NCBI RefSeq assembly: GCF_029350975.1
Contig: NZ_JARKMR010000002.1
Location: 558,001 to 622,000, forward strand
Direction: 5' to 3'
DNA length: 64,000 nucleotides
Origin: Maribacter zhoushanensis
GTDB taxonomy: Bacteria > Bacteroidota > Bacteroidia > Flavobacteriales > Flavobacteriaceae
Under the pieces are notes generated by a model. It saw only the letters and a program-made list of their open reading frames with translations. It was not told the DNA's origin and ran no database searches. The translations under genes and the position numbers were made by a program. Each line of letters starts with the position of its first letter. The stretch's first letter is position 1. Below, in pieces: positions 1 through 64,000 of the stretch.

Positions 1-327
1 TGTTGGACTTACTGGTTTAGTAATGAAATCATTTGCACCTAGCTCAAAAGCAGTTAGAACGTTCTGTTCATTACCTGCCGATGAAATAATTATGATAGGT
101 GTTTTAGATTTTAGTTCGTTGCGCACATAATCTATGAGTTCGATACCTGAACAATAGGGCATCATAATATCACTCACAATAATATCTGGCATTTCATTTT
201 TTAAATATTCTTTTACTTCTTTTCCGTTGGCTGAATGATGTACTGAATAGCCGCCTTTTTTCAGCCTAAAATTTAATAAGGAAGCTAAAAGTTGGTCATC
301 ATCTGCTAATAGTACACTTTTACCCAT
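1..327 (-). CDS. Response regulator receiver protein (3' end outside window)
   Basis: The reading frame starts at the ATG at 327 (MGKSVLLADDDQLLASLL) and runs off the left edge, so only about 109 residues are visible. It is a receiver (REC) domain: acidic cluster D9-D10-D11, phosphoacceptor D53 in VSDIMMP, and the conserved Lys in FITKPVSP near the edge. The output domain, if any, lies outside the window. The ATG follows the stop of the histidine kinase at 329 by one base, so the two are translationally coupled and very probably act as a phosphorelay pair. The visible part does not tell whether this is a stand-alone receiver or a DNA-binding regulator. Confidence 0.85.
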   Translation of the reverse strand, partial: MGKSVLLADDDQLLASLLNFRLKKGGYSVHHSANGKEVKEYLKNEMPDIIVSDIMMPYCSGIELIDYVRNELKSKTPIIIISSAGNEQNVLTAFELGANDFITKPVSPT

Positions 328-328
328 C

Positions 329-2089
329 TTACTTCTTGTTCATTAGTTCTAAACTCTTGTTTATGTTATCCTCCAATATTGGATAATCACTCAAGAACAC
401 TTCATATAATTCTTCAACTTTTTCAGGCTGATTGGTTTTACAACTCTTCTCTAGCTCAATAATTAAGTTTCGCATGCCTTCTGCTTTAATCATTGCAAAC
501 CCAGCTTTTAGCTTATGGGCAGACAAGGCAACTTCTTTTAAGTTTTGGGTCTTTAAATGAATTTTTACGTTGCCTATAAATTCAATGGCATTGAGTTTAA
601 ACAACTTCACCAACTCATTTAACATATCTATTTCTCCAAAACAATCTTTCATTAGATGGTTCAAATCTAAAACCGTGGTCTCTTTAGGTTCTATCATAGG
701 TTTCTGTAGTATTGATGAGAAATCTGTTTGTTCATTTTTGATCTCTTTATTTTTTAAAATGATATTCAACAAATTATCTAGGGTATATGGTTTTAATAGG
801 AAATCATTAATTCCTATTTCTTTACAGTCTTTGCTATCCTGTTCCGTAAAATCTGCACTAAATGCAATAATGGGAACAGAATTTACTCTTGAATTCTTGT
901 GATCTCTAATGGCTTTAGATACCTCAAATCCGTTTTGACCTGGCATTTTTAAATCCATCAGAATTAAATCGATTTTTCTAGAGGAAAGTAAATACAAGCC
1001 TTTATCCAAATCTATATCAGCATGAACGGTACAGCCCCATTGGGTCAGCTGTTCAACAATTAAGTGTTGGTTCATTTTATTATCCTCAAATACCAATATT
1101 TCAGTACCAGCCAACAACTCACTGTCTATTTTATCAGTCGATTTCTGTAATTTGTTGATAGGAGCCTTAGTTGTTTTGCCTAAGGTATATGGCATTCTAA
1201 ATCTTACCGTAGTACCTTTATTTACAGTACTATCAATTTCAATTTCACCGTTAAGTTTCTCTATAATTTCTTTGGTAATCGTTAATCCAAGTCCGGTACC
1301 GCCATATTTTTTAGCAGTATCATCTTCCGCTTGGGTATACCCGTTGAAAATTGTATCGATTTTTTCTTGAGTTATGCCAATACCGGTATCGGCAACTGAA
1401 AATTCAACAAGAAACTCATTGTCATTTCTCTGTTTCGTAAATACCTCTAGTTTTATATATCCCCTATCAACAAATTTTACGGCGTTTCCTAAAAGATTTA
1501 ATAAGACCTGAGATAATTTAGATGGGTCACCTTTAACTATTTTAGGCACGTTTTCATCTATATCAATTAATAATTCAACTTTGCCATCTACAATTAAAGT
1601 CTCACATAAAAACATAACATCTTTAAGTAAACTATGTAGGTTAAATTCAACAGACTCAAAATTTGTGTTACCAGAAGAAATTTTAGAATATTCTAAAACT
1701 TCATTAATAAGATTTAATAGTGTATTAGATGCAAATTGTATGGCATTTACCTTTTTATGCTGGCCTTGCGTTAGCTTTTCTTCTTTTAAAAGATTGGCAA
1801 AACCTATAATACTATTTAATGGTGTTCTAATTTCATGGCTAACGTTGGCTATAAACTGCTTCTCAGAAACCTCCTTTTTAACAGTATCAAAAGTTTCATT
1901 TTTCTTATGTGCAATTTGCGCAGTTTTTGGGCTATAAATATGTTTTTCCAAACTATTTCTAAATGAATTAAAAGAGTCTTTTAACTCATTAGCATCATTG
2001 GTATTTAATTCTTCAAAAGAGAACTCGCTCACAGTTCTTTCTAATTGAGATAATTGACCAAGTAAATCCTTAGATTTTGAAATTGCCAT
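329..2089 (-). CDS. Soluble hybrid histidine kinase with receiver and Hpt domains
   Basis: A 586-residue hybrid kinase without a transmembrane segment or recognisable sensory domain. In order: a short helical N-terminus (1-70), HisKA with the phosphorylatable H85 in NVSHEIRTP, HATPase_c (about 190-305, with DTGIGI and GGTGLGL), a receiver domain (about 333-450, phosphoacceptor Asp in LILMDLKMP, Lys in LLKPYT), and a C-terminal Hpt domain (about 485-586, His in LSAHKLKAGF). This allows His-Asp-His transfer inside one protein and onward transfer to the receiver protein whose start codon follows one base after this stop. Family knowledge predicts a cytosolic multistep phosphorelay; the input signal is unknown. 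It probably senses through its N-terminus or through a partner. Confidence 0.92.
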   Translation of the reverse strand: MAISKSKDLLGQLSQLERTVSEFSFEELNTNDANELKDSFNSFRNSLEKHIYSPKTAQIAHKKNETFDTVKKEVSEKQFIANVSHEIRTPLNSIIGFANLLKEEKLTQGQHKKVNAIQFASNTLLNLINEVLEYSKISSGNTNFESVEFNLHSLLKDVMFLCETLIVDGKVELLIDIDENVPKIVKGDPSKLSQVLLNLLGNAVKFVDRGYIKLEVFTKQRNDNEFLVEFSVADTGIGITQEKIDTIFNGYTQAEDDTAKKYGGTGLGLTITKEIIEKLNGEIEIDSTVNKGTTVRFRMPYTLGKTTKAPINKLQKSTDKIDSELLAGTEILVFEDNKMNQHLIVEQLTQWGCTVHADIDLDKGLYLLSSRKIDLILMDLKMPGQNGFEVSKAIRDHKNSRVNSVPIIAFSADFTEQDSKDCKEIGINDFLLKPYTLDNLLNIILKNKEIKNEQTDFSSILQKPMIEPKETTVLDLNHLMKDCFGEIDMLNELVKLFKLNAIEFIGNVKIHLKTQNLKEVALSAHKLKAGFAMIKAEGMRNLIIELEKSCKTNQPEKVEELYEVFLSDYPILEDNINKSLELMNKK

Positions 2090-2231
2090 AAATAGGTATT
2101 CTTTAGTTTAAGGGGGTTGTTATTTATAATTACTTAAAAATGCATCAATACAGTTGTGTGAACAATAAAAAGTTCTCAAAGGGTGGTTATTTGTTGTGAA
2201 TACACTTAAATTGTAGGTCTAAACTTACTAT

Positions 2232-3521
2232 ATGAAACAGCTTATCTATTTTTTGTGTTTTACAACCTTAATTTCTTGCGGAGAAAAAAAAGAGAAAATT
2301 GAAGAAACTACACTTGAAAAAGCACGTAGAATTCATGATGATGTTATCACTATAGATACCCATAATGACATCAATATTAAAAACTTCACAGATAGTGTAA
2401 ATTACAGTCAGAAGCTAGATTCTCAAGTTAATTTACCAAAGATGAAAGAAGGCGGTTTAGATGTCACTTGGTTGATTGTTTATACCGGTCAAGATACACT
2501 TACAGATGAGGGTTATGCCAAGGCAAAAGAGAACGCCATGTCTAAATTTGATGCTATTCATAAATTATGCGAAGAAATAGCTCCTGATGATATAGAATTA
2601 GCATTAACTTCTGCAGATGTAACACGAATTGTTGAGTCCGGAAAAAAAGCGGCCATGATCGGTGTTGAAAATGCCTACCCAATTGGTACGGATATGTCCC
2701 AATTTAAAACTTACCATGATTTAGGTGCCCGTTATATTTCCTTGGCACATAATGGTCATAGTCAATTTTCTGATTCTAACACAGGTGAAGCCGATGATGT
2801 TTGGTTACATAATGGTTTAAGTGATTTAGGAAAGCAAGCGGTAGTTGAAATGAATAAATTGGGTATTATGGTAGATGTTTCTCACCCATCAAAAGAAGCC
2901 ATGAAACAAATGATAGCCTTGTCTAAAGCACCAATTATAGCTTCTCATTCATCAGCAAGAGCTTTATGTGACCATAGTAGAAATTTAGATGACGAGCAAT
3001 TATTATTGATGAAAGAAAATGGTGGAGTTGTACAAACCGTAGCCTTCAGTTCTTATTTAAATACAGAAAAGCATGAAGCTAGAGCAGCATATATGAAATC
3101 GATATATCAACAAGTAGCCGATTCTTTGAACATTACTTGGTATGAACGTTCTCAATTCTCAAGTTTATCCGATACCGAAAAAGAAGCTTTTATGGATAAT
3201 TACCCGAAGGTTTTAAAAATAGGTAAGGAATTAGTTGCTACTAAAACTGATGCACCAGAGGCTGTAAACGTTGGTGATTTTGTTGACCACATAGATTACA
3301 TGGTAAAACTAATAGGTATTGATTATGTAGGCATAAGTTCTGATTTTGATGGCGGTGGTGGTATTGAAGGTTGGAGCGATGCTTCTGAAACCTTTAATGT
3401 AACCCTAGAACTTGTAGAACGAGGATATTCTGAAGAAGAAATAGCAAAATTATGGGGTGGTAACCTTATGCGTGTACTTGATGATGTACAGGCAGTTGCA
3501 AAAGAAATGGGTGAAAGTTAA
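2232..3521 (+). CDS. Membrane dipeptidase, family M19, lipoprotein
   Basis: A 429-residue M19 (renal dipeptidase-like) metallopeptidase. The N-terminus is a lipoprotein signal peptide with lipobox LISC (Cys16), so the mature enzyme should be anchored in the periplasm or outer membrane. Metal-site motifs of the family are visible: IDTHND (H44, D46), GVENAYPIG, LAHNGHSQFSD, DVSHPSKEAM, ASHSSARALCDHSRN, and the C-terminal GISSDFDGGGG. The family hydrolyses dipeptides, including those with a D-residue, using two zinc ions. It is a single-gene unit on the plus strand and overlaps the convergent thioesterase gene by 4 bases at the 3' end. The family assignment is firm; the substrate is not known. 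Confidence 0.93.
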   Translation: MKQLIYFLCFTTLISCGEKKEKIEETTLEKARRIHDDVITIDTHNDINIKNFTDSVNYSQKLDSQVNLPKMKEGGLDVTWLIVYTGQDTLTDEGYAKAKENAMSKFDAIHKLCEEIAPDDIELALTSADVTRIVESGKKAAMIGVENAYPIGTDMSQFKTYHDLGARYISLAHNGHSQFSDSNTGEADDVWLHNGLSDLGKQAVVEMNKLGIMVDVSHPSKEAMKQMIALSKAPIIASHSSARALCDHSRNLDDEQLLLMKENGGVVQTVAFSSYLNTEKHEARAAYMKSIYQQVADSLNITWYERSQFSSLSDTEKEAFMDNYPKVLKIGKELVATKTDAPEAVNVGDFVDHIDYMVKLIGIDYVGISSDFDGGGGIEGWSDASETFNVTLELVERGYSEEEIAKLWGGNLMRVLDDVQAVAKEMGES

Positions 3522-3922
3522 TTATCTTCACCCATTGCCGCTAGTCTGTCTTTTACAAATTCTATTTTTGTTTTACCATGTGCCGCAGGCTTACCGTTTT
3601 CACCAAGGTTAACCATAATAATGTTATCTACGGTAACAATAGTTTCGTGGTTCATTTTATTACGCACCTCACAATTTAAGGTTAATGAGGTTTTACCAAA
3701 TTTAACTACCTCAATACCAATTTCAATGACATCACCTTTTACAGCGGCACTCATAAAATTAATTTCTGACATATATTTAGTAACCACTTTACCATTTTCT
3801 AACTGAATAATGGCATAAAGGGCCGCTTCTTCATCAATCCAAGCTAATAACCTACCTCCAAACAATGTACCGTTAGAGTTTAAATCACCTGGCTTAACTA
3901 ATTTTCTAGTATGAAATCTCAT
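3518..3922 (-). CDS. Acyl-CoA thioesterase, hotdog fold
   Basis: A 134-residue single hotdog-fold thioesterase of the YciA/BACH type. The signature is the N-terminal stretch LNSNGTLFGGRLLAWIDEEAALYA (15-38), with the Asn and the catalytic acidic residue D30, followed by the beta-sheet core with EINFMSAAVKGDVIEIGIEVVKFG. Length is usual for a single-domain member that works as an oligomer and hydrolyses acyl-CoA in the cytosol. It overlaps the convergent dipeptidase by 4 bases. A perfect -7 box (TAACTTTG on the minus strand, 3951-3958) lies about 29 bases upstream of the ATG. The acyl-chain preference cannot be read from the sequence. Confidence 0.9.
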   Translation of the reverse strand: MRFHTRKLVKPGDLNSNGTLFGGRLLAWIDEEAALYAIIQLENGKVVTKYMSEINFMSAAVKGDVIEIGIEVVKFGKTSLTLNCEVRNKMNHETIVTVDNIIMVNLGENGKPAAHGKTKIEFVKDRLAAMGEDN

Positions 3923-3950
3923 AGCTTTATTATTTTGAAATTCTACTATG

Positions 3951-3958
3951 CAAAGTTA
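3951..3958 (-). promoter_or_regulatory. Putative Bacteroidetes -7 promoter box for the thioesterase gene
   Basis: The minus strand reads TAACTTTG, an exact match to TAnnTTTG, about 29 bases upstream of the thioesterase ATG. No clear TTG occurs at the expected 19-21 base spacing; the nearest is 14 bases away. The call rests on the -7 element and its position only. Confidence 0.35.
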
Positions 3959-4208
3959 GGTCTAAAAATTTTCAATACTACTATTTCGTCATTCTAAGCA
4001 GACCGATTTACCAATTGTAACAATTGCGTATTTAATAACTTACATATTAACAATTGTTGCTTAACAGAATTATTAGAACGCTAATTTTATACACTATTTT
4101 TTGAATGTAGAAAGTTTAGCTTAATTGTTCATAACAGGTTAAAAACTTATTACAAGGGTTAAATATCAATTTTATCTAATATGTACCTTTAGGTAAAATC
4201 AAAATATA
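3959..4208. other. Intergenic region with CAATTG-rich palindromes
   Basis: About 250 bases between divergent genes. It contains several short palindromes around CAATTG (4012-4027 and near 4050), including a TTACCAATTGTAA-like element, and a near -7 box TACCTTTA (about 4186-4193) just before the plus-strand gene at 4209. No further gene is seen. Confidence 0.35.
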
Positions 4209-4616
4209 ATGGACAGGACACAGAAATTGCAATCTATACGCCCTTTAATTGCCTCTGCCAAAATAATGCCCAATATGAGTGATGATGAAAGGTTTCAAAA
4301 CCAGACATTACGCCCAATAATAAAGCTACAAAACGATTTACTCCTAGCATCTTACCAGAACTATATCAATAAAATGAAGAATAGCTTTTACGAGCTAAAG
4401 ATTGATAAACGCATGGATTATATTGCCAAATCAATACAAAAAGATATCAAGTTCAGAAACTCTTTAAAAGGAATGATCATTGGTCAGTTTACCGTAGAAG
4501 AATACGAGTTATATATTAAAAACTCTTCTGCCCTAAATAAAAGAATGATGAATATGGTCGTAAAAAGAATTCAAGATCAAATTCAATATTTTGAAAAATA
4601 TGATTTAGTCCAATAA
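4209..4616 (+). CDS. Conserved hypothetical protein, all-helical, 135 aa
   Basis: A 135-residue soluble protein beginning MDRTQKLQSIRPLIASAKIMP. It looks entirely alpha-helical, with no signal peptide, membrane segment, cysteine pair or catalytic motif I can name. I believe similar short proteins occur widely in Flavobacteriaceae, where they are sometimes labelled glyoxalase by neighbour-based transfer, but nothing here supports an enzyme of that kind. Its 3' end overlaps the convergent DUF2461 gene by 12 bases. A near-consensus -7 box (TACCTTTA) is seen about 16 bases before the ATG, so the transcript leader would be very short. Function unknown. Confidence 0.75.
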   Translation: MDRTQKLQSIRPLIASAKIMPNMSDDERFQNQTLRPIIKLQNDLLLASYQNYINKMKNSFYELKIDKRMDYIAKSIQKDIKFRNSLKGMIIGQFTVEEYELYIKNSSALNKRMMNMVVKRIQDQIQYFEKYDLVQ

Positions 4617-5285
4617 AGATTCGCCATTTAAATTAGTGGTTAGAATATTACTCATTAAATCAAAGTAAGGGCGTATAGCTACAAAACTTTCATTTACCGT
4701 ATTTGCAAAATCATCTGACAATACCTCTTTGTCCGTAAAGTTTCTTACGAAGATGTTTTGTTTTTTGCGTATAAATTTAATATTAGGGTCTTCTTTATCA
4801 AAACCTTTTGGTGCCGTTTTTAATTCATCACCAACTAGTTCTCCCCAAATAGATTGGAACTTTTTGTCCTCTATAATATCGGTTAGGTCTGTGGTATCTA
4901 TCTCCCACTCCTTTCTTATACGTAGCAAATCATTTTTTTCAGGATTCCAGAACCCTGTAGCAATAAAACTGTTGCCTGGCGCTATCTGAATATAATAACC
5001 GCCTCTGCGGTGTTTTCCCGCTCTAGCGAAAGAAGCTGAAAGATGAGTTTTATAAGGCGTTTTATTTTTAGAAAACCGAACATCTCTATAAATTCTAAAA
5101 ACTTTTAATTTTTCAATTTCGTCATGTGCTTTTAGTTGGTCAAGCACATGATTAAAAAAGCTTTTTACTTTGGTTTCTTCTGCTTTAAATTCAGTTTTAT
5201 GTTCGGTAAACCACTCTCTATTATTATTGTTCTTCAATTTATTTAAAAATTGAAATGTACTTTTTGTAATATTCGTTTCTAACAT
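4605..5285 (-). CDS. DUF2461 family protein
   Basis: A DUF2461 (TIGR02453-type) protein of 226 residues if translation begins at the ATG at 5285; an upstream in-frame ATG at 5324 would add 13 residues. I prefer the inner start because family members usually begin just before the motif FQFLNKLKNNNNREWFTEHK. Other conserved stretches are FRIYRDVRFSKNKTPYKTHLSASFARAGKH and GGYYIQIAPGNSFIATGFW. The family has no established biochemical role. The gene is divergent from cysE (start 5380) and convergent with the helical protein gene at 4209, overlapping it by 12 bases. Confidence 0.85.
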   Translation of the reverse strand: MLETNITKSTFQFLNKLKNNNNREWFTEHKTEFKAEETKVKSFFNHVLDQLKAHDEIEKLKVFRIYRDVRFSKNKTPYKTHLSASFARAGKHRRGGYYIQIAPGNSFIATGFWNPEKNDLLRIRKEWEIDTTDLTDIIEDKKFQSIWGELVGDELKTAPKGFDKEDPNIKFIRKKQNIFVRNFTDKEVLSDDFANTVNESFVAIRPYFDLMSNILTTNLNGESLLD

Positions 5286-5379
5286 TCGACTTAGCTGTTG
5301 TGATTTTAAGCTAAAGTTAACCATAAGAAGAGAAGTACTTTTACTTATTTGGTTAATTTTGATGAACTAATGAAGACAC

Positions 5380-6171
5380 ATGGACCATCGATCTATAATC
5401 GAAAAGATTAATACCCACAAAAAACAACCGAATTTAAGATTTCGTTTAAAAAAGAATACCGAGAAATTTACGGACCTTCTTTTTTATATGTTATTTGATA
5501 TTGAAACCCCAGTTGCTGAAAGTCTAGATAAGTTAGAACAGCAGTTTGATGAACTTGTAGACTTGGCATGTTGGGAAAGTGATAAACCTTGTAAAAAGGT
5601 TTGGGAGAATTATGTAGAGAAATTACCAATAGTTCTTGAAAGTCTAAATTTAGACGCAGAAGCAACCGTAAACTGTGACCCTGCCTCTTTATCTATTGAG
5701 GAAGTATATATGGCATACCCAGGTTTTTACGCCATTTCCGTGTATAGATTGGCACATGAACTTTATAAAACCGGATTTCCGTTAGTACCCCGTTTAATGA
5801 CAGAATACGCACATAGACAAACAGGTGTTGATATCAACCCTGGTGCTCAAATAGGAAAATCTTTTCATATAGATCACGGCACAGGCGTTGTAATCGGTGA
5901 AACTGCCATTATTAAAAATGACGTTAAAATATATCAAGGTGTTACTTTGGGCGGACTCTTTGTTGCTAAGAATTTACAACAGACCAAGCGACACCCTACC
6001 ATTGAAAACAATGTAACTATATATGCCAATGCCACAATTTTAGGAGGAGACACCATAATTGGCGCTAATAGCATTGTTGGTGGTAACGCTTGGATAACCG
6101 CATCTGTAGCGCCACACTCAACAGTATTTCATACACCAGAAATTAAAATAAAAACCTTACCCCATGTCTAA
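5380..6171 (+). CDS. cysE: Serine O-acetyltransferase
   Basis: A 263-residue serine acetyltransferase, transferring acetyl from acetyl-CoA to L-serine, the first step of cysteine synthesis. The N-terminal half is the helical SATase domain (1-135); the C-terminal half is the left-handed parallel beta-helix of hexapeptide repeats. Active-site residues expected for CysE are visible at D151 (DINPGAQIG) and H166 (HIDHGTGVVIGET). The start is the ATG at 5380. It overlaps the next gene, a cysteine synthase, by 8 bases, so O-acetylserine production and use are encoded in one transcript and the two proteins may form the known cysteine synthase complex. Confidence 0.94.
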   Translation: MDHRSIIEKINTHKKQPNLRFRLKKNTEKFTDLLFYMLFDIETPVAESLDKLEQQFDELVDLACWESDKPCKKVWENYVEKLPIVLESLNLDAEATVNCDPASLSIEEVYMAYPGFYAISVYRLAHELYKTGFPLVPRLMTEYAHRQTGVDINPGAQIGKSFHIDHGTGVVIGETAIIKNDVKIYQGVTLGGLFVAKNLQQTKRHPTIENNVTIYANATILGGDTIIGANSIVGGNAWITASVAPHSTVFHTPEIKIKTLPHV

Positions 6172-7048
6172 TTCATTACTATCCTTAATTGGTAATACAC
6201 CGCTAGTTAAATCAAGAGTATTAAATACAAACCCAAATGTTTCCGTTTATTTTAAAATGGAAGGTCATAACCCGGGTGGCAGTGTAAAAGACCGCGCCGC
6301 TTACAACATGATCAAAACCGGCTTTGATAATGGAGATTTTACCGCCAATGATAAATTAATAGAAGCTACTAGTGGTAATACCGGAATAGCATTAGCAATG
6401 ATTGCCGGCGTTTATGGTCTTGACATTGAATTGGTAATGCCTGAAAATTCTACAATAGAACGTGTACAAACCATGAGAGCTTATGGTGCCAAAGTTACCT
6501 TAACTTCTTCTGACGTTGGTATTGAAGGTGCACGTGATTATGCAGAAAAAAAAGTTACTAATGATGGGTATATAATGATGAACCAATTTGGCAATCCAAA
6601 TAACTGGAAAGCACATTATAATACTACTGGACCAGAAATATGGAAAGATACTGAAGGTAAAGTAAGTCACTTTGTTTCTGCAATGGGCACCACAGGTACA
6701 ATAATGGGTACTTCTACCTATTTAAAAGAGCAAAATAGCGATATACAAATTGTAGGGGTTCAACCTGGTGATAATGCTAGCATACCGGGCATTCGCAAAT
6801 GGCCACAAGAGTATTTACCTAAAATTTTCGATGCAAAGAAAGTAGATCGCATTATGGAAGTATCTGAGATTGAAGCAAAAGAAATGGCAAGAAAGTTGGC
6901 AAAAGAAGAAGGTATTTTTTCAGGAATGAGCAGTGGTGGTGCTGCTACCGTAGCTTTGCGCTTAGCACAAGAAATAGACCATGGTGTTATTGTTTCTATA
7001 GTTTGTGATCGCGGCGATCGTTATCTATCATCAAACTTGTTCAATTAA
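6164..7048 (+). CDS. cysM: Cysteine synthase (O-acetylserine sulfhydrylase, CysM type)
   Basis: A 294-residue PLP-dependent enzyme of fold type II. The Schiff-base lysine is K42 in GGSVKDRAA; the substrate loop TSGNTGIALAM and the phosphate-binding loop SAMGTTGTIMGTS are intact, as is the C-terminal FSGMSSGGAA. It converts O-acetylserine and sulfide (CysM forms may also use thiosulfate) to cysteine. The relatively short length and sequence type suggest CysM rather than CysK, but this separation is family knowledge and not proved here. It overlaps cysE by 8 bases and is followed by a bidirectional terminator. Confidence 0.93.
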   Translation: MSNSLLSLIGNTPLVKSRVLNTNPNVSVYFKMEGHNPGGSVKDRAAYNMIKTGFDNGDFTANDKLIEATSGNTGIALAMIAGVYGLDIELVMPENSTIERVQTMRAYGAKVTLTSSDVGIEGARDYAEKKVTNDGYIMMNQFGNPNNWKAHYNTTGPEIWKDTEGKVSHFVSAMGTTGTIMGTSTYLKEQNSDIQIVGVQPGDNASIPGIRKWPQEYLPKIFDAKKVDRIMEVSEIEAKEMARKLAKEEGIFSGMSSGGAATVALRLAQEIDHGVIVSIVCDRGDRYLSSNLFN

Positions 7049-7070
7049 ATTATAGACTATAATATAAATA

Positions 7071-7100
7071 AAAAAAGAGCCGTTTTATCGGCTCTTTTTT
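7071..7100. terminator. Bidirectional rho-independent terminator
   Basis: Stem GAGCCG (7077-7082) / CGGCTC (7089-7094) with a 6-base loop, flanked by six A on the left and six T on the right. It lies between convergent cysM and the secreted protein gene at 7122 and can serve both. Confidence 0.85.
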
Positions 7101-7121
7101 ATATTCTAAAATGTTGGAAGA

Positions 7122-7664
7122 TTATTTTTCTAACATCATTGTTTCGTCAGGCTTACTATATTCTTCAACCAAAAACTCTAAGTTTTCACCATGTTCATTG
7201 GTAAATACATATGTAGTTTTATCGTTCATCATCTTTTTACTCTTAAGGCTAATATTTTCAACAACCTTCAAATTCTCGCCTTCGTTCATTGCTACTACCA
7301 ATTCATCATTTTTAGAAACTAAAACAAAATCTTCAGGGGTTTTAGATTCATAACTGAACACTATTTTCTCATCAAAGGCATCATCATCGTCATTATCTAT
7401 ATTTACTGTTTTAATAATGGTTGATACACTATCTACTACCCTATCTTGATCTACCTTGCCTTCATCTTCTTTTGAGCGTTCTATGGTATTTAAACGTTTT
7501 GTAGTAATCTCAACAGTATTCTTTACTAATTTGCTACCATCGTTTACCGTATAAGATTTAGATATTTTAGTATCCAATACTTCTTGATTTTTCTCTTGTG
7601 CCAATACAGTTCCTGTTATTAGTAACAGTCCAGCAATTGACATATACATACTTCTAATTTTCAT
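7122..7664 (-). CDS. Secreted hypothetical protein, 180 aa
   Basis: A 180-residue protein with a signal peptide (MKIRSMYMSIAGLLLITGTVLAQ, cleavage likely after AQ near residue 23). The mature part is rich in Asp, Glu, Lys, Thr and Val, with repeated beta-strand-like segments such as SYTVNDGSKLVKNTVEITTKR and a final LVEEYSKPDETMMLEK. There are no cysteines and no recognisable catalytic residues. It ends against the shared terminator with cysM. I do not recognise a family; a periplasmic or surface beta-rich protein is the most that can be said. Confidence 0.75.
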   Translation of the reverse strand: MKIRSMYMSIAGLLLITGTVLAQEKNQEVLDTKISKSYTVNDGSKLVKNTVEITTKRLNTIERSKEDEGKVDQDRVVDSVSTIIKTVNIDNDDDDAFDEKIVFSYESKTPEDFVLVSKNDELVVAMNEGENLKVVENISLKSKKMMNDKTTYVFTNEHGENLEFLVEEYSKPDETMMLEK

Positions 7665-7852
7665 ATATAAATTTTTAAATTAATTTTTTGACTTAAATAA
7701 TTCAATATTAAGTCCCTCATATCTAATATTTTAGATATTGGCAAGATATCTGAAAACGGTAAAAACCAATAACCCATAAAAATTAATAATTAATGGATTT
7801 GGTATTGAAAAACAAGACCAGTAAGAACTAATCAACTAATAGGAATATGATA

Positions 7853-8947
7853 CTATAGCCATTTTTTCTTTTTAAAATAAATCATCATTCCAACAAAAAG
7901 AAAGATCATTACCGCCCAAACAACATAGTATCCATATTTATAGTGGAGTTCTGGCATATGGTCAAAATTCATACCGTAGATACCGGCAATAAAAGTCAAA
8001 GGAATGAAAATAGATGCCATTATGGTCAATACCTTCATGACCTCGTTCATTTTATTACTCATATTACTCATGTACATTTCCATTAAACTCATAGACATTT
8101 CACGGTAAATCTGTAAACTTTCATTAATTTCTATGGCATGATCTAAAACATCTCGTAAAAATAATTTGGTGTCTTTTGTAATTCTAGGATTTTCAGAATC
8201 TATTAACCTGCTTATCAATTCTTTAACAGGATATATCCAACTTCTAATCTTTAAAATTTCCTTTTTTAACTGCTGAATATTTTGAGCTACTATAGGCTCA
8301 GGGTTTTGATACACATCTTCCTCTAAATTCTCTATCCGATTATTTAGGTTTTCAATGGCTAAAAAATAATTATCTACAATGGCATCAAGCAATGCAAAAA
8401 ATAAGTAATCTGCTCCCCTACTTCTTATACGACCTAGCTTACCGCTAATTCGATCACGCAATCCGTTAAAAACATCAGCTTTTACCTCTTGAAAAACCAA
8501 GACGGTGTTTTCATGTAAAACAATAGCAATATGCTCCCCTATAATTTCATCTTGCTCAGAAATGTAGAGCATTCTAAATATTCCAAAAATATAATCCTCA
8601 TATTCATCAATTTTAGGTCGCTGCTCAGTATTAACAATATCTTCAAGTACCAAAGGGTTTAGGTTATAATGTTTTCCTAGCTTTTCTATAAAAGGCTCAT
8701 CGGTAATACCAACAACGTTTACCCAATTAATTTTATCTGAATGTTCTTCGGCTAAAAACTGGTCTAAGTTTACAAACGCATTTGATTCGAATTCATTGGC
8801 ATTGTAAGTAGTACTATAAATGATACTATCACTCCGCTCCTTATCACCCATATAACTTATGGTTCCTGGAGCTTTGCCTAGCTTATATTGTTGGCGAGAT
8901 TTTTTCTTTTTCCTTCTTGGAAAGTTATGCTTCTTGTTTGTAGCCAT
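7853..8947 (-). CDS. corA: CorA-type magnesium/cobalt transporter
   Basis: A 364-residue CorA-family channel. The large cytosolic N-terminal domain (to about residue 300) is followed by two membrane helices, with the family signature YGMNF after TM1 (AGIYGMNFDHMPELHYKYGYYVVW) and a short basic C-terminus. It should form a pentameric inner-membrane Mg2+ channel. The start used is the ATG at 8947; a TTG two codons further upstream is unlikely. The N-terminus is strongly basic (NFPRRKKKKSRQQYK). It stands upstream of no obvious operon partner and follows the TruA-like gene by about 27 bases in the same direction, so co-transcription is possible. Confidence 0.93.
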   Translation of the reverse strand: MATNKKHNFPRRKKKKSRQQYKLGKAPGTISYMGDKERSDSIIYSTTYNANEFESNAFVNLDQFLAEEHSDKINWVNVVGITDEPFIEKLGKHYNLNPLVLEDIVNTEQRPKIDEYEDYIFGIFRMLYISEQDEIIGEHIAIVLHENTVLVFQEVKADVFNGLRDRISGKLGRIRSRGADYLFFALLDAIVDNYFLAIENLNNRIENLEEDVYQNPEPIVAQNIQQLKKEILKIRSWIYPVKELISRLIDSENPRITKDTKLFLRDVLDHAIEINESLQIYREMSMSLMEMYMSNMSNKMNEVMKVLTIMASIFIPLTFIAGIYGMNFDHMPELHYKYGYYVVWAVMIFLFVGMMIYFKKKKWL

Positions 8948-8974
8948 GAACAATTTATATTGATAAAGTAAAAT

Positions 8975-9760
8975 CTAATTATTAAAATCAAGTTTATTTA
9001 AAATTAAGCCTGATCCTGGGGCAATGGTATTCAGCTTATGAGTTGACCCCGTAACTAAAGATTCTTTGATTTCATCTAAGGTAATTTCATTTTTACCCAA
9101 TTGTACCAAAGCCCCCATAATCAAACGAATTTGATATCTCATAAAACCGCGTCCTACAACCTTTAAAATATAACTCTGCTCAGGAAAAAAATTAGCTGTA
9201 AGAATATTATTAGTTATAATAGAGCAAGAATCAATTTCGCGCACGGTAATGGTATTTGGCTTTAATGATGCGGTATACACACTAAAATCATGCGTACCAG
9301 CAAATAAAGAAGCACCCTGTTTCATTAAATTTAAATCAAGCCTATCTATATAGTTAGTTATAAAAGGAGCACTGAACGGGTGATTCTTTTTTCCAAAAGA
9401 AAAAAAATAATGATACTCTTTGGTCTTGCTATCTTTTATAATATTGAAATGTTGATCAACAGGCTTTATGGAAAGCAACCTAATATCTGATGGTAGATTG
9501 TAATTAAAATCTTCTAAGAAAGAATCTAAATTTGAAATAGGTTCTTCAACAAAAAGCTCAAAAGCTCCGTCAAGTGAGGAAACCTTAGAATCGGTTCTAC
9601 CGGCACCCAAAATTTTATAGGGAGCGTTTGGGTATAAAAAGGTAAATGTCTTATTCAGCATACCTACAATAGTCTTAAGCTTTGGTTGTTCCTGCCAACC
9701 ATTAAATCTAAAACCTAAATACTGCAGTCGTACCAAATAACAAAAACGCTGTTTCTTCAT
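8975..9760 (-). CDS. TruA-like tRNA pseudouridine synthase
   Basis: A 261-residue member of the TruA family, which isomerises uridines 38-40 of tRNA anticodon stems. The catalytic aspartate is D57 in GAGRTDSKVSS. The usual TruA motif continues GVHA after GRTDx; here it reads SKVSSL, so the residues after the aspartate diverge from the housekeeping consensus. The C-terminal family block is recognisable as VGRGFMRYQIRLIMGAL. Length is normal. It sits upstream of corA by 27 bases. It may be a second, specialised paralogue rather than the only TruA in the genome; that depends on the rest of the genome. Confidence 0.85.
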   Translation of the reverse strand: MKKQRFCYLVRLQYLGFRFNGWQEQPKLKTIVGMLNKTFTFLYPNAPYKILGAGRTDSKVSSLDGAFELFVEEPISNLDSFLEDFNYNLPSDIRLLSIKPVDQHFNIIKDSKTKEYHYFFSFGKKNHPFSAPFITNYIDRLDLNLMKQGASLFAGTHDFSVYTASLKPNTITVREIDSCSIITNNILTANFFPEQSYILKVVGRGFMRYQIRLIMGALVQLGKNEITLDEIKESLVTGSTHKLNTIAPGSGLILNKLDFNN

Positions 9761-10047
9761 AATGTAAATGTAATTACATTATATACATAAGTAAATACAC
9801 AGTTTCATTGAATTGCTATAATAGCAACTTTTAAGGTGGTAATAGTACTATACACCCTTACAATTTAATTATAAGTATTTTATTGTTAATTAATAGAATT
9901 TATAGTAATATTAGGGTATGGTAGACTTAAAATCAAGGACTTGAACAACGAAGTTAACCGTTTATCGAATTGTTTTATCTATTACCACAGCTTCCCCGTA
10001 ATTGCAACGAAACTATGGTTCGCCTGAACCCTTGAAAACTATATTTT
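9761..10047. other. Intergenic region with possible structured RNA leader
   Basis: The left two thirds are AT-rich and unremarkable. From about 9930 to 10036 the composition changes and several short complementary stretches appear: TCAAGG (9933-9938) with CCTTGA (10030-10035), AACCGT (about 9956-9961) with ATGGTT (10015-10020), and a local hairpin GGTTC-GCCT-GAACC (10017-10030). The last one excludes the second pairing. It ends about 12 bases before the ATG at 10048. It could be a short noncoding RNA or a 5' leader; no known riboswitch class was recognised. Confidence 0.3.
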
Positions 10048-10533
10048 ATGAATGCCATTAAAGGATTACTGACCTGGAAGCGAACATTAATTGTATCTAT
10101 TGTTGTACTTTTTTTATTGAATATTTTTAGTTTTTACGGGTTATACACCAATAAGTTTTACTTTTTCAAAATTGAAAATTATCTCTTCCCAATTTTATCG
10201 ATCATTCACTTTGTATTTCTATACGTACTATGGTTTAAAATTAGCGAGAATGAACTAAGCGATCCACCAATGAGAACTTTAGAGTATGCACTTTATGCAG
10301 TGTCATTGGTATACGTTTATAAAATGGTAGATACGATGATAGTTTTAACTAGCTATTCAGATTTTGAAAATCATTTGATACCAAGCACATTTTTACCTTT
10401 GGGTTATGTCATGTTAGCACTTTATGCTATTCTATTACTGGTAACATTGTTAGCCATAGTTTATAGAAAAGAAATGGTAGGCACCTACATATTTGACGAT
10501 ATGAACCAACATGTAGATCACTGGAACAACTAA
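10048..10533 (+). CDS. Integral membrane protein of unknown function, 161 aa
   Basis: A 161-residue protein with four predicted membrane helices: about 13-32, 45-63, 80-100 and 115-140. The first loop is short and the C-terminus (TYIFDDMNQHVDHWNN) is acidic and probably cytosolic. There are no conserved charged residues inside the helices that would mark a known transporter or enzyme. A strong terminator follows, so it is a single-gene transcript, preceded by a possibly structured leader. I do not recognise a family. Confidence 0.75.
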   Translation: MNAIKGLLTWKRTLIVSIVVLFLLNIFSFYGLYTNKFYFFKIENYLFPILSIIHFVFLYVLWFKISENELSDPPMRTLEYALYAVSLVYVYKMVDTMIVLTSYSDFENHLIPSTFLPLGYVMLALYAILLLVTLLAIVYRKEMVGTYIFDDMNQHVDHWNN

Positions 10534-10551
10534 AAATCAGAAACATATATA

Positions 10552-10585
10552 AACCTCGATAAGAAATTATCGAGGTTTTTTTTTG
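10552..10585 (+). terminator. Rho-independent terminator after membrane protein gene
   Basis: An 11-base perfect stem AACCTCGATAA (10552-10562) / TTATCGAGGTT (10567-10577), a GAAA tetraloop, and a run of T. One of the strongest terminators in the window. Confidence 0.9.
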
Positions 10586-10764
10586 CATAGTATTTTGTGG
10601 TTTTTCATTAAAAAAATTAAAACAAAACAGAATAATTATTTGGTGACCATGTAATTATCAAAATTTTACACGACCAATTACGAAGCAAAATTATCTTGTT
10701 TTAGACTATTTTCTTTACAATGTGATTTTTCTGTGATACTTTTTTTCTTAATTCGTAATTGACT

Positions 10765-11463
10765 ATGAAACGTATATTAATTATTGAGGATGATCCTGAA
10801 ATCATTAAACTTTTAGAACTTCATTTATCTGATGTCAGCTATGAAACTACTATGGCTATGGATGGAAATGAAGGACTGCAATTAGCCTTAGAAAATGATT
10901 TTGAACTAATACTATTAGACCTTACGTTACCAAGTCTAGATGGTGTAGAAGTTTGTAGAAAATTACGAGCAACAAAAAACACCCCGGTAATAATGCTCAC
11001 CGCAAAATCTGAAGAGATCGATAGGGTTTTAGGTCTGGAAATTGGTGCGGATGATTACATGACAAAACCCTTTAGCATTAGAGAGTTATTGGCTCGTATA
11101 AAAGCAGTATTAAGACGTACCAATAAAGTAGAAAAGCAACAAGAAGATACCTCCATAATTCTTGCAGAGGGACTAAAAATAGATATTGATAAACGAAAAG
11201 TAGTTTTAGGGGATTACAAAATAGAACTATCGCCAAAAGAGTTTGAACTCTTGGTTCTTATGGCATCTAACCCAGGAAGAAACTACACTAGAACAGAACT
11301 ATTAAATATTATTTGGGGCTATAATTTTGAAGGCTACGAGCATACTGTAAATTCTCATATTAACAGATTACGAGCTAAGATAGAATCAGATATGGCTAAC
11401 CCAAACTATATACTAACTACCTGGGGCGTTGGTTATAAATTTAATGAAGAAATAATGGCATGA
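10765..11463 (+). CDS. OmpR/PhoB-family response regulator
   Basis: A 232-residue two-domain regulator. Receiver domain 1-120 with acidic pair E8-D9-D10, phosphoacceptor D52 in LLLDLTLP and Lys101 in TKPFS; winged-helix DNA-binding domain about 130-230 with the family end motif YILTTWGVGYKF. The ATG at 10765 is preferred to a TTG two codons upstream. It overlaps the next gene, a sensor kinase, by 4 bases (ATGA), a typical translationally coupled two-component pair. Regulon and signal are unknown from the sequence. Confidence 0.93.
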   Translation: MKRILIIEDDPEIIKLLELHLSDVSYETTMAMDGNEGLQLALENDFELILLDLTLPSLDGVEVCRKLRATKNTPVIMLTAKSEEIDRVLGLEIGADDYMTKPFSIRELLARIKAVLRRTNKVEKQQEDTSIILAEGLKIDIDKRKVVLGDYKIELSPKEFELLVLMASNPGRNYTRTELLNIIWGYNFEGYEHTVNSHINRLRAKIESDMANPNYILTTWGVGYKFNEEIMA

Positions 11464-12956
11464 TAAACAACGGTAAAACCCTTACTCCTAAACTGATAAA
11501 GAAACTTTGGATAGCTTTTATATTTCTAATCATCTTAATGGGTGCATCATATGTTTTCATTACAGGTTACCTGACCTTGGATTACAACCAAGCTATTACA
11601 CAGCGTATGAATGCAAATGTTGCTGATCATGTAATACAGGAAAAATTTGAAAACGCAGCACCTTTTTTAAAGGATGGCAGTGTAAACAAAGAACTATTTG
11701 GAGATTTAATGCACGATATGATGGCCGTTAATCGCGGTATTGAAGTCTATCTGCTGAATAAGTCTGGTGATATATTATACTCCGTAGTTTTAGAGCATAA
11801 TGAAAACGAACCTATGAAATCGGTAGCTTTGGAGCCAATTGAAAGATTTATCGAAACAAAAGGCGAAGAATTTGTTCTGGGAGATGACCCATTGAATGCA
11901 AAAGAACAAAATATATTCTCTGCGGCTCCATTCTCTATTGATGGTCATGAAGGATTTATTTATATAATCGTTGCAGGCAAAGAATTAGCACTTATTAGCG
12001 ATAGTCTTTTTAGTTCTTATTTTACAAAACTGAGTATTGGGGCAATTATATTAACAATGCTATTTGCAGCATTAATAGGAATGTTAAGTATTTGGTTTTT
12101 AACTAAAAACCTTAGGCTAATTACCCAAACAGTTCGAAAGTTTCAAGAAGGCGATTTAGATATTAGAATAGAAAACCCAGAACAATCTGATATTGAAGTG
12201 GTGGCTTTATCTTTCAATGAAATGGCAGACACAATCGTTGATAATATGGACAAGATGAAGTCTGTTGATAATTTACGTAGAGAACTAATTGCCAATGTGT
12301 CTCATGACCTACGTACACCGTTGGCTGTTTTAAAAGGTTATATAGAAACATTACAGATTAAAAAAGATTCACTTACCGAAAGTCAAAAAGAGGAATATTT
12401 AGAAATTACCCATAATAATATAGATAAGCTCTCAAGTTTAATCAATCAACTGTTTGAATATTCCAAATTAGAAGCAGAACAAGTAACGCCCATTAAAGAG
12501 CCATTTTCTATAACAGAGCTTTCTCATGATTTGATTGCCAAATTCAAAATATTGGCAGAACAGAAACAAATAAAGCTTCAGTTAGAAAACCCTGAAGAAA
12601 ACTGCATGGTCTATGCTGATATAGGTTTGGTAGAAAGAGCACTACAGAATTTAATTGAAAATGCTATTAAATATACCCAACCAAACGGAAAGGTTACCTT
12701 AAGCCTAATTAAAATGGGCAAACAAATAGAAATTAATATTACAGATACAGGTACTGGAATTGCGGTAAACGATCAGCCATTTATATTTGACAGATATAAG
12801 CAGGTAGACAAGAATACTCAAAAAAGAGGTTTGGGTCTTGGTTTGGCGATTGTAAAGAAAATAATGGATTTACATGACACTACCATAGTAGTTTTAAGTA
12901 AACCCTATGAAGGAAGTTCTTTTATTTTTAAACTGCCCACTTATCAATTGCAATGA
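11460..12956 (+). CDS. Membrane sensor histidine kinase
   Basis: A 498-residue sensor kinase, partner of the OmpR-type regulator that overlaps its start by 4 bases. TM1 about 16-36, a periplasmic sensor region of about 150 residues, TM2 about 190-215, HAMP (about 215-265), HisKA with phosphorylatable H282 in NVSHDLRTP, and HATPase_c (about 385-495, with N-box LIENAIKY and G-boxes DTGTGIA and GLGLGLAI). The periplasmic region has no recognised subtype, so the stimulus is unknown. A terminator shared with the convergent Calx-beta gene follows directly. Confidence 0.93.
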   Translation: MINNGKTLTPKLIKKLWIAFIFLIILMGASYVFITGYLTLDYNQAITQRMNANVADHVIQEKFENAAPFLKDGSVNKELFGDLMHDMMAVNRGIEVYLLNKSGDILYSVVLEHNENEPMKSVALEPIERFIETKGEEFVLGDDPLNAKEQNIFSAAPFSIDGHEGFIYIIVAGKELALISDSLFSSYFTKLSIGAIILTMLFAALIGMLSIWFLTKNLRLITQTVRKFQEGDLDIRIENPEQSDIEVVALSFNEMADTIVDNMDKMKSVDNLRRELIANVSHDLRTPLAVLKGYIETLQIKKDSLTESQKEEYLEITHNNIDKLSSLINQLFEYSKLEAEQVTPIKEPFSITELSHDLIAKFKILAEQKQIKLQLENPEENCMVYADIGLVERALQNLIENAIKYTQPNGKVTLSLIKMGKQIEINITDTGTGIAVNDQPFIFDRYKQVDKNTQKRGLGLGLAIVKKIMDLHDTTIVVLSKPYEGSSFIFKLPTYQLQ

Positions 12957-12980
12957 ATTTAACTTTGCTATGAAAAAGAG

Positions 12981-13010
12981 AAAGCCCTATCCAAATACGG
13001 ATAGGGCTTT
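12981..13010. terminator. Bidirectional rho-independent terminator
   Basis: A 12-base perfect stem AAAGCCCTATCC (12981-12992) / GGATAGGGCTTT (12999-13010) with a 6-base loop. It separates the plus-strand kinase gene from the minus-strand Calx-beta lipoprotein gene. Confidence 0.88.
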
Positions 13011-13039
13011 TCTATACTATAAAATTATATTTTCTTTTA

Positions 13040-14188
13040 TTAATTAGAAGTATTTGTTTGAGTAATGGTATAAACACCATCTAAAACCTGTAGTTCAAAT
13101 ACTTCTATGTTTCCATCTACAAATCTATTATTTGCAATAAATGTATATGGACCACCATAGGTACCACCAACTTCATCTAAGAAATTAAAAGTCACCGTTT
13201 CGGAAGTTAAACCATCAAATAGATAAGCAATCAATTCTATAGAATATGTTCCATTTGTTAATGGTGAGAAATCTAATTTGTTAATAAATAAAGATTCACT
13301 ACCTGCATTAAAAGATGATGCAGATTCAACCGTATTACCGTTAGAATCAGTAACTCTTAATTCAAATAAATCACTTTGTGTAGACCATGTACTGGATATC
13401 TGTAAACCTTCATCAATTTCAGTAGTTGTTATTGCAATACTAGCATTTGATCCTATAGTAACATCATCATTTTCCACGCCATTTATAGTTACAACAATAC
13501 TTTTTTCATCTGAAGCTGTTATACGACCATCATTGGCGTCAACCGTAACCGACTTTGAAGATTGACCTGCTTGAATAATTAATTCTCCATTACCCTCAAC
13601 AGCGTAATTACTGTTTTCAGTAACACTACTATAATAAACTACTATATCTTCGTTTAAAGGCTTACTTAAATTAAAGTTCAGGGTATAAAATGAATTCTCT
13701 TCAATAGTAATAGATGAAGTTTCAAAACCTAATAAAGCTTCGCCGTCTGTAATATCAATTTGTACAAAACTTCCATTATCACTTGGTGTAATTGTATTAG
13801 GTAATTCTGCTAAACTAATAACGATATTTTCTACACCGCTTTCAAATACGCCATCAGAAATTATAGTAAGTTCTGTTGTACCGGTTAATTCTCCTGCAGG
13901 AACAGTTATTGAACTTGAGCTAACAGAATAGTCAGAATTTAGGGCTGCTGAACCTGCAAAATTTAACTGTATTGTTACAGTTTCTTCTTGTGCAGCTTCA
14001 ATTGCTGCAGAAATAATAATTACTTGTTCATCAGATTCTGTAGTCATAGATGCACTTGAAGCAAGCGACACTTTTGACAAATCGATTGCAGTTGGCACTT
14101 CAACTAATTTTTCTACTTCTACTTCTTCTGTTTTAGTACACGAAAATAATAGAGCAGCAACTGATAAATACATCAGAGGTTTTTTCAT
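13040..14188 (-). CDS. Calx-beta domain lipoprotein
   Basis: A 382-residue lipoprotein: signal peptide MKKPLMYLSVAALLFSC with lipobox Cys17, then a short Glu/Val-rich linker. Two beta-sandwich repeats of Calx-beta type follow (about 45-150 and 150-255); the motifs are TVPAGELTGTTELTIISDGVFESGVENI in the first and IIQAGQSSKSVTVDANDGRITASDEKSI in the second. A third beta-rich region (about 260-380) is of unknown type. Calx-beta repeats bind calcium or mediate adhesion in surface proteins. There is no type IX C-terminal sorting domain, consistent with lipid anchoring instead. It is a single-gene transcript. Confidence 0.85.
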   Translation of the reverse strand: MKKPLMYLSVAALLFSCTKTEEVEVEKLVEVPTAIDLSKVSLASSASMTTESDEQVIIISAAIEAAQEETVTIQLNFAGSAALNSDYSVSSSSITVPAGELTGTTELTIISDGVFESGVENIVISLAELPNTITPSDNGSFVQIDITDGEALLGFETSSITIEENSFYTLNFNLSKPLNEDIVVYYSSVTENSNYAVEGNGELIIQAGQSSKSVTVDANDGRITASDEKSIVVTINGVENDDVTIGSNASIAITTTEIDEGLQISSTWSTQSDLFELRVTDSNGNTVESASSFNAGSESLFINKLDFSPLTNGTYSIELIAYLFDGLTSETVTFNFLDEVGGTYGGPYTFIANNRFVDGNIEVFELQVLDGVYTITQTNTSN

Positions 14189-14365
14189 AATAATGCTTAA
14201 ATTAATTAATGGTTATATTAAATCTTAGGTTAAAGGTATGTTAATAGGTTTATAAGCGAAAACCGTAATAAAATACATAAGAAAGTAAAATCTTACAAAT
14301 CATAATATAATAATCTGTATATCAACACATAAACACATTTAAAATTTTAGTAATTAAATTTCATA

Positions 14366-14397
14366 AAAAAGCCCTTTCAGGATTGAAAGGGCTTTTT
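14366..14397 (-). terminator. Rho-independent terminator of the MoxR/VWA operon
   Basis: A 13-base perfect stem AAAAAGCCCTTTC (14366-14378) / GAAAGGGCTTTTT (14385-14397) with a 6-base loop, starting 5 bases after the MoxR stop codon on the minus strand and followed there by a T run. Confidence 0.88.
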
Positions 14398-14401
14398 ATT
14401 A

Positions 14402-15871
14402 TTAAATATCTTTTAAGAAACTGCTATAGAGGTCTTTAAACTCGAACCCATCTGTAAAACGTTGTTTATTCAATTTCTTGTAAGAAACCAATCCCCATAA
14501 CAACAATTCTTTTAAGAAATATGCATCTTTAGCATCATAATCTGGCTGATGGTCTTTTAAGAGCTGGTTCAATGCAGGTATACTATCTAAAGCACGTTTG
14601 TATTCCTCATCTGTAAAATCATCTAATAATTCAAAACCTTCACCTTGAAAAAACCAATGCAATAGTTCATCATAAACGGTTTCTTCATCTTTACGTTCCA
14701 ACTTATTAATTTTAGGGAAATACTTTGGGAATAGAGTTTTTACGGCATCATCTATCAATATAGCCGCTACACCATCTGCTCCCTCCTGCTCTCCTTCATA
14801 TACCAGTTCTATTTTACCGGTAATTGCAGGAATAATTCCTAAGAAATCACTTAAACGAACCATAGTACTATCACCACCATTCAGTAATGATCTGCGTTCT
14901 GCAGTGCTTAACAAGTTTTCAAAAGCAGTAATACTGGTACGTGCACTTACACCACTTTTAGCATCTACATACTCACTATCTCTAGCTTCAAAAATAATTT
15001 GCTCTAATAAGTCTTTTGCTAAATCTGGCACATAAACAGCATCTGTTTGGCGAACATCTAATTTTGCCTCTTGCTCGGTAATTTTTCTAGCAATTTCAAT
15101 ATCGTCTGGGTAATGTGTTAATATCTGAGATCCAATTCTGTCTTTTAGCGGAGTAACTATACTACCTCTATTGGTATAATCTTCAGGGTTTGCCGTAAAT
15201 ACAAACTGTATATCTAAAGGTAACCTTAATTTAAACCCACGAATCTGAATATCACCTTCTTCCAATATATTGAATAATGACACTTGTATACGTGCTTGTA
15301 AATCGGGCAACTCGTTGATTACAAAAATGCAACGGTTGGCACGCGGTATCATACCAAAGTGGATTACTCTATCATCTGCATAAGATAATTTTAAGTTAGC
15401 CGCTTTTATTGGATCTACATCACCAATTAAATCAGCCACGGTAACATCTGGTGTAGCTAATTTTTCAGCAAAACGTTCGTCTTTATGCATCCAAGAAACA
15501 GGAGTATCGTCGCCTTTCTCCTTAATTAATTCCATCGCATATCTAGACATAGGCTTCATAGGATCATCATTGATATCTGAACCTTCTACTACCGGAATAT
15601 ATTCATCTAATAGATTCACCATTAAATGCGCCAAACGGGTTTTCGCTTGACCACGAAGTCCTAATAAATTAATGTTATGACGAGAAAGAATAGCACGCTC
15701 TAATTCAGGTATTACAGAATCTTCATAACCCCAAACTCCCGTAAAAGCATCTTCACCTTTCTTAATCTTGTCTATAAGATTGTCACGTAATTCGTCTTTT
15801 ACGCTTTTTGATTGGTATCCGGCAGTCTTAAGCTCCCCTAACGTATGTATATTTTTATAATCTAATTTCAT
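14402..15871 (-). CDS. MoxR/ChlI-type AAA+ ATPase
   Basis: A 489-residue AAA+ ATPase of the MoxR / magnesium-chelatase I group. Walker A is GLRGQAKT (71-78). The Walker B position reads IFVINELPDL, with Asn-Glu in place of the more usual Asp-Glu; the sensor-1 strand is VFTANPEDYTNRG. The C-terminal part (about 350-489) is helical. It is the second gene of a two-gene operon, 15 bases after a VWA-domain protein. Such ATPase/VWA pairs act as chaperone-like assemblies, with the VWA protein as adaptor; the client is not identifiable here. No chlorophyll or cobalamin genes are near, so a chelatase function is not supported. Confidence 0.9.
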   Translation of the reverse strand: MKLDYKNIHTLGELKTAGYQSKSVKDELRDNLIDKIKKGEDAFTGVWGYEDSVIPELERAILSRHNINLLGLRGQAKTRLAHLMVNLLDEYIPVVEGSDINDDPMKPMSRYAMELIKEKGDDTPVSWMHKDERFAEKLATPDVTVADLIGDVDPIKAANLKLSYADDRVIHFGMIPRANRCIFVINELPDLQARIQVSLFNILEEGDIQIRGFKLRLPLDIQFVFTANPEDYTNRGSIVTPLKDRIGSQILTHYPDDIEIARKITEQEAKLDVRQTDAVYVPDLAKDLLEQIIFEARDSEYVDAKSGVSARTSITAFENLLSTAERRSLLNGGDSTMVRLSDFLGIIPAITGKIELVYEGEQEGADGVAAILIDDAVKTLFPKYFPKINKLERKDEETVYDELLHWFFQGEGFELLDDFTDEEYKRALDSIPALNQLLKDHQPDYDAKDAYFLKELLLWGLVSYKKLNKQRFTDGFEFKDLYSSFLKDI

Positions 15872-15886
15872 AAAATTTTCTTATTC

Positions 15887-17038
15887 TTATTTCAATCTTT
15901 TTTTTCTGTTCGCTTCGTAATCTTCAAATATCATTTCTCCCAATCCTTTTAATCCCGTAAAGAATGCCTTGCCTTTATTTGCCTCTGTAAAATGGCGAAT
16001 AAACTGCATTAGATAAGGATCTTGAGCTATCATAAATGTGGTAATTGGTATGTGTAGTTTGCGTGCCTGCCTTGCCATATTGTAACATTTCTCCACAATA
16101 AAATCGTCTAAACCAACACTGTTCTTGTAATACGTACCATCTGGCATACGAAGACAACTTGGCTTGCCATCTGTAATCATAAAAATCTGTTTGTTGGTAT
16201 TACGCTTTCTACGAAGCATATCCATAGCCAATTGTAGACCGGCAACGGTATTGGTATGATACGGACCTACTTTTAAATACGGTAAATCCTTAATAGGTAT
16301 TGGCCAGGCATCGTTACCAAATACCAGAATATCTAAAGTATCCTTTGGGTATCTAGTCGTAATCAATTCTGCCAACGCCATAGCCACTTTTTTAGCGGGA
16401 GTTATACGATCTTCACCATACAAAATCATACTATGACTAATATCTATCATTAGTATAGTACTCATCTGCGCTTTGTGCTGCGTATCTTCTACAACTAGGT
16501 CTTCTTCACTTAATTGAAAACTACCCATACCATGATTAATTTGAGCATTTTTAATACTCTCTGTCATAGATATGTTTTCTAGACCATCACCATAACGGTA
16601 TTCTCTAAGGTCACCTGTATGTTCATCTCCTTGACCAGATTTACCCGTTTTATGATTACCAGAACCACTCCTTTTTAGTTTACCAAAAATTTGGTCTAAC
16701 GCACGTTGTCGTATAATCCGTTCCATTTTTGCGGTAATGGAAATATCTCCGCCACCAGAACCCTCTTCACCATCTTGCCCGTCACCACCACCATCTTTAA
16801 ACTCTTCGCGTATGTAGCCCTTAGCCTTTAAATCTTCAATAAAGTCATCAATAGTATAATCTTCGGTTGTAAGTTCATATTCCTTATCCAATTCACGTAA
16901 CCAATCTATAGCCTCGTCAAAGTCTCCAGAAGTATGTGTAATAAGCTCTTGAAAAATATCAAACAGCTTATCAAAAATCGATTGTTCGGGTGCTTCATAA
17001 GTTTTAAAGCGAAACCCTTTTCTTTCATTCATAGCCAT
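15887..17038 (-). CDS. VWA domain protein, partner of MoxR-type ATPase
   Basis: A 383-residue cytosolic protein with a C-terminal von Willebrand A domain (about 190-375). The metal-ion adhesion site is intact: DISHS (D199, S201, S203), Thr in YHTNTVAG, and Asp in ITDGKPS. The N-terminal half holds an acidic segment (35-80) and a Gly/Asp/Glu-rich low-complexity linker (82-100). No signal peptide or membrane segment. It is the first gene of the operon with the AAA+ ATPase, separated by 15 bases. The arrangement matches ChlD/ChlI-like or CoxE/CoxD-like pairs, but the target enzyme is unknown. Confidence 0.9.
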   Translation of the reverse strand: MAMNERKGFRFKTYEAPEQSIFDKLFDIFQELITHTSGDFDEAIDWLRELDKEYELTTEDYTIDDFIEDLKAKGYIREEFKDGGGDGQDGEEGSGGGDISITAKMERIIRQRALDQIFGKLKRSGSGNHKTGKSGQGDEHTGDLREYRYGDGLENISMTESIKNAQINHGMGSFQLSEEDLVVEDTQHKAQMSTILMIDISHSMILYGEDRITPAKKVAMALAELITTRYPKDTLDILVFGNDAWPIPIKDLPYLKVGPYHTNTVAGLQLAMDMLRRKRNTNKQIFMITDGKPSCLRMPDGTYYKNSVGLDDFIVEKCYNMARQARKLHIPITTFMIAQDPYLMQFIRHFTEANKGKAFFTGLKGLGEMIFEDYEANRKKRLK

Positions 17039-17094
17039 CTTATAAAATTAACACTTTTACGTTGGATGTCGTTGGTATTTAAGAAATGTTAACG

Positions 17095-17450
17095 TTGTTG
17101 TTTAAGTTTGGTTGTTGGTTGTTGGTTTTTAGTTGTTGGTTGTTCGTGTTGAGTTGGACGCTAGACTCTGGTCGCTGGTCGCAATACGCTGTGCACTTCT
17201 CTCTTTAGGATAGCTCCTGAAGAAAAGTGAAAGGCAAACGGCGATTGGCGAAAAGCGCTCCGAGCATTGCGCATTGCGTTTTGGGCATAGCGTTATAATG
17301 AAGTAACTTCGGCTACGCTCAGTCACCGAATATTGGTACAATTTAATTTTCGAACAACTAATAACCAACGAGCAACAATTAACGAAAAATAGACAACCAT
17401 CAACTAAACAAAAGATCATCAATAAAGAACAAACAACTATTAACCAACTC
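17095..17450. repeat. Mosaic block of dispersed flavobacterial repeats
   Basis: A non-coding stretch with several repeat types stacked together. On the left are tandem GTTGGTT words (about 17107-17150); a more GC-rich part follows (17150-17290, words such as GGTCGCTGGTCGC and GCGCATTGCG). Next is the repeat core CTTCGGCTACGCTCAGTCACC (17307-17327), whose reverse translation gives VTERSRS. On the right are AACAACTAATAACCAAC-type words (17353-17450) that are roughly the inverse of the left tandem. The reading frames across it are not real genes. The core is also found at 24739 and 24826. Confidence 0.7.
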
Positions 17451-17519
17451 AAAAGCTTTTTAGCTACGCCACCAATTTGGAAAGGTGTACAGTTTGGCGT
17501 TAGGCAATTTGAGTTTCCT

Positions 17520-18239
17520 GTGGTAGACTTGAATGAGATTACTCCGATAGCTATTCCAGAGAAATTGCGGTTGGGGCATCAAATGGAATATGTATGTAAG
17601 CAGTTATTAGATGAAAGTGATGCATATGAGGTGTTATTACATAATATGCCAATTAGAGACGGAAAACAGACAATTGGAGAGATAGACTTTATAGTCAACG
17701 AAATAGCCACCAGAAAATTGATTCATGTTGAACTCACTTATAAGTTTTACTTGATTGACACCGCAATTGAAAACCCTATTCATCAATTAATCGGACCAAA
17801 TGTAAGTGATGCATTTTATAAAAAGCTAGAGAAAATTAAGAACAATCAATTTTCACTGATACATACCAAAATTGGTAGTGCTGCACTCTTAGATAAAGGA
17901 ATAGATGCTACACAAGTAAAACAACAAGTTTGTTATAAAGCGCAATTGTTTCAACCCTATAAAAACGCATCTTTAGATATATCACCAATAAACTCCCATT
18001 GCATTGTGGGTTACTGGCTAGGAATGGCGGAGTTCAATACTCCTGAATTTGTAGATTACAAGTTCTATATTCCTAACAAAAGTGAGTGGGTGTTTCATCC
18101 TTTTGAAGAAGTACTATGGGTTTCTCACGATGCTGTTATTGAAATAATTGAAGAAAGACTTGAAAACAACAGCTCTCCTATGGTTTGGATAAAGAAAAGC
18201 GATATTGAATTTGAAAAGTGTTTTGTGGTGTGGTGGTGA
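17520..18239 (+). CDS. DUF1853 family protein with displaced or unusual start
   Basis: A DUF1853 family protein: the conserved stretch GEIDFIVNEIATRKLIHVELTYKFYL and the following GPN...DAFYKKLEKI are typical. The family function is unknown; the Glu/Lys arrangement resembles a PD-(D/E)XK nuclease core, which is only inference. The first usable canonical codon is GTG at 17520. However, the frame stays open and protein-like upstream (from about 17442: QLKSFLATPPIWKGVQFGVRQFEFP), matching how DUF1853 proteins begin, and no ATG, GTG or TTG precedes that segment before the stop at 17304. An ATT codon at 17439 sits exactly before it. The true start is probably ATT or has been lost by repeat insertion. 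Confidence 0.75.
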   Translation: MVDLNEITPIAIPEKLRLGHQMEYVCKQLLDESDAYEVLLHNMPIRDGKQTIGEIDFIVNEIATRKLIHVELTYKFYLIDTAIENPIHQLIGPNVSDAFYKKLEKIKNNQFSLIHTKIGSAALLDKGIDATQVKQQVCYKAQLFQPYKNASLDISPINSHCIVGYWLGMAEFNTPEFVDYKFYIPNKSEWVFHPFEEVLWVSHDAVIEIIEERLENNSSPMVWIKKSDIEFEKCFVVWW

Positions 18240-18362
18240 ATTTAAAGATTAAAAAAAATCCTTAACTATTTGTTTATAACTGTTAAGAATTAGGTTTTAT
18301 ATTGAGTACGAATTAGATTACTTTTAAAATTGAGATATGTGTAATTGTGCACATAATCGTAC

Positions 18363-18372
18363 GTTGTATGCA
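18363..18372 (+). repeat. Left copy of inverted repeat bounding the HEPN-motif gene
   Basis: GTTGTATGCA, ending 13 bases before the ATG at 18386. Its reverse complement TGCATACAAC recurs one base after the stop codon of the gene (19239-19248). The pair brackets exactly one gene, like a cassette boundary. Confidence 0.5.
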
Positions 18373-18385
18373 ATTAAAATAAACT

Positions 18386-19237
18386 ATGGAAAAACCATTT
18401 GGCGATAGACTTAACGAAATGATTAATAATTCAAGGATTGTTTTATTTCTTCAAGGAGAAATGGCTCAATTAACATATATTTCATATGAAAAGTTTATTG
18501 AGTCCGTAAAAAGTGAGGAATCAGAAACAATACCAATTACTTATCCTGTTGGACTTCGACCGGACAATACTTTAATAAACCATACTCGGAATTATACTAA
18601 ACAAGAATTAATTGAACGCTATCAATTATTAGCTTTAGATAAGTTACCAATTGATGGTATTCTAAAATTGGTCACATTAATGGAAACTCTCTTAAATGAT
18701 ATTTTACGAAAAATATTGATAGAATACCCAAACAAAATACCTAACAAAAGAAAAATTGATGTTGAAAAGGCGCTTAATGCAAAATCGCTAGAGGAAATCA
18801 AATTATATATAGTTGATAGTATTCTGAATGATATAGCTTATAAATCACCAAAAGATTATGCTGATGAATTTAACAAATATGTCGGTGTCAATTTATTGGA
18901 AAACCCAATTTTTCATAAGTATATTGAACTAAAAGCCACAAGAGATATTCATATTCATAATAATGGAATAGCAAATGAAATATACCGAACTAAATCAGGT
19001 GTAATGGCTAGATTAAATACCGATGTATTTTTACCTGTTACGGTTCAATACTTTCTGCAATCTTATGAATGTTGTTTACAATTAAATGAACTTCTTGAAG
19101 CAGAATTAGATAAAATTTGGCCAAGTCAAGAATATAGGGAAAGTAAGATTAAAACATCATCGGCAACTGAAGAAAAAGAAAATGTTGTTGAAAAAGCAAT
19201 TGAGGAATCTAAAGAACAAAAAGAAACTGAAAAATAG
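18386..19237 (+). CDS. Hypothetical protein with HEPN-like RX4H motif
   Basis: A 283-residue protein without signal peptide or membrane segment. Residues 85-240 are helical. They contain RDIHIHNNG (R186 to H191), an exact RX4H arrangement with a polar residue after Arg, the motif of HEPN-domain ribonucleases. This is a pattern match by eye, not a domain search. The C-terminus (245-283) is a highly charged Glu/Lys tail. The gene is more AT-rich than its neighbours and stands alone between inverted repeats TGCATACAAC immediately before and after it. No nucleotidyltransferase or antitoxin partner is adjacent. Likely an accessory, mobile gene, possibly an abortive-infection or toxin-type RNase, but function is unproved. 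Confidence 0.65.
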   Translation: MEKPFGDRLNEMINNSRIVLFLQGEMAQLTYISYEKFIESVKSEESETIPITYPVGLRPDNTLINHTRNYTKQELIERYQLLALDKLPIDGILKLVTLMETLLNDILRKILIEYPNKIPNKRKIDVEKALNAKSLEEIKLYIVDSILNDIAYKSPKDYADEFNKYVGVNLLENPIFHKYIELKATRDIHIHNNGIANEIYRTKSGVMARLNTDVFLPVTVQYFLQSYECCLQLNELLEAELDKIWPSQEYRESKIKTSSATEEKENVVEKAIEESKEQKETEK

Positions 19238-19238
19238 C

Positions 19239-19248
19239 TGCATACAAC
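19239..19248 (-). repeat. Right copy of inverted repeat bounding the HEPN-motif gene
   Basis: TGCATACAAC, one base after the stop codon at 19235-19237, the exact reverse complement of 18363-18372. Confidence 0.5.
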
Positions 19249-19304
19249 AATTGCTATAATTGATTCAGGCTTTAAGCTAAGGTATGTGTTTATTTAGGTG
19301 TCCG

Positions 19305-19364
19305 CCAAAACTTTTTGATTTAGCTTTAAAAATGAAAAAATAAAAACAAAATAAAAAGTTTTGG
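19305..19364. repeat. 12-bp perfect inverted repeat, 36-base spacer
   Basis: CCAAAACTTTTT (19305-19316) and AAAAAGTTTTGG (19353-19364) are perfect reverse complements around an A-rich spacer. It lies in the 394-base gap between the HEPN-motif gene and the GH2 gene. It could be a weak terminator, a recombination site end, or part of the cassette's structured 3' end. The rest of the gap (to 19631) shows no gene. Confidence 0.5.
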
Positions 19365-19631
19365 TAAAGTGCTTAATCAAAAGTTAACTACTTTTCACTT
19401 AACGCTACTTACAAATCACTAAATTTTATACAACAACAGTAAAAATTTAAGCCACCTTAAAACCTGTATTTAGCTCTCTTTGTAGATCATGTTCTTTATC
19501 TAATAGATTAGTAAAAAATCTCAATTATTAGTAGGTAAAAGTTAAATTCAAATTTGTTTTTAAAAAACATTCCCCTGTTTTTAATTAAAACGGTAAATTT
19601 CGATTCTAACTCTAAAAACTCAGCTTATCCA

Positions 19632-21440
19632 ATGAAAAGCTTAAACAACATTACATTACTATTTTTTATTTTATTCAGTATTTCAATAACTGCACAAGAA
19701 ACTACATATGCAGATTTACTACAGAATATAGATGCTAGAGAAAAAACATCATTAAACGGTAAATGGGATATTATCGTGGATCCATTAGAAAACGGATTCT
19801 ATAATCATAGACTGCAAGAATATGATAAAGGATATTTTAAGAACGCCAAAATGCAATCACCATCAGACCTAATAGAATATAATTTTGACACCAGTCTACA
19901 ATTAGACGTTCCAGGAGATTGGAACACACAAATGGATAAATTGTACTATTATGAAGGTACGTTATGGTACAAGAAAGATTTCAACTTTACTCCTACTCCA
20001 AATCAAGAAAGCTTTTTATATTTTGAAGCCGTAAACTACGAAGCAATCGTTTATTTGAATGGCGAAAAAATAGGAAAACATGTTGGTGGCTACACTCCGT
20101 TTCAATTCAATGTCACCGATAAGCTTGTTGAAGGTAACAACTTTGTTGTAGTAAAAGTGGATAACAAACGTAAAAAAGAAAATGTACCAACCGTAAACCA
20201 AGATTGGTGGAACTACGGTGGTATTACAAGGTCTGTTCACTTAATAAATGTACCTAAAACGCATATTGATGATTATTCCCTTCAATTAGCAAAAGGCACT
20301 ACCAATACTATTAACGGATGGGTAACAGTAGCAAATGCCAATGATGGCGCAACTGTTAATGTAAAAATACCTGAGCTAAAGAAATCTACAAAAGCAACTG
20401 TAAAAGATGGCAAAGCATCTTTTACCATTAATGCAAAACCAAAATTATGGTCGCCAGATTCTCCTAAGTTATATGAAGTACTTGTAGAAACGACTACCGA
20501 AAAGCTTGTAGATCAAATAGGCTTTAGAACGGTAACCACAGACGGTTCTAAAATATTGATTAATGGAAAGGAAACCTTTCTCAAAGGTATCAGTATTCAT
20601 GAAGAAGCAGCATTTAAAACAGGTCGTGTAGTATCGGTCGAAGAATGTAAGGTGTTATTAAATTGGGCAAAAGAGTTGGGTTGTAATTTTTTACGTTTGG
20701 CACATTACCCACATAGCGAAGCAATGGTGAAAGAAGCTGAAAAAATGGGCTTTTTAATCTGGTCAGAAATTCCTGTGTATTGGACTATTCAGTTCGATAA
20801 TGAAGATACCTACGCCAATGCTGAAAATCAGCTTACGGAGATGATCTCTCGTGATAAAAATAGAGCATCTGTAGTATTATGGTCTATGGCAAACGAAACA
20901 CCAGAAAGTGAACCACGACTATCATTTATAGGTAATTTGGCAAAGAAAGCACGTCAGTTAGATAACACAAGGCTAATAACCGCTGCTTTAGATACACAAG
21001 GCAAAGGTGATGATGGTAATTTAATAGAAGATCCTTTAGGTGAAGTTGTTGATGTTATCGGTATTAATAATTACTGCGGTTGGTACTATGGCGATGTGGA
21101 TTCATGTAGTAGTATCAAATGGGCAAGTGCTTACAATAAACCAATGATCATGAGTGAAATTGGTGGAGGTGCTTTATACGGATTACATGGCGATGCTAAT
21201 GAAAGGTGGACCGAAGAATACCAAGATGCCTTATTTAAATCGAATATTGAGATGATGAAAAATATCGATTTTATGGCTGGTCTATCTCCTTGGATTCTAA
21301 TGGATTTCCGTTCCTCAAGGCGTCCACTACGTAGAATTCAAGATGATTTTAACCGAAAAGGATTAATCTCTGAACAAGGCATGAAAAAGAAAGCTTTTTT
21401 CACGTTACAAGAGTATTATCTAGATATGGATAAAAAATAA
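19632..21440 (+). CDS. Glycoside hydrolase family 2 enzyme (beta-glucuronidase/beta-galactosidase type), secreted
   Basis: A GH2 glycosidase of 602 residues from the ATG at 19632, preferred because it directly begins the signal peptide MKSLNNITLLFFILFSISITAQ; an upstream ATG at 19554 would put 26 unlikely residues before it. Domains: sugar-binding jelly roll (about 40-200, FEAVNYEAIVYLNGEKIGKHVGGYTPF), immunoglobulin-like (about 205-285), and TIM barrel (about 290-600). The acid/base Glu lies in WSMANETPE and the nucleophile Glu in MSEIGGGA. The set NETPE plus HYPHSE resembles beta-glucuronidase-like GH2, but the sugar specificity is open. No SusC/SusD pair is adjacent, so this is not a visible polysaccharide utilisation locus. 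Confidence 0.9.
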   Translation: MKSLNNITLLFFILFSISITAQETTYADLLQNIDAREKTSLNGKWDIIVDPLENGFYNHRLQEYDKGYFKNAKMQSPSDLIEYNFDTSLQLDVPGDWNTQMDKLYYYEGTLWYKKDFNFTPTPNQESFLYFEAVNYEAIVYLNGEKIGKHVGGYTPFQFNVTDKLVEGNNFVVVKVDNKRKKENVPTVNQDWWNYGGITRSVHLINVPKTHIDDYSLQLAKGTTNTINGWVTVANANDGATVNVKIPELKKSTKATVKDGKASFTINAKPKLWSPDSPKLYEVLVETTTEKLVDQIGFRTVTTDGSKILINGKETFLKGISIHEEAAFKTGRVVSVEECKVLLNWAKELGCNFLRLAHYPHSEAMVKEAEKMGFLIWSEIPVYWTIQFDNEDTYANAENQLTEMISRDKNRASVVLWSMANETPESEPRLSFIGNLAKKARQLDNTRLITAALDTQGKGDDGNLIEDPLGEVVDVIGINNYCGWYYGDVDSCSSIKWASAYNKPMIMSEIGGGALYGLHGDANERWTEEYQDALFKSNIEMMKNIDFMAGLSPWILMDFRSSRRPLRRIQDDFNRKGLISEQGMKKKAFFTLQEYYLDMDKK

Positions 21441-21463
21441 AGATTTTGAATCTTAAACAAATT

Positions 21464-21499
21464 AAAGCGATTGATTATTTAGTAGTAATCAATCGCTTT
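21464..21499. terminator. Bidirectional rho-independent terminator
   Basis: A 14-base perfect stem (21464-21477 / 21486-21499) with an 8-base loop, followed by T run on the plus strand and preceded by A run. It serves the convergent GH2 and VOC genes. Confidence 0.9.
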
Positions 21500-21518
21500 T
21501 TTTATTTTAAAAATAGTG

Positions 21519-22031
21519 TTATCCGGTATAAGCACCAGAAGAATACGTTAACTCATAACTGTGTGTATACACTTCAAACACAATACCAAAAGGATCTTCT
21601 ACATAACACATTTTATATGGTTTGTCTTTTGGGTAATACTCACGAATAGGCATTCTTTGTTTACCACCAAAAGCTACTATTTTAGCCACTAATTCTTCAA
21701 TATTTGGGTCTTGTATACAAAAGTGGAACAACCCAGTATTAAACGGGTTAAACTCCGGAGCTTCTTTTACTCCGTGAGGAAAAGAGAATAACTCTACTCC
21801 TATTCCATCAGAAGTAGACATATGGGCAATTTCAAATTCTTCCCAATCATCACCAAATACATCAATACACATTAAGCCGATAGCGGTTTCTTTCTCTTTC
21901 TTGATTTTAGACGGTTTCATAATAACATACCAGCCCATTACCTCTGCGTAAAATGCTACTGCTTTCTCTAAATCTGGAACCGTAATACCTATATGTGAAA
22001 ATGATTTTGGGTACTCTTTATTTGTATTCAT
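21519..22031 (-). CDS. VOC family (glyoxalase-like) protein
   Basis: A 170-residue vicinal-oxygen-chelate protein. Paired beta-alpha-beta-beta-beta modules are visible, starting SFSHIGITVPDLEKAVAFYAEVMGW (first metal ligand His) and ending YVEDPFGIVFEVYTHSYE (Glu ligand). Several His (FHFCIQ) could complete the metal site. Substrate unknown; lactoylglutathione lyase is only one possibility. It is divergent from an HxlR-type repressor gene with 116 bases between the starts, an arrangement common for small detoxification enzymes regulated by HxlR proteins. Confidence 0.87.
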   Translation of the reverse strand: MNTNKEYPKSFSHIGITVPDLEKAVAFYAEVMGWYVIMKPSKIKKEKETAIGLMCIDVFGDDWEEFEIAHMSTSDGIGVELFSFPHGVKEAPEFNPFNTGLFHFCIQDPNIEELVAKIVAFGGKQRMPIREYYPKDKPYKMCYVEDPFGIVFEVYTHSYELTYSSGAYTG

Positions 22032-22058
22032 AGTTTTAATTTTAATACAAAATAAATC

Positions 22059-22066
22059 TATATTTG
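22059..22066 (+). promoter_or_regulatory. Putative -7 box of the HxlR gene
   Basis: TATATTTG on the plus strand is an exact TAnnTTTG match, 81 bases upstream of the HxlR ATG. The -33 element is not clear. Confidence 0.3.
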
Positions 22067-22079
22067 CCTTATTGACAAT

Positions 22080-22113
22080 AACTTACCTAAAAGTACTATA
22101 GTTACCAAAAAGA
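22080..22113. promoter_or_regulatory. Possible HxlR operator
   Basis: Between the divergent VOC and HxlR genes lie the direct words CTTACCTAAAAG and GTTACCAAAAAG, with the 8-base palindrome ACTATAGT (22095-22102) between them. HxlR-family proteins usually bind symmetric sites in their own divergent promoter, so this is the natural candidate. It is read by eye only. Confidence 0.3.
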
Positions 22114-22147
22114 GTTAATTACTGATTAATAGTTAGTTATATTTCAT

Positions 22148-22468
22148 ATGAGTTCAAAAAATTATTGTCCATTAGACCATACCATGAATTTAATTGGTAC
22201 AAAATGGAAACCAATTGTACTTTTTCATCTTTTAGACGGTGCGCTACGATCAGGCGTACTTCAGAAAAAAGTACCAGGTATATCAAACAAAATGTTTACC
22301 CAAACCGTAAGAGAATTAGAAAAAGACGGATTAATAACTAGAGAGGTTTTTCCTGTAGTACCTCCAAAAGTAGAATATGCCTTAAGTAAGCGTGGCAAAT
22401 CGCTTAAAAATATTCTGTTGAGTTTAGATTCATGGGGAGCAAAAGACACCTCTAATAATCTAGTTTAA
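22148..22468 (+). CDS. HxlR-family transcriptional regulator
   Basis: A 106-residue winged-helix protein of the HxlR family. The signature N-terminus CPLDHTMNLIGTKWKPIVLFHL (with Cys7), the recognition helix VPGISNKMFTQTVRELEKDGLI, and the wing VPPKVEYALSKRGKSL are all present. Cys in the CPLD motif acts as a redox or electrophile sensor in several characterised members; whether this one does is inference. It is divergent from the VOC gene and probably controls it and itself. Confidence 0.92.
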   Translation: MSSKNYCPLDHTMNLIGTKWKPIVLFHLLDGALRSGVLQKKVPGISNKMFTQTVRELEKDGLITREVFPVVPPKVEYALSKRGKSLKNILLSLDSWGAKDTSNNLV

Positions 22469-22508
22469 AACTAATTAACTTATAGTTAACACAACAAAAT
22501 TTAGAATT

Positions 22509-22723
22509 ATGGGTTTTATTAAAAAAATATCGGTTTGATCAAAAACAAGAAACCTACTAAAGTCTATTCACAAGAAGTAATTGATACGCAGCATGTATTT
22601 ACTAAAGATGATACCGTTTATTTAAAGAACAGCGCTTCGTATGAAAGTAAAGATGATTGGTCTCCTATACAATTTAAGTGGGTTTCAGTAGATAAGTTTC
22701 AAGATAACTTAGAACTTGAATAA
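22509..22723 (+). pseudogene. Small gene apparently frameshifted in an A7 run
   Basis: The ATG at 22509 starts MGFIKKISV and hits a stop at 22536. One extra A in the seven-A run at 22521-22527 would join this start to the downstream frame (from 22535, reading LIKNKKPTKVYSQEVIDTQHV... to FQDNLELE), giving a continuous protein of about 70 residues. Without that, the downstream frame could only start at a TTG at 22535. So this is either a recently broken gene, a sequencing error, or slippage-dependent expression. No family was recognised. Confidence 0.45.
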
Positions 22724-22767
22724 CCCATTAAACCTATTTACATTTGAGTAACCTGTTACTCTCCTAT

Positions 22768-23178
22768 ATGTCTCATAAAATAATTGAAATAACTTCTCAG
22801 CAAACCTTACCAATTAGACATCAGGTAATGTGGCCCAATAAGCCTTTGGATTTTGTAAAGCTTATTAATGACGACAATGGTCTACATTACGGACTTGTAT
22901 TAAATAACGAAATAATTTCAGTGATATCTTTATTTATTGATGACGGAGAAATTCAATTTAGAAAGTTTGCTACACTAACAAATCACCAAGGAAAAGGGTA
23001 TGGCTCTCTTCTACTAAATGAGATCATACAAGTTGCCATTAAAAAATCTGCCTCTAAAATTTGGTGTAATGCCAGAGTAAGTAAATTGAAATATTATCAA
23101 AAATTCCAGATGATGCCCACGGACCACACGTTTGTGACAGGAGAAATAGATTATGTCATCATGGAACGATTATTTTAA
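22768..23178 (+). CDS. GNAT family N-acetyltransferase
   Basis: A 136-residue GNAT acetyltransferase from the ATG at 22768 (MSHKIIEITSQQ); a TTG 8 codons upstream is less likely. The acetyl-CoA binding loop is NHQGKGYGSLLLNEI, preceded by the beta-4 strand IQFRKFATL, and the C-terminal YYQKFQM matches the usual Tyr region. Length fits a minimal GNAT fold. Substrate unknown. It is downstream of the frameshifted small gene by about 45 bases. Confidence 0.87.
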   Translation: MSHKIIEITSQQTLPIRHQVMWPNKPLDFVKLINDDNGLHYGLVLNNEIISVISLFIDDGEIQFRKFATLTNHQGKGYGSLLLNEIIQVAIKKSASKIWCNARVSKLKYYQKFQMMPTDHTFVTGEIDYVIMERLF

Positions 23179-23329
23179 TACCCATTTCTGAAAATTTTAG
23201 ACTGTTTTTTAACTTATTGATAATAATATCAAGTATTTAAGATGCCAAGTAGTAATCTCCTGTAATACATTAAATATTATATTATTTTAGAACGACAGTT
23301 TTCTTATCCATAATATTTAAATAGCACTT

Positions 23330-24028
23330 ATGCAGATTTTTAGCACACTTATAAAAGCATTTTCAATTCTTTTACTTTTCAATTTAAGCTTATCTGCTCA
23401 AGAAAAACCCAACCAGATGAAAGCAATTAAAAAACAAGAAATTGCATTTTTGTTATTCGATAATTATGAAACCCTTGATGTTTTTGGACCCGCTGAAATA
23501 TTTGGAAGATTAACAGATTTATATACACTAAAATTCTATTCAATGGATGGTGGTATAGTTACCAATAGACACCAAGTACCAATCATGACAGAAAAGTTAG
23601 CAGATATTAATAAAGAGCCATTTGCCTTCTTGATTCCTGGCGGCTTAGGAACAAGAGTAGAAGTTGAAAATGATGAATTAATAACATCTATTAAAAATAT
23701 TAGTCTTTCAAGCTCATATGTAATGACCGTATGTACAGGAAGCGCACTTTTAGCAAAATCAGGACTTTTAGATAAAAGACAAGCCACCTCTAACAAACGT
23801 GCATTTGCATGGGTTGTTACCAATGGACCCGGTGTAAAATGGGACAAACAGGCTCGTTGGAAGGTAGACGAGAATTACTATACTTCTTCTGGTGTAAGTG
23901 CCGGCATGGATATGGCTTTAGGATTTTTAGCCGACCGACACGGTTTAGAATTCGCTAGAAATGTTGCCTGGGAAATAGAATACAACTGGGTAGAAGATAA
24001 AGATAATGATACCTTTACTGCAAAATGA
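23330..24028 (+). CDS. Secreted DJ-1/PfpI family protein
   Basis: A 232-residue class I glutamine amidotransferase-like protein with a signal peptide (MQIFSTLIKAFSILLLFNLSLSAQ). The DJ-1/PfpI core begins at KKQEIAFLLFDNYETLDVFGPAEIF. The nucleophile elbow reads VCTGSALLAKSGLLDKRQATSNKRAF, with Cys in CTGS and a strand after it. This is close to the isonitrile hydratase/AraC-associated subgroup (InhA-like). Export is unusual for this fold and suggests a periplasmic role. No partner gene is adjacent; the gene ends about 45 bases before convergent hisIE. Confidence 0.87.
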   Translation: MQIFSTLIKAFSILLLFNLSLSAQEKPNQMKAIKKQEIAFLLFDNYETLDVFGPAEIFGRLTDLYTLKFYSMDGGIVTNRHQVPIMTEKLADINKEPFAFLIPGGLGTRVEVENDELITSIKNISLSSSYVMTVCTGSALLAKSGLLDKRQATSNKRAFAWVVTNGPGVKWDKQARWKVDENYYTSSGVSAGMDMALGFLADRHGLEFARNVAWEIEYNWVEDKDNDTFTAK

Positions 24029-24073
24029 TAAACTACATCAATAGCAAGAACATATCATTATAACTTATATAAT

Positions 24074-24682
24074 CTACTTCTTTCTTTTCATTAATTCAGC
24101 CTCTATGTCTTTAAGCGTAAACCCTTTTGCTTGTAGAAGCATTAAATAATGAAAAAGTAGATCTGCACTCTCGTACAAGAACAATTCATCATTATCATCC
24201 ATAGCTTCAATAACGGTTTCAACGGCTTCCTCCCCTACTTTTTGAGCAACTTTATTGATGCCTTTCTTAAATAATGAAGCTACATATGATTTACTATCAT
24301 CTGCAGTTGTTCTACGTTCTTCAATAGTATTTTCTAATTCAGAGAAAAATCCAAAATTAGAATTATTTTTTTCACTCCAACACGTATCCGTGCCCGTATG
24401 GCAAGTAGGTCCCACAGGGTTTACAGAAATTAAAAGAGAATCGTTATCACAATCGTTTTTAATGGATACCAGGTTTAAGAAGTTGCCACTTTCTTCACCT
24501 TTAGTCCATAAGCGCTGTTTTGAGCGACTAAAAAAAGTAACCTTACCACTATCAGTAGTTTTCTTCAAAGCCTCAGCATTCATGTAGCCAAGCATTAATA
24601 CATTCTTAGTACGAGCATCTTGTATAATTGCTGGTACTAATCCGTCACTCATTTTATCCCAATTTGGTGTATTAAACTCCAT
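24074..24682 (-). CDS. hisIE: Bifunctional phosphoribosyl-AMP cyclohydrolase / phosphoribosyl-ATP pyrophosphatase
   Basis: A 202-residue fusion carrying histidine steps 2 and 3. The N-terminal HisI domain (1-110) has the metal-binding pattern FFSRSKQRLWTKGEESGN, DCDNDSLLI and GPTCHTGTDTCW. The C-terminal HisE domain (about 115-200) has the helical MazG-like fold with GEEAVETVIEAM and ESADLLFHYLMLL. It is the last gene of the his operon, 219 bases after hisF, with dispersed repeats in that gap. The downstream gene is convergent. Confidence 0.95.
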   Translation of the reverse strand: MEFNTPNWDKMSDGLVPAIIQDARTKNVLMLGYMNAEALKKTTDSGKVTFFSRSKQRLWTKGEESGNFLNLVSIKNDCDNDSLLISVNPVGPTCHTGTDTCWSEKNNSNFGFFSELENTIEERRTTADDSKSYVASLFKKGINKVAQKVGEEAVETVIEAMDDNDELFLYESADLLFHYLMLLQAKGFTLKDIEAELMKRKK

Positions 24683-24738
24683 ATGTATTGTATTCTAATT
24701 TTATTTTTATTCTATTTTAAACCTTCAATTTTAAAATC

Positions 24739-24761
24739 GGTCACTCAGCGTAGCCAAAGTG
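24739..24761 (+). repeat. Dispersed repeat, VTERSRS-type, copy 1 (diverged)
   Basis: GGTCACTCAGCGTAGCCAAAGTG between hisIE and hisF. It differs from the copy at 24826 at only two positions and is the inverse of the core at 17306. Confidence 0.65.
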
Positions 24762-24774
24762 AATATAGATGTTC

Positions 24775-24801
24775 CCAAGCCTTCGACTGCGCTCAAGATG
24801 A
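24775..24801 (+). repeat. Dispersed repeat, related TTCGACTGCGCTCA type
   Basis: CCAAGCCTTCGACTGCGCTC plus AAGATGAC. A related palindromic-repeat word commonly scattered in Bacteroidetes intergenic regions; it lies between the two GGTCACT copies. Confidence 0.55.
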
Positions 24802-24825
24802 CATTGTTTTTTATAATATTAATCA

Positions 24826-24848
24826 GGTCACTGAGCGTAGCCGAAGTG
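24826..24848 (+). repeat. Dispersed repeat, VTERSRS-type, copy 2
   Basis: GGTCACTGAGCGTAGCCGAAGTG, the inverse of the core at 17306-17327. A reading frame over this block translates to VTERSRS, a known hallmark of spurious gene calls in this group. Confidence 0.7.
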
Positions 24849-24901
24849 CGATAATCAAAACTGAACACTGCGACTGCCAACTGATAACCGAACACTGAAA
24901 A

Positions 24902-25657
24902 CTAAACTCTAACCGGAATACCGTTCTCCTTCAACTCAGTCTTCAATTCTTGTATACCAATTTCTTTAAAGTGAAAAACACTTGCCGCTAATGCCGCATC
25001 TGCTTTTCCTTCGATAAAAGTATCGGAAAAATGTTGCATGTTTCCTGCACCACCAGAAGCAATTATTGGAATATTCAATTCCGTTGATAATCTAGCCAAA
25101 GCTTCATTTGCGAATCCGTCTTTTGTACCATCATTATCCATAGAAGTAAATAGAATTTCTCCAGCTCCACGTTCTTCCACTTCCTTTGCCCATTCAAACA
25201 ATTTACGTTCTGTTGGTACCTTGCCGCCCACTAAGTGAACAATCCACTCCCCATCAATCTGCTTGGCATCTATGGCAACTACAATACATTGCGAGCCAAA
25301 CTTAGCAACCAAATTATTAATTAACTGGGGATTCTTAACCGCGGATGAATTAATGGAAACCTTATCTGCACCGTTATGTAACAATACATCTACGTCTTCA
25401 ACAGATGAAATACCACCACCAACGGTAAAAGGAATATTTACCTTTTCGGCAACACGATATACTAAATCTGCCAAAGTTTTTCTTTTCTGTTCCGTTGCAG
25501 AAATATCTAGAAAAACCAATTCATCGGCACCTTCACGACTATAAATTTCGGCTAGTTCAACTGGATCACCAGCATCACGTAAATCAACAAAATTTACGCC
25601 TTTTACAGTTCTACCGTCTTTGATATCTAAACAAGGAATTATTCTTTTTGCAAGCAT
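24902..25657 (-). CDS. hisF: Imidazole glycerol phosphate synthase cyclase subunit
   Basis: A 251-residue (beta/alpha)8 barrel. The catalytic aspartates are in [13 protein letters not shown] (Asp near 11) and [13 protein letters not shown] (Asp near 130), and the phosphate-binding ends are TVGGGISS and ASGGAGN. It makes ImGP and AICAR from PRFAR using ammonia channelled from HisH. It is in the his operon after the DinB gene, separated by 122 bases that contain TACTT-type repeats. Confidence 0.96.
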
Positions 25658-25669
25658 TTTTTTAAAAGT

Positions 25670-25765
25670 ATTAAGTACTTAGTAATAAGTACTAAGTGTT
25701 CTTTATATATATTAAATAATTAAATACAGCAACGCGAGTACTTGGTACTTTGTACTCTGTACTTG
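25670..25765. repeat. TACTT-word repeats and 8-bp hairpin upstream of hisF
   Basis: The hairpin ACTTAGTA (25677-25684) / TACTAAGT (25690-25697) lies on the left. On the right is a degenerate tandem of TACTT/GTACT words (about 25738-25768). Similar GTACTTTG words flank the four-helix-bundle pseudogene (around 28050 and 28440). Confidence 0.5.
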
Positions 25766-25779
25766 ATACTATTTTTTCG

Positions 25780-26295
25780 TTACTCATTTTTAATATTCAA
25801 ATCAACTCCGTCATAAAATCCTAAGTCCTTCTCTTTTATCAGTTTCACGTAAAAAGCTATTTGACCGGTGTGATAAGAATAATGCTCAACGGCATGCATA
25901 ATGGCACCAACTCCGGAAAAAGACATTCCCTGTATTGACCTTACTTTTATCAACTTCTCTACTGTTGAATCAAAAATGATACGTTTTACTGAGTCTACCG
26001 TATCTTCTAATTTATGTAATAACTCTTCTTTGGTTAGCCCAGAATTCACGGAAAACTCAGCATCTCTATTTCTATTATCATCCATTTCACCCAAGGAAGA
26101 AATAACGTATTGTGTCATGTTTCCACACAGGTGCAAGATAAGGTTCGCCATACTGTTCAAAGATGAATTAGGCTTTTGCCAAATTTCTTCTTCTGAAATT
26201 TCAACAAGACTTTTCTTAATCATACGCGTACTTTCGTTCATACGGTATAACGCATTCTCAACAATTTCTTGAACTAAGCGATCTTCTTTATCCAT
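25780..26295 (-). CDS. DinB-like protein inside the his operon
   Basis: A 171-residue four-helix-bundle protein of the DinB/DUF1572 type. Candidate metal-ligand histidines are [22 protein letters not shown]. The pattern H-x3-H near the end and the first His in LILHL match the family triad. DinB proteins include mycothiol/bacillithiol-dependent transferases, but many have no known activity. It overlaps hisA by 8 bases at its start side and precedes hisF, so it is co-transcribed with the his genes. It has no known part in histidine synthesis. Confidence 0.85.
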
Positions 26296-27019
26296 TACTT
26301 AAAATATATGATTCTAGTTGTTTTAGGCTTATTCGGTTCTCATAGATAGCTTTACCAATTATAGTCCCTTCACAGCCCATTTCTGATAATTTTGGTAACT
26401 CATCAAAAGTTGATATTCCACCACTGGCAATTAATTTTACCCCCTTTTCCGTAGCGTTTATAATCTTAGCATATAAATCAAAAGAGGGACCTTCTAACAT
26501 GCCGTCTTTACTTATATCCGTACAAATGACATATTGAATACCTTTTTCTTGATAAGACTGTATAAACGGCACCAATTCTTCCTTAGATTCTTCTAACCAA
26601 CCCGAAACCGCAACTTTTTCATCCATTGCATCTGCTCCAAGAATAATTTTGTCTGAACCATGTTTATCTATCCAACCAAGGAAAGTATCAGGGTCTTTTA
26701 CCGCAATACTACCTCCGGTAATTTGTTTGGCACCACTTTCAAAAGCGATTCGCAAATCTTCATCGGTTTTTAATCCGCCACCAAAATCAATCTTTAAACT
26801 AGTTTTAGAAGCAATCTGCTCCAACACTTTATGGTTTACAATATGCTTTGATTTTGCGCCATCTAAATCAACCAAATGCAAATATTCAATTCCGTGAGCT
26901 TCAAATTCTTTTGCGATTTCTAACGGATTCTCATTATATATTTTTTTGGTATCGTAATCACCCTTTGAAAGGCGAACACATTTTCCATCTATGATATCTA
27001 TGGCTGGTATTATTCTCAT
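26288..27019 (-). CDS. hisA: Phosphoribosylformimino-5-aminoimidazole carboxamide ribotide isomerase
   Basis: A 243-residue (beta/alpha)8 barrel, isomerising ProFAR to PRFAR. The catalytic Asp pair is in [17 protein letters not shown] (Asp8) and [14 protein letters not shown], with phosphate loops DFGGGLKT and ASGGIST. It overlaps the DinB gene by 8 bases and follows the GNAT gene by 3 bases in the operon direction. Confidence 0.95.
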
Positions 27020-27022
27020 TCT

Positions 27023-27445
27023 TTAATCTAAAATTTGTTTATCGATAGACATCCACAATGGTGAATCTCCTATTTTACTGAATTTAAACCGCTCATAAAA
27101 CAAATGGGCGTCTTTAGTCTTTAATGCTAATGTTTTAAGTTTTTTAATGGTAGTATCTTCTAACATTGTTTTCAATAGCATCTTACCATATCCCTTACCT
27201 TGAAATTTTTCTAGGATAATCACATCCATAAAATATCCAAAATAAATATAATCTGTAACTACTCTGGCAAAACCCACTTGTTCTTTTTCAAGAGTATACA
27301 TTCCAAAACAGTATGAGTTTTCAATGGATATTTTTACCTCTTCTAATGTTCTATTATCTCCCCAGTATGAATTGGCAATAAATTGTTGAATTGCTTCTAT
27401 ATTGAAAAGGTTTTTATCAGTTGAAATAAAATAATCTTGCTCCAT
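27023..27445 (-). CDS. GNAT family N-acetyltransferase inside the his operon
   Basis: A 140-residue GNAT acetyltransferase. The acetyl-CoA loop is EKFQGKGYGKMLLKTML, preceded by the strand YFGYFMDVIIL; the C-terminus AHLFYERFKFSKIG matches the usual Tyr/Phe region. It shares its first base with the end of hisH and ends 3 bases before hisA, so it is tightly packed into the operon. Its substrate is unknown and it is not part of the histidine pathway. Confidence 0.87.
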   Translation of the reverse strand: MEQDYFISTDKNLFNIEAIQQFIANSYWGDNRTLEEVKISIENSYCFGMYTLEKEQVGFARVVTDYIYFGYFMDVIILEKFQGKGYGKMLLKTMLEDTTIKKLKTLALKTKDAHLFYERFKFSKIGDSPLWMSIDKQILD

Positions 27446-28026
27446 TACATTTGTAAAAAATTCTCTAGAATTCGCTGCCCTACATCACTACTCTTTTCCG
27501 GGTGAAACTGGGTACCATAAAAATTATCTTTTTTTAATGCAGCACTATAAGCTAAACCATAATCACAAGTAGCAATAGTTTCAGCACAAATAGGAGCGTA
27601 AAAACTATGAACTAAATAGATATGCTCCTTCTCCTCAACATCTTTAAAGAGTCTAGATTTTAGATTGGTTATTTGATTCCATCCTATCTGTGGAACTTTT
27701 ACCGTATCATCAAATTTAACAACATCAACATCAAAAATTCTTAGTCCGGTTGTGTTTCCTTCTTCAGATGAATTACACATTAATTGCATGCCCAAGCAAA
27801 TACCTAAAACAGGCTGTTTTAAAGTTGGAATAATTTTGTCCAAGCCACTATCACGAAGCTTATGCATAGCGCTACTTGCTTCCCCTACTCCTGGAAAAAT
27901 AACTTTATCGGCATTCTGTATTTCTTGAACATCATTGCTTAAAACAGCTTCGTAACCCAATCGTATTATAGCGAATTTTATGCTCTGTATATTTCCAGCT
28001 CCGTAATTTATTATTACAATTTTCAT
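27445..28026 (-). CDS. hisH: Imidazole glycerol phosphate synthase glutaminase subunit
   Basis: A class I glutamine amidotransferase of 193 residues from the ATG at 28026 (MKIVIINYGAGNIQSI); a GTG two codons upstream is less likely. The catalytic triad is visible: Cys in GICLGMQLM, His and Glu in QFHPEKS. It releases ammonia from glutamine and passes it to HisF. It is followed with a one-base overlap by a GNAT gene. The region upstream holds the broken four-helix-bundle gene. Confidence 0.95.
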   Translation of the reverse strand: MKIVIINYGAGNIQSIKFAIIRLGYEAVLSNDVQEIQNADKVIFPGVGEASSAMHKLRDSGLDKIIPTLKQPVLGICLGMQLMCNSSEEGNTTGLRIFDVDVVKFDDTVKVPQIGWNQITNLKSRLFKDVEEKEHIYLVHSFYAPICAETIATCDYGLAYSAALKKDNFYGTQFHPEKSSDVGQRILENFLQM

Positions 28027-28091
28027 AAGCACAAATACAATTTTAAAGGTACAAAGTACAAAGTGTTTATCTTATTTTTCATATTCTACTT

Positions 28092-28436
28092 TCAATTTGC
28101 TCTTGTCGTTTTTATAGAGGCTACAATTATTGCCAAAAGTTCTTTAGTCTCATTATGCAATTTGATTATCTCTTCTTTTCTATTAGAATTGACTTCTGAA
28201 AATAATTCTAACCAGTATGCAGATTCATCTATTTCTTCTTAAACTATCTTAAGTTTATTTATAAAATCAGCAGTTGATTTAGCTCTTTGCGAAGCTTTAT
28301 AGTTTGCACCAACCGAGCTAGAACTTCGTATCAATTGACGTACCCATACATCCAATTCTCGACATCGTGGAATTTGTTCACAAAATAACCAACAATCAAC
28401 AGCAAATTGTTTTGTGCGCTTTTTTAAATCTTGCAT
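28092..28436 (-). pseudogene. Four-helix-bundle (S23/IVP-type) protein gene with internal stop
   Basis: From the ATG at 28436 (MQDLKKRTKQFAVDCWLF) the frame reads a four-helix-bundle protein, with LIRSSSSVGANYKASQRAKSTADFINKLKIV, then a TAA at 28239-28241. The same frame continues at once with EEIDESAYWLELFSEVN and ends at a TGA at 28092. Total about 114 codons is the usual length, so one base change (such as GAA to TAA) explains the break. These proteins occur in rRNA intervening sequences and as stand-alone genes; the role is unclear. It sits between hisB and hisH. Confidence 0.75.
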
Positions 28437-28468
28437 CACTTCGTACTTTTAACATCTAACCTTGTACC

Positions 28469-29605
28469 TTACAATACTCCTTTCGTACTTGGTAATACCA
28501 TTTTCTCAACATCTCTTTTTACAGACATTTTAATACTCTTGGCAAAGGCTTTGAAAATGGCTTCAATTTTATGATGCTCGTTGGTACCTTCTGCTTTGAT
28601 ATTTAAATTTGCTTTTGCTCCGTCAGTAAATGATTTAAAGAAATGATGAAACATTTCTGTTGGCATATCACCTACCATTTCACGTTTAAAGTCTGCATCC
28701 CATACTAGCCAATTTCGTCCTCCAAAATCTATGGCAGATTGCGCTAAACAATCATCCATAGGTAAACAGAATCCGTAGCGTTCAATACCAAGCTTGTTTC
28801 CTAATGCGGTATGAAATACTTCACCTAATGCAATACCGGTATCTTCTATAGTATGGTGCTCATCAACTTCAAGGTCACCATCTACCTTGATGGTTAAATC
28901 CATTTGCCCATGACGAGCCAATTGATCTAGCATATGATCAAAGAATGCCAATCCGGTTTTAATATCACTTTTACCGGTACCATCTAGATTTAGCTTTATA
29001 GCAATATCTGTCTCATTGGTTTTTCTATGAATCTCAGCAGTTCTATCATTCAACTTCAAGAACTCATAAATCTTTTCCCAATCATTACTTTCAATTGCGA
29101 TATGACTATCTAGCTCATCTCTTTTTACCGTTATCTCGCCAGTACCCAAATTGGTTTCATCGTTGATAAAGATACCTTTAGACCCAAGGTTCTTGGCTAA
29201 TTCCATATCTGTAAGTCGATCACCGATTACAAAAGAATTCTCTAAATCATAATCCTCAGAAAAATACTCTGTCAAAAGCCCGGTACCGGGCTTTCTAGTA
29301 TCGGCATTTTCATGCGGAAAAGTTCTATCTAAAAAGACCTTGTCAAAAACTACCCCTTCATTTTCAAAGGATTTAAGAATAAAATTATGAACCGGCCAAA
29401 ACATATCTTCTGGAAATACATCAGTACCCAAACCATCTTGGTTAGTAATCATCACCAATTCATAATCTAATTCTTTAGCAATCTTGCCTAGATATGTAAA
29501 TGATTTCGGGTAGAAAATCATCTTCTCAAAAGCATCTATCTGCTCATCTACAGTTTCTTTGATTATAGTGCCATCACGATCAATAAATAGTACTCTTTTT
29601 TTCAT
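28469..29605 (-). CDS. hisB: Bifunctional histidinol-phosphatase / imidazoleglycerol-phosphate dehydratase
   Basis: A 378-residue fusion for steps 6 and 8. The N-terminal HAD-type phosphatase (1-165) has the nucleophile motif FIDRDGTII, the Thr in MITNQDG, and the metal motif [11 protein letters not shown]. The C-terminal dehydratase (about 185-378) has the paired His/Glu motifs [39 protein letters not shown] and [13 protein letters not shown]. Fused HisB is usual in this lineage and in enterobacteria. Upstream lies the DUF2167 gene with 119 bases between. Confidence 0.96.
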
Positions 29606-29724
29606 TTCTTTTTCATATAATAGTAAATAACCTCAGAACAAGCCTACAGGGCATTGAAATGAAATTATAATTAAAACTTTGACGCAAGCGTAGGAGCATT
29701 TAAATCTCGATTATCAAGTAAATA

Positions 29725-30690
29725 CTAAGACAATTTAGAATCATCTTTAGGACCTTCGATTACCGTTTGTTCTTTATCTCCAAGAAAGAACTTTTTAACT
29801 CCTGCAAATAATGCTACTCCCCCAATTGCTATAAATTTCCAAAACTTAAGTATCAGTGCAAAAAAACCGGCTTTTGCTAAAATCTTACCTGCTATTAAGC
29901 CGCCAATACCATAAGCCGCTACATCATCAAAATCAGGATCAAATTCAGAATACTTGTACCCGGTATTAAATGATACGCTACCCAATATTGGATCTAAATT
30001 ATTCTCAACATCTTCAAGAGTATCCATGTCACCGATAACATTCAGGTTCATATACCCTTTTCTACCCAAAACTCTAATATTGTAATTCAAAGTACTTACC
30101 TCTTCATCTTCAAAAAGTAATTCTTTAGCCCAATATAATTTCTTGTTTTCAGAATCATAATAAGGTTTAGATGCCCAGCCAATTAAATCCACTGTAGGGT
30201 AACCCATACTAGACCTTTGCGGATTTGCTTCCTTAACATCATCCTGCATTTCACTTAGCAAGTCATCGTAATCCATATCTTGCGCATCATCATCTTCAAT
30301 ATATCCATCTTCTGAATATGAAATTTCAATAGCATAGCTTGTTTCAACCGGCGATTCATCTTCTTTCAACAAAAGCCCCATTACCGACTCATCTCTGGGA
30401 TTTCCCCATATATCCGTAAGTACGCGCTGTGCTTGTTCACTATCTAAAAATTTATAGCCTTCTGGTACCATAATTTTAGCTACGTCACCATTTAACATAG
30501 ACCTATCGTAGATGTATGTAAAGGTATTTTCAAGACTATCTGAATAAAGCTTAAAACTAATCAGTGCCTCTGTATCTTCCTCACTTAAGTTTAAACTATC
30601 TGCTATAAATTCTAGTCTTTCGATATCTTGAGCTCGAGCTATACTAACTGTTATTAATAAGGCGATAAAATAAATGAACTTGCTTTTCAT
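29725..30690 (-). CDS. DUF2167 family membrane protein in the his operon
   Basis: A 321-residue protein with a signal peptide (MKSKFIYFIALLITVSIARAQ) and a C-terminal hydrophobic part (about 258-305, IGGLIAGKILAKAGFFALILKFWKFIAIGGVALFAGV). The DUF2167 core has MVPEGYKFLDSEQAQRVLTDIWGNP, ISYSEDGYIEDDDA, YPTVDLIGWASKPYYDSENKKLYWAKEL and YNIRVLGRKGYMNLNVIG. It is an envelope protein with unknown function. It lies between hisC (17 bases upstream) and hisB, so it is probably transcribed with the his genes but has no known role in the pathway. Confidence 0.87.
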   Translation of the reverse strand: MKSKFIYFIALLITVSIARAQDIERLEFIADSLNLSEEDTEALISFKLYSDSLENTFTYIYDRSMLNGDVAKIMVPEGYKFLDSEQAQRVLTDIWGNPRDESVMGLLLKEDESPVETSYAIEISYSEDGYIEDDDAQDMDYDDLLSEMQDDVKEANPQRSSMGYPTVDLIGWASKPYYDSENKKLYWAKELLFEDEEVSTLNYNIRVLGRKGYMNLNVIGDMDTLEDVENNLDPILGSVSFNTGYKYSEFDPDFDDVAAYGIGGLIAGKILAKAGFFALILKFWKFIAIGGVALFAGVKKFFLGDKEQTVIEGPKDDSKLS

Positions 30691-30707
30691 TGGTTTTGGT
30701 TTAAAGG

Positions 30708-31748
30708 TTATATCATTTTTAACGCCTTAGCAAGTGTTTTATTCTCTGTGGCACTACCCACAGTAAAACGAAGGGTATTCTCACACAAAGGTTGTGTAGT
30801 TCTGTTTCTTACTACTACCCCTTGTGCCAATAATTGCTCATATCTCAAAGTAGCATCATCCACTTTTGCTAGAATAAAATTAGCATCCGTAGGATAGATT
30901 CTTTCAACAAATGAAACTGTTTTTAAAGTCTCCTCTACTTTTATCCTTTCCGCTAAAATTTGACTTACCTCATTCTTTACAGATGCTGTATCCAAAACTC
31001 GAGAAGTTGCTTTCTCTTGGGTAAGTTGATTCACATTATATGGAGGTTTAATCTTATTTATTACAGCAATAATTTCTGCGGATGCTATACATATACCCAA
31101 ACGTATACCTGCCATACCATAAGCCTTTGATAAGGTTTGTGTTACAATTAGATTTGGATACTCAGATAGTTTCGATGTCCAACTTTCTTCAGATGAAAAA
31201 TCGATATAGGCTTCATCAATTACTACCAATCCGTTGAAAGAATTTAAAAGCTCTTCTATGTTTTGTGTTGAGAAACTATTACCTGTAGGATTGTTGGGAG
31301 AACAGATAAACAACAGTTTTGTATGCTCATCAATGGTATTCTTTATTTCAGAAACGTTTGGCTGAAAATCATTGGTTAACAAAACCTCTTTATTTTCTAC
31401 CATATTTATACCAGAAAGCACTTTATACATGCCGTATGTAGGTGGCAAGGTGATAATATTATCTTGTTTAGGTTCACAGAAAGCCCTGAACAACAAATCA
31501 AGTACTTCATCACTACCATTACCTAAAAGAATATTTTCTTCTTTAATCCCCTTCTGTTCAGCTAAAATTGCTTTTAAACCTCGCTGTTGAGGATCTGGAT
31601 ACCTATTGACTCCGTTTTCAAACGGATTCTCATTTGCATCTAAGAAAACCATGGTAGAACCATCTGAAACATATTCATCACGTGCTGATGAATACGGACT
31701 TAAGCCTTTTACGTTTTCTCTAGTTATGTTGTTTAAATTGAAACTCAT
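30708..31748 (-). CDS. hisC: Histidinol-phosphate aminotransferase
   Basis: A 346-residue fold-type I PLP aminotransferase from the ATG at 31748 (MSFNLNNITRENVKG); an upstream TTG at 31784 would add 12 residues. Conserved points: LDANENPFENGVNRYPDPQ, VIDEAYIDF, and the PLP lysine in TQTLSKAYGMAGIRLG. It converts imidazole-acetol phosphate and glutamate to histidinol phosphate. In the operon it follows hisD by 43 bases and precedes the DUF2167 gene. Confidence 0.95.
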   Translation of the reverse strand: MSFNLNNITRENVKGLSPYSSARDEYVSDGSTMVFLDANENPFENGVNRYPDPQQRGLKAILAEQKGIKEENILLGNGSDEVLDLLFRAFCEPKQDNIITLPPTYGMYKVLSGINMVENKEVLLTNDFQPNVSEIKNTIDEHTKLLFICSPNNPTGNSFSTQNIEELLNSFNGLVVIDEAYIDFSSEESWTSKLSEYPNLIVTQTLSKAYGMAGIRLGICIASAEIIAVINKIKPPYNVNQLTQEKATSRVLDTASVKNEVSQILAERIKVEETLKTVSFVERIYPTDANFILAKVDDATLRYEQLLAQGVVVRNRTTQPLCENTLRFTVGSATENKTLAKALKMI

Positions 31749-31791
31749 TATTTCAACAATATATTGGTCATTGTCCCTAGGCAAAATGACA

Positions 31792-33075
31792 TTATTTTAA
31801 ACTATTTAATCTTAAAGTAACTGCATTTTTATGAGCCTCTAAACCTTCTGCTTCCGCCATTAGTTCAATAGCCCTACCTATTGTCTGAATACCTTCTTCG
31901 GTAATTTTTTGAAAAGTCATATTTTTCATAAAACTATCTAGGTTAACGCCACTATACTGCTTGGCATATCCATTAGTTGGTAAAGTATGGTTGGTGCCAG
32001 AAGCATAATCCCCAGCACTTTCAGGTGTATAATTACCAATAAAAACAGAACCGGCATTTTGAGTATTGTCGATATAAAAATCTTCATTTTCTACACATAC
32101 AATGTAATGCTCTGGACCATATTCATTGATTAAGTCAATTGCCTCTTGGTCGTTATCAATATAAATTAGCTTACTGTTGGCAATTGCCTGTTTCGCTATT
32201 TCTTTACGTGGTAAATCTTCTAACTGTACAGCTACTTCTTTCTCAACCGCATCAATCATTTCTTTAGAAGTAGAAACCAATATTACCTGACTATCTACGC
32301 CATGTTCAGCCTGACTCAATAAATCTGAAGCAACAAACGCCGCGTTTGCAGAATCATCAGCAACAACCAATAATTCCGACGGACCAGCGGGCATATCTAT
32401 AGCAACACCGTATTTTGTTGCAATCTGTTTTGCCACCGTAACATATTGATTACCTGGTCCAAATATTTTATATACTTGTGGTATCGTTTCAGTCCCAAAT
32501 GTCATACCCGCTATTGCTTGTATGCCACCAACTTTTACAATTTTAGTAACACCGCATAAATCTGCAGTATACAGAATGGCAGGATTTAATTTCCCTTCTT
32601 TATCTGGTGGTGAGCATAAAACTATTTCTGAGCAACCAGCAATTTTAGCCGGTACTGCTAACATTAAAATAGTTGAAAATAAAGGAGCCGTACCCCCGGG
32701 AATATACAAACCTACCTTTTGGATAGGTCTTTTTTCTTGCCAACAAGAAACACCCGCAGCAGTTTCTACTTCAACCCTACCCGTTTTCTGAGCGCTATGA
32801 AAAACTTCAATATTGGATTTTGCTAACTGAATAGCAGCTTTAAGTTCATCTGAAACTAAGGATTTAGCTTCTTCAATTTCAGCTTTGGAAACTAAAAGAT
32901 TATCTAAACTAACCTTATCAAATTGTTCTGTATATTTTTTAAGAACACTATCGCCGTTATCTGAAACCTCTTTAAAGATGCCGTTCACCAAACCTTCAAT
33001 ATCGGCAACGGTTTGGGTTGGTCGTTTTAAAACGTCAGCCCAATCTGTTTTATTTGGATTATAAATTTTATTCAT
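31792..33075 (-). CDS. hisD: Histidinol dehydrogenase
   Basis: A 427-residue zinc enzyme doing the last two NAD-dependent oxidations of the pathway. The family motif SQAEHGVDSQVILVSTS is present, with the catalytic region YGPEHYIVCVEN (Glu-His) and the C-terminal SAGDYASGTNHTLPTNGYAKQYSGVNLDSFMKNM. It is the second gene of the operon, 96 bases after hisG; that gap holds AAAAGCT-type inverted words. Confidence 0.96.
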   Translation of the reverse strand: MNKIYNPNKTDWADVLKRPTQTVADIEGLVNGIFKEVSDNGDSVLKKYTEQFDKVSLDNLLVSKAEIEEAKSLVSDELKAAIQLAKSNIEVFHSAQKTGRVEVETAAGVSCWQEKRPIQKVGLYIPGGTAPLFSTILMLAVPAKIAGCSEIVLCSPPDKEGKLNPAILYTADLCGVTKIVKVGGIQAIAGMTFGTETIPQVYKIFGPGNQYVTVAKQIATKYGVAIDMPAGPSELLVVADDSANAAFVASDLLSQAEHGVDSQVILVSTSKEMIDAVEKEVAVQLEDLPRKEIAKQAIANSKLIYIDNDQEAIDLINEYGPEHYIVCVENEDFYIDNTQNAGSVFIGNYTPESAGDYASGTNHTLPTNGYAKQYSGVNLDSFMKNMTFQKITEEGIQTIGRAIELMAEAEGLEAHKNAVTLRLNSLK

Positions 33076-33084
33076 TTCTTTAAC

Positions 33085-33168
33085 TAGCTATTAGCCCTAA
33101 GCTTTTGGCTTTTGGCAAAACACAAACATTTAATTTAGCTAATAGCAAAAGGCTAAAAGCTAAAGGCT
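33085..33168. repeat. Imperfect inverted repeat of AGCTTTT words between hisG and hisD
   Basis: The left part (about 33088-33117) has TAAGCTTTTGGCTTTTGGC; the right part (about 33138-33168) carries its approximate inverse GCAAAAGGCTAAAAGCTAAAGG. Together they can fold into a long hairpin in the his transcript. The word style is similar to other scattered repeats in the window but of a different family. Confidence 0.5.
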
Positions 33169-33171
33169 TAT

Positions 33172-34029
33172 TTACAATACCATTTTCTCAATTGGGCAAA
33201 CTAGAATGCCTTCTGCTCCTGCTTTCTTCAATTCATCAATTACTTCCCAAAACTTGTCTTTATTGATTACTGTATGTACAGAACTCCAACCTTCATCAGC
33301 CAAAGGTAAAACCGTTGGGCTACGCATACCTGGCAATAGTTTAAGTATACCGTCTAATTTATCATTAGGTGCATTTAATAAAACGTATTTAGAACCCCTA
33401 GCTCTTAAAACAGATTGAATTCTAAATTGTAGTTTTTCTAAAAGTTTTTTTCTTTCTGCAGTAATTTTAGGTGAGACCGCAAGTACAGCTTCACTGGTCA
33501 ACATTACTTCAACCTCTTTTAAATTATTTTTAAACAGTGTACTACCACTAGAAACAATATCACAAATAGCATCTGCTAAACCTATATTGGGTGCAATCTC
33601 TACAGAACCATTGATAATGTGTAAATCTGCCGTAACTCCCTTATCTTTCAAATAGTTTAATACTGTATTTGGATAAGAGGTTGCAATACGTTTTCCTTCA
33701 AAATCTTTAACAGAATCATAGTCAACTGATTTTGGCACAGCCAAGGACACTTTACATTTAGAGAAACCAAGCCTTTCTGCAATTGAAATGTCTTCTCCTT
33801 TTTCAATCAAGACATTTTCGCCAATAATAGCAATATCAACAACTCCATCTCTTAAGTATTGAGGTATATCACCATTTCTTAAATAAAATACTTCCATAGG
33901 GAAATTTCTGGACGATGCCTTCAATTGGTCTTTACCATTGTCTATGGAAATTCCGCAGTCTTTTAAAATTTGAAGGGACTCCTCATTAAGTCTTCCCGAT
34001 TTCTGAATAGCAATTCTAATTTTAGTCAT
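33172..34029 (-). CDS. hisG: ATP phosphoribosyltransferase, long form
   Basis: A 285-residue long-form HisG, so it needs no HisZ partner. It joins ATP and PRPP, the committed and feedback-controlled step. The catalytic domains (1-210) contain IAIQKSGRLNEESLQIL and the PRPP loop DAICDIVSSGSTLFKNNL; the C-terminal regulatory domain (about 215-285) ends EGILVCPIEKMVL, where histidine binds in characterised members. It is the first structural gene of the operon, preceded by a His-rich leader and a terminator hairpin. Confidence 0.96.
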   Translation of the reverse strand: MTKIRIAIQKSGRLNEESLQILKDCGISIDNGKDQLKASSRNFPMEVFYLRNGDIPQYLRDGVVDIAIIGENVLIEKGEDISIAERLGFSKCKVSLAVPKSVDYDSVKDFEGKRIATSYPNTVLNYLKDKGVTADLHIINGSVEIAPNIGLADAICDIVSSGSTLFKNNLKEVEVMLTSEAVLAVSPKITAERKKLLEKLQFRIQSVLRARGSKYVLLNAPNDKLDGILKLLPGMRSPTVLPLADEGWSSVHTVINKDKFWEVIDELKKAGAEGILVCPIEKMVL

Positions 34030-34071
34030 TTTCTTAATTTAATGCTTGGCAACCAAAAGAGATTTAAATAC

Positions 34072-34101
34072 AAAACCCGTTTGATTGCTCAAACGGGTTT
34101 T
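34072..34101 (-). terminator. his operon attenuator terminator
   Basis: A 12-base perfect stem (AAAACCCGTTTG / CAAACGGGTTTT, 34072-34083 and 34090-34101) with a 6-base loop, 43 bases before the hisG ATG and 30 bases after the leader-peptide stop. Minus-strand sequence after it is TTTTGTATTT. It may also stop readthrough from the SPFH gene. Confidence 0.85.
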
Positions 34102-34146
34102 TAAAATATGTTGTTCTACTACAATACATTCCTACCTCGCCTGAGC
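34087..34146 (-). promoter_or_regulatory. Antiterminator pairing of the his attenuator
   Basis: On the minus strand, leader codons 14-16 (GCTCAGGCG, 34138-34146) can pair with CGTTTGAGC (34087-34095), the end of the 5' arm and start of the loop of the terminator: nine contiguous pairs, seven Watson-Crick and two G-U. This excludes the terminator. A ribosome stalled at the first His codons leaves the leader arm free; a ribosome reaching the stop codon covers it. Confidence 0.65.
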
Positions 34147-34185
34147 GTGAATATGGAAATGATGATGTGTAGTTCTATTTTTCAT
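34132..34185 (-). CDS. hisL: his operon leader peptide
   Basis: A 17-codon minus-strand frame, ATG at 34185 and TAG at 34132-34134: MKNRTTHHHFHIHAQAR. Five of 17 residues are His, packed as HHHFHIH at positions 7-13. This is the hallmark of a ribosome-mediated attenuator leader for histidine biosynthesis, and it sits right before a terminator hairpin and hisG, with a competing antiterminator pairing. It is too short for routine gene calling. Histidine starvation would stall the ribosome within the His run and allow transcription into hisG. Confidence 0.85.
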   Translation of the reverse strand: MKNRTTHHHFHIHAQAR

Positions 34186-34199
34186 TATACTGTAAAAGT

Positions 34200-34229
34200 A
34201 AAAGGTATTTTTCATTTCACAAAACAAAA
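34200..34229 (-). promoter_or_regulatory. Possible his operon promoter
   Basis: On the minus strand, TTTTG (34225-34229), 17 bases, then TACCTTTT (34200-34207), a 7/8 match to the -7 box TAnnTTTG. Transcription would begin near 34194 and the leader ATG is at 34185. The spacing is a little short for the Bacteroidetes consensus. Confidence 0.3.
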
Positions 34230-34264
34230 GTTTAAAATGAAACAAAAATAATTAAGTACGTGTT

Positions 34265-35080
34265 TTAGTTATTCCCTAAAATTAGAGGAAGTCCAGACTC
34301 ACCACCACCAACTACAATTACTTTAGAATTAGGCGATTCAGACAATTTCAACGTTGCATCAATACCTTTATCCTGAAGAATTTTATCTGTTAATGAAGCA
34401 CTTAAAATTCTATTCGCATCTGCCTTACCTTGAGCTTCAATAGTTACTTTTTCTGCTTCTTTCTTAGCAGTAACCAAACGGAACTCATATTCTAAAGACT
34501 CTTGCTCTTGCTTCAATTTTCTTTCAATAGCATCTTTAATTGTTGGCGGTAACGTAACATCTCTAACTAAAATTTCATTTAATTGAATATACTCGCGCTC
34601 AACTATTTTTTGAGTCTCATCAAATATTTCTTGTTGAATAGCATCTCTCTTGCTAGAATATAATTGCTCTGGTGTGTAACGACCAACTACCGAACGAGCA
34701 GCGGATCTAATTGTTGGTAATAAAACACGTTGTACATAGTCTTCACCCTTTTCTTGGTGTAATTTACCCAAGTCATTTTTAATAGGTTCAAACCAAGCAG
34801 AAGCCTCTAATTTAATGTCAAGACCATTACTAGAAAGTACGTTCATTTTTTCTAGAACTTCTTGCTGTCTTACTTCATAAACAAAAACTTTGTTCCATGG
34901 TGCCACCAAATGAAACCCTTCTCCTAAAGGTGGTTCATCTGTAACAACACCATTTCCAAACGTTTTATACAATACACCAGCTTCACCTGACCCAATTGTT
35001 ACTGTAGATTTTGAAAATGCAATTACTAATACTATAAAAATAAAGACTGCGGGTAACGCAATTTTTGGCAACTTGTCCAT
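34265..35080 (-). CDS. SPFH/Band 7 prohibitin-like membrane protein
   Basis: A 271-residue prohibitin-family protein with one N-terminal membrane anchor (about 9-25), the Band 7 domain (about 27-200), then a coiled coil (about 185-235, rich in Glu, Lys, Ala) and a Gly-rich end. The sequence ALPAVFIFIVLVIAFSKSTVTIGSGEAGVLYKTF and QVQRVLLPTIRSAARSVVGRYTPEQLYSSKRD-type block is typical. These proteins form large membrane rings that scaffold membrane proteases or lipid microdomains. It ends 10 bases after the VWA gene start-to-stop order, so both are likely co-transcribed. Its promoter and partners are not visible here. Confidence 0.88.
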   Translation of the reverse strand: MDKLPKIALPAVFIFIVLVIAFSKSTVTIGSGEAGVLYKTFGNGVVTDEPPLGEGFHLVAPWNKVFVYEVRQQEVLEKMNVLSSNGLDIKLEASAWFEPIKNDLGKLHQEKGEDYVQRVLLPTIRSAARSVVGRYTPEQLYSSKRDAIQQEIFDETQKIVEREYIQLNEILVRDVTLPPTIKDAIERKLKQEQESLEYEFRLVTAKKEAEKVTIEAQGKADANRILSASLTDKILQDKGIDATLKLSESPNSKVIVVGGGESGLPLILGNN

Positions 35081-35090
35081 GAATGTTCTT

Positions 35091-37118
35091 TTAAATTAAT
35101 CCGTTATATTTTCTGATAAACCACTCTGCTGCAAAGGCAAATACTATAAGCCCCAAAAGCAATTTGTAATCAACCAAAGATACGATATTTTCAGTGCTTT
35201 TCTCTGTAGGCACATATGCATCATTTCCTTTTAAATCTTTTACCAAAGCTTTTATTTGGGATGGATAAAATAATTTACCGCCATTATCTACAGCCAATTT
35301 CTCCATTTTAGCATCATCACTAGATACAAACTGATTTTCCATATCAAATTCTGAAATAACAAAACTTCCTGAACTTGATTTAGATTCATTTTCTACCGAA
35401 ACCACAAACTCATAAGAACCGGCAATTAAGTTAGAAAGGTCAGCCTCAAAATACCCGTTTTTTAAAACCATTGGGTTTGTTTGTACCTTTTTAGTATTTG
35501 AATTGGTTACTTTAATAGTAACTCTGGCATTTGGATCGAATAAAAATGCTTCATCAAAATAAGTTGCAGTGATTACGGTGTTACTACTACCTTCATACAC
35601 CTTCTCATAATCCACATTTAACCTTGCTTTGTTTTTTGAGCTGGTCAGATAACGAATTAAATTCCCGATAAATTCATCGAAATTGACAAAATTGTTTGTA
35701 TTTCTGTAGGTCTGCATTCTCCATTTCCATAGATTCACCCCTAGTAAAAAAGCTTGTTTTCCAGCATTTTGCTCCATAACAGCCAGTAATGGTTGTTGAA
35801 CATCTAATCCCTTTATTTGAGTACCTAACAAGGCTTCATAGGGTGCTGTAATTAAAATAGGTCCCGCATCACTAATCAATGGAGGAAAATCTGTAAGATC
35901 AAACTTAGAGATGTCATATTTTGTAAACCCATTATTAAGTAATCCGAAAACTTCTTGCTCAGGATATCCATTTTCTATCTCAAGTCCAACATTATTCATA
36001 TTTAAAAAAGAATAATCTGTTTTTGAACCTGCTATAATAAATGTATTGACATTCATACTTTTGGCAAAATCAAAAGCATTTTTAAATTTTGTCGTTGGTT
36101 GATAAAATATAAATAAATCAATTTCTTCTAAGATACTATTCTTGGCATTTGATTTTAGAATAGATACTTCTCTCTGTTCATTGCTTTCAATAGCCTTTTT
36201 TAGTGCTCCCAAATCTGGATGGATAATATCTGATACTAAAGCAATTTTAGTTTTTTCATCGATTACCTCAATACTAGTGCTTCTTCGGTTATTCTCTATA
36301 TTTAGCTCTTCTGGTAATTGAGTTACTTCTACAGATAATTTTTTTACACCTACAGAATTGGCATCGATTTCTATGGCAATATTCTTGAAATTGGACTCCC
36401 CATCAAATTTTAAATTTTCTTTGTGTACAACCTTATCGTTCATTTTCACCGATACCGTTGCAGAAACAGATGTTTGTCCTTGATAAGAAACATAGGTTTC
36501 TAATGGGAATTTATTTTTTAGAAAAGCATACTTATTCGTTAGAATTGGTCCAACCGAAATATCCTTATACTTGGTAGTATCTCCTAAGACTACGGTGTAA
36601 ATAGTATTATCAGGATTTGTTTTTGCATAACTATAATCCGCACCAATAGTCTGGTTACCATCTGAAAACAAAATAGTTACTGTTTGTTCGCGAGCATAAA
36701 TATCTTTTAAAGCAGAAAGTGATTTGTAAATATTAGTATTCTTTTCAGTAAAAGATAAGCTATCAAGAGCATCTAATTTTGATCCAAATGTATAGGATGC
36801 TATTTTAAATCTGTCGGTAACCTCTTTAGAATTCTCTAATTCAGAAATTAAAAGCTGTAAATCATCTTCACTTTTTAATATTGAGGTAGAGTTGTCGGCA
36901 AGAATAACCAAATTAGGTTTTTCTAATGTATATGTCTTCTGTGAAAACTTAGGATTAATTAGCAGTACCAACAATCCAAAAACACCAATAAAACGCAAAA
37001 AGGCTAAAAGCCAATGAATCTTGCTTTTAGCCTTCTGCTTATATATGTACTGAAAAACAACGATACCCAGCGCTACTATCGCAGCAAGAATAATATACAA
37101 TACCGTTATGCTCTCCAT
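35091..37118 (-). CDS. Large membrane protein with VWA-like domain
   Basis: A 675-residue protein with two N-terminal membrane helices (about 5-25 and 38-58), a VWA-like domain (about 65-190, with VILADNSTSIL in the position of the metal site and ILFSDGNQTIG), a middle beta-rich region, and one C-terminal membrane helix (about 650-668) followed by RKYNGLI. The metal-site DxSxS is seen as DNSTS. The large loop is expected to face the periplasm. Similar proteins in Bacteroidetes have no fixed role. It precedes the SPFH gene by 10 bases and follows fabG by 67. Confidence 0.8.
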   Translation of the reverse strand: MESITVLYIILAAIVALGIVVFQYIYKQKAKSKIHWLLAFLRFIGVFGLLVLLINPKFSQKTYTLEKPNLVILADNSTSILKSEDDLQLLISELENSKEVTDRFKIASYTFGSKLDALDSLSFTEKNTNIYKSLSALKDIYAREQTVTILFSDGNQTIGADYSYAKTNPDNTIYTVVLGDTTKYKDISVGPILTNKYAFLKNKFPLETYVSYQGQTSVSATVSVKMNDKVVHKENLKFDGESNFKNIAIEIDANSVGVKKLSVEVTQLPEELNIENNRRSTSIEVIDEKTKIALVSDIIHPDLGALKKAIESNEQREVSILKSNAKNSILEEIDLFIFYQPTTKFKNAFDFAKSMNVNTFIIAGSKTDYSFLNMNNVGLEIENGYPEQEVFGLLNNGFTKYDISKFDLTDFPPLISDAGPILITAPYEALLGTQIKGLDVQQPLLAVMEQNAGKQAFLLGVNLWKWRMQTYRNTNNFVNFDEFIGNLIRYLTSSKNKARLNVDYEKVYEGSSNTVITATYFDEAFLFDPNARVTIKVTNSNTKKVQTNPMVLKNGYFEADLSNLIAGSYEFVVSVENESKSSSGSFVISEFDMENQFVSSDDAKMEKLAVDNGGKLFYPSQIKALVKDLKGNDAYVPTEKSTENIVSLVDYKLLLGLIVFAFAAEWFIRKYNGLI

Positions 37119-37185
37119 GTATGTTATAAAGTTGATCTTAAAAAAGGAACAGCGTATTACTGCCCCAAAGTAAATTTATTTTGAC

Positions 37186-37935
37186 CTAGGTAAGCATACC
37201 ACCATCAACATTCAATACTTGACCCGTAACATAGCTAGATAAATCTGATGCAAAATAAAGACAAGCATTAGCTATATCTTCAGTGCTACCGCCTCTTTTT
37301 AATGGAATACCATCTCTCCAACCCTGTACAGTTTTCTCGTCAAGCTTATCGGTCATTTCAGTTTCAATGAATCCTGGCGCAATGGCATTACATCTAATAT
37401 TTCTAGAACCTAATTCTAAAGCTACAGATTTTGTAAAGCCGATCATACCTGCTTTTGAAGCTGCATAATTTGTTTGTCCTGCGTTACCTTTTACCCCAAC
37501 AACACTACTCATATTAATAATTGAGCCTTTACGTTGCTTTAATAAAGTTCTTTGAACCGCCTTAGTCATATTAAAAACAGACTTCAAGTTAATATCGATA
37601 ACCGCATCGAAATCAGCTTCTGACATACGCATAAGCAGATTATCTTTAGTAATGCCGGCGTTATTGATTAATACGTCTATTCTTCCGTCAAAATCTTCCA
37701 AAACTTTAGCTACCAATTCTTCTGCCTCTTGAAAACTAGCAGCGTTACTTTTGTAAGCCTTTGCTTTTACACCTTTTGCAGTTAGTTCTTTCTCCAATTC
37801 TAATGCTGGAGCTTCACTTGAGCTATATGTAAATGCAACATTGGCACCGTGATCGGCAAAAACTTGGGCAATACCCATACCAATTCCTCTACTTGCACCT
37901 GTAATTATGACGTTTTTATCTTCTAATAATTTCAT
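37186..37935 (-). CDS. fabG: 3-oxoacyl-[acyl-carrier-protein] reductase
   Basis: A 249-residue short-chain dehydrogenase. The NADPH-binding motif is TGASRGIGMGIA (12-23), the structural NNAGI, and the catalytic Ser-Tyr-Lys triad is in NMSSVVGVKGNAGQTNYAASKAG. The C-terminal NVDGGMLT end is the FabG type. It reduces 3-oxoacyl-ACP in fatty acid elongation. A -7 box TATATTTG lies 29 bases upstream and a terminator separates it from sucD, so it begins its own transcript, with the VWA and SPFH genes downstream. Confidence 0.94.
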   Translation of the reverse strand: MKLLEDKNVIITGASRGIGMGIAQVFADHGANVAFTYSSSEAPALELEKELTAKGVKAKAYKSNAASFQEAEELVAKVLEDFDGRIDVLINNAGITKDNLLMRMSEADFDAVIDINLKSVFNMTKAVQRTLLKQRKGSIINMSSVVGVKGNAGQTNYAASKAGMIGFTKSVALELGSRNIRCNAIAPGFIETEMTDKLDEKTVQGWRDGIPLKRGGSTEDIANACLYFASDLSSYVTGQVLNVDGGMLT

Positions 37936-37963
37936 AAGTCCGTTATTTAAAACCGAAGTTTAT

Positions 37964-37971
37964 CAAATATA
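37964..37971 (-). promoter_or_regulatory. Putative -7 promoter box of fabG
   Basis: Minus strand TATATTTG, an exact TAnnTTTG match, 29 bases before the fabG ATG; a TTTAG word lies 20 bases further upstream at the expected -33 position. Confidence 0.45.
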
Positions 37972-37998
37972 CCTTTTGTTTAATTTATAGGCTAAAAA

Positions 37999-38021
37999 AA
38001 ATCCCGCTATAAACGGGATTT
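37999..38021 (-). terminator. Rho-independent terminator after sucD
   Basis: Stem AAATCCCG (37999-38006) / CGGGATTT (38014-38021) with a 7-base loop, followed on the minus strand by an eight-T run. It ends the sucD transcript before fabG. Confidence 0.85.
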
Positions 38022-38041
38022 TATATGAAAAATATGAGTTC

Positions 38042-38914
38042 TTAACCCATTACTTCTTTTACTTTCAAACCAATTTCAGCAGGAGAATCTACTACGTGAA
38101 TACCACAATCTCTCATGATTTGTTTCTTAGCTTGCGCAGTATCATCGCTACCACCAACAATAGCACCTGCGTGACCCATTGTTCTACCTGCAGGAGCAGT
38201 TTCACCGGCAATAAAACCAACAACTGGTTTTTTACTTCCACTAGCTTTGTACCACTGAGCAGCATCTGCCTCTAATTGTCCACCTATTTCACCGATCATA
38301 ACCACACATTTAGTTTCTGGGTCATTGATCAAAAGTTCAACAGCTTCTTTTGTAGTCGTTCCAATAATTGGATCACCACCGATACCAATTGCAGTTGTAA
38401 TACCTAAACCTTGACGTACTACTTGATCAGCAGCCTCATAAGTTAATGTACCAGATTTAGATACAATACCTACGTTACCTTCTTTGAAAACGAAACCTGG
38501 CATAATACCAACTTTTGCCTCACCAGGAGTAATAACACCAGGACAGTTAGGACCTATTAAACGACAATCTCTATTTTTAATATAGTTGGCAACCTTCACC
38601 ATATCAGCAACAGGAATACCTTCTGTAATTGTAATAATAACTTTTATACCAGCTTCTGCAGCTTCCATTATTGCATCTGCAGCAAATGCTGGCGGAACAA
38701 AAATGATAGTAGTATCTGCACCAACTTTCTCAACAGATTCGGCAACCGTATTAAATACTGGTTTACCTAAATGCTCTTGTCCTCCTTTACCTGGAGTAAC
38801 ACCACCTACGATATTAGTACCGTACTCAATCATCTGTCCAGCATGGAAAGTACCTTCACTACCAGTGAAACCTTGTACGATTATTTTTGAATCCTTATTA
38901 ACTAATACGCTCAT
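38042..38914 (-). CDS. sucD: Succinyl-CoA synthetase, alpha subunit
   Basis: A 290-residue alpha subunit. The CoA-binding Rossmann start reads [19 protein letters not shown], and the phosphorylated active-site His is in [10 protein letters not shown] near residue 250. It pairs with SucC, not present in the window, so the two subunits are encoded apart as in other Flavobacteriaceae. A perfect -7 box lies 31 bases before the ATG. The TCA-cycle function is firm. Confidence 0.95.
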
Positions 38915-38944
38915 ACTACTGTAATTTTATTTTTTTTGTTAGAA

Positions 38945-38952
38945 CAAAAATA
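38945..38952 (-). promoter_or_regulatory. Putative -7 promoter box of sucD
   Basis: Minus strand TATTTTTG, an exact TAnnTTTG match, 31 bases before the sucD ATG. The -33 element is partial. Confidence 0.4.
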
Positions 38953-38986
38953 TAAGTTGTTAATGAATTTTAAAGCATTAACGCAC

Positions 38987-39922
38987 TTATTTATTATCCA
39001 TTTTTTTAATTATTTGTGGAATTTGTTTCAAATAAGCCAATTGTTTCAATTTTTCTCGAGATTCTTCTATAGGTGTACCAAAATAACTCTTGCCACCTTT
39101 CACAGATTTCGTAACTCCAGTTTGCCCCATTATAACCGCTTTAGCACCAATAGTAATTCCACTATTTGTACCAACTTGCCCCCAAATGGTAACTTCATCT
39201 TCAATAATGACACAACCAGCTATACCCGTTTGTGAAGCTATCAAACATTTTTCTCCTATAACGGTATCATGACCAACATGAACTTGATTGTCCAATTTGG
39301 TACCAAAACCTATGGTAGTATCACCGGTAACCCCTCTATCAATAGTACAAAGTGCACCAATATCTACATTATCCTGTAATACAACCCTTCCTCCGGAAAT
39401 TAATTTATCAAATCCTTCTGGTCGTTTTTTATAATAAAAGGCATCTGCACCTAATACACTACCAGCGTGTATGGTTACACTATTACCTATTACACAATTA
39501 TCATAGATAGTAACATTAGAATGAATTAGGCAATTATCACCTATTTCTACATTATTACCAATGAATGAGTTTGGTTGAATTAGAGTATCTTTTCCAATTT
39601 TTGCAGTTGCAGCAATGTTCTGACTACTAGGCACAAAAGGCTGAAAGAAAGAGGTTAACTTATTAAAATCTCTAAACGGATCATCTGAGATCAATAACGC
39701 TTTACCCTTAGGGCATTCAACATTCTTATTGATTAAGATTACCGTAGCATTAGACTCTAACGCCTTATCATAATACTTGGGGTGATCCACAAACACGATG
39801 TCTCCAGATTCTACAACATGAATCTCGTTCATTCCCAGCACGGGGAAATCATCATGCCCAACATATTCACTAGATATAATATCTGCGATTTGTTTTAGCG
39901 AAAAAGTAGTCGGAAATTTCAA
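38987..39922 (-). CDS. LpxD-like acyltransferase, second paralogue
   Basis: A 311-residue left-handed beta-helix acyltransferase of the LpxD type: N-terminal uridine-binding-like domain (1-100), then hexapeptide repeats (about 105-285) with IDRGVTGDTTIG and a catalytic-like His in LDNQVHVGHDTVIG. It is shorter than and diverged from the other LpxD at 42764-43780, and ends without the full C-terminal helix. It is encoded between efp and sucD. It could acylate an alternative lipid A precursor, or act on another nucleotide sugar. Confidence 0.85.
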   Translation of the reverse strand: MKFPTTFSLKQIADIISSEYVGHDDFPVLGMNEIHVVESGDIVFVDHPKYYDKALESNATVILINKNVECPKGKALLISDDPFRDFNKLTSFFQPFVPSSQNIAATAKIGKDTLIQPNSFIGNNVEIGDNCLIHSNVTIYDNCVIGNSVTIHAGSVLGADAFYYKKRPEGFDKLISGGRVVLQDNVDIGALCTIDRGVTGDTTIGFGTKLDNQVHVGHDTVIGEKCLIASQTGIAGCVIIEDEVTIWGQVGTNSGITIGAKAVIMGQTGVTKSVKGGKSYFGTPIEESREKLKQLAYLKQIPQIIKKMDNK

Positions 39923-39961
39923 TTGACAGGCTTTAGTCTAATTAATGATGAATAAAGAAAA

Positions 39962-40528
39962 TTACTCTTTAACACGTTCCATATAAGAACCGTTAGAAGT
40001 ATCAATTTTAACCTTATCACCTTCGTTTATAAATAACGGTACATTTACCTCTGCACCAGTTTCTACCGTTGCCGGTTTTGTGGCATTCGTTGCCGTATTT
40101 CCTTTAACCCCTGGCTCAGTGTATGTAATTTCTAAAATTACACTAGCAGGCATATCAACAGAAAGTGGCATATTATCCTCTGTGTTGAACATAATCTTAA
40201 CCACTTCACCTTCTTTTAAAAGTCCCGGTGCATCCAATGAACTTTCTTCAAGGGTAATTTGATTATAATCATCTGTATTCATGAAATGATACGTCTCCCC
40301 TTCTGGATACAGGTATTGATAAGAACGTGTTTCTACACGAACATCTTCTATTTTATGACCAGCAGAAAAGGTATTATCCAATACTTTCCCTGAGGTTACA
40401 CTTTTTAATTTTGTACGAACAAAAGCAGGACCTTTACCCGGTTTTACGTGTAAAAATTCAATTATTTTATAGATATCATTGTTATATCTTATGCAAAGTC
40501 CTTTTCGTATATCTGATGTAGATGCCAT
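39962..40528 (-). CDS. efp: Translation elongation factor P
   Basis: A 188-residue three-domain EF-P, which relieves ribosome stalling at polyproline. The modified-loop tip is KPGKGPAFVRTKLK (Lys in PGKG near residue 32). The C-terminal motif NTATNATKPATVETGAEVNVPLFINEGDKVKIDTSNGSYMERVKE is intact. It is downstream of lpxA by 45 bases; this lpxA-efp link is common in Flavobacteriaceae. Confidence 0.96.
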   Translation of the reverse strand: MASTSDIRKGLCIRYNNDIYKIIEFLHVKPGKGPAFVRTKLKSVTSGKVLDNTFSAGHKIEDVRVETRSYQYLYPEGETYHFMNTDDYNQITLEESSLDAPGLLKEGEVVKIMFNTEDNMPLSVDMPASVILEITYTEPGVKGNTATNATKPATVETGAEVNVPLFINEGDKVKIDTSNGSYMERVKE

Positions 40529-40573
40529 TCGTAATGAGTATTAATATTGTTAACTTAAGTTTAAAGTAATAGT

Positions 40574-41359
40574 TTAATTATTGCTGAAATATCCTTTCAT
40601 GATACCACGCTGAGAATCACGAATAAATTGTAATATTTCATCACGCTCAGGAGTTGCTTCCATCTCAGCTTCAATAATTTGTACAGCTTGTGTGTTATTG
40701 TAGTTCTTTTGATAAAGAATTCTATAAATGTTCTGTATTTCTCTAATTTTATCAGAGATAAATCCTCTACGTCTTAATCCTACAGAATTGATACCTACAT
40801 AAGATAACGGCTCTCTAGCAGCTTTTACGTAAGGTGGCACATCTTTTCTTACCAAAGATCCACCCGTTACAAAAGCATGTTGACCTACGGACACAAACTG
40901 GTGCACTGCAACCAAACCTGCAAGAATTACATTATCACCTATGGTAACATGACCCGCTAATGTTGAATTATTTGAAAAAATACAATTATCACCTACAAGG
41001 CAATCGTGCGCAACGTGGCAATACGCCATAATAAGGCAGTTTTTACCAATTACCGTTTTCATACGATCAGATGTACCTTTATGTATTGTAGCACATTCTC
41101 TAATAGTTGTATTATCACCAATTACAACGGTAGTCTCCTCCCCGTCATATTTTAAATCTTGTGGAGATGCAGATATTACTGCACCGGGAAAAATATTACA
41201 ATTTTTACCGATGCGAGCGCCTTCCATTATCGTCACATTAGACCCGATCCAAGTACCATCGCCAATAATAACATTATTATGGATAGTAGTAAAAGGTTCA
41301 ACTACTACATTTTTAGCAATTTTAGCTCCTGGATGTATATAGGCTAAAGGTTGATTCAT
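40574..41359 (-). CDS. lpxA: Acyl-[acyl-carrier-protein]--UDP-N-acetylglucosamine O-acyltransferase
   Basis: A 261-residue LpxA, the first step of lipid A synthesis. It is a left-handed beta-helix of hexapeptides (1-185), with catalytic His in YCHVAHDCLVG and substrate residues in LAGLVAVHQFVSVGQHAFVTGGS, and a C-terminal helical domain. It follows lpxC-fabZ with a one-base gap, so the pathway order is preserved in one operon. Confidence 0.96.
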   Translation of the reverse strand: MNQPLAYIHPGAKIAKNVVVEPFTTIHNNVIIGDGTWIGSNVTIMEGARIGKNCNIFPGAVISASPQDLKYDGEETTVVIGDNTTIRECATIHKGTSDRMKTVIGKNCLIMAYCHVAHDCLVGDNCIFSNNSTLAGHVTIGDNVILAGLVAVHQFVSVGQHAFVTGGSLVRKDVPPYVKAAREPLSYVGINSVGLRRRGFISDKIREIQNIYRILYQKNYNNTQAVQIIEAEMEATPERDEILQFIRDSQRGIMKGYFSNN

Positions 41360-41360
41360 T

Positions 41361-42767
41361 CTAAGTTCTTTTTACAATTTGAGCCATCATTTCAGCTTCA
41401 CTTACCAATTTGTCATTGGCATAAGCATACGCTTGCATATGGCATATTCCCCTTCTAATGGGGGTAATTAAACTACAGTGGAAAATTAATGTATCTCCAG
41501 GTAGTACTTGTCTTTTAAATTTAACCTTATCAATTTTCATGAAAAGCGTTAAATAATTTTCAGGATCGGGAACGGTACTTAAAACTAAAATACCGCCTGT
41601 TTGTGCCATTGCCTCTACTTGCAATACCCCGGGCATAACCGGAGCTCCAGGAAAATGACCCACGAAGAAAGGTTCGTTCATAGTAACGTTCTTCATACCC
41701 ACAACATGAGAATCTGAAAGTTCTAAAATTCGATCAATCAATAAAAATGGAGGTCTGTGTGGCAGCATATCCATAATTTTATGGATATCCATTAATGGAG
41801 GTAAACTAAGGTCGTATTTAGGTACATTATTACGCTTCTCTAACTTAATGATTTGCGCTATTTTCTTAGCAAACTGGGTATTTACAAAATGACCTGGTTT
41901 ATTAGCAATAACCTTACCTCTAATACTTGTACCTGCCAAAGCTAAATCGCCAATAACATCTAACAGTTTATGACGTGCAGCTTCATTTGGCTGATGTAAA
42001 GTTAAATTATCTAATATACCATTTGCTTTTACAGAAAGCTTCTTCTTATTGAAGGCTTTCTCTAATTTTTTCATGGTCTCTTCAGAAATTTCCTTATCAA
42101 CATAAACAATGGCATTATTTAAATCACCACCTTTAATAAGTCCGTTTTCCAACAAAGCTTCCAATTCATGTAAAAAGCTAAATGTACGTGCATCTGCAAT
42201 TTCCGCCTTAAAATCAGAAATTTTTTCAAGTGTAGCGTTTTGAGTACCTAAAACCTTGGTGCCAAAATCTACCATAGTTGTAACTTGGTAAGTATCTGAA
42301 GGAATTATGGTTATTTCGCTACCCGTTTTCTCATCTCTATATGAGATAACCTCTTTAACTACATATTCTTCACGAAATGCATCTTGCTCTACAATACCGG
42401 CTTTTTCTAAAGCTTCAACAAAAAATTTAGAAGAACCATCCATAATCGGTGGTTCTGCGGCATTTAATTCAATTAAAACATTATCTATCTCTAAACCCAC
42501 CAAAGCAGCCAAAACATGCTCTGAAGTCTGAATTTTTACGCCGTTTTTCTCAAGGTTTGTTCCTCTTTGGGTATTGTTCACCAATGTGGCATCTGCAGGT
42601 ATAACAGGAGCGCCTTCAAGGTCAACCCTTTTAAAGGCATAACCATGGTTTTTATCCGCAGGGACAAACTTTATAGTTACGTCACTTCCGGTATGCAAAC
42701 CCACTCCCGTAAGGCTTACTTCTTTACCTATTGTTCTTTGTTTAATAGTTGTTGTGCTCATCGTCAA
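41361..42767 (-). CDS. lpxC-fabZ: Bifunctional LpxC deacetylase / FabZ dehydratase
   Basis: A 468-residue fusion typical of Bacteroidetes. The LpxC domain (1-310) has the zinc-binding TSEHVLAALVGLEIDN, the region FSFLHELEALLENGLIKGGDLNNAIVY, and HKLLDVIGDLAL. The FabZ domain (about 320-468) has the catalytic His in LPHRPPFLLIDRI and GHFPGAPVMPGVLQVEAMAQ. LpxC removes the acetyl group from UDP-3-O-acyl-GlcNAc, the committed lipid A step; FabZ dehydrates 3-hydroxyacyl-ACP, competing for the same acyl pool. It overlaps lpxD by 4 bases. Confidence 0.96.
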   Translation of the reverse strand: MTMSTTTIKQRTIGKEVSLTGVGLHTGSDVTIKFVPADKNHGYAFKRVDLEGAPVIPADATLVNNTQRGTNLEKNGVKIQTSEHVLAALVGLEIDNVLIELNAAEPPIMDGSSKFFVEALEKAGIVEQDAFREEYVVKEVISYRDEKTGSEITIIPSDTYQVTTMVDFGTKVLGTQNATLEKISDFKAEIADARTFSFLHELEALLENGLIKGGDLNNAIVYVDKEISEETMKKLEKAFNKKKLSVKANGILDNLTLHQPNEAARHKLLDVIGDLALAGTSIRGKVIANKPGHFVNTQFAKKIAQIIKLEKRNNVPKYDLSLPPLMDIHKIMDMLPHRPPFLLIDRILELSDSHVVGMKNVTMNEPFFVGHFPGAPVMPGVLQVEAMAQTGGILVLSTVPDPENYLTLFMKIDKVKFKRQVLPGDTLIFHCSLITPIRRGICHMQAYAYANDKLVSEAEMMAQIVKRT

Positions 42768-43780
42768 TCTTTCTTTTCTAAGGTGTCGATTCTACTTATT
42801 ATTCTTGGTAAATTCTTAAAATGAACATATGATTTATTGTAATCACCATAATTTAATGCGGGCGAACCTTGCAGTACTTCATTATCCTTTACATTTCTGC
42901 CTATACCCGATTGTGCTTGTATTTTAACGTTATCGCCAATTACTATATGACCAACAATACCAACTTGACCACCGATCATGCAATGCTTACCGATCTTAGT
43001 TGAACCAGCAATTCCGGTTTGAGCGGCAATTACTGTATGCTCTCCAATTTCAACATTATGCGCAATTTGTATTTGATTGTCTAGCTTTACTCCCTTTCTC
43101 AAGATGGTAGAACCTAAAGTTGCTCTATCTATAGTAGTACCCGCACCAATATCAACATTGTCTTCTAAAATAACGTTACCGGTCTGTGGAACTTTGGCAA
43201 ATTCTCCATTTTCATTTGGCGCAAAACCAAAACCGTCAGCACCAAGCACTGAGCCGCTATTTACCACACAATTATTACCGATTACAGTTTCTGAATACAC
43301 CTTGGCACCTGCAAAAATAGTAACGTTATTACCAATTGTTACGTTATCGCCTAAATATACATTAGGATAAATTTTTACGTTATCCCCTAAAGAAACATTG
43401 TTGCCCAAATATGCAAAAGCACCAATATAAACATCAGTACCATACGTAGCAGATTCTGATTTAAATACTGGTTCTTCTATGCCTACCTTATTGTTCTTTA
43501 CTTGATTATAATATTCTAATAATTTTGAAAACGACTTATAAGCATCTTCTACCTTTATTAAAGTAGTATCTAAATCTTGTTCTGGAACAAAACTCTTGTT
43601 TACTATAGTAACTGATGCTTTTGTCTTGTAAATGAATGAAGTATACTTAGGATTAGCTAAAAAAGTAAGGGAACCTTCTTCGCCTTCCTCGATTTTAGCA
43701 AGTTTATGTACGGCTATTTCTGGATTTCCATGCACTTCTCCTTCTAAGATACCTGCAATCTGACCTGCTGTAAATTTCAT
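42764..43780 (-). CDS. lpxD: UDP-3-O-(3-hydroxymyristoyl)glucosamine N-acyltransferase
   Basis: A 338-residue LpxD. N-terminal uridine-binding domain (1-100, LAKIEEGEEGSLTFLANPKY), a left-handed beta-helix (about 105-300), catalytic His in LDNQIQIAHNVEIGEHT, and the C-terminal helical part KNLPRIISRIDTLEKKD. The full family length marks it as the housekeeping copy. It overlaps lpxC-fabZ by 4 bases and follows the HD-domain gene by 23 bases. Confidence 0.95.
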   Translation of the reverse strand: MKFTAGQIAGILEGEVHGNPEIAVHKLAKIEEGEEGSLTFLANPKYTSFIYKTKASVTIVNKSFVPEQDLDTTLIKVEDAYKSFSKLLEYYNQVKNNKVGIEEPVFKSESATYGTDVYIGAFAYLGNNVSLGDNVKIYPNVYLGDNVTIGNNVTIFAGAKVYSETVIGNNCVVNSGSVLGADGFGFAPNENGEFAKVPQTGNVILEDNVDIGAGTTIDRATLGSTILRKGVKLDNQIQIAHNVEIGEHTVIAAQTGIAGSTKIGKHCMIGGQVGIVGHIVIGDNVKIQAQSGIGRNVKDNEVLQGSPALNYGDYNKSYVHFKNLPRIISRIDTLEKKD

Positions 43781-43803
43781 GAGCGTAAAAGTAAGAAAAA
43801 TTG

Positions 43804-45033
43804 TTAAACCCCTTCTTTAGGATAACACATATAATATTTGGTTACCGTTTTTGAAAGCGCATTTAAATTAAGGTGGTCAGATAATTTGGCAACATCGGTA
43901 ATCTTTCCATTTTTCCTTAAAATGTTGATAGTCTGATGTTGCCTATCGTAAGCTTTATTTTTAAGCTCGCCCTTAAAGACAAAATACGATGCATCTTCAT
44001 CTGTAAGATTATACTGGTTTTTTACTCCGTTTAAGTGCATTAAAAACTTGCTATCGCTAATAGGTTCTTTTTTTACTTTGATATGAAGTAGTTTTCTATT
44101 GATAATCATCTCGCATAAAGAAGCCAGAACAAAATCGTTAGAAAATTGCCATTCTTTTAAAGCTGCCAGAATATCAATATCATCAAGTTTGGCAAATCTT
44201 GCCAAGGTCTCATTATCAAAATTATTAATGTCTATATGGTGTGTCAGAAAAAAATGTAAAGCCTCACTAGAATTTAAAGTTTCACCTTTTTCAATCAAGA
44301 AACGAGCCCGCTTTAAAATACTAATCAGCAAACGCTCTGCTACAACTGCAGTCTTATGAAGATAAACTTGCCAATACATAAAACGGCGTGCCATTAGAAA
44401 CTTCTCTACCGAATAAATGCCTTTTTCTTCAATTACTAAATTACCGTCAACTACATTCAGCATAGTAATTAATCGCTCTGCGTTTGTATTGCCCTCAGCA
44501 ACACCTGTATAGAAACTATCTCTTTTTAAATAGTCTAACCTATCCATATCTAACTGACTAGATACCAATTGATTTAAGAATTTTTTTGAATGATTACCGG
44601 TAAATATGGAAATGGCTTCCGTTAAACTTCCGTTAAAACGACCATTAAGTTCTTCCATAAATTGAAGAGAAATAAACTCATGACTTACACCTTCTACAAT
44701 ACTATGCTCCATAGCATGAGAAAAAGGACCGTGACCAATATCATGCAAAAGTATAGCACATAATAACCCTTCTTCTTCTGTTTCGGTTATCTCAACACCT
44801 TTAAAACGAAGCACTTGAATAGATTTCTGCATTAAATACATACAACCTAAAGCATGATGAAATCTTGTATGATGTGCACCTGGATATACTAAATAAGATA
44901 AGCCCATTTGTGAGATTCTACGAAGCCTTTGAAAGTAAGGATCTGCAATGAGGTCAAAAATGAGCGCATTGGGAATTCGGATAAATCCGTAAATTGGGTC
45001 ATTAAAAATTTTCAATTTGTTTGATGTCTTCAA
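43804..45033 (-). CDS. HD-domain phosphohydrolase (dNTPase-like)
   Basis: A 409-residue HD-superfamily protein. The metal-binding motifs are HHTRFHHALG (around 54-62), the HD pair H97-D98 in LLHDIGHGPFSHAME, and Asp in QLDMDRLDYLKRDS. The group resembles SAMHD1/dGTPase-like hydrolases, so a dNTP triphosphohydrolase is plausible, but no substrate can be read. It leads the lipid A cluster (lpxD 23 bases downstream) and is divergent from the PorX-like gene. A -7 box sits 32 bases upstream. Confidence 0.9.
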   Translation of the reverse strand: MKTSNKLKIFNDPIYGFIRIPNALIFDLIADPYFQRLRRISQMGLSYLVYPGAHHTRFHHALGCMYLMQKSIQVLRFKGVEITETEEEGLLCAILLHDIGHGPFSHAMEHSIVEGVSHEFISLQFMEELNGRFNGSLTEAISIFTGNHSKKFLNQLVSSQLDMDRLDYLKRDSFYTGVAEGNTNAERLITMLNVVDGNLVIEEKGIYSVEKFLMARRFMYWQVYLHKTAVVAERLLISILKRARFLIEKGETLNSSEALHFFLTHHIDINNFDNETLARFAKLDDIDILAALKEWQFSNDFVLASLCEMIINRKLLHIKVKKEPISDSKFLMHLNGVKNQYNLTDEDASYFVFKGELKNKAYDRQHQTINILRKNGKITDVAKLSDHLNLNALSKTVTKYYMCYPKEGV

Positions 45034-45064
45034 GATAACGTCGTCTTTTCTGGAATTAACATTT

Positions 45065-45072
45065 CAAAGTTA
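45065..45072 (-). promoter_or_regulatory. Putative -7 promoter box of the HD-domain gene/lipid A cluster
   Basis: Minus strand TAACTTTG, an exact TAnnTTTG match, 32 bases before the ATG at 45033. No clean -33 element. Confidence 0.4.
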
Positions 45073-45119
45073 TACAAAAGCATTAGCATAGAATTTGATT
45101 ATTGTCAAATAATAATTCA

Positions 45120-46664
45120 ATGAACAAAATAAAAATATTGTGGGTAGATGATGAAATTGATCTACTCAAGCCACATATCATCTTTTTAGAATCTAAGAAC
45201 TATAGTGTAATCACCTGCCAAAGTGGACAAGAAGCTTTAGAAGAGTTAGCGGAAACAAGGGTTGATATCGTTTTTTTAGACGAGAACATGCCCGGTATAT
45301 CTGGACTTGAAACACTTTCAGAAATAAAAATTATAGATAATTCTTTACCTGTAGTTATGATTACCAAAAGTGAAGAAGAATCTATAATGGAAGAAGCCAT
45401 TGGTTCTAAAATCGCAGATTACCTTATAAAACCAGTAAATCCTAACCAGATTTTACTTTCCTTAAAAAAGAATTTAGACCACTCAAGATTAGTTTCAGAA
45501 AAAACTACTAGTAACTATCAGCAAGAATTCAGAAAAATTGCAATGGATCTCTCTATGGTAAACACTTACCAAGAATGGGCAGAATTATATAAGAAGCTTA
45601 TTTATTGGGAATTGCAGTTAGAAGAAATTGAGGACAGCGGTATGTTTGAAATATTGGAATCTCAAAAGACAGAAGCAAATCAACAATTCGGAAAATTTGT
45701 GGAACGTAATTATGAAGATTGGTTTACGGATATAGATGCACCGGTAATGTCTCATACCTTATTTAAAGAATGGATAGCTCCAGAAATTAAAGACCAAAAA
45801 ACACTATTAATAGTAGTTGACAATTTACGTTACGATCAATGGTACGCTTTTGAAGATACGGTGAACACATTCTACAAAAAGAAAAAGGAAGATTCTTATT
45901 ATAGTATTCTACCAACGGCTACACAATATGCACGTAATGCCATATTTTCTGGATTAACACCGCTTGCCATGGAAAAGAAATATCCAGAATGGTGGAAAAA
46001 TGATACAGACGAAGGCGGTAAAAACTTATTTGAAGATAAATTTTTAGGCTCCCAATTAAAGAGATTGGGGTTACATTTAAAGTGGGAATACCATAAGATT
46101 AGCAGCTTAAAACAAGGTAAACACCTTAGTCAAAATTTTAAAGGACAAAAGTATAACGACTTAACGGTAATTGTCTACAATTTCGTAGATATGCTTTCAC
46201 ACTCAAAAACAGAAATGGAAGTAATTAAAGAGTTGGCATCTAATGACAAGTCTTACCGGTCACTGACTACCAGTTGGTTCAAGAACTCACCAATGTTAGA
46301 AATCATTCAACAAGCACAAACTTTGGGAATGAAGTTAATTATTACAACAGACCACGGAACCATAAACGTAAAATCACCCTCTAAGGTTGTTGGAGATAGA
46401 GATACAAGCTTAAACTTGCGCTACAAAACCGGTAGAAGTCTAACGTATGAAAAGAATGATGTTTTAGCCGCAAAAGACCCAAAATCAATTCACTTGCCAA
46501 GCATTAACATGAGTAGCTCTTATATTTTCGCTAAAAATGACTTGTTTTTTGCATACCCTAATAATTACAATCACTATGTAAGTTATTATCGGAATACTTA
46601 CCAACATGGCGGTGTTTCTTTAGAGGAAATGATAATTCCTTTTGTAGTTTTGGAACCTAAATAA
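45120..46664 (+). CDS. porX: PorX-like response regulator with PglZ domain
   Basis: From the ATG at 45120 (a TTG 6 codons upstream is less likely), 514 residues. The N-terminal receiver (1-120) has D10-D11, phosphoacceptor D54 in VFLDENMPG, and Lys in YLIKPVNP. The C-terminal half (about 195-510) is a PglZ-like alkaline phosphatase-superfamily domain, with VVDNLRYDQWYAF, LPTATQYARNA and TTDHGTINV. This is the architecture of PorX, which in Porphyromonas controls type IX secretion with PorY and the ECF sigma factor SigP. No DNA-binding domain. tsaE follows 10 bases later. Confidence 0.92.
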   Translation: MNKIKILWVDDEIDLLKPHIIFLESKNYSVITCQSGQEALEELAETRVDIVFLDENMPGISGLETLSEIKIIDNSLPVVMITKSEEESIMEEAIGSKIADYLIKPVNPNQILLSLKKNLDHSRLVSEKTTSNYQQEFRKIAMDLSMVNTYQEWAELYKKLIYWELQLEEIEDSGMFEILESQKTEANQQFGKFVERNYEDWFTDIDAPVMSHTLFKEWIAPEIKDQKTLLIVVDNLRYDQWYAFEDTVNTFYKKKKEDSYYSILPTATQYARNAIFSGLTPLAMEKKYPEWWKNDTDEGGKNLFEDKFLGSQLKRLGLHLKWEYHKISSLKQGKHLSQNFKGQKYNDLTVIVYNFVDMLSHSKTEMEVIKELASNDKSYRSLTTSWFKNSPMLEIIQQAQTLGMKLIITTDHGTINVKSPSKVVGDRDTSLNLRYKTGRSLTYEKNDVLAAKDPKSIHLPSINMSSSYIFAKNDLFFAYPNNYNHYVSYYRNTYQHGGVSLEEMIIPFVVLEPK

Positions 46665-46674
46665 TTTATGAAAG

Positions 46675-47088
46675 ATGGAGTTCATTTATCAAGAAAGTGA
46701 ATTAAGAAATGTTGCAAAGCAAATCATTGAACACACCAGCAGTAAGTCCCTAGCTTTTTATGCTCCTATGGGTGCAGGAAAAACTACGTTAATTAAGACA
46801 TTGATAAAGGAATTAGGTAGTACGGATAATGTTAGCAGCCCTACTTTCGGACTCGTCAACGAATATGCTTTAGAATCGGGGGAATTACTGGGCTATCATT
46901 TCGATTTTTATCGATTAGAAGACGAAGAAGAAGCTATGGACATGGGGCTTGACGATTACTTAGATTCTGGTGTTTGGGTTTTTATGGAATGGCCGGAAAA
47001 AATTCCCAGTCTGCTACCTAAGGAAGTTCAAAATATTACTATTGAGATCTTAGATGAAACTACTAGAAAGCTAATTCTCTCACAATAA
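46675..47088 (+). CDS. tsaE: tRNA threonylcarbamoyladenosine synthesis ATPase
   Basis: A 137-residue TsaE. The Walker A is GAGKTT (33-38) in LAFYAPMGAGKTTLIKTLI; conserved are SSPTFGLVNEY and the metal-ligand region HFDFYRLEDEEEAMDMG, then VFMEWPEKI. It works with TsaB and TsaD to make t6A37 in tRNA. It follows porX by 10 bases; the pair is thus transcribed together. Confidence 0.94.
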   Translation: MEFIYQESELRNVAKQIIEHTSSKSLAFYAPMGAGKTTLIKTLIKELGSTDNVSSPTFGLVNEYALESGELLGYHFDFYRLEDEEEAMDMGLDDYLDSGVWVFMEWPEKIPSLLPKEVQNITIEILDETTRKLILSQ

Positions 47089-47257
47089 TAACCTTCCGTA
47101 AAAAACAATTACCTGGTAATGTTAGCGAAACATCATTCTGAATAAATATTTATTGCATTTTTTCGATGAAAAACCAAAAATTCGACAAAATGCACAAAAA
47201 ATCGGTTTAAGTACATAATTTTAACGACAAAAGGGAATTTAGTTGTATATTTTTTCT
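47089..47257. other. Intergenic region upstream of the small-protein gene
   Basis: AT-rich, no gene seen. It holds the promoter region of the small-protein gene at 47309. A word TTTTTCG (47160) and AATCGG are unremarkable. Confidence 0.4.
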
Positions 47258-47265
47258 TACGTTTG
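47258..47265 (+). promoter_or_regulatory. Putative -7 promoter box of the small-protein gene
   Basis: TACGTTTG is an exact TAnnTTTG match. A TTTAG word lies 15 bases upstream, shorter than the usual -33 spacing. Transcription would start near 47272, giving a leader of about 37 bases before the ATG at 47309. Confidence 0.45.
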
Positions 47266-47308
47266 TAGGACAAACTAAATATTTAGTATAACCAAAAATC
47301 CCTTGAAA

Positions 47309-47440
47309 ATGAAAAACAAAAAAACATTACTAGCTTCAATCGCTTTAGGCGTATTTTTATTAGCAATGACTGCACCGATTATTGACATTGATAATCAACA
47401 AGTTGGAATAGATAAAAGAAAATTAAAGGAAAAAATTTAA
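47309..47440 (+). CDS. Small hydrophobic or secreted peptide, 43 aa
   Basis: A 43-codon gene, start MKNKKTLLASIALG and end VGIDKRKLKEKI. It has a basic N-terminus, a hydrophobic segment (about 7-24), and a charged tail; a signal peptide or one membrane helix is plausible. It is bracketed by a perfect -7 box 44 bases upstream and a strong terminator 21 bases downstream, so it is its own transcription unit. The frame is uninterrupted and the codon use looks normal. Its length is below the usual gene-calling threshold. Function unknown; the last 20 residues would be the mature part if cleaved. Confidence 0.65.
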   Translation: MKNKKTLLASIALGVFLLAMTAPIIDIDNQQVGIDKRKLKEKI

Positions 47441-47460
47441 TTTAGATTTTTTCCTTTTGA

Positions 47461-47494
47461 AAAAGGACGTATTCAAATACGTCCTTTTTTATAC
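47461..47494 (+). terminator. Rho-independent terminator of the small-protein gene
   Basis: A 12-base perfect stem AAAAGGACGTAT (47461-47472) / ATACGTCCTTTT (47477-47488), a TCAA loop, and a T run. Confidence 0.88.
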
Positions 47495-47537
47495 TTTTTC
47501 CTTAATCACGTCGTTAAAAGTCTATAGATAATTATTA

Positions 47538-48209
47538 ATGGCGCGCAAGATTAAAAATAAGGAAGCTCAAAGAAAAATTCTTATGGAATCCATAATGGTT
47601 TTCTTTATAGCTATATCTCCCTTTTTATATAAGCTTTACGAATATATTCCCGAGGCTAACAATAGCTCTTTAACCATACTAGGTATGACTATAGAAAGCC
47701 ATGGATTTGCAGATGTTTCTACTTTCATATGGTTTATGATGGGCAAAATAGTCCCATTATATTTATTGATTTTTTGGTTCCTTACTGTAAAAAATTGGTG
47801 GTATCATATCATTCTTATACCAATCGCTATGTATGCTTTTCAAATTTTTGAAGTGCTATACAACTACGATAACGACATTGATACAGAAAATCTGCTTTGG
47901 CTGCTACCTATCTGTATCATAATTATTCCGTTTGTTTACTTTTTGAGAATTAAATTGTATGACAAATATGTTTTAGGAATTGATTTAGAAGCAATGGATG
48001 CTGAGTTGAAAGAACTAAAAGAAAAAGATTTAAATACCTCAAAAAAAAAAGTTAAAGACAACTTAGATACTGAAGGTAATTTTAATATGCCTACCATTTC
48101 AGAGGATATTGAAACTAAACTTTCAACAGGGAACCTAGAAAAGATTTTCAAACATATACAAGATCGTATACAAAGCTTGTTTCATATGAAATCTAAGTCT
48201 TCATCATAA
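47538..48209 (+). CDS. Membrane protein with charged C-terminal tail, unknown function
   Basis: A 223-residue protein with four predicted membrane helices (about 17-34, 62-82, 90-108, 122-142) and a long charged tail (150-223, with ELKELKEKDLNTSKKKVKDN). The tail is probably cytosolic and helical. No motif of a known channel or enzyme is visible. It begins about 50 bases after the terminator of the small-protein gene and precedes alanine dehydrogenase by 80 bases. I do not recognise a family. Confidence 0.75.
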   Translation: MARKIKNKEAQRKILMESIMVFFIAISPFLYKLYEYIPEANNSSLTILGMTIESHGFADVSTFIWFMMGKIVPLYLLIFWFLTVKNWWYHIILIPIAMYAFQIFEVLYNYDNDIDTENLLWLLPICIIIIPFVYFLRIKLYDKYVLGIDLEAMDAELKELKEKDLNTSKKKVKDNLDTEGNFNMPTISEDIETKLSTGNLEKIFKHIQDRIQSLFHMKSKSSS

Positions 48210-48289
48210 ATAAGTACAATTCATTGATTTCTTTAAAAATTGTACATTTGAGTTTCAAGTCAATGATTTGAGCAACTCATTAATAAGTT

Positions 48290-49489
48290 ATGAATCAACC
48301 CACCTCCCCTTTTAGTAAGCAACAATTAATTCCGCAAGAGGAAACCCTAGAAGTTTTACGTCAAAAAGGAGAATTATTTATTGGTATTCCAAAAGAAAAT
48401 CAATACCAAGAAAAAAGGATTTGCCTTACCCCTGATGCCGTCAATGCCATAACAGCAAACGGACATAGAGTTTTAATAGAATCTGGAGCAGGTGAAGGCG
48501 CCCATTACTCAGATGCAGATTACGTAACTGCAGGCGGGGAAATAACAAGAGATACCAAGAAGGTTTTTGCCTGTCCGTTAATTCTAAAAGTAGAACCACC
48601 TACGCTAACAGAAATAGAATATATAAATCCGCAAACAACAATTATATCTGCGCTTCAAATAAAAACACAATACAAGGAGTATTTTGAAGAATTGGCAAAA
48701 AAACGGATTACCGCCATTGCCTTTGAATACATTCGTGATGAGGAAGGGAAATATCCTGCAGTACGATCGCTTAGTGAAATTGCCGGCATATCATCTGTTT
48801 TAATTGCCGCAGAATTAATGGCAGCTAATAATAATGGTAACGGACTAATGTTTGGAAACATCAGTGGTGTACCACCTGTAGAGGTTGTTATTATTGGCGC
48901 AGGTACAGTAGGTGAATTTGCAGCACGTTCCGCAATTGGTATTGGAGCAAACGTAAAAGTATTTGACAATTCTATAACCAAACTTAGAAATATACAGACC
49001 AACTTAAAACAAACGGTCTATACTTCTACCATTCAACCAAAAAATCTATTAAAAGCTTTAAAACGATGTGATGTCGCAATTGGTGCAACTCGTGGTAAAG
49101 ACAGATCTCCAGTTGTTGTAACCAGTACTATGGTGGAACACATGAAAAAAGGCGCTGTCATAATTGACGTAAGTATTGACACAGGCGGATGTTTTGAAAC
49201 CAGTGAAATAACCGACCACAATAAACCCACTAGAAAGAAATTTGATGTCATTCATTATGGTGTACCTAACATACCATCAAGATACCCAAAGACAGCATCA
49301 GTAAGTATTAGCAATATTTTTACTCCGTACTTATTGAAAATAGGTGAAGATGGTGGTTTAGAAAATTCACTTAGATTTGATAAAGGTCTACGTAACGGAC
49401 TTTATATGTATCATGGCATTTTAACCAATAAGTCTGTTGGCGAATGGTTTGATTTACAATACAGCGATATTAATTTTTTAATTTTCTAG
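48290..49489 (+). CDS. ald: Alanine dehydrogenase
   Basis: A 399-residue NAD-dependent alanine dehydrogenase, interconverting L-alanine and pyruvate plus ammonia. The N-terminal catalytic lobe has GIPKENQYQEKRICLTPDAV and LILKVEPPTLTEIE; the Rossmann fold has VVIIGAGTVGEFAARSA; and the C-terminal VIDVSIDTGGCFETSE is typical. It could also be classed as the related transhydrogenase alpha type, but the length and lack of a membrane domain favour Ald. Confidence 0.9.
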   Translation: MNQPTSPFSKQQLIPQEETLEVLRQKGELFIGIPKENQYQEKRICLTPDAVNAITANGHRVLIESGAGEGAHYSDADYVTAGGEITRDTKKVFACPLILKVEPPTLTEIEYINPQTTIISALQIKTQYKEYFEELAKKRITAIAFEYIRDEEGKYPAVRSLSEIAGISSVLIAAELMAANNNGNGLMFGNISGVPPVEVVIIGAGTVGEFAARSAIGIGANVKVFDNSITKLRNIQTNLKQTVYTSTIQPKNLLKALKRCDVAIGATRGKDRSPVVVTSTMVEHMKKGAVIIDVSIDTGGCFETSEITDHNKPTRKKFDVIHYGVPNIPSRYPKTASVSISNIFTPYLLKIGEDGGLENSLRFDKGLRNGLYMYHGILTNKSVGEWFDLQYSDINFLIF

Positions 49490-49560
49490 AATAGGCATAG
49501 CAATACTTTTTCTATCCATAATAAAAGGCATAATTTCGCAGTCTTAATGATTGGTAAAGT

Positions 49561-49950
49561 ATGAATGCGGATTTTATAAAAAGGTTAGGTTTTTTCTTGG
49601 TAGGATTATCTATTGGTATTGTATTTCTAACTTTTTTCTTAAAGAAAAAATCTCAAGAAACGGGAGTGTATTTTTGTTATCTACCAGACTGCAGAACATT
49701 AAAAGACATTCGCTCAAAATCTATGTACTATAGTGACGAAGCAAAACAAAAGCTTCAAGAGTTTGAATTAGATTCTATAGCCGTTACGTATATCTTAACC
49801 GAAGGTGATGTTGATTTTAGCAAAAGTGATACAAAATCCGTTCCCTGTAAAACATACATTATAGAGTCTGACTACAAGGAACGAGATTATACTTTTACTG
49901 TTAGAAATTGCAGAGAAAAAGCTACCATTCAAAAAGTTGAAAGAGAATAA
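49561..49950 (+). CDS. DUF4258-type membrane-anchored protein, 129 aa
   Basis: A 129-residue protein with one N-terminal membrane helix (about 9-27) and an extracytoplasmic or cytoplasmic domain with four conserved-looking Cys (YFCYLPDCRTLKDIRSK, VPCKTYI, VRNCREK). The motif FCYLPDCRTLKDIRSK and GDVDFSKSDTKSVPCKTYIIE match what I know of the flavobacterial DUF4258 family. Function unknown. It ends 8 bases before the convergent proline dehydrogenase gene. Confidence 0.8.
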   Translation: MNADFIKRLGFFLVGLSIGIVFLTFFLKKKSQETGVYFCYLPDCRTLKDIRSKSMYYSDEAKQKLQEFELDSIAVTYILTEGDVDFSKSDTKSVPCKTYIIESDYKERDYTFTVRNCREKATIQKVERE

Positions 49951-49957
49951 ATTCTAA

Positions 49958-51124
49958 TTACATTTTTCTGCGTTTTCTTTCTTTCTTCAATAAGGACAAT
50001 TCTCTACTTGTTTGCCCGGCAACAGATGTATTTTCATCAGCCCTTCTAATTAGATAAGGCATAACATCACGTACAGGTCCAAATGGCAGATATTTAGCCA
50101 CATTATATCCATTAGCAGCCAAGTTATAAGATATATGATCACTCATACCGTACAACTGTCCAAACCAAATATGGGTATTATTCTTTGCAATCCCCCTATC
50201 CTCCATCAATTGCATTAATCGATAACAACTTTCTTCATTGTGTGTACCAGAAAATATTGAAAGTGTATCTAAATGATCGATCATATATGCAACAGTAGCA
50301 TTAAAATTATCATCAGTTTCTTGCTTTGTTTTACAAATTGGAGAAGTATAGCCTTTTTCTTTTGCTCTATCATTTTCCTTTTCCATGTAGGCACCGCGCA
50401 CAACTTTCATACCCACTAAAAACCCATCCTTTACGGCACGCTCATGCAATGATTTTAAATACGGCAAACGATCCCATCTATATGTTTGCAGAGTGTTAAA
50501 AACAATACGCTTTTTTTTATTATACTTACGCATCATGTCTTCAGCCAAATTATCTGCGGCATCTTGCATCCAACTTTCTTCCCCGTCAATTAATAAAGAA
50601 ACCTCTAAATCATGCGCTTTCTTACAAACCTTATCAAATCTATTAATTACACGCCGCCATTCTGCTTCTTCAGCTTTAGTAAGTGCTTTCTTTTCGCTAA
50701 TTTTTTGATAAAGAGCAAAACGACCAAACCCCGTTGGTTTAAAAACAGCATACGGTATAGCTTCTTTCTCCTTTACAAAATCCAAAATCGTTAAAATGAT
50801 TTCTGTAGCCGCATCAAAAGGGTCTTCCTCCTCCTTGCCTTCAACAGAATAATCAAGTACAGAACACACTCCTTTTTCCCACATACGATCTACAACAGGT
50901 AAACAGTCACGTTCGTTCACACCTCCACAGAAGTGATCAAAAACAGTAGCTCTTATTAAACTTTCAACTGGTAAATGCGCTTTAAATGCAAAATTGGTAA
51001 TTACCGAACCCATTTTTACTAACGGCTCATTGGAAATCATTTTAAAAAGAAAGTAAGCTCTTTCTAATTCCGAATCAGTTTTCAAGGCAAATGCTGTTGC
51101 AGTATTTTCAAAAATTTGGTCCAT
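49958..51124 (-). CDS. Proline dehydrogenase
   Basis: A 388-residue FAD-dependent proline dehydrogenase, TIM barrel, oxidising proline to pyrroline-5-carboxylate. Conserved points: VGMKVVRGAYMEKEN (FAD/substrate site), SIFSGTHNEESC, and the C-terminal substrate region YLPFGPVRDVMPYLIRRADENTS with RRxxEN. It is monofunctional, so the P5C dehydrogenase is elsewhere. It is divergent from aroB. Confidence 0.93.
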   Translation of the reverse strand: MDQIFENTATAFALKTDSELERAYFLFKMISNEPLVKMGSVITNFAFKAHLPVESLIRATVFDHFCGGVNERDCLPVVDRMWEKGVCSVLDYSVEGKEEEDPFDAATEIILTILDFVKEKEAIPYAVFKPTGFGRFALYQKISEKKALTKAEEAEWRRVINRFDKVCKKAHDLEVSLLIDGEESWMQDAADNLAEDMMRKYNKKKRIVFNTLQTYRWDRLPYLKSLHERAVKDGFLVGMKVVRGAYMEKENDRAKEKGYTSPICKTKQETDDNFNATVAYMIDHLDTLSIFSGTHNEESCYRLMQLMEDRGIAKNNTHIWFGQLYGMSDHISYNLAANGYNVAKYLPFGPVRDVMPYLIRRADENTSVAGQTSRELSLLKKERKRRKM

Positions 51125-51234
51125 TCTTTATAATTTCTATAACGATCAAATATAATCACAGATTTTATAATCTTAAGACTAAAAATAACCTTTATTTTGC
51201 GGTAGAATTGTAAACACAAAAAGCCATCTTTTCA

Positions 51235-52296
51235 ATGGATTCTATAATTTCAGATTCTTACGCAGTACATTTTAAAGAAGAAGCCTTTAAAGCTTTAAAT
51301 GCTCATTTAGCCGATAAAAAATATTCTATAGTTTTTATACTGGTTGATGAGAACACACACGAACTTTGTTTGCCAAATTTTATGGCAGAGATAAATGGTG
51401 AATATCAATTTGAAATTATTGAAATAGAATCGGGCGAGATCAATAAAAATATTGAAACTTGTGTTGGTGTATGGGAAGCTTTGTCTGAATTAGGAGCTGA
51501 CCGTAAAAGCATTATGATCAACTTAGGAGGCGGAGTCCTAACAGATATGGGCGGTTTTATAGCTTCAACCTTTAAGAGAGGTATTGATTTCATTAATGTA
51601 CCCACTACCCTACTATCTATGGTTGATGCTTCTGTTGGCGGCAAAACCGGCGTAGACCTTGGTGCTTTAAAAAATCAAATAGGTGTCATAAACCAACCTG
51701 TAATGGTACTAGTAGTTCCAGATTTTCTTGACACACTTGAAAAGAGACAAGTAATTAGCGGTTATGCCGAAATGCTAAAACACGGACTCATTCAAAATCA
51801 CAGCTATTGGGAAGCATTGAAACAAGCTGAAAATTTAGAGGATATGAAAAATCATATTCTCACATCAATTCAAATAAAGAATGAAGTTGTATTGCAAGAT
51901 CCTACGGAACAGAACATACGCAAAATTTTAAATTACGGTCATACACTTGGTCACGCCGTAGAATCTTACTTTTTAGAGAGTGAAACTAAAGAAATGCTAT
52001 TGCACGGCGAAGCAATTGCAGTAGGCATGATTTTAGAAGGGTATCTATCTCATAAACTTCTTGGACTATCAAAACAATCTTTAGATGATATTAAATCTAC
52101 TTTTTTAGATAAATATGATAAAGTTGAGTTTTCCAATAATGATATTGAAAGTATTTTAAAGTTGATGAAATACGATAAGAAAAATTCTCACGGAAAAGTA
52201 AACTTTGTACTCTTAAAAGCTATTGGAGAACCCGTAGTTGATGTTGAAATTCCTGTTGAATTATTCACTGAAGCATTCGCTTACTACAAAGTTTAA
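51235..52296 (+). CDS. aroB: 3-dehydroquinate synthase
   Basis: A 353-residue shikimate-pathway enzyme using NAD and a divalent metal to cyclise DAHP. The NAD-binding loop is NLGGGVLTDMGGFIASTFKRG, followed by PTTLLSMVDASVGGKTGVDL and the metal/substrate His residues in LNYGHTLGHAVE and HGEAIAVGM. Length is usual. It is divergent from proline dehydrogenase; the next gene begins 108 bases downstream. Confidence 0.95.
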   Translation: MDSIISDSYAVHFKEEAFKALNAHLADKKYSIVFILVDENTHELCLPNFMAEINGEYQFEIIEIESGEINKNIETCVGVWEALSELGADRKSIMINLGGGVLTDMGGFIASTFKRGIDFINVPTTLLSMVDASVGGKTGVDLGALKNQIGVINQPVMVLVVPDFLDTLEKRQVISGYAEMLKHGLIQNHSYWEALKQAENLEDMKNHILTSIQIKNEVVLQDPTEQNIRKILNYGHTLGHAVESYFLESETKEMLLHGEAIAVGMILEGYLSHKLLGLSKQSLDDIKSTFLDKYDKVEFSNNDIESILKLMKYDKKNSHGKVNFVLLKAIGEPVVDVEIPVELFTEAFAYYKV

Positions 52297-52404
52297 AAAC
52301 TTCACCTACCAAAAACAGTACTTTCACAACTCTATAATATGAGATGTAAGTATAATGACTAGTTTAGTTATAGATAATTACAACTTACTATAAATAAAAT
52401 AGTT

Positions 52405-52734
52405 ATGACACGACGCCTTATAGATTACCGTAAATTAGACCACCAATTAGCTGCCCTTTTGATAGAAACATATCCTCATGGATATGGTGATGAAGACATC
52501 ATATCATTTAAAAACATCAAAGGAGATTTTGTAGAAGCTGTTGAAATTAAAACCAACGACACTTTATACCTAGTTAAAATAAGTAAAAGCCTTTCTAACT
52601 TCATAGCAAACTTTGAAGAGAACATTGAAAAAGAGCTAGAATCAAAAACTCCGGAAGAAGTTATGAATTCAGAAGATATGACCAAAGCTCTTTATCTTAA
52701 TTTTGAAACAGAAACCGAAGAGGAGCTCGATTAA
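52405..52734 (+). CDS. Small conserved hypothetical acidic protein, 109 aa
   Basis: A 109-residue soluble protein, MTRRLIDYRKLDHQLAALLIETYPHGYGDEDIISF. The C-terminal third is acidic (EKELESKTPEEVMNSEDMTKAL, ETETEEELD). No domain was recognised. I think close homologues occur across Flavobacteriaceae next to various genes. It overlaps the convergent DinB gene by 4 bases. Function unknown. Confidence 0.72.
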   Translation: MTRRLIDYRKLDHQLAALLIETYPHGYGDEDIISFKNIKGDFVEAVEIKTNDTLYLVKISKSLSNFIANFEENIEKELESKTPEEVMNSEDMTKALYLNFETETEEELD

Positions 52735-53252
52735 TTAAAATAACGCTCTTGCAGTATATTTTCGTGGTGTTTTTGATGTCCGCTAATTACTAAGCCCAAT
52801 GCAGCAACTGACCATGGAATACCACTGGCAGTTCCTACACGTCTAAGGTTTTCATCTTGCATTGCATCAAACAAACTTATTGATGCATCACGAACATTCA
52901 GGTATTCAGCTAAAATATCTTCTTTAGTACGTTGATTAGCTTTGCTCTCTAACACAAAGATATTATGATCAAAACCCGGTAAAGGGGTTTTATCATTTCT
53001 AGAAATTCTAAATGCTCTATACTGAAACACACGTTCAGTATCAATTATATGGACCAAAACTTCAGCAACTGTCCATTTTCCCTCTCCGTAGCTTAACAGA
53101 AGTTGTTCATCGGTTAAACCATGTACTAAGTCTTCTATACTTTTTCGACCCTTTAATAAAGCAGATTTCAGTTCTTCTTGCTCATCAAGAGTTTTTAAAT
53201 AAGTACTATAAAAAAATTGTAATTCGTCTTCTTGTAAATCTTTAACCCTCAT
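52731..53252 (-). CDS. DinB family protein
   Basis: A 173-residue four-helix-bundle DinB protein. The three candidate metal-ligand His are in EVLVHIIDTERVFQYRAF, FDHNIF and SGHQKHHENIL, in the usual helix positions. Typical activity would be thiol-dependent or none known. It overlaps the convergent acidic protein gene by 4 bases and lies 84 bases downstream of the Lrp/AsnC gene in the same direction; a terminator-like hairpin is between them. Confidence 0.88.
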   Translation of the reverse strand: MRVKDLQEDELQFFYSTYLKTLDEQEELKSALLKGRKSIEDLVHGLTDEQLLLSYGEGKWTVAEVLVHIIDTERVFQYRAFRISRNDKTPLPGFDHNIFVLESKANQRTKEDILAEYLNVRDASISLFDAMQDENLRRVGTASGIPWSVAALGLVISGHQKHHENILQERYFN

Positions 53253-53281
53253 TCTAAAAACTTAAATATTTTCAACTAAAA

Positions 53282-53310
53282 AAGCCCAATCATAAAATAT
53301 AACCGGGCTT
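53282..53310 (-). terminator. Probable terminator after the Lrp/AsnC gene
   Basis: A six-base stem AAGCCC (53282-53287) / GGGCTT (53305-53310) with a 17-base loop, followed on the minus strand by TTTTTT. Weaker than the others. Confidence 0.5.
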
Positions 53311-53336
53311 CTTTTAAGTTAGTTAATTAACTTTAT

Positions 53337-53816
53337 TTATAACTCATTGAAGATAGTATGCATCAAACGTTTTTTATCGTTGAAGCTTTCTTCTAATGAA
53401 ATCATTGTCTCTGTTCTGCTAATACCATCTATATCATCAATTTTAAAGATAATGTTTTTAGCATGTGTAGTATCTTTTGCTCTAATTTTACAGAAAATAT
53501 TGAATTTACCTGTAGTTATATGTGCAATGGTTACGTTAGGTATTTGATTTAAACGTTCCAAAACAAATTTCGTTTGGTGAGTTTTTTCAAGAAAAATACC
53601 AACGTAAGCAATAAAAGCATAACCTAGCTTTACATAATCTAAAGTAAGCGAAGAACCTTTTATGATTCCTGCTTCTTCCATTTTCTTTACTCTTACATGT
53701 ACCGTACCGGCAGATATAAGAAGTTTCTTTGCAATATCAGTAAAAGGAGTTCTGGTGTTGTCAATCAACATATCCAGAATTTGGTGGTCTATTTCGTCTA
53801 ATTTGACTTTACCCAT
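53337..53816 (-). CDS. Lrp/AsnC-family transcriptional regulator
   Basis: A 159-residue regulator: N-terminal HTH (about 5-60, DNTRTPFTDIAKKLLISAGTVHVRVKKMEEAGII) and C-terminal RAM/ligand-binding domain (about 70-145). These octameric proteins respond to amino acids and control their metabolism. Targets are not visible. Confidence 0.92.
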   Translation of the reverse strand: MGKVKLDEIDHQILDMLIDNTRTPFTDIAKKLLISAGTVHVRVKKMEEAGIIKGSSLTLDYVKLGYAFIAYVGIFLEKTHQTKFVLERLNQIPNVTIAHITTGKFNIFCKIRAKDTTHAKNIIFKIDDIDGISRTETMISLEESFNDKKRLMHTIFNEL

Positions 53817-53932
53817 AGTTGTACAATTTTTGCCAAAAATAAAAAATAATCACATTAAATTCATTGAAACTTCATTTTTTTTAATGAAACCGTAAACAAT
53901 TTCACTATTTCAAAGAAATTAAACAACAAAAA

Positions 53933-55036
53933 TCACACAAGTAGATTCAACAAGTCATTACTTTTTAGCCATTCAATATCTTTTTCATCATTGCAATTCA
54001 AGGTTTTATGACCAAATATCTCGACTGGTTCTTTTTCGAACGTATGTAAACTTGGTACAAACTTAAGCTGAGCATCATTTAACACCTCTTTGTATTGTAT
54101 AGCCACAATCTCGTCCTTTGTCAGTTTGTTCGCAGCAAAATCCGTATTAATAATTAAAATATCTACGTATTGTTTTCCATTTTCCGGTATAGCTTCATAG
54201 TCCGTTACCGTATATTCCTTAATTTGATTATACGTTATTGTTTGCAAAGCTTTTAACAATGCTTTAAAAATATACCCCCTAGTTATGTCTCTCTGATAAT
54301 CATCTTTAAAATGACCTGCTTCAAATAATATAGTTGGTGTTTTCTTCATTTGAAATGCGTCACCAACACAATTGGTATTGAATGCATCATCATATCTTCC
54401 AATCTGTCCAGAAATTTCTTCTTGTAACTTACTATTCATAGCAGCTATCAGTTGCATACTAATTTCACGTGAAGGTGAATTGTTGCGTTCTACATCAAAG
54501 GCCGGTGCCAAAAAAGAAACCGTTGCCGGTTTATTAGTATTGCCAACATTAAATATAGTTCTTTGATCATGTAGATTAAAACAAAAATCAGGTTTGAAAT
54601 CTTCATATACTCTTTTTAATACACGGCTTTCAGGTTGTGTTAGTTCTTGTGCATCTCTATTGAGGTCAATTCTATTTGCATTCACCCTGGTATACACACG
54701 AGCACCATCAGGATTAAGAATAGGAATTATTTTTATAGTACATGCCTGCAAAATTTCATTTACTTCTAAATTGTCATGTTTCAAATAATTCAATAAATCT
54801 ATTACAGCCTTAGTGGTTGTAGATTCATTACCATGCATTTGAGACCACATTAAAATACGCTGAGATCCATTTCCAAACTCAATACTTTTAATAGACTCAC
54901 TGCGTACAGATTTACCTTCTACCTTAATTTTAAAATCTTCGGGTAGCGCATTTAAAAATTCATTCAGGTGGTCGTAATTTATATATCTTCCAGAAATTTC
55001 TGAAACACATATTTTATTATAATTCAATTCCTTCAT
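53933..55036 (-). CDS. M14-family zinc carboxypeptidase-like protein
   Basis: From the ATG at 55036 (MKELNYNKICVSEISG; a further upstream start would add 32 unlikely residues), 367 residues. The zinc site is HGNE in WSQMHGNESTTTKAV (H-x2-E) plus His in CFNLHDQRTIF; substrate Asn-Arg in VNANRIDLNRDAQ; and the catalytic Glu in TILFEAGHFKDD. No signal peptide, so it is probably cytosolic. Peptide substrate unknown. It is divergent from an XRE regulator gene, and the 16-bp palindrome at 55079 lies 43 bases upstream of its ATG. Confidence 0.88.
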   Translation of the reverse strand: MKELNYNKICVSEISGRYINYDHLNEFLNALPEDFKIKVEGKSVRSESIKSIEFGNGSQRILMWSQMHGNESTTTKAVIDLLNYLKHDNLEVNEILQACTIKIIPILNPDGARVYTRVNANRIDLNRDAQELTQPESRVLKRVYEDFKPDFCFNLHDQRTIFNVGNTNKPATVSFLAPAFDVERNNSPSREISMQLIAAMNSKLQEEISGQIGRYDDAFNTNCVGDAFQMKKTPTILFEAGHFKDDYQRDITRGYIFKALLKALQTITYNQIKEYTVTDYEAIPENGKQYVDILIINTDFAANKLTKDEIVAIQYKEVLNDAQLKFVPSLHTFEKEPVEIFGHKTLNCNDEKDIEWLKSNDLLNLLV

Positions 55037-55078
55037 TATCAAACATCTTTTATAAAATACAAAAATACTACAGGCGTA

Positions 55079-55094
55079 GTTTACAATTGTAAAC
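55079..55094. promoter_or_regulatory. 16-bp perfect palindrome, putative operator
   Basis: GTTTACAATTGTAAAC is a perfect palindrome between divergent M14 peptidase and XRE genes. Related half-sites are at 55134-55148 (GTTTACAATTTTAAC) and 55289-55296 (TTGTAAAC, overlapping the XRE -7 box). An autoregulatory operator for the XRE protein is the simplest reading. Confidence 0.55.
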
Positions 55095-55133
55095 TTAGAT
55101 TTATTTAATAACGTAATACTATTACGGCTCATT

Positions 55134-55148
55134 GTTTACAATTTTAAC
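55134..55148. promoter_or_regulatory. Imperfect copy of the palindromic operator
   Basis: GTTTACAATTTTAAC has the same left half GTTTACAATT as the perfect palindrome at 55079, with a weaker right half. Confidence 0.4.
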
Positions 55149-55283
55149 AAATCACAGTGTAAATAAATTAGAATACTATTATTCAGTATTTTACAATTAA
55201 TAATTTAAAGTATATATTCAATATAAGTTTATAATAAATCAGCAATAAAAATAAGATTAACAATTCTGAATTAAAGAATAGAT

Positions 55284-55291
55284 TAACTTTG
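55284..55291 (+). promoter_or_regulatory. -7 promoter box directly before the XRE start codon
   Basis: TAACTTTG is an exact TAnnTTTG match ending five bases before the ATG at 55297. Transcription starting 5-7 bases downstream would make a leaderless or nearly leaderless mRNA. The half-site TTGTAAAC overlaps it, as for a repressor that blocks its own promoter. Confidence 0.5.
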
Positions 55292-55296
55292 TAAAC

Positions 55297-55653
55297 ATGC
55301 TTGACCCCACTTCTTTTCTTAAAAGATTAAAGACAATTTTAGCGCACAATGAACTTTCCTCTGCTGCGTTTGCAGATTTAATTGATGTACAACGATCTAG
55401 CATTTCTCACCTATTGAACGGAAGAAACAAACCTAGTTTAGAATTCATCATGAAGGTAAACGATGCTTTTCCCGAGGTTGATTTACAATGGCTATTATAC
55501 GGTAAGGGAAGCTATCCTAAAACCGAAACCACCCCTACTACCCAACCCAAAAAAACTAAAATAGAAAGAGGAGAAAATAGTAAAGACAGAAGCTTGGAAC
55601 GCATAATTATGTTTTACAGTGACGGAACTTTTAAAACATATACCGAGTTTTAA
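55297..55653 (+). CDS. XRE-type helix-turn-helix regulator
   Basis: A 118-residue protein with an N-terminal HTH_3/XRE domain (about 6-62). The recognition part is SSAAFADLIDVQRSSISHLLNGRNKPSLEFIMKV, and it ends in the motif DLQWLLYGKGSYP typical of this group. The C-terminal half (65-118) is Pro/Thr-rich then basic, ending IIMFYSDGTFKTYTEF. The start is ATG at 55297, five bases after a -7 box. Palindromic elements upstream suggest self-repression. Confidence 0.88.
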   Translation: MLDPTSFLKRLKTILAHNELSSAAFADLIDVQRSSISHLLNGRNKPSLEFIMKVNDAFPEVDLQWLLYGKGSYPKTETTPTTQPKKTKIERGENSKDRSLERIIMFYSDGTFKTYTEF

Positions 55654-55723
55654 AACCAACATAACATAGCACTATTCTTCTCTTTTTATAACTACTTCTT
55701 TCCTATTTTCTTTATTTTGCAGC

Positions 55724-56101
55724 ATGATGAAAAATATAATTTTTACCATGGCACTATGCCTAATTCTTGGGTCTTGTTATGAACCTGAACGTGATTGTGA
55801 AAAATACAAGACCGGCTCATTTAAGTTTACATATGAAGTTGGCGATATAACTAAAGAAGGAAGGTTTACAAGAACCGAAGATTACAGCGTAGACTATTAT
55901 GAAAACAAAATAGATAGCTCCACAGTACGCTGGTTCAATGATTGCGAATTCGTTTTACAAGATATTAATAGCAAAGTAGCCATACATTATAAAATTATAA
56001 GCACAACAGATTCTTCATACACCTTTCAATATAAAAGCGCAGTAAAAGACCCCAATAAAAAATTAATAGTTAAAACCGGAACCGCAATTAAAACCAACTA
56101 A
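55724..56101 (+). CDS. Hypothetical lipoprotein, 125 aa
   Basis: A 125-residue protein with a lipoprotein signal peptide (MMKNIIFTMALCLILGSC, lipobox Cys18). The mature part is beta-rich with two further Cys (ERDCEKYKTGSFKFTYEV, FNDCEFVLQDI), which may pair as a disulfide. No family recognised. It precedes terC by 2 bases, so the two are co-transcribed. Confidence 0.8.
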   Translation: MMKNIIFTMALCLILGSCYEPERDCEKYKTGSFKFTYEVGDITKEGRFTRTEDYSVDYYENKIDSSTVRWFNDCEFVLQDINSKVAIHYKIISTTDSSYTFQYKSAVKDPNKKLIVKTGTAIKTN

Positions 56102-56103
56102 CC

Positions 56104-56913
56104 ATGTTCGAAATTTTCTCTAATCCAGATGCCTGGATTGCACTACTTACCTTAACTTTTCTTGAAATTGTTTTAGGAATTGACAATATCATTTTTATCT
56201 CAATAGCAGCAGGTAAATTAGAGCCAGCACAACGAAAAAAAGCAACCAATATAGGTTTGGTACTGGCAATGGTCATGCGTATAATCTTATTATTTGGCAT
56301 AACCCTTCTCACTTCAATGAAAAAGCCATTTTGGGTATTTGATAGTGAATGGATTACCGGTGGAATAAGCGGACAAGGCATTATACTCTTTCTAGGCGGC
56401 TTATTCCTACTTTACAAGAGTACGAAGGAAATCCATGAAAAAGTTGAAGACAAAGGTCATGACGAACGCGAAGTGAAAAAAGCCAGGTCAACCTCATTGA
56501 CTAATGCTATACTTCAAATAACGGTAATCAACATTGTATTTTCATTTGACTCTATACTAACCGCAATAGGCATGACCAACGGAATTTCTCCCAACCCTAA
56601 CGATGCACTTGTATTGATGATAGTTGCAGTAGTAATCTCTGTTGTTATTATGATGTTATTCGCCAACCCTGTGGGTGAATTTGTTAACAGACATCCTTCT
56701 ATACAAATACTAGGTTTATCTTTCTTAATATTAATTGGCTTTATGTTAATTGCAGAATCAGCACATTTATGCCATTTAGTAGTATTTGGCAATGAAGTTG
56801 GCACCATACCAAAGGGCTATTTATACTTTTCAATAGCATTCTCCTTAATGGTAGAGTTCTTTGATTTACGAATGAAAAAGAACAAGAAACCCATTACAGA
56901 AACAGAGGACTAA
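56104..56913 (+). CDS. TerC-family integral membrane protein
   Basis: A 269-residue TerC-family protein with about seven membrane helices. The family signatures LTFLEIVLGIDNIIFIS (with the acidic Glu/Asp pair) and INIVFSFDSILTAIGMTNG are clear. Members export manganese or take part in tellurite resistance and in membrane protein metalation. A charged loop EKVEDKGHDEREVKKARS lies near residue 115-135. A terminator follows. It is co-transcribed with the upstream lipoprotein gene. Confidence 0.93.
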   Translation: MFEIFSNPDAWIALLTLTFLEIVLGIDNIIFISIAAGKLEPAQRKKATNIGLVLAMVMRIILLFGITLLTSMKKPFWVFDSEWITGGISGQGIILFLGGLFLLYKSTKEIHEKVEDKGHDEREVKKARSTSLTNAILQITVINIVFSFDSILTAIGMTNGISPNPNDALVLMIVAVVISVVIMMLFANPVGEFVNRHPSIQILGLSFLILIGFMLIAESAHLCHLVVFGNEVGTIPKGYLYFSIAFSLMVEFFDLRMKKNKKPITETED

Positions 56914-56934
56914 CACTCTAATATAATTTCAATA

Positions 56935-56970
56935 AAAAAACCGATCAAGCAAATGCTCAATCGGTTTTTT
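56935..56970 (+). terminator. Rho-independent terminator after terC
   Basis: Stem AAAAAACCGAT / ATCGGTTTTTT with a 2x2 internal mismatch and a further AGC/GCT, loop AAAT; a T run follows. Confidence 0.8.
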
Positions 56971-57027
56971 TTATTTGTAAAACTGATTTAAGATAACCTG
57001 AAATCAATTTTATACGATTAGACTAAT

Positions 57028-57984
57028 CTAATTAGGCCTATCAAAGGAAACACCCGGATTAGCCTCTTTTTGTTCTTTAAACAAGCGTTGTTGCTGTTTA
57101 ACCGTCATGGTACTACCATCATGACTCCACCCTGGAGGTCCAAATATATACATCAATTTATGACTTAATTTCGGTGACTTCTTAGTATCCGCCCAAATAT
57201 CCTTAAACTCGTGAGTAAGAATTACTATAGGGTTATTAGAGTTAGGAGCATGAATAACACCAAACTTTACATCAATGTCTTCATCATATTCTTTCCACGT
57301 ACCAAAGATTTTATCAAAGAAATTTAAGAATCCGCCGTGGTTTTTATCCAGATACTCCACATTTTGTGCGTGGTGCACTTGGTGCATGGTATGGGTATTA
57401 AATATTTTCTCAATGAATCCCATTTTAGGAACATACTGCGAATGCAATTGAAATTGCCAGAAAGACTCAATAGCTAAACAAACAACCACCATTTCCACAG
57501 GAAAGCCAATTATTGGCATCCAAACATAGAAAAAAGGCTTATAAAGTAACGTAAACCAACCATTACGGATAGCAGTACCTAAATTAAAGTTATCTGATGA
57601 ATGGTGAACAATATGAGCCGCCCATAAAATTCTAATCTCATGATTAGCCCTATGAAACCAATAGTAGGTAAAATCATCTGCCAATTGACAAAGCAACCAC
57701 ACATACCAAGCATAACCAAAAGACTCATAACCCATTATATTGGTTCTTACACCATCTACCATTGGGTTAAACAATTCGTAAGCATATTCAAAAAGAACTA
57801 CTAATAAAATTACTTTAAGCAAAGGACCAATAATTGCTGATCCAATTCCCATAACACTACTTGCTGCAAAATCCTTCCAGTCATAAAGATCATCATCTCC
57901 ATGAGTTTTGCTGTAGGTTAATTCTAATAAAATAAAGGCAATAAAAGCTGGTGCGCCATACACCAGGGGGTTAGTGAAATCCAT
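57028..57984 (-). CDS. Sterol desaturase / fatty acid hydroxylase family protein
   Basis: A 318-residue integral membrane di-iron enzyme with several membrane helices. The eight-His pattern is visible: HRANHE, HIVHHSSDN, HTMHQVHH. Family members hydroxylate or desaturate lipids, sterols or carotenoids, so the product could be a hydroxylated membrane lipid; the substrate is unknown. It is a single gene on the minus strand. Confidence 0.9.
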   Translation of the reverse strand: MDFTNPLVYGAPAFIAFILLELTYSKTHGDDDLYDWKDFAASSVMGIGSAIIGPLLKVILLVVLFEYAYELFNPMVDGVRTNIMGYESFGYAWYVWLLCQLADDFTYYWFHRANHEIRILWAAHIVHHSSDNFNLGTAIRNGWFTLLYKPFFYVWMPIIGFPVEMVVVCLAIESFWQFQLHSQYVPKMGFIEKIFNTHTMHQVHHAQNVEYLDKNHGGFLNFFDKIFGTWKEYDEDIDVKFGVIHAPNSNNPIVILTHEFKDIWADTKKSPKLSHKLMYIFGPPGWSHDGSTMTVKQQQRLFKEQKEANPGVSFDRPN

Positions 57985-58094
57985 TAAATAATTTATTTTT
58001 TGTAAAGGTAGTTATAAAAGCAATTATTCTTAGAATTTGTCTAATCTTAACATTCTATCTAGCGATAAGACTTCTCAATAATTAAACAGATTAT

Positions 58095-58523
58095 TTAGTT
58101 TTTATTTTTAAGTATAGCATTTTGTTCTTGCAAAAGTTTTTCCATACTAGAAAGTAAAGCGATGTTTTTAGGAGTTTCCACCTCTTTGTTTTCAGGGTCT
58201 TCAGACTTCTCTTTAAACCTATTTATAAATTTTACCATAACAAATATGGTAAACGCTATAATTCCAAAATCTATTAATGACTCAATAAGCTCTCCATAAC
58301 CAATTGCAACTTCTTCTACCGATTCTGAAGCTTCACGAAGAACCCATTTTTTATTCGACAGATTTACATCATCGGTCAATAATGAAAGTGGCGGCATTAT
58401 TATTGCTGAAACAATTGTACTTACCACCTTATTAAAAGCTGTACCTATAATGATACCTACAGCCAAATCTATCATATTGCCTTTTATGGCAAAATTCTTG
58501 AACTCTTGGAAAAATTTTTTCAT
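58095..58523 (-). CDS. mscL: Large-conductance mechanosensitive channel
   Basis: A 142-residue MscL, a pentameric channel that opens on membrane tension. TM1 contains IKGNMIDLAVGIIIGTAFNKVVSTIVSAIIMPPLSLL and TM2 YGELIESLIDFGIIAFTIFVMVKFINRF, with the family-typical C-terminal helix. It starts 8 bases after the parC stop in the same direction, so it is probably in the topoisomerase transcript or just downstream. Confidence 0.95.
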   Translation of the reverse strand: MKKFFQEFKNFAIKGNMIDLAVGIIIGTAFNKVVSTIVSAIIMPPLSLLTDDVNLSNKKWVLREASESVEEVAIGYGELIESLIDFGIIAFTIFVMVKFINRFKEKSEDPENKEVETPKNIALLSSMEKLLQEQNAILKNKN

Positions 58524-58531
58524 AATTAAGG

Positions 58532-61192
58532 TTAATCAAATAAAGTAAGCTCATCAGCAGAAGCACCATCTTCACCTTTAGACTTTTCGGTTTCCTCACC
58601 AGATGCAACAGACTCTTCATCTACGACTTCCATATTTTCTACCTCTTCAGGAACTTCTGGCTCGTAAGGCAAAGGGTCTAGAAGATTTATATTTTTAACC
58701 TTTTCTGTAATGAATTGATTACCTAAAGCTTTAATTCCTTTAATCGATATAAATCCTTCAACATCAACTGATTCATTTTCTTTTGCTTCCTTGCCTCTAG
58801 GTTTAGGAAATTCAATTTCAACCATTGGCTTCCAATCTGTAGAAACAAGTTCCAAATATGATTTTGGATGCTCAGAGATAAATAATTCTTCTTTATTTTC
58901 GTTTTCTATTAAAAACCTTTTAATATAAAACCGTTCTTTTTCACCTTCCCAGTAAATAGCCGAAATAGGCTTTTCAGGTATCCATTTCTCTAACACTATC
59001 ATGTCATCATCAAAATGAGAAGTCAGTACCGGCAAAAATGTTTTAGCTACCCCTTTTTGATTGATCACTAAAATTAAGTCATCACCTTTAAACTCGCCAA
59101 GCAACTCTCCTCTACCATCTACGTTCAATCTACGAACAACATCATCAAACCAAATTTTTCTAGGCTTAAGTGTAGACACTCCTTTTTCTTTTAACTCAAT
59201 TCTTTTAACAGAGTACTTGGTGACAATATTACCTTTAGAAGCCCTACCCTTAATTAGCACATCTGAAAAGTCAATATCCCATTTTAACTTCTTAATACTA
59301 CCCACCTGACGAAGTAAAACCGTTATAACTTCAGCCTCCCCATTAGGGTTAGCAGAGAAATATAATACTTGAGAGCCAGCCTTACCTGTTGTTAAATCAT
59401 ATTCTCTATCTCTAGTGATACTAGTTACATTAAAACGTTTAATGTACGTAGGACCTCCTTTTCCGTCCTTATAAACAAGGTTATACGTTGTACGTTTATC
59501 TTTCTTCTTAAATACCGCAACATGAATAATTCCCTTGCCAACAAATATCTTAGAATCTACCTTTGACACCATCATCTTACCAGAACTGGTTATCATGATA
59601 ATATCATCAATATCACTACAGTCGGTCACATATTCATCTTTCTTTAAAGAAGTACCAACAAATCCTTCTTCCCTATTTACATAAAGCTTTGTATTTCTGA
59701 TAGCAACCTTAGTTGCCTCTATGTCATCAAAAACACGAATTTCAGTTAATCGACCTCTATCTTTACCGTAAGTTTCCTTTAGGTTCTTGAAGTAGTTAAT
59801 AGCAAATTCAATAAGATTAGCCAAATGATGTTTTACCTCTGCAATACGCTCTTGCAAACTCTCTAGATGCTGCTGAGCTTTATCTAAATCGAATTTTGAT
59901 ATTCTTTTAATACGTATTTCCGTAAGTCTGGTAATATCTTCTACCGTTACGGCACGTTTCAAATGTTTTGTAAAAGGAGCCAAACCTTTATCTATAGCAG
60001 CAATAACACCTTCCCAAGTTTCCTCCTCTTCAATATCACGATAAATACGGTTTTCAATAAAAATACGCTCTAAAGAAGCAAAATGCCACTGCTCTTCAAG
60101 TTCTTTTAGCTGAATTTCTAGCTCTTGTTTCAATAAATCGACCGTAGAATCCGTAGATCTTCTAAGCATTTCGGTAACACCTATAAACAAAGGCTTGTTG
60201 TCTTCAATTATACAGCCAAGAGGAGAAATAGATGATTCACAAGACGTAAAAGCGTACAAAGCATCAATGGTTCTATCTGGCGAAATACCGGATGGAAGAT
60301 GTATCAATATCTCAACATCCGCTGCTGTATTATCTTCAATTTTTTTGATTTTAATCTTGCCCTTATCATTCGCTTTTAGAATAGAATCAATTAAACTACC
60401 AGTATTAGTGCCATAAGGTATCTCATTGATTACTAGAGTATTCTTATCTAATTGAGATATCTTTGCACGAACTCTAATTTTACCACCTCTGAGTCCGTCA
60501 TTATAATTGGTAACATCTATAATACCAGCAGTTGGGAAATCTGGATATATTTTGAATCGCTGTCCTTTTAAATGCTTTATGGAAGCATCAATAAGCTCTA
60601 CAAAGTTATGGGCAAGTACTTTTGTAGATAAACCAACGGCAATACCTTCAGCACCTTGAGCTAGCAATAAAGGAAACTTAACAGGCAGATTAACGGGCTC
60701 TTTCTTTCTTCCGTCATAAGAAGATTGCCACTCCGTAATTTTAGGACTAAAAATAACTTCTAACGCAAACTTAGAAAGCCTAGCCTCAATATATCTTGAA
60801 GCAGCAGCCCTATCACCTGTTAGAATGTTACCCCAGTTCCCTTGAGTATCTATCAACAGGTCTTTTTGTCCAATTTGCACCATTGCATCCGCTATACTAG
60901 CATCACCATGAGGGTGATATTGCATGGTATGACCAACTACATTAGCCACTTTATTGTAACGACCATCATCTAGCTCCTTTAGAGAATGCATAATACGGCG
61001 TTGCACAGGTTTAAACCCATCTTCTATTGCAGGTACCGCTCGCTCTAAAATTACATAAGATGCATAATCCAAGAACCAATCTTTATACATGCCAGAAACT
61101 CTGGTCAGTGCTTCAGAGGAATCTGAATGCTCATTATTCTCTTCAGAAAGGTTTTCGTTTATTTCTTCGTTCAAATCGTCATTTTCTCCCAT
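58532..61192 (-). CDS. parC: DNA topoisomerase IV subunit A
   Basis: An 886-residue type IIA topoisomerase A subunit. The catalytic Tyr is in AAASRYIEARLS (near residue 140), the QGNWGNILTGD start of the breakage-reunion domain is typical, and the C-terminal beta-pinwheel (about 500-800) is followed by an acidic tail. The short and acidic C-terminal extension fits ParC rather than GyrA, but gyrase and topo IV are hard to separate without a full-genome view. It follows parE by 25 bases. Confidence 0.93.
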   Translation of the reverse strand: MGENDDLNEEINENLSEENNEHSDSSEALTRVSGMYKDWFLDYASYVILERAVPAIEDGFKPVQRRIMHSLKELDDGRYNKVANVVGHTMQYHPHGDASIADAMVQIGQKDLLIDTQGNWGNILTGDRAAASRYIEARLSKFALEVIFSPKITEWQSSYDGRKKEPVNLPVKFPLLLAQGAEGIAVGLSTKVLAHNFVELIDASIKHLKGQRFKIYPDFPTAGIIDVTNYNDGLRGGKIRVRAKISQLDKNTLVINEIPYGTNTGSLIDSILKANDKGKIKIKKIEDNTAADVEILIHLPSGISPDRTIDALYAFTSCESSISPLGCIIEDNKPLFIGVTEMLRRSTDSTVDLLKQELEIQLKELEEQWHFASLERIFIENRIYRDIEEEETWEGVIAAIDKGLAPFTKHLKRAVTVEDITRLTEIRIKRISKFDLDKAQQHLESLQERIAEVKHHLANLIEFAINYFKNLKETYGKDRGRLTEIRVFDDIEATKVAIRNTKLYVNREEGFVGTSLKKDEYVTDCSDIDDIIMITSSGKMMVSKVDSKIFVGKGIIHVAVFKKKDKRTTYNLVYKDGKGGPTYIKRFNVTSITRDREYDLTTGKAGSQVLYFSANPNGEAEVITVLLRQVGSIKKLKWDIDFSDVLIKGRASKGNIVTKYSVKRIELKEKGVSTLKPRKIWFDDVVRRLNVDGRGELLGEFKGDDLILVINQKGVAKTFLPVLTSHFDDDMIVLEKWIPEKPISAIYWEGEKERFYIKRFLIENENKEELFISEHPKSYLELVSTDWKPMVEIEFPKPRGKEAKENESVDVEGFISIKGIKALGNQFITEKVKNINLLDPLPYEPEVPEEVENMEVVDEESVASGEETEKSKGEDGASADELTLFD

Positions 61193-61217
61193 TCAGAAGC
61201 AATCGTATTAATCTAGT

Positions 61218-63083
61218 TTATACTACTTTATCTTCAATTAAATCTACTTCAACTTTAAGGTTGTTGATAATAAATTTTTGTCTATCCGGTGTGTTTTTAC
61301 CCATGTAAAAACTCAACAGTTCCTCAATGGACATAGCCTTGTCAAGCATAATAGGCTCTAACCTAATATCATCACCTATGAAGTGTCTAAACTCATCTGG
61401 TGATATTTCTCCCAATCCTTTAAATCGAGTAATTTCAGGTTTACCGCTTAATTTGTTTATTGCCATTTGGCGCTCTTCATCACTATAACAATAAATAGTT
61501 TCTTTTTTATTTCTAACCCTAAATAATGGAGTCTGCAGAATGTATAAATGATTCTCTTTAATCAGCTCAGGAAAAAACTGCAAAAAGAATGTAATCAATA
61601 GCAAACGAATATGCATACCATCTACATCTGCATCGGTTGCAATTATGATATTGTTGTATCGCAAATCTTCAATAGACTCCTCTATATTCAATGCGGCCTG
61701 CAACAAATTGAATTCTTCATTTTCATACACAATCTTCTTAGACATACCGTAAGAGTTCAACGGCTTACCCTTAAGACTAAATACCGCCTGTGTATTTACA
61801 TCTCTAGACTTTGTTATAGATCCAGATGCTGAGTCTCCCTCAGTAATAAACAAAGAAGTCTCTAATCTTCTATCTTTCTTTATATCACCTAAGTGAATTC
61901 TACAATCACGAAGCTTTTTATTGTGCAAACTCGCTTTTTTCGCTCTATCACGAGCTAATTTTCGAATACCGGAAAGCTCCTTACGCTCCTTCTCAGCCAT
62001 CATAATCTTGCGCTGAAGTTTTTCAGCTGTATCGGCATTTTTATGAAGGTAGTTATCTAAATATTTACCAACGAAATCGTTAATATAGGTTCTTACCGTT
62101 GGGAATTTACCTCCCATTTCAGTAGATCCTAATTTTGTTTTGGTCTGACTTTCAAAAACAGGCTCCATTACTTTAATGGAGATTGCGGAGATTATAGATT
62201 TCCTAATATCTGAAGCATCATAAGATTTACCATAAAAATCACGAATAGTTTTCACTATAGCCTCTCTAAAAGCAGCTTGGTGCGTTCCACCATGTGTTGT
62301 ATGCTGACCGTTTACAAAAGAATGATATTCTTCACTATACTGTGTTCTACTATGTGTAATGGCAACTTCAATATCATCGCCTTTTAAATGAATAACAGGA
62401 TAAAGCATATCCTCAACATTGTTATTATCCTCTAGAAGATCCTTAAGTCCGTTTTCAGAATGAAATTTTTCACCATTGAAAACAATGGTCAATCCCGGAT
62501 TTAGGTAAACATAGTTTTTAAGCATGCGCTCTACATACTCATTTCTATATTTGTAATTTTTGAAAATAGAATCATCTGGAATAAAAGTAACCTTAGTACC
62601 TTTTCTTTTACCAGTTTCCTCAGGACCAATTTCTTTCTCTAAGTTACCAGAACTGAACTGAGCGGTTTTTAGTTGATTATCTCTTGAAGATTGTACTTCA
62701 AAAAAACTAGACAATGCATTTACGGCTTTGGTACCTACACCATTTAAACCCACAGATTTTTTAAAGGCTCGGCTATCGTACTTACCACCTGTGTTCATTT
62801 TAGAAACAACATCTACTACTTTGCCCAAAGGTATACCACGACCATAATCCCTAACCTTGACCACTTTATCCTTAATAGATATTTCAATGGTTTTACCGGC
62901 ACCCATAACAAACTCATCAATACAGTTATCGATAACCTCTTTCAATAAAATGTAGATACCATCATCTGCTGACGAACCATCTCCTAATTTACCGATATAC
63001 ATACCAGGTCGTAATCGGATATGTTCTTTCCAATCAAGCGAGCGTATGTTATCTTCAGTATATTGAGTTGTGTCTTGAGACAT
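61218..63083 (-). CDS. parE: DNA topoisomerase IV subunit B
   Basis: A 621-residue type IIA topoisomerase B subunit: GHKL ATPase (1-210, with [26 protein letters not shown] and [13 protein letters not shown]), transducer, and TOPRIM (about 400-520, [10 protein letters not shown] and [14 protein letters not shown]). Pairs with ParC to decatenate chromosomes. The order parE-parC with 25 bases between is typical of topo IV. Confidence 0.95.
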
Positions 63084-63321
63084 TTAAGAAAGTTTAAGAA
63101 AGTTGCGTTAAAGATAGCACCACTCAGCAAAAAATAAAACACCTATCTGTTAAAGTAATTAACAATAAATTGAAGCTTATTGTTGATAGCCATTACCATA
63201 ATCACCGTAACCTAAAAATCAATAAAGCTAAAATCTATTATAAACGAGTTACAAATTACTGACAAAAGTCATTGTCGAAAAATTGTACTTTTTATACCTT
63301 TAAAGTAGATTTTTAATAACT
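63084..63321. other. Intergenic region between divergent parE and dnaJ-like genes
   Basis: About 240 bases. It has a near -7 box TACCTTTA (about 63295-63302) before the plus-strand chaperone gene and TATCTTTA on the minus strand (about 63110-63117) before parE. No further feature is seen. Confidence 0.35.
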
Positions 63322-64000
63322 ATGGAATTTATTGATTACTACAAAATTCTTGAAATTGACAAGAAGGCGTCACAAGCCGATATTAAAAAGGCATATAGAA
63401 AATTAGCACGTAAGCTTCATCCAGATTTAAATCCGAATGACAAAACTGCACAAGAAAAATTTCAACGTATTAATGAAGCGAATGAGGTTTTAAGTGACCC
63501 CGAAAAAAGAAAAAAATACGATCAATACGGCAAGGACTGGGAACATGCCGATGCTTTTGAAGAAGCAAAAAGAAACCAGCGCAGCTCCTCTAGCGGAAAT
63601 AGAAGAAGCAATTCTAGCGCTAGCGGATCAAATGAAGATTTTTCAGATTTCTTTGAATCAATGTTTGGTGGTGCCGGCGGAGGATTTAGCAGTGGCGGCA
63701 GACAAAGATCTAGTCAGTTTAAGGGTCAAGATTTAAATGCAACGTTAAAATTAAACCTGTTAGACATTCTTGAAGACCAAAAGCAAACTTTAGACCTAGG
63801 CTCTAAAAAAATTAGAATAACCATACCGGCAGGTGTTGAAGATGGGCAAACCATTAAAATCTCTGGATATGGAGGCGAAGGTGTAAATGGCGGACCTAAA
63901 GGAGACCTCTACCTAACCTTTGAGATTAATAACAACACCAACTTTAAAAGAGTAAAGAACGATTTGTATAAAAATGAACCTATCTCTTTATACGATGCAA
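63322..64000 (+). CDS. DnaJ/CbpA-type J-domain chaperone (3' end outside window)
   Basis: The ATG at 63322 starts [20 protein letters not shown]. The J domain (1-70) has the HPD tripeptide at residues 33-35 ([10 protein letters not shown]). A Gly/Ser-rich linker (about 80-140) follows, then the C-terminal substrate domain starts ([50 protein letters not shown]). No Cys-rich zinc-finger is seen in the visible part, so this is a class B (CbpA-like) J-protein stimulating Hsp70/DnaK. It runs off the right edge after about 226 codons. Confidence 0.93.

Follow-up and report, generated by a model that had tools for sequence, protein, structure and literature searches.

A predicted ribosome-mediated attenuator upstream of hisG in Maribacter zhoushanensis and its counterparts across the phylum

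The window, a stretch of 64,000 nucleotides from a 4.26 Mb assembly of Maribacter zhoushanensis, carries a cluster of histidine biosynthesis genes on its minus strand, of which hisG (33172..34029, ATG at 34029; TIGR00070, 187.3 bits) is the first structural gene. The remainder of the cluster (24074..33075, minus strand) follows in the order hisD, hisC, DUF2167, hisB, hisH, GNAT, hisA, DUF1572, hisF, and hisIE, and family models assign hisG, hisD, hisC, hisB, hisH, hisA, and hisF, as well as both domains of hisIE. The genes for DUF2167 (29725-30690), GNAT (27023-27445), and DUF1572 (25780-26295) proteins lie between the his genes on the same strand. The cluster is taken to be a his operon, and its co-transcription is presumed. 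An SPFH/Band-7 gene (34265-35080, PF01145 match) is encoded upstream on the same strand and ends 79 nt before the leader described below. The closest named relatives belong to Maribacter, with HisG identities of up to 97%.

Between the SPFH/Band-7 gene and hisG lies a short open reading frame (34132..34185, minus strand, ATG at 34185) that, as read from the DNA, encodes the 17-codon leader peptide MKNRTTHHHFHIHAQAR followed by a stop codon. Five of its codons (7, 8, 9, 11, and 13) specify histidine, and the triplet at codons 7–9 (34159..34167, minus strand) comprises the likely stall codons, as judged from conservation, alignment, the nascent-RNA fold, and geometry; a short ORF with such a codon bias, placed before the operon whose amino acid it encodes repeatedly, is expected of leader-peptide attenuators. 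The leader is followed by an intrinsic terminator stem-loop (34073..34100, minus strand; predicted −16.6 kcal/mol), in which the arms AAACCCGTTTGA and TCAAACGGGTTT of a 12-bp stem enclose the loop GCAA (34100-34073), and which is succeeded by a T-rich stretch. The terminator starts 31 nt past the leader stop, or 30 nt if one extra A–T pair is counted, and 43 nt separate its end from the ATG of hisG. Codons 14–16 (GCTCAGGCG) can alternatively pair with CGTTTGAGC through nine pairs, two of them G–U, beyond which a bulged A and three further pairs follow. The 5′ arm of this antiterminator, GCTCAGGCG-A-GGT, runs from codon 14 into the stop codon (34134..34146, minus strand), and its 3′ arm, ACCCGTTTGAGC (34087..34098, minus strand), overlaps the terminator 5′ arm; both arms are defined by duplexes, alignment, and folding, and the 5′ arm also by coevolution. 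The antiterminator encloses an inner hairpin between the leader and the terminator (34103..34132, minus strand), whose basis is the predicted nascent-RNA fold and not covariation. The earlier note had described a minus-strand frame of 17 codons, five of them for His, a 12-bp terminator 30 bases past its stop and 43 bases before hisG, and a nine-pair alternative of codons 14–16 with the terminator arm; the DNA bears out each of these, with the refinements of spacing and pairing given above.

Of 562 relatives found, the best 80 were examined for the His-rich frame, whose presence in relatives had been proposed as a check; 79 of them have it (leader rule, at least three His in eight codons), ending 69–198 nt upstream of hisG. 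The HHH run occurs in 78 of the 80, with HQHH in L063 and only YHH at the same place in L033. A strong terminator, defined by a T-run and a predicted energy no higher than −9 kcal/mol, is found in all 79 relatives with a leader, and with the window included both elements are present in 80 of 81 loci; as the 80 relatives are Flavobacteriaceae genera or unplaced Bacteroidia/Bacteroidetes MAGs, these loci are not mutually independent. A strong intrinsic terminator thus lies between leader and hisG in the window and in 79 of the 80 relatives, but not in 41 of the 134 leader loci of a wider phylum set. In three of the 80 relatives (L003, L005, and L009), codon 15 is changed from CAG to the stop codon TAG, so that the peptide is three residues shorter while the pair is kept as U–G; stop codons that preserve the pairing argue for a constraint on the RNA rather than on the peptide end.

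The coevolution of the two pairing segments was assessed in loci with a strong terminator, using the best duplex of the stretch past the first His codon with the terminator 5′ arm and loop. In 95 loci (the window, five relatives picked for spread, and 89 phylum-set loci), cognate duplexes average −14.15 kcal/mol, against −9.60 kcal/mol for noncognate arms from other families and −7.78 kcal/mol for shuffled sequences, and the cognate arm is better than every noncognate arm tried in 29 of the 95. In five of the 95 (L022, L110, L122, L124, and L194) the cognate duplex falls short of the noncognate mean, and in four more (L139, L169, L185, and L209) at least half of 50 shuffles pair no worse than the cognate. 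When arms were deranged among 17 families, three of them represented by one locus each, the observed mean over 169 loci (−14.84 kcal/mol) lay beyond all 300 derangements, the lowest of which reached −12.18 kcal/mol around a null mean of −10.17 kcal/mol (sd 0.55). The arms vary by family, as exemplified by CGTTTGAG, CCGTCTGAG, GGCTTACC, and CCCCGGCG, and the leader ends vary in step. The antiterminator is mutually exclusive with the terminator and is kept by coevolution.

Within the order, pairing was followed in alignment A1, composed of 61 loci chosen by eye for spread from 122 distinct loci (44 of 93 from f1, 9 of 12 from f5, 3 of 6 from f7, 4 of 4 from f15, and 1 of 2 from f2), with f9, f3, and f14, which looked too divergent, left out. 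Paired cells make up 86.8% of 665 in the antiterminator (no more than 46.8% after sliding) and 96.0% of 732 in the terminator (no more than 56.0% after sliding), percentages that are favoured because the structures were derived from the same sequences. At the position shared by both structures (column 114), C faces G on both partner strands in 11 of the 61 sequences, U faces A and A in 31, and U faces G and A in 16, with 3 others. Antiterminator cells with two-sided changes number 25 versus 12.8 in shuffles, and none of 500 shuffles reached as many; the pairs with such changes number 2 of 11 versus 2.9 in shuffles, further pair types 11 versus 12.8, and 26 of 58 leave the outermost pair open. 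With a core that hardly varies, the antiterminator shows thin covariation inside the order, so that the evidence at this level is one of maintained pairing, and the claim of coevolution rests on the comparison between families. Neither of the two refuting outcomes named at the outset came about: the His-rich frame persists in the relatives, and the antiterminator sequence changes together with the terminator arm across the 17 families, its two-sided changes within the order being few. RNAalifold returned the terminator only from the 61-sequence alignment, as is expected of alternative structures. An early anti-antiterminator, formed by codons 4–7 and the stretch past the stop codon, is weakly supported (62.3% of cells paired versus 52.0% when slid) and is not claimed here.

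Folding of the growing transcript suggests how the two structures could succeed one another. Nascent RNA of 100–108 nt from the AUG is predicted to form the antiterminator (−21.9 kcal/mol) with the inner hairpin, and the predicted switch to the terminator fold occurs between 108 and 112 nt past the AUG (−29.7 kcal/mol, then −32.3 kcal/mol at 119 nt). A ribosome was modelled with its leading edge 14 nt past the first A-site base, at codon 7, codon 9, codon 13, or the stop codon; in the constrained 104-nt RNA, the antiterminator forms with the stall at codon 7 or 9, and not at codon 13 or the stop codon. Since the arm stays free with stalls at codons 7 and 9 but lies under a ribosome stalled at codon 13, the HHH run probably acts as the sensor, in line with the earlier proposal that a ribosome held at the first His codons leaves the antiterminator free. 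At its full 119 nt, the RNA is predicted to favour the terminator whichever of the four positions the ribosome occupies, codon 7 included (−26.9 kcal/mol), which implies that antitermination must be kinetic. Kinetic antitermination is usual among attenuators.

In the 165 of 169 loci with an antiterminator energy of −9 or lower, the first His codon lies a median of 22 nt (range 17–63) from the arm, and in 161 of the 165 the arm falls at least half inside the footprint, which we take to extend from −17 to +13, of a ribosome whose A site is occupied by the stop codon. The share of His codons by distance upstream of the arm is 83/322 at 24–29 nt, 293/330 (89%) at 18–23 nt, 194/330 (59%) at 12–17 nt, 73/329 at 6–11 nt, and 22/325 (7%) at 0–5 nt. 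The regulatory codons are thus placed so that a stalled ribosome frees the arm and a terminating ribosome covers it, a geometry that is partly built in, because the search for the arm started 9 nt downstream of the base that opens the first His codon.

Consensus scanning predicts a promoter of the Bacteroidota type, TTTG-N19-TACTTTTA, between the SPFH/Band-7 gene and the leader, with a −33-like TTTG element (34220..34223, minus strand) 19 nt from a −7-like box, TACTTTTA (34193..34200, minus strand; consensus TAnnTTTG), that ends 7 nt before the leader ATG. According to passages of the respective papers, the −7 box of F. psychrophilum spans −12 to −5 (PMC9723704), and 4–5 nt separate box and probable starts in F. 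johnsoniae (PMC6847099); these spacings yield a predicted 5′ UTR of 2–3 nt, and hence a predicted near-leaderless start of the his leader RNA. At a scan threshold of 14, a box stands 3–9 nt before the start in 63 of 105 f1 leaders, 21 of 90 other leaders, and 14 of 371 control ORFs, which include operon-internal genes and mechanically chosen starts. A box 15–22 nt before the start is found in 13, 28, and 9 of these, respectively, and any box in 102 of 105, 76 of 90, and 88 of 371. Leaderless mRNAs are given as 5.5% in F. psychrophilum (PMC9723704), and 87% of the F. johnsoniae transcripts with a probable promoter are given leaders of more than 10 nt (PMC6847099), again in passages of these papers.

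Sequence comparison and predicted folding make it highly probable that the element controls the his operon as a ribosome-mediated transcription attenuator, and expression of the operon is predicted to respond to charged tRNA-His; this agrees with the reading of the earlier note, as the frame persists in the relatives and the antiterminator coevolves with the terminator arm. The promoter just upstream would start the RNA 2–3 nt before the leader AUG, and with such a start ribosomes would be able to load once the RNA emerges. When charged His-tRNA is scarce, the ribosome would stall at His codons 7–9 with its front edge short of codons 14–17, which would be free to pair with the emerging 5′ arm of the terminator. 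The resulting antiterminator (predicted −21.9 kcal/mol) would be complete about 100 nt past the AUG, and with it in place the terminator would come too late, allowing RNA polymerase to read into hisG. When histidine is plentiful, the ribosome would reach the stop codon and cover the antiterminator arm, the terminator would form, and transcription would end before hisG.

Genes often carry intrinsic terminators downstream, and with the same-strand SPFH/Band-7 gene (34265-35080) ending 79 nt before the leader, the hairpin could be the 3′ terminator of that gene and the His-rich frame incidental. The coevolution of the terminator arm with the leader end contradicts this, the leader is kept in 79 of 80 relatives, and a promoter-like −33/−7 pair intervenes between the gene and the leader, which together make such an origin of the hairpin very improbable. 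A histidine- or tRNA-binding RNA, either a riboswitch or a T-box, would work without translation and would reduce the ORF to a by-product; an aptamer of a new kind is conceivable for an element that has no Rfam family, but no T-box is among the Rfam matches, the consensus fold of the 61 sequences is the terminator only, and the His codons keep a fixed distance from the antiterminator arm while the leader ends and the stop position vary, so that direct binding is hardly to be expected here. Most leaders of the relatives end in QAR or a close variant, and a conserved HHH...QAR motif might arrest the ribosome through the nascent peptide instead of through a shortage of charged tRNA-His. However, the leader ends differ in other families while the complementarity persists, and three of the 80 relatives have a stop codon inside the motif; we regard peptide arrest as a very unlikely substitute for stalling at His codons through a lack of charged tRNA-His.

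The match to the Rfam His_leader family that had been suggested as a check did not materialize. Rfam gave no gathering-threshold match in the window, His_leader included, and neither His_leader nor T-box is among the 12 matches at E up to 10 in 33900-34400. The best sub-threshold match, L10_leader (26.5 bits versus a cut-off of 44), was rejected, as was Trp_leader (14 bits, opposite strand).

In E. coli and Salmonella, hisL comprises a His-codon leader with a mutually exclusive antiterminator and terminator, and precedes hisG. The present element shares these features and the position before hisG. It differs in that the closing part of the leader ORF contains the antiterminator arm, with one RNA arm serving both states, and in that it has no established anti-antiterminator, a predicted near-leaderless start, and no Rfam match, E. 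coli being set apart by description. Attenuators in some Bacteroidetes/Chlorobi were reportedly predicted by Vitreschak et al. in 2004 and by Lopatovskaya et al. in 2010; an earlier prediction is therefore likely, and priority is not claimed. The principle of ribosome-mediated his attenuation is summarised in a passage of PMC9413887.

Passages of PMC9723704 describe structured 5′ elements before pheA and hisG, among other genes, in F. psychrophilum and other Flavobacteriaceae genera, with no Rfam match, and give strong indications that amino-acid operons are attenuated through leader peptides. The present account is thus not the first report, as a hisG element and leader-peptide attenuation are already described there for F. 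psychrophilum. The Maribacter element precedes the same gene in the same family, likewise without an Rfam match, and is very probably the same element. The earlier note was unsure how well Flavobacteriaceae have been covered in this respect; the literature mentions a hisG element of F. psychrophilum and further genera, while the section of that paper on 5′ cis-regulatory RNAs is without its anatomy, covariation, or distribution outside the family, of which the supplements may hold more. New here are the anatomy, the coevolution, the predicted near-leaderless start, the distribution, and the f37 variant. Among the matches listed, the phylum's hisG element is described only in PMC9723704, and it is not described in the relevant passages of PMC4833913, PMC8305728, PMC7366714, PMC2965389, and PMC1262725. 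The word Bacteroidetes does not occur in the main text of PMC2965389, and the sole attenuation passage of PMC8305728, which treats the his genes of the superphylum, concerns regulation in general. By description, the element resembles the Firmicutes His-leaders (Bacillus cereus group, Eubacteriales, and Erysipelotrichales), which belong to another phylum and have three to five consecutive His codons, a terminator, and an antiterminator in the account of PMC9413887. Sinorhizobium meliloti trpL is similar in that transcription begins at the ATG of the leader, a start that is known there and only predicted here, and differs in its amino acid, Trp, and in belonging to the Alphaproteobacteria, according to passages of PMC7298713.

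Of 119 genomes from the order, 61 have a TIGR00070 match, as do 213 of 247 from the phylum; with that of the window, these amount to 256 different genomes. The phylum set, a non-random sample, consists of 180 hisG-upstream loci from 179 of the other 255 genomes (the 60 best-scoring, 80 hand-picked from listed places, 20 chosen in a third batch from families seemingly without a leader, and 20 in a fourth, including 14 from f37), which may overlap in species with the relatives set. Leaders were called mechanically from at least three His in seven codons no more than 300 nt upstream, with GTG and TTG starts allowed, and some of these matches, such as long f35 frames, are doubtful. In the first 140 loci, a leader is found in 115, versus 4 when these 300-nt stretches are read on the opposite strand, and frames with at least four His in 99 versus 0. 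In the whole set, 134 of 180 loci have a leader and 93 of those a strong terminator (115 and 89 in the first 160 loci, 19 and 4 in the last 20).

In the first 160 loci, leaders are present in f1 (25 of 25 examined), f2 (2/2), f3 (1/1), f5 (12/12), f7 (6/6), f9 (3/3), f13 (1/1), f14 (1/1), f15 (5/6), f17 (5/5), f18 (5/5), f19 (4/4), f22 (6/6), f24 (1/1), f25 (2/2), f30 (11/11), f35 (3/4), f37 (14/14), f43 (2/3), f48 (4/4), f50 (1/1), and f56 (1/1). Among the same loci they are absent from f16 (0/12), f27 (0/3), f28 (0/2), f29 (0/2), f31 (0/10), f32 (0/3), f33 (0/1), f39 (0/1), f42 (0/5), and f49 (0/3). HisG of f27, f29, f31, and f42 has GLPKGSLQ at the position of AIQKSGRL in the window (20 loci of the third batch), and HisG of f32 has AIQKSGRL despite the missing leader. 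The f16 genomes, of 0.6 Mb, carry hisG, with no His-rich leader upstream in any of the 12 examined. A covariance model, R1, matched at E<=1 in 94 of 100 genomes, and its matches were compared with the position of hisG only in genomes shared with the TIGR00070 searches of order and phylum. No second copies were seen among the R1 matches listed, the 69 below 1e-5 lying in 69 different genomes, with weaker matches left aside.

The leaders of f37 form a variant without a strong terminator. The first 14 loci (of at least 29 f37 genomes) all have a leader, none has a strong terminator, and the 70 nt past the leader stop show a mean C–G skew of +0.57 (lowest 0.44) with 7% G, whereas 779 control windows upstream average 0.00 and about 1% of them reach f37 values. 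Since the skew was spotted post hoc, 14 further f37 genomes, comprising every one with a listed position, were examined as a test; all 14 have a leader, none a strong terminator, and the mean skew is +0.59, with no control window as high in 13, and 16% of control windows matching L264 (skew 0.30). In total, 28 of the 28 f37 loci examined (L113–L117, L123, L125, L127, L132, L138, L140, L141, L203, L211, and L254–L267) have a leader without a strong terminator. The terminator-bearing families f1 (−0.06), f5 (−0.15), and f30 (−0.20) are without the skew. A GC-rich hairpin that lacks a proper T-run occurs in L138 and L141. A conserved hairpin in f37 leaders was rejected, as folding did not exceed that of codon shuffles (z −1.6 to +1.4 in 14). 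Strong terminators are also lacking from the leaders of f17 (6/6; L186, L188, L189, L191, L197, and L268), with little or no skew (+0.13 in five and +0.33 in L268), and from those of f22 in three of six (L195, L196, and L201).

Rho prefers C-rich, G-poor RNA. The tract past the f37 leaders has this composition and invites a bolder reading, by which they are perhaps candidate Rho-dependent his attenuators. A joint reading, tentative and on balance doubtful, would see in the element an old and widely shared control of AIQKSGRL-type hisG in the phylum that has changed its output stage, in f37 to a Rho-dependent one; in several lineages the leader RNA would be leaderless or nearly so, and rapid initiation may take over from the pause hairpin the timing that couples ribosome and polymerase in bacteria lacking Shine-Dalgarno sites.

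The principle of such control is textbook knowledge; the element is widespread in a poorly studied phylum, and offers a concrete, testable control of histidine biosynthesis for many of its genomes that Rfam does not recognise in the window. As attenuation of this type depends on a ribosome that closely follows RNA polymerase, coevolution in many families is indirect evidence of transcription–translation coupling without Shine-Dalgarno sites. The attenuator could serve as a ready reporter for measuring this coupling, and the terminator-less families as natural experiments on the changing of attenuator output.

Other amino-acid operons of the same genome were also inspected. No ilv attenuator was seen in the 450 nt before two of the four acetolactate-synthase-type matches, the best match lying close behind another ORF, which leaves this negative with little weight. 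Upstream of trpE (L226), a Trp leader, MKNLIANTWWWNNLRKTS, starts 171 nt before the trpE match; a promoter-like box, TATATTTG, lies 7 nt upstream of its ATG, a terminator hairpin is predicted, and the region is likely a trp attenuator. Upstream of pheA (L233), a Phe/Tyr-rich leader, MTKQYFWNGFYFYFFFKRGTGLL, starts 236 nt before the pheA match and is followed by an inverted repeat and T-run that appear terminator-like by eye. Both leaders agree with the attenuation clues and the pheA element described in passages of PMC9723704.
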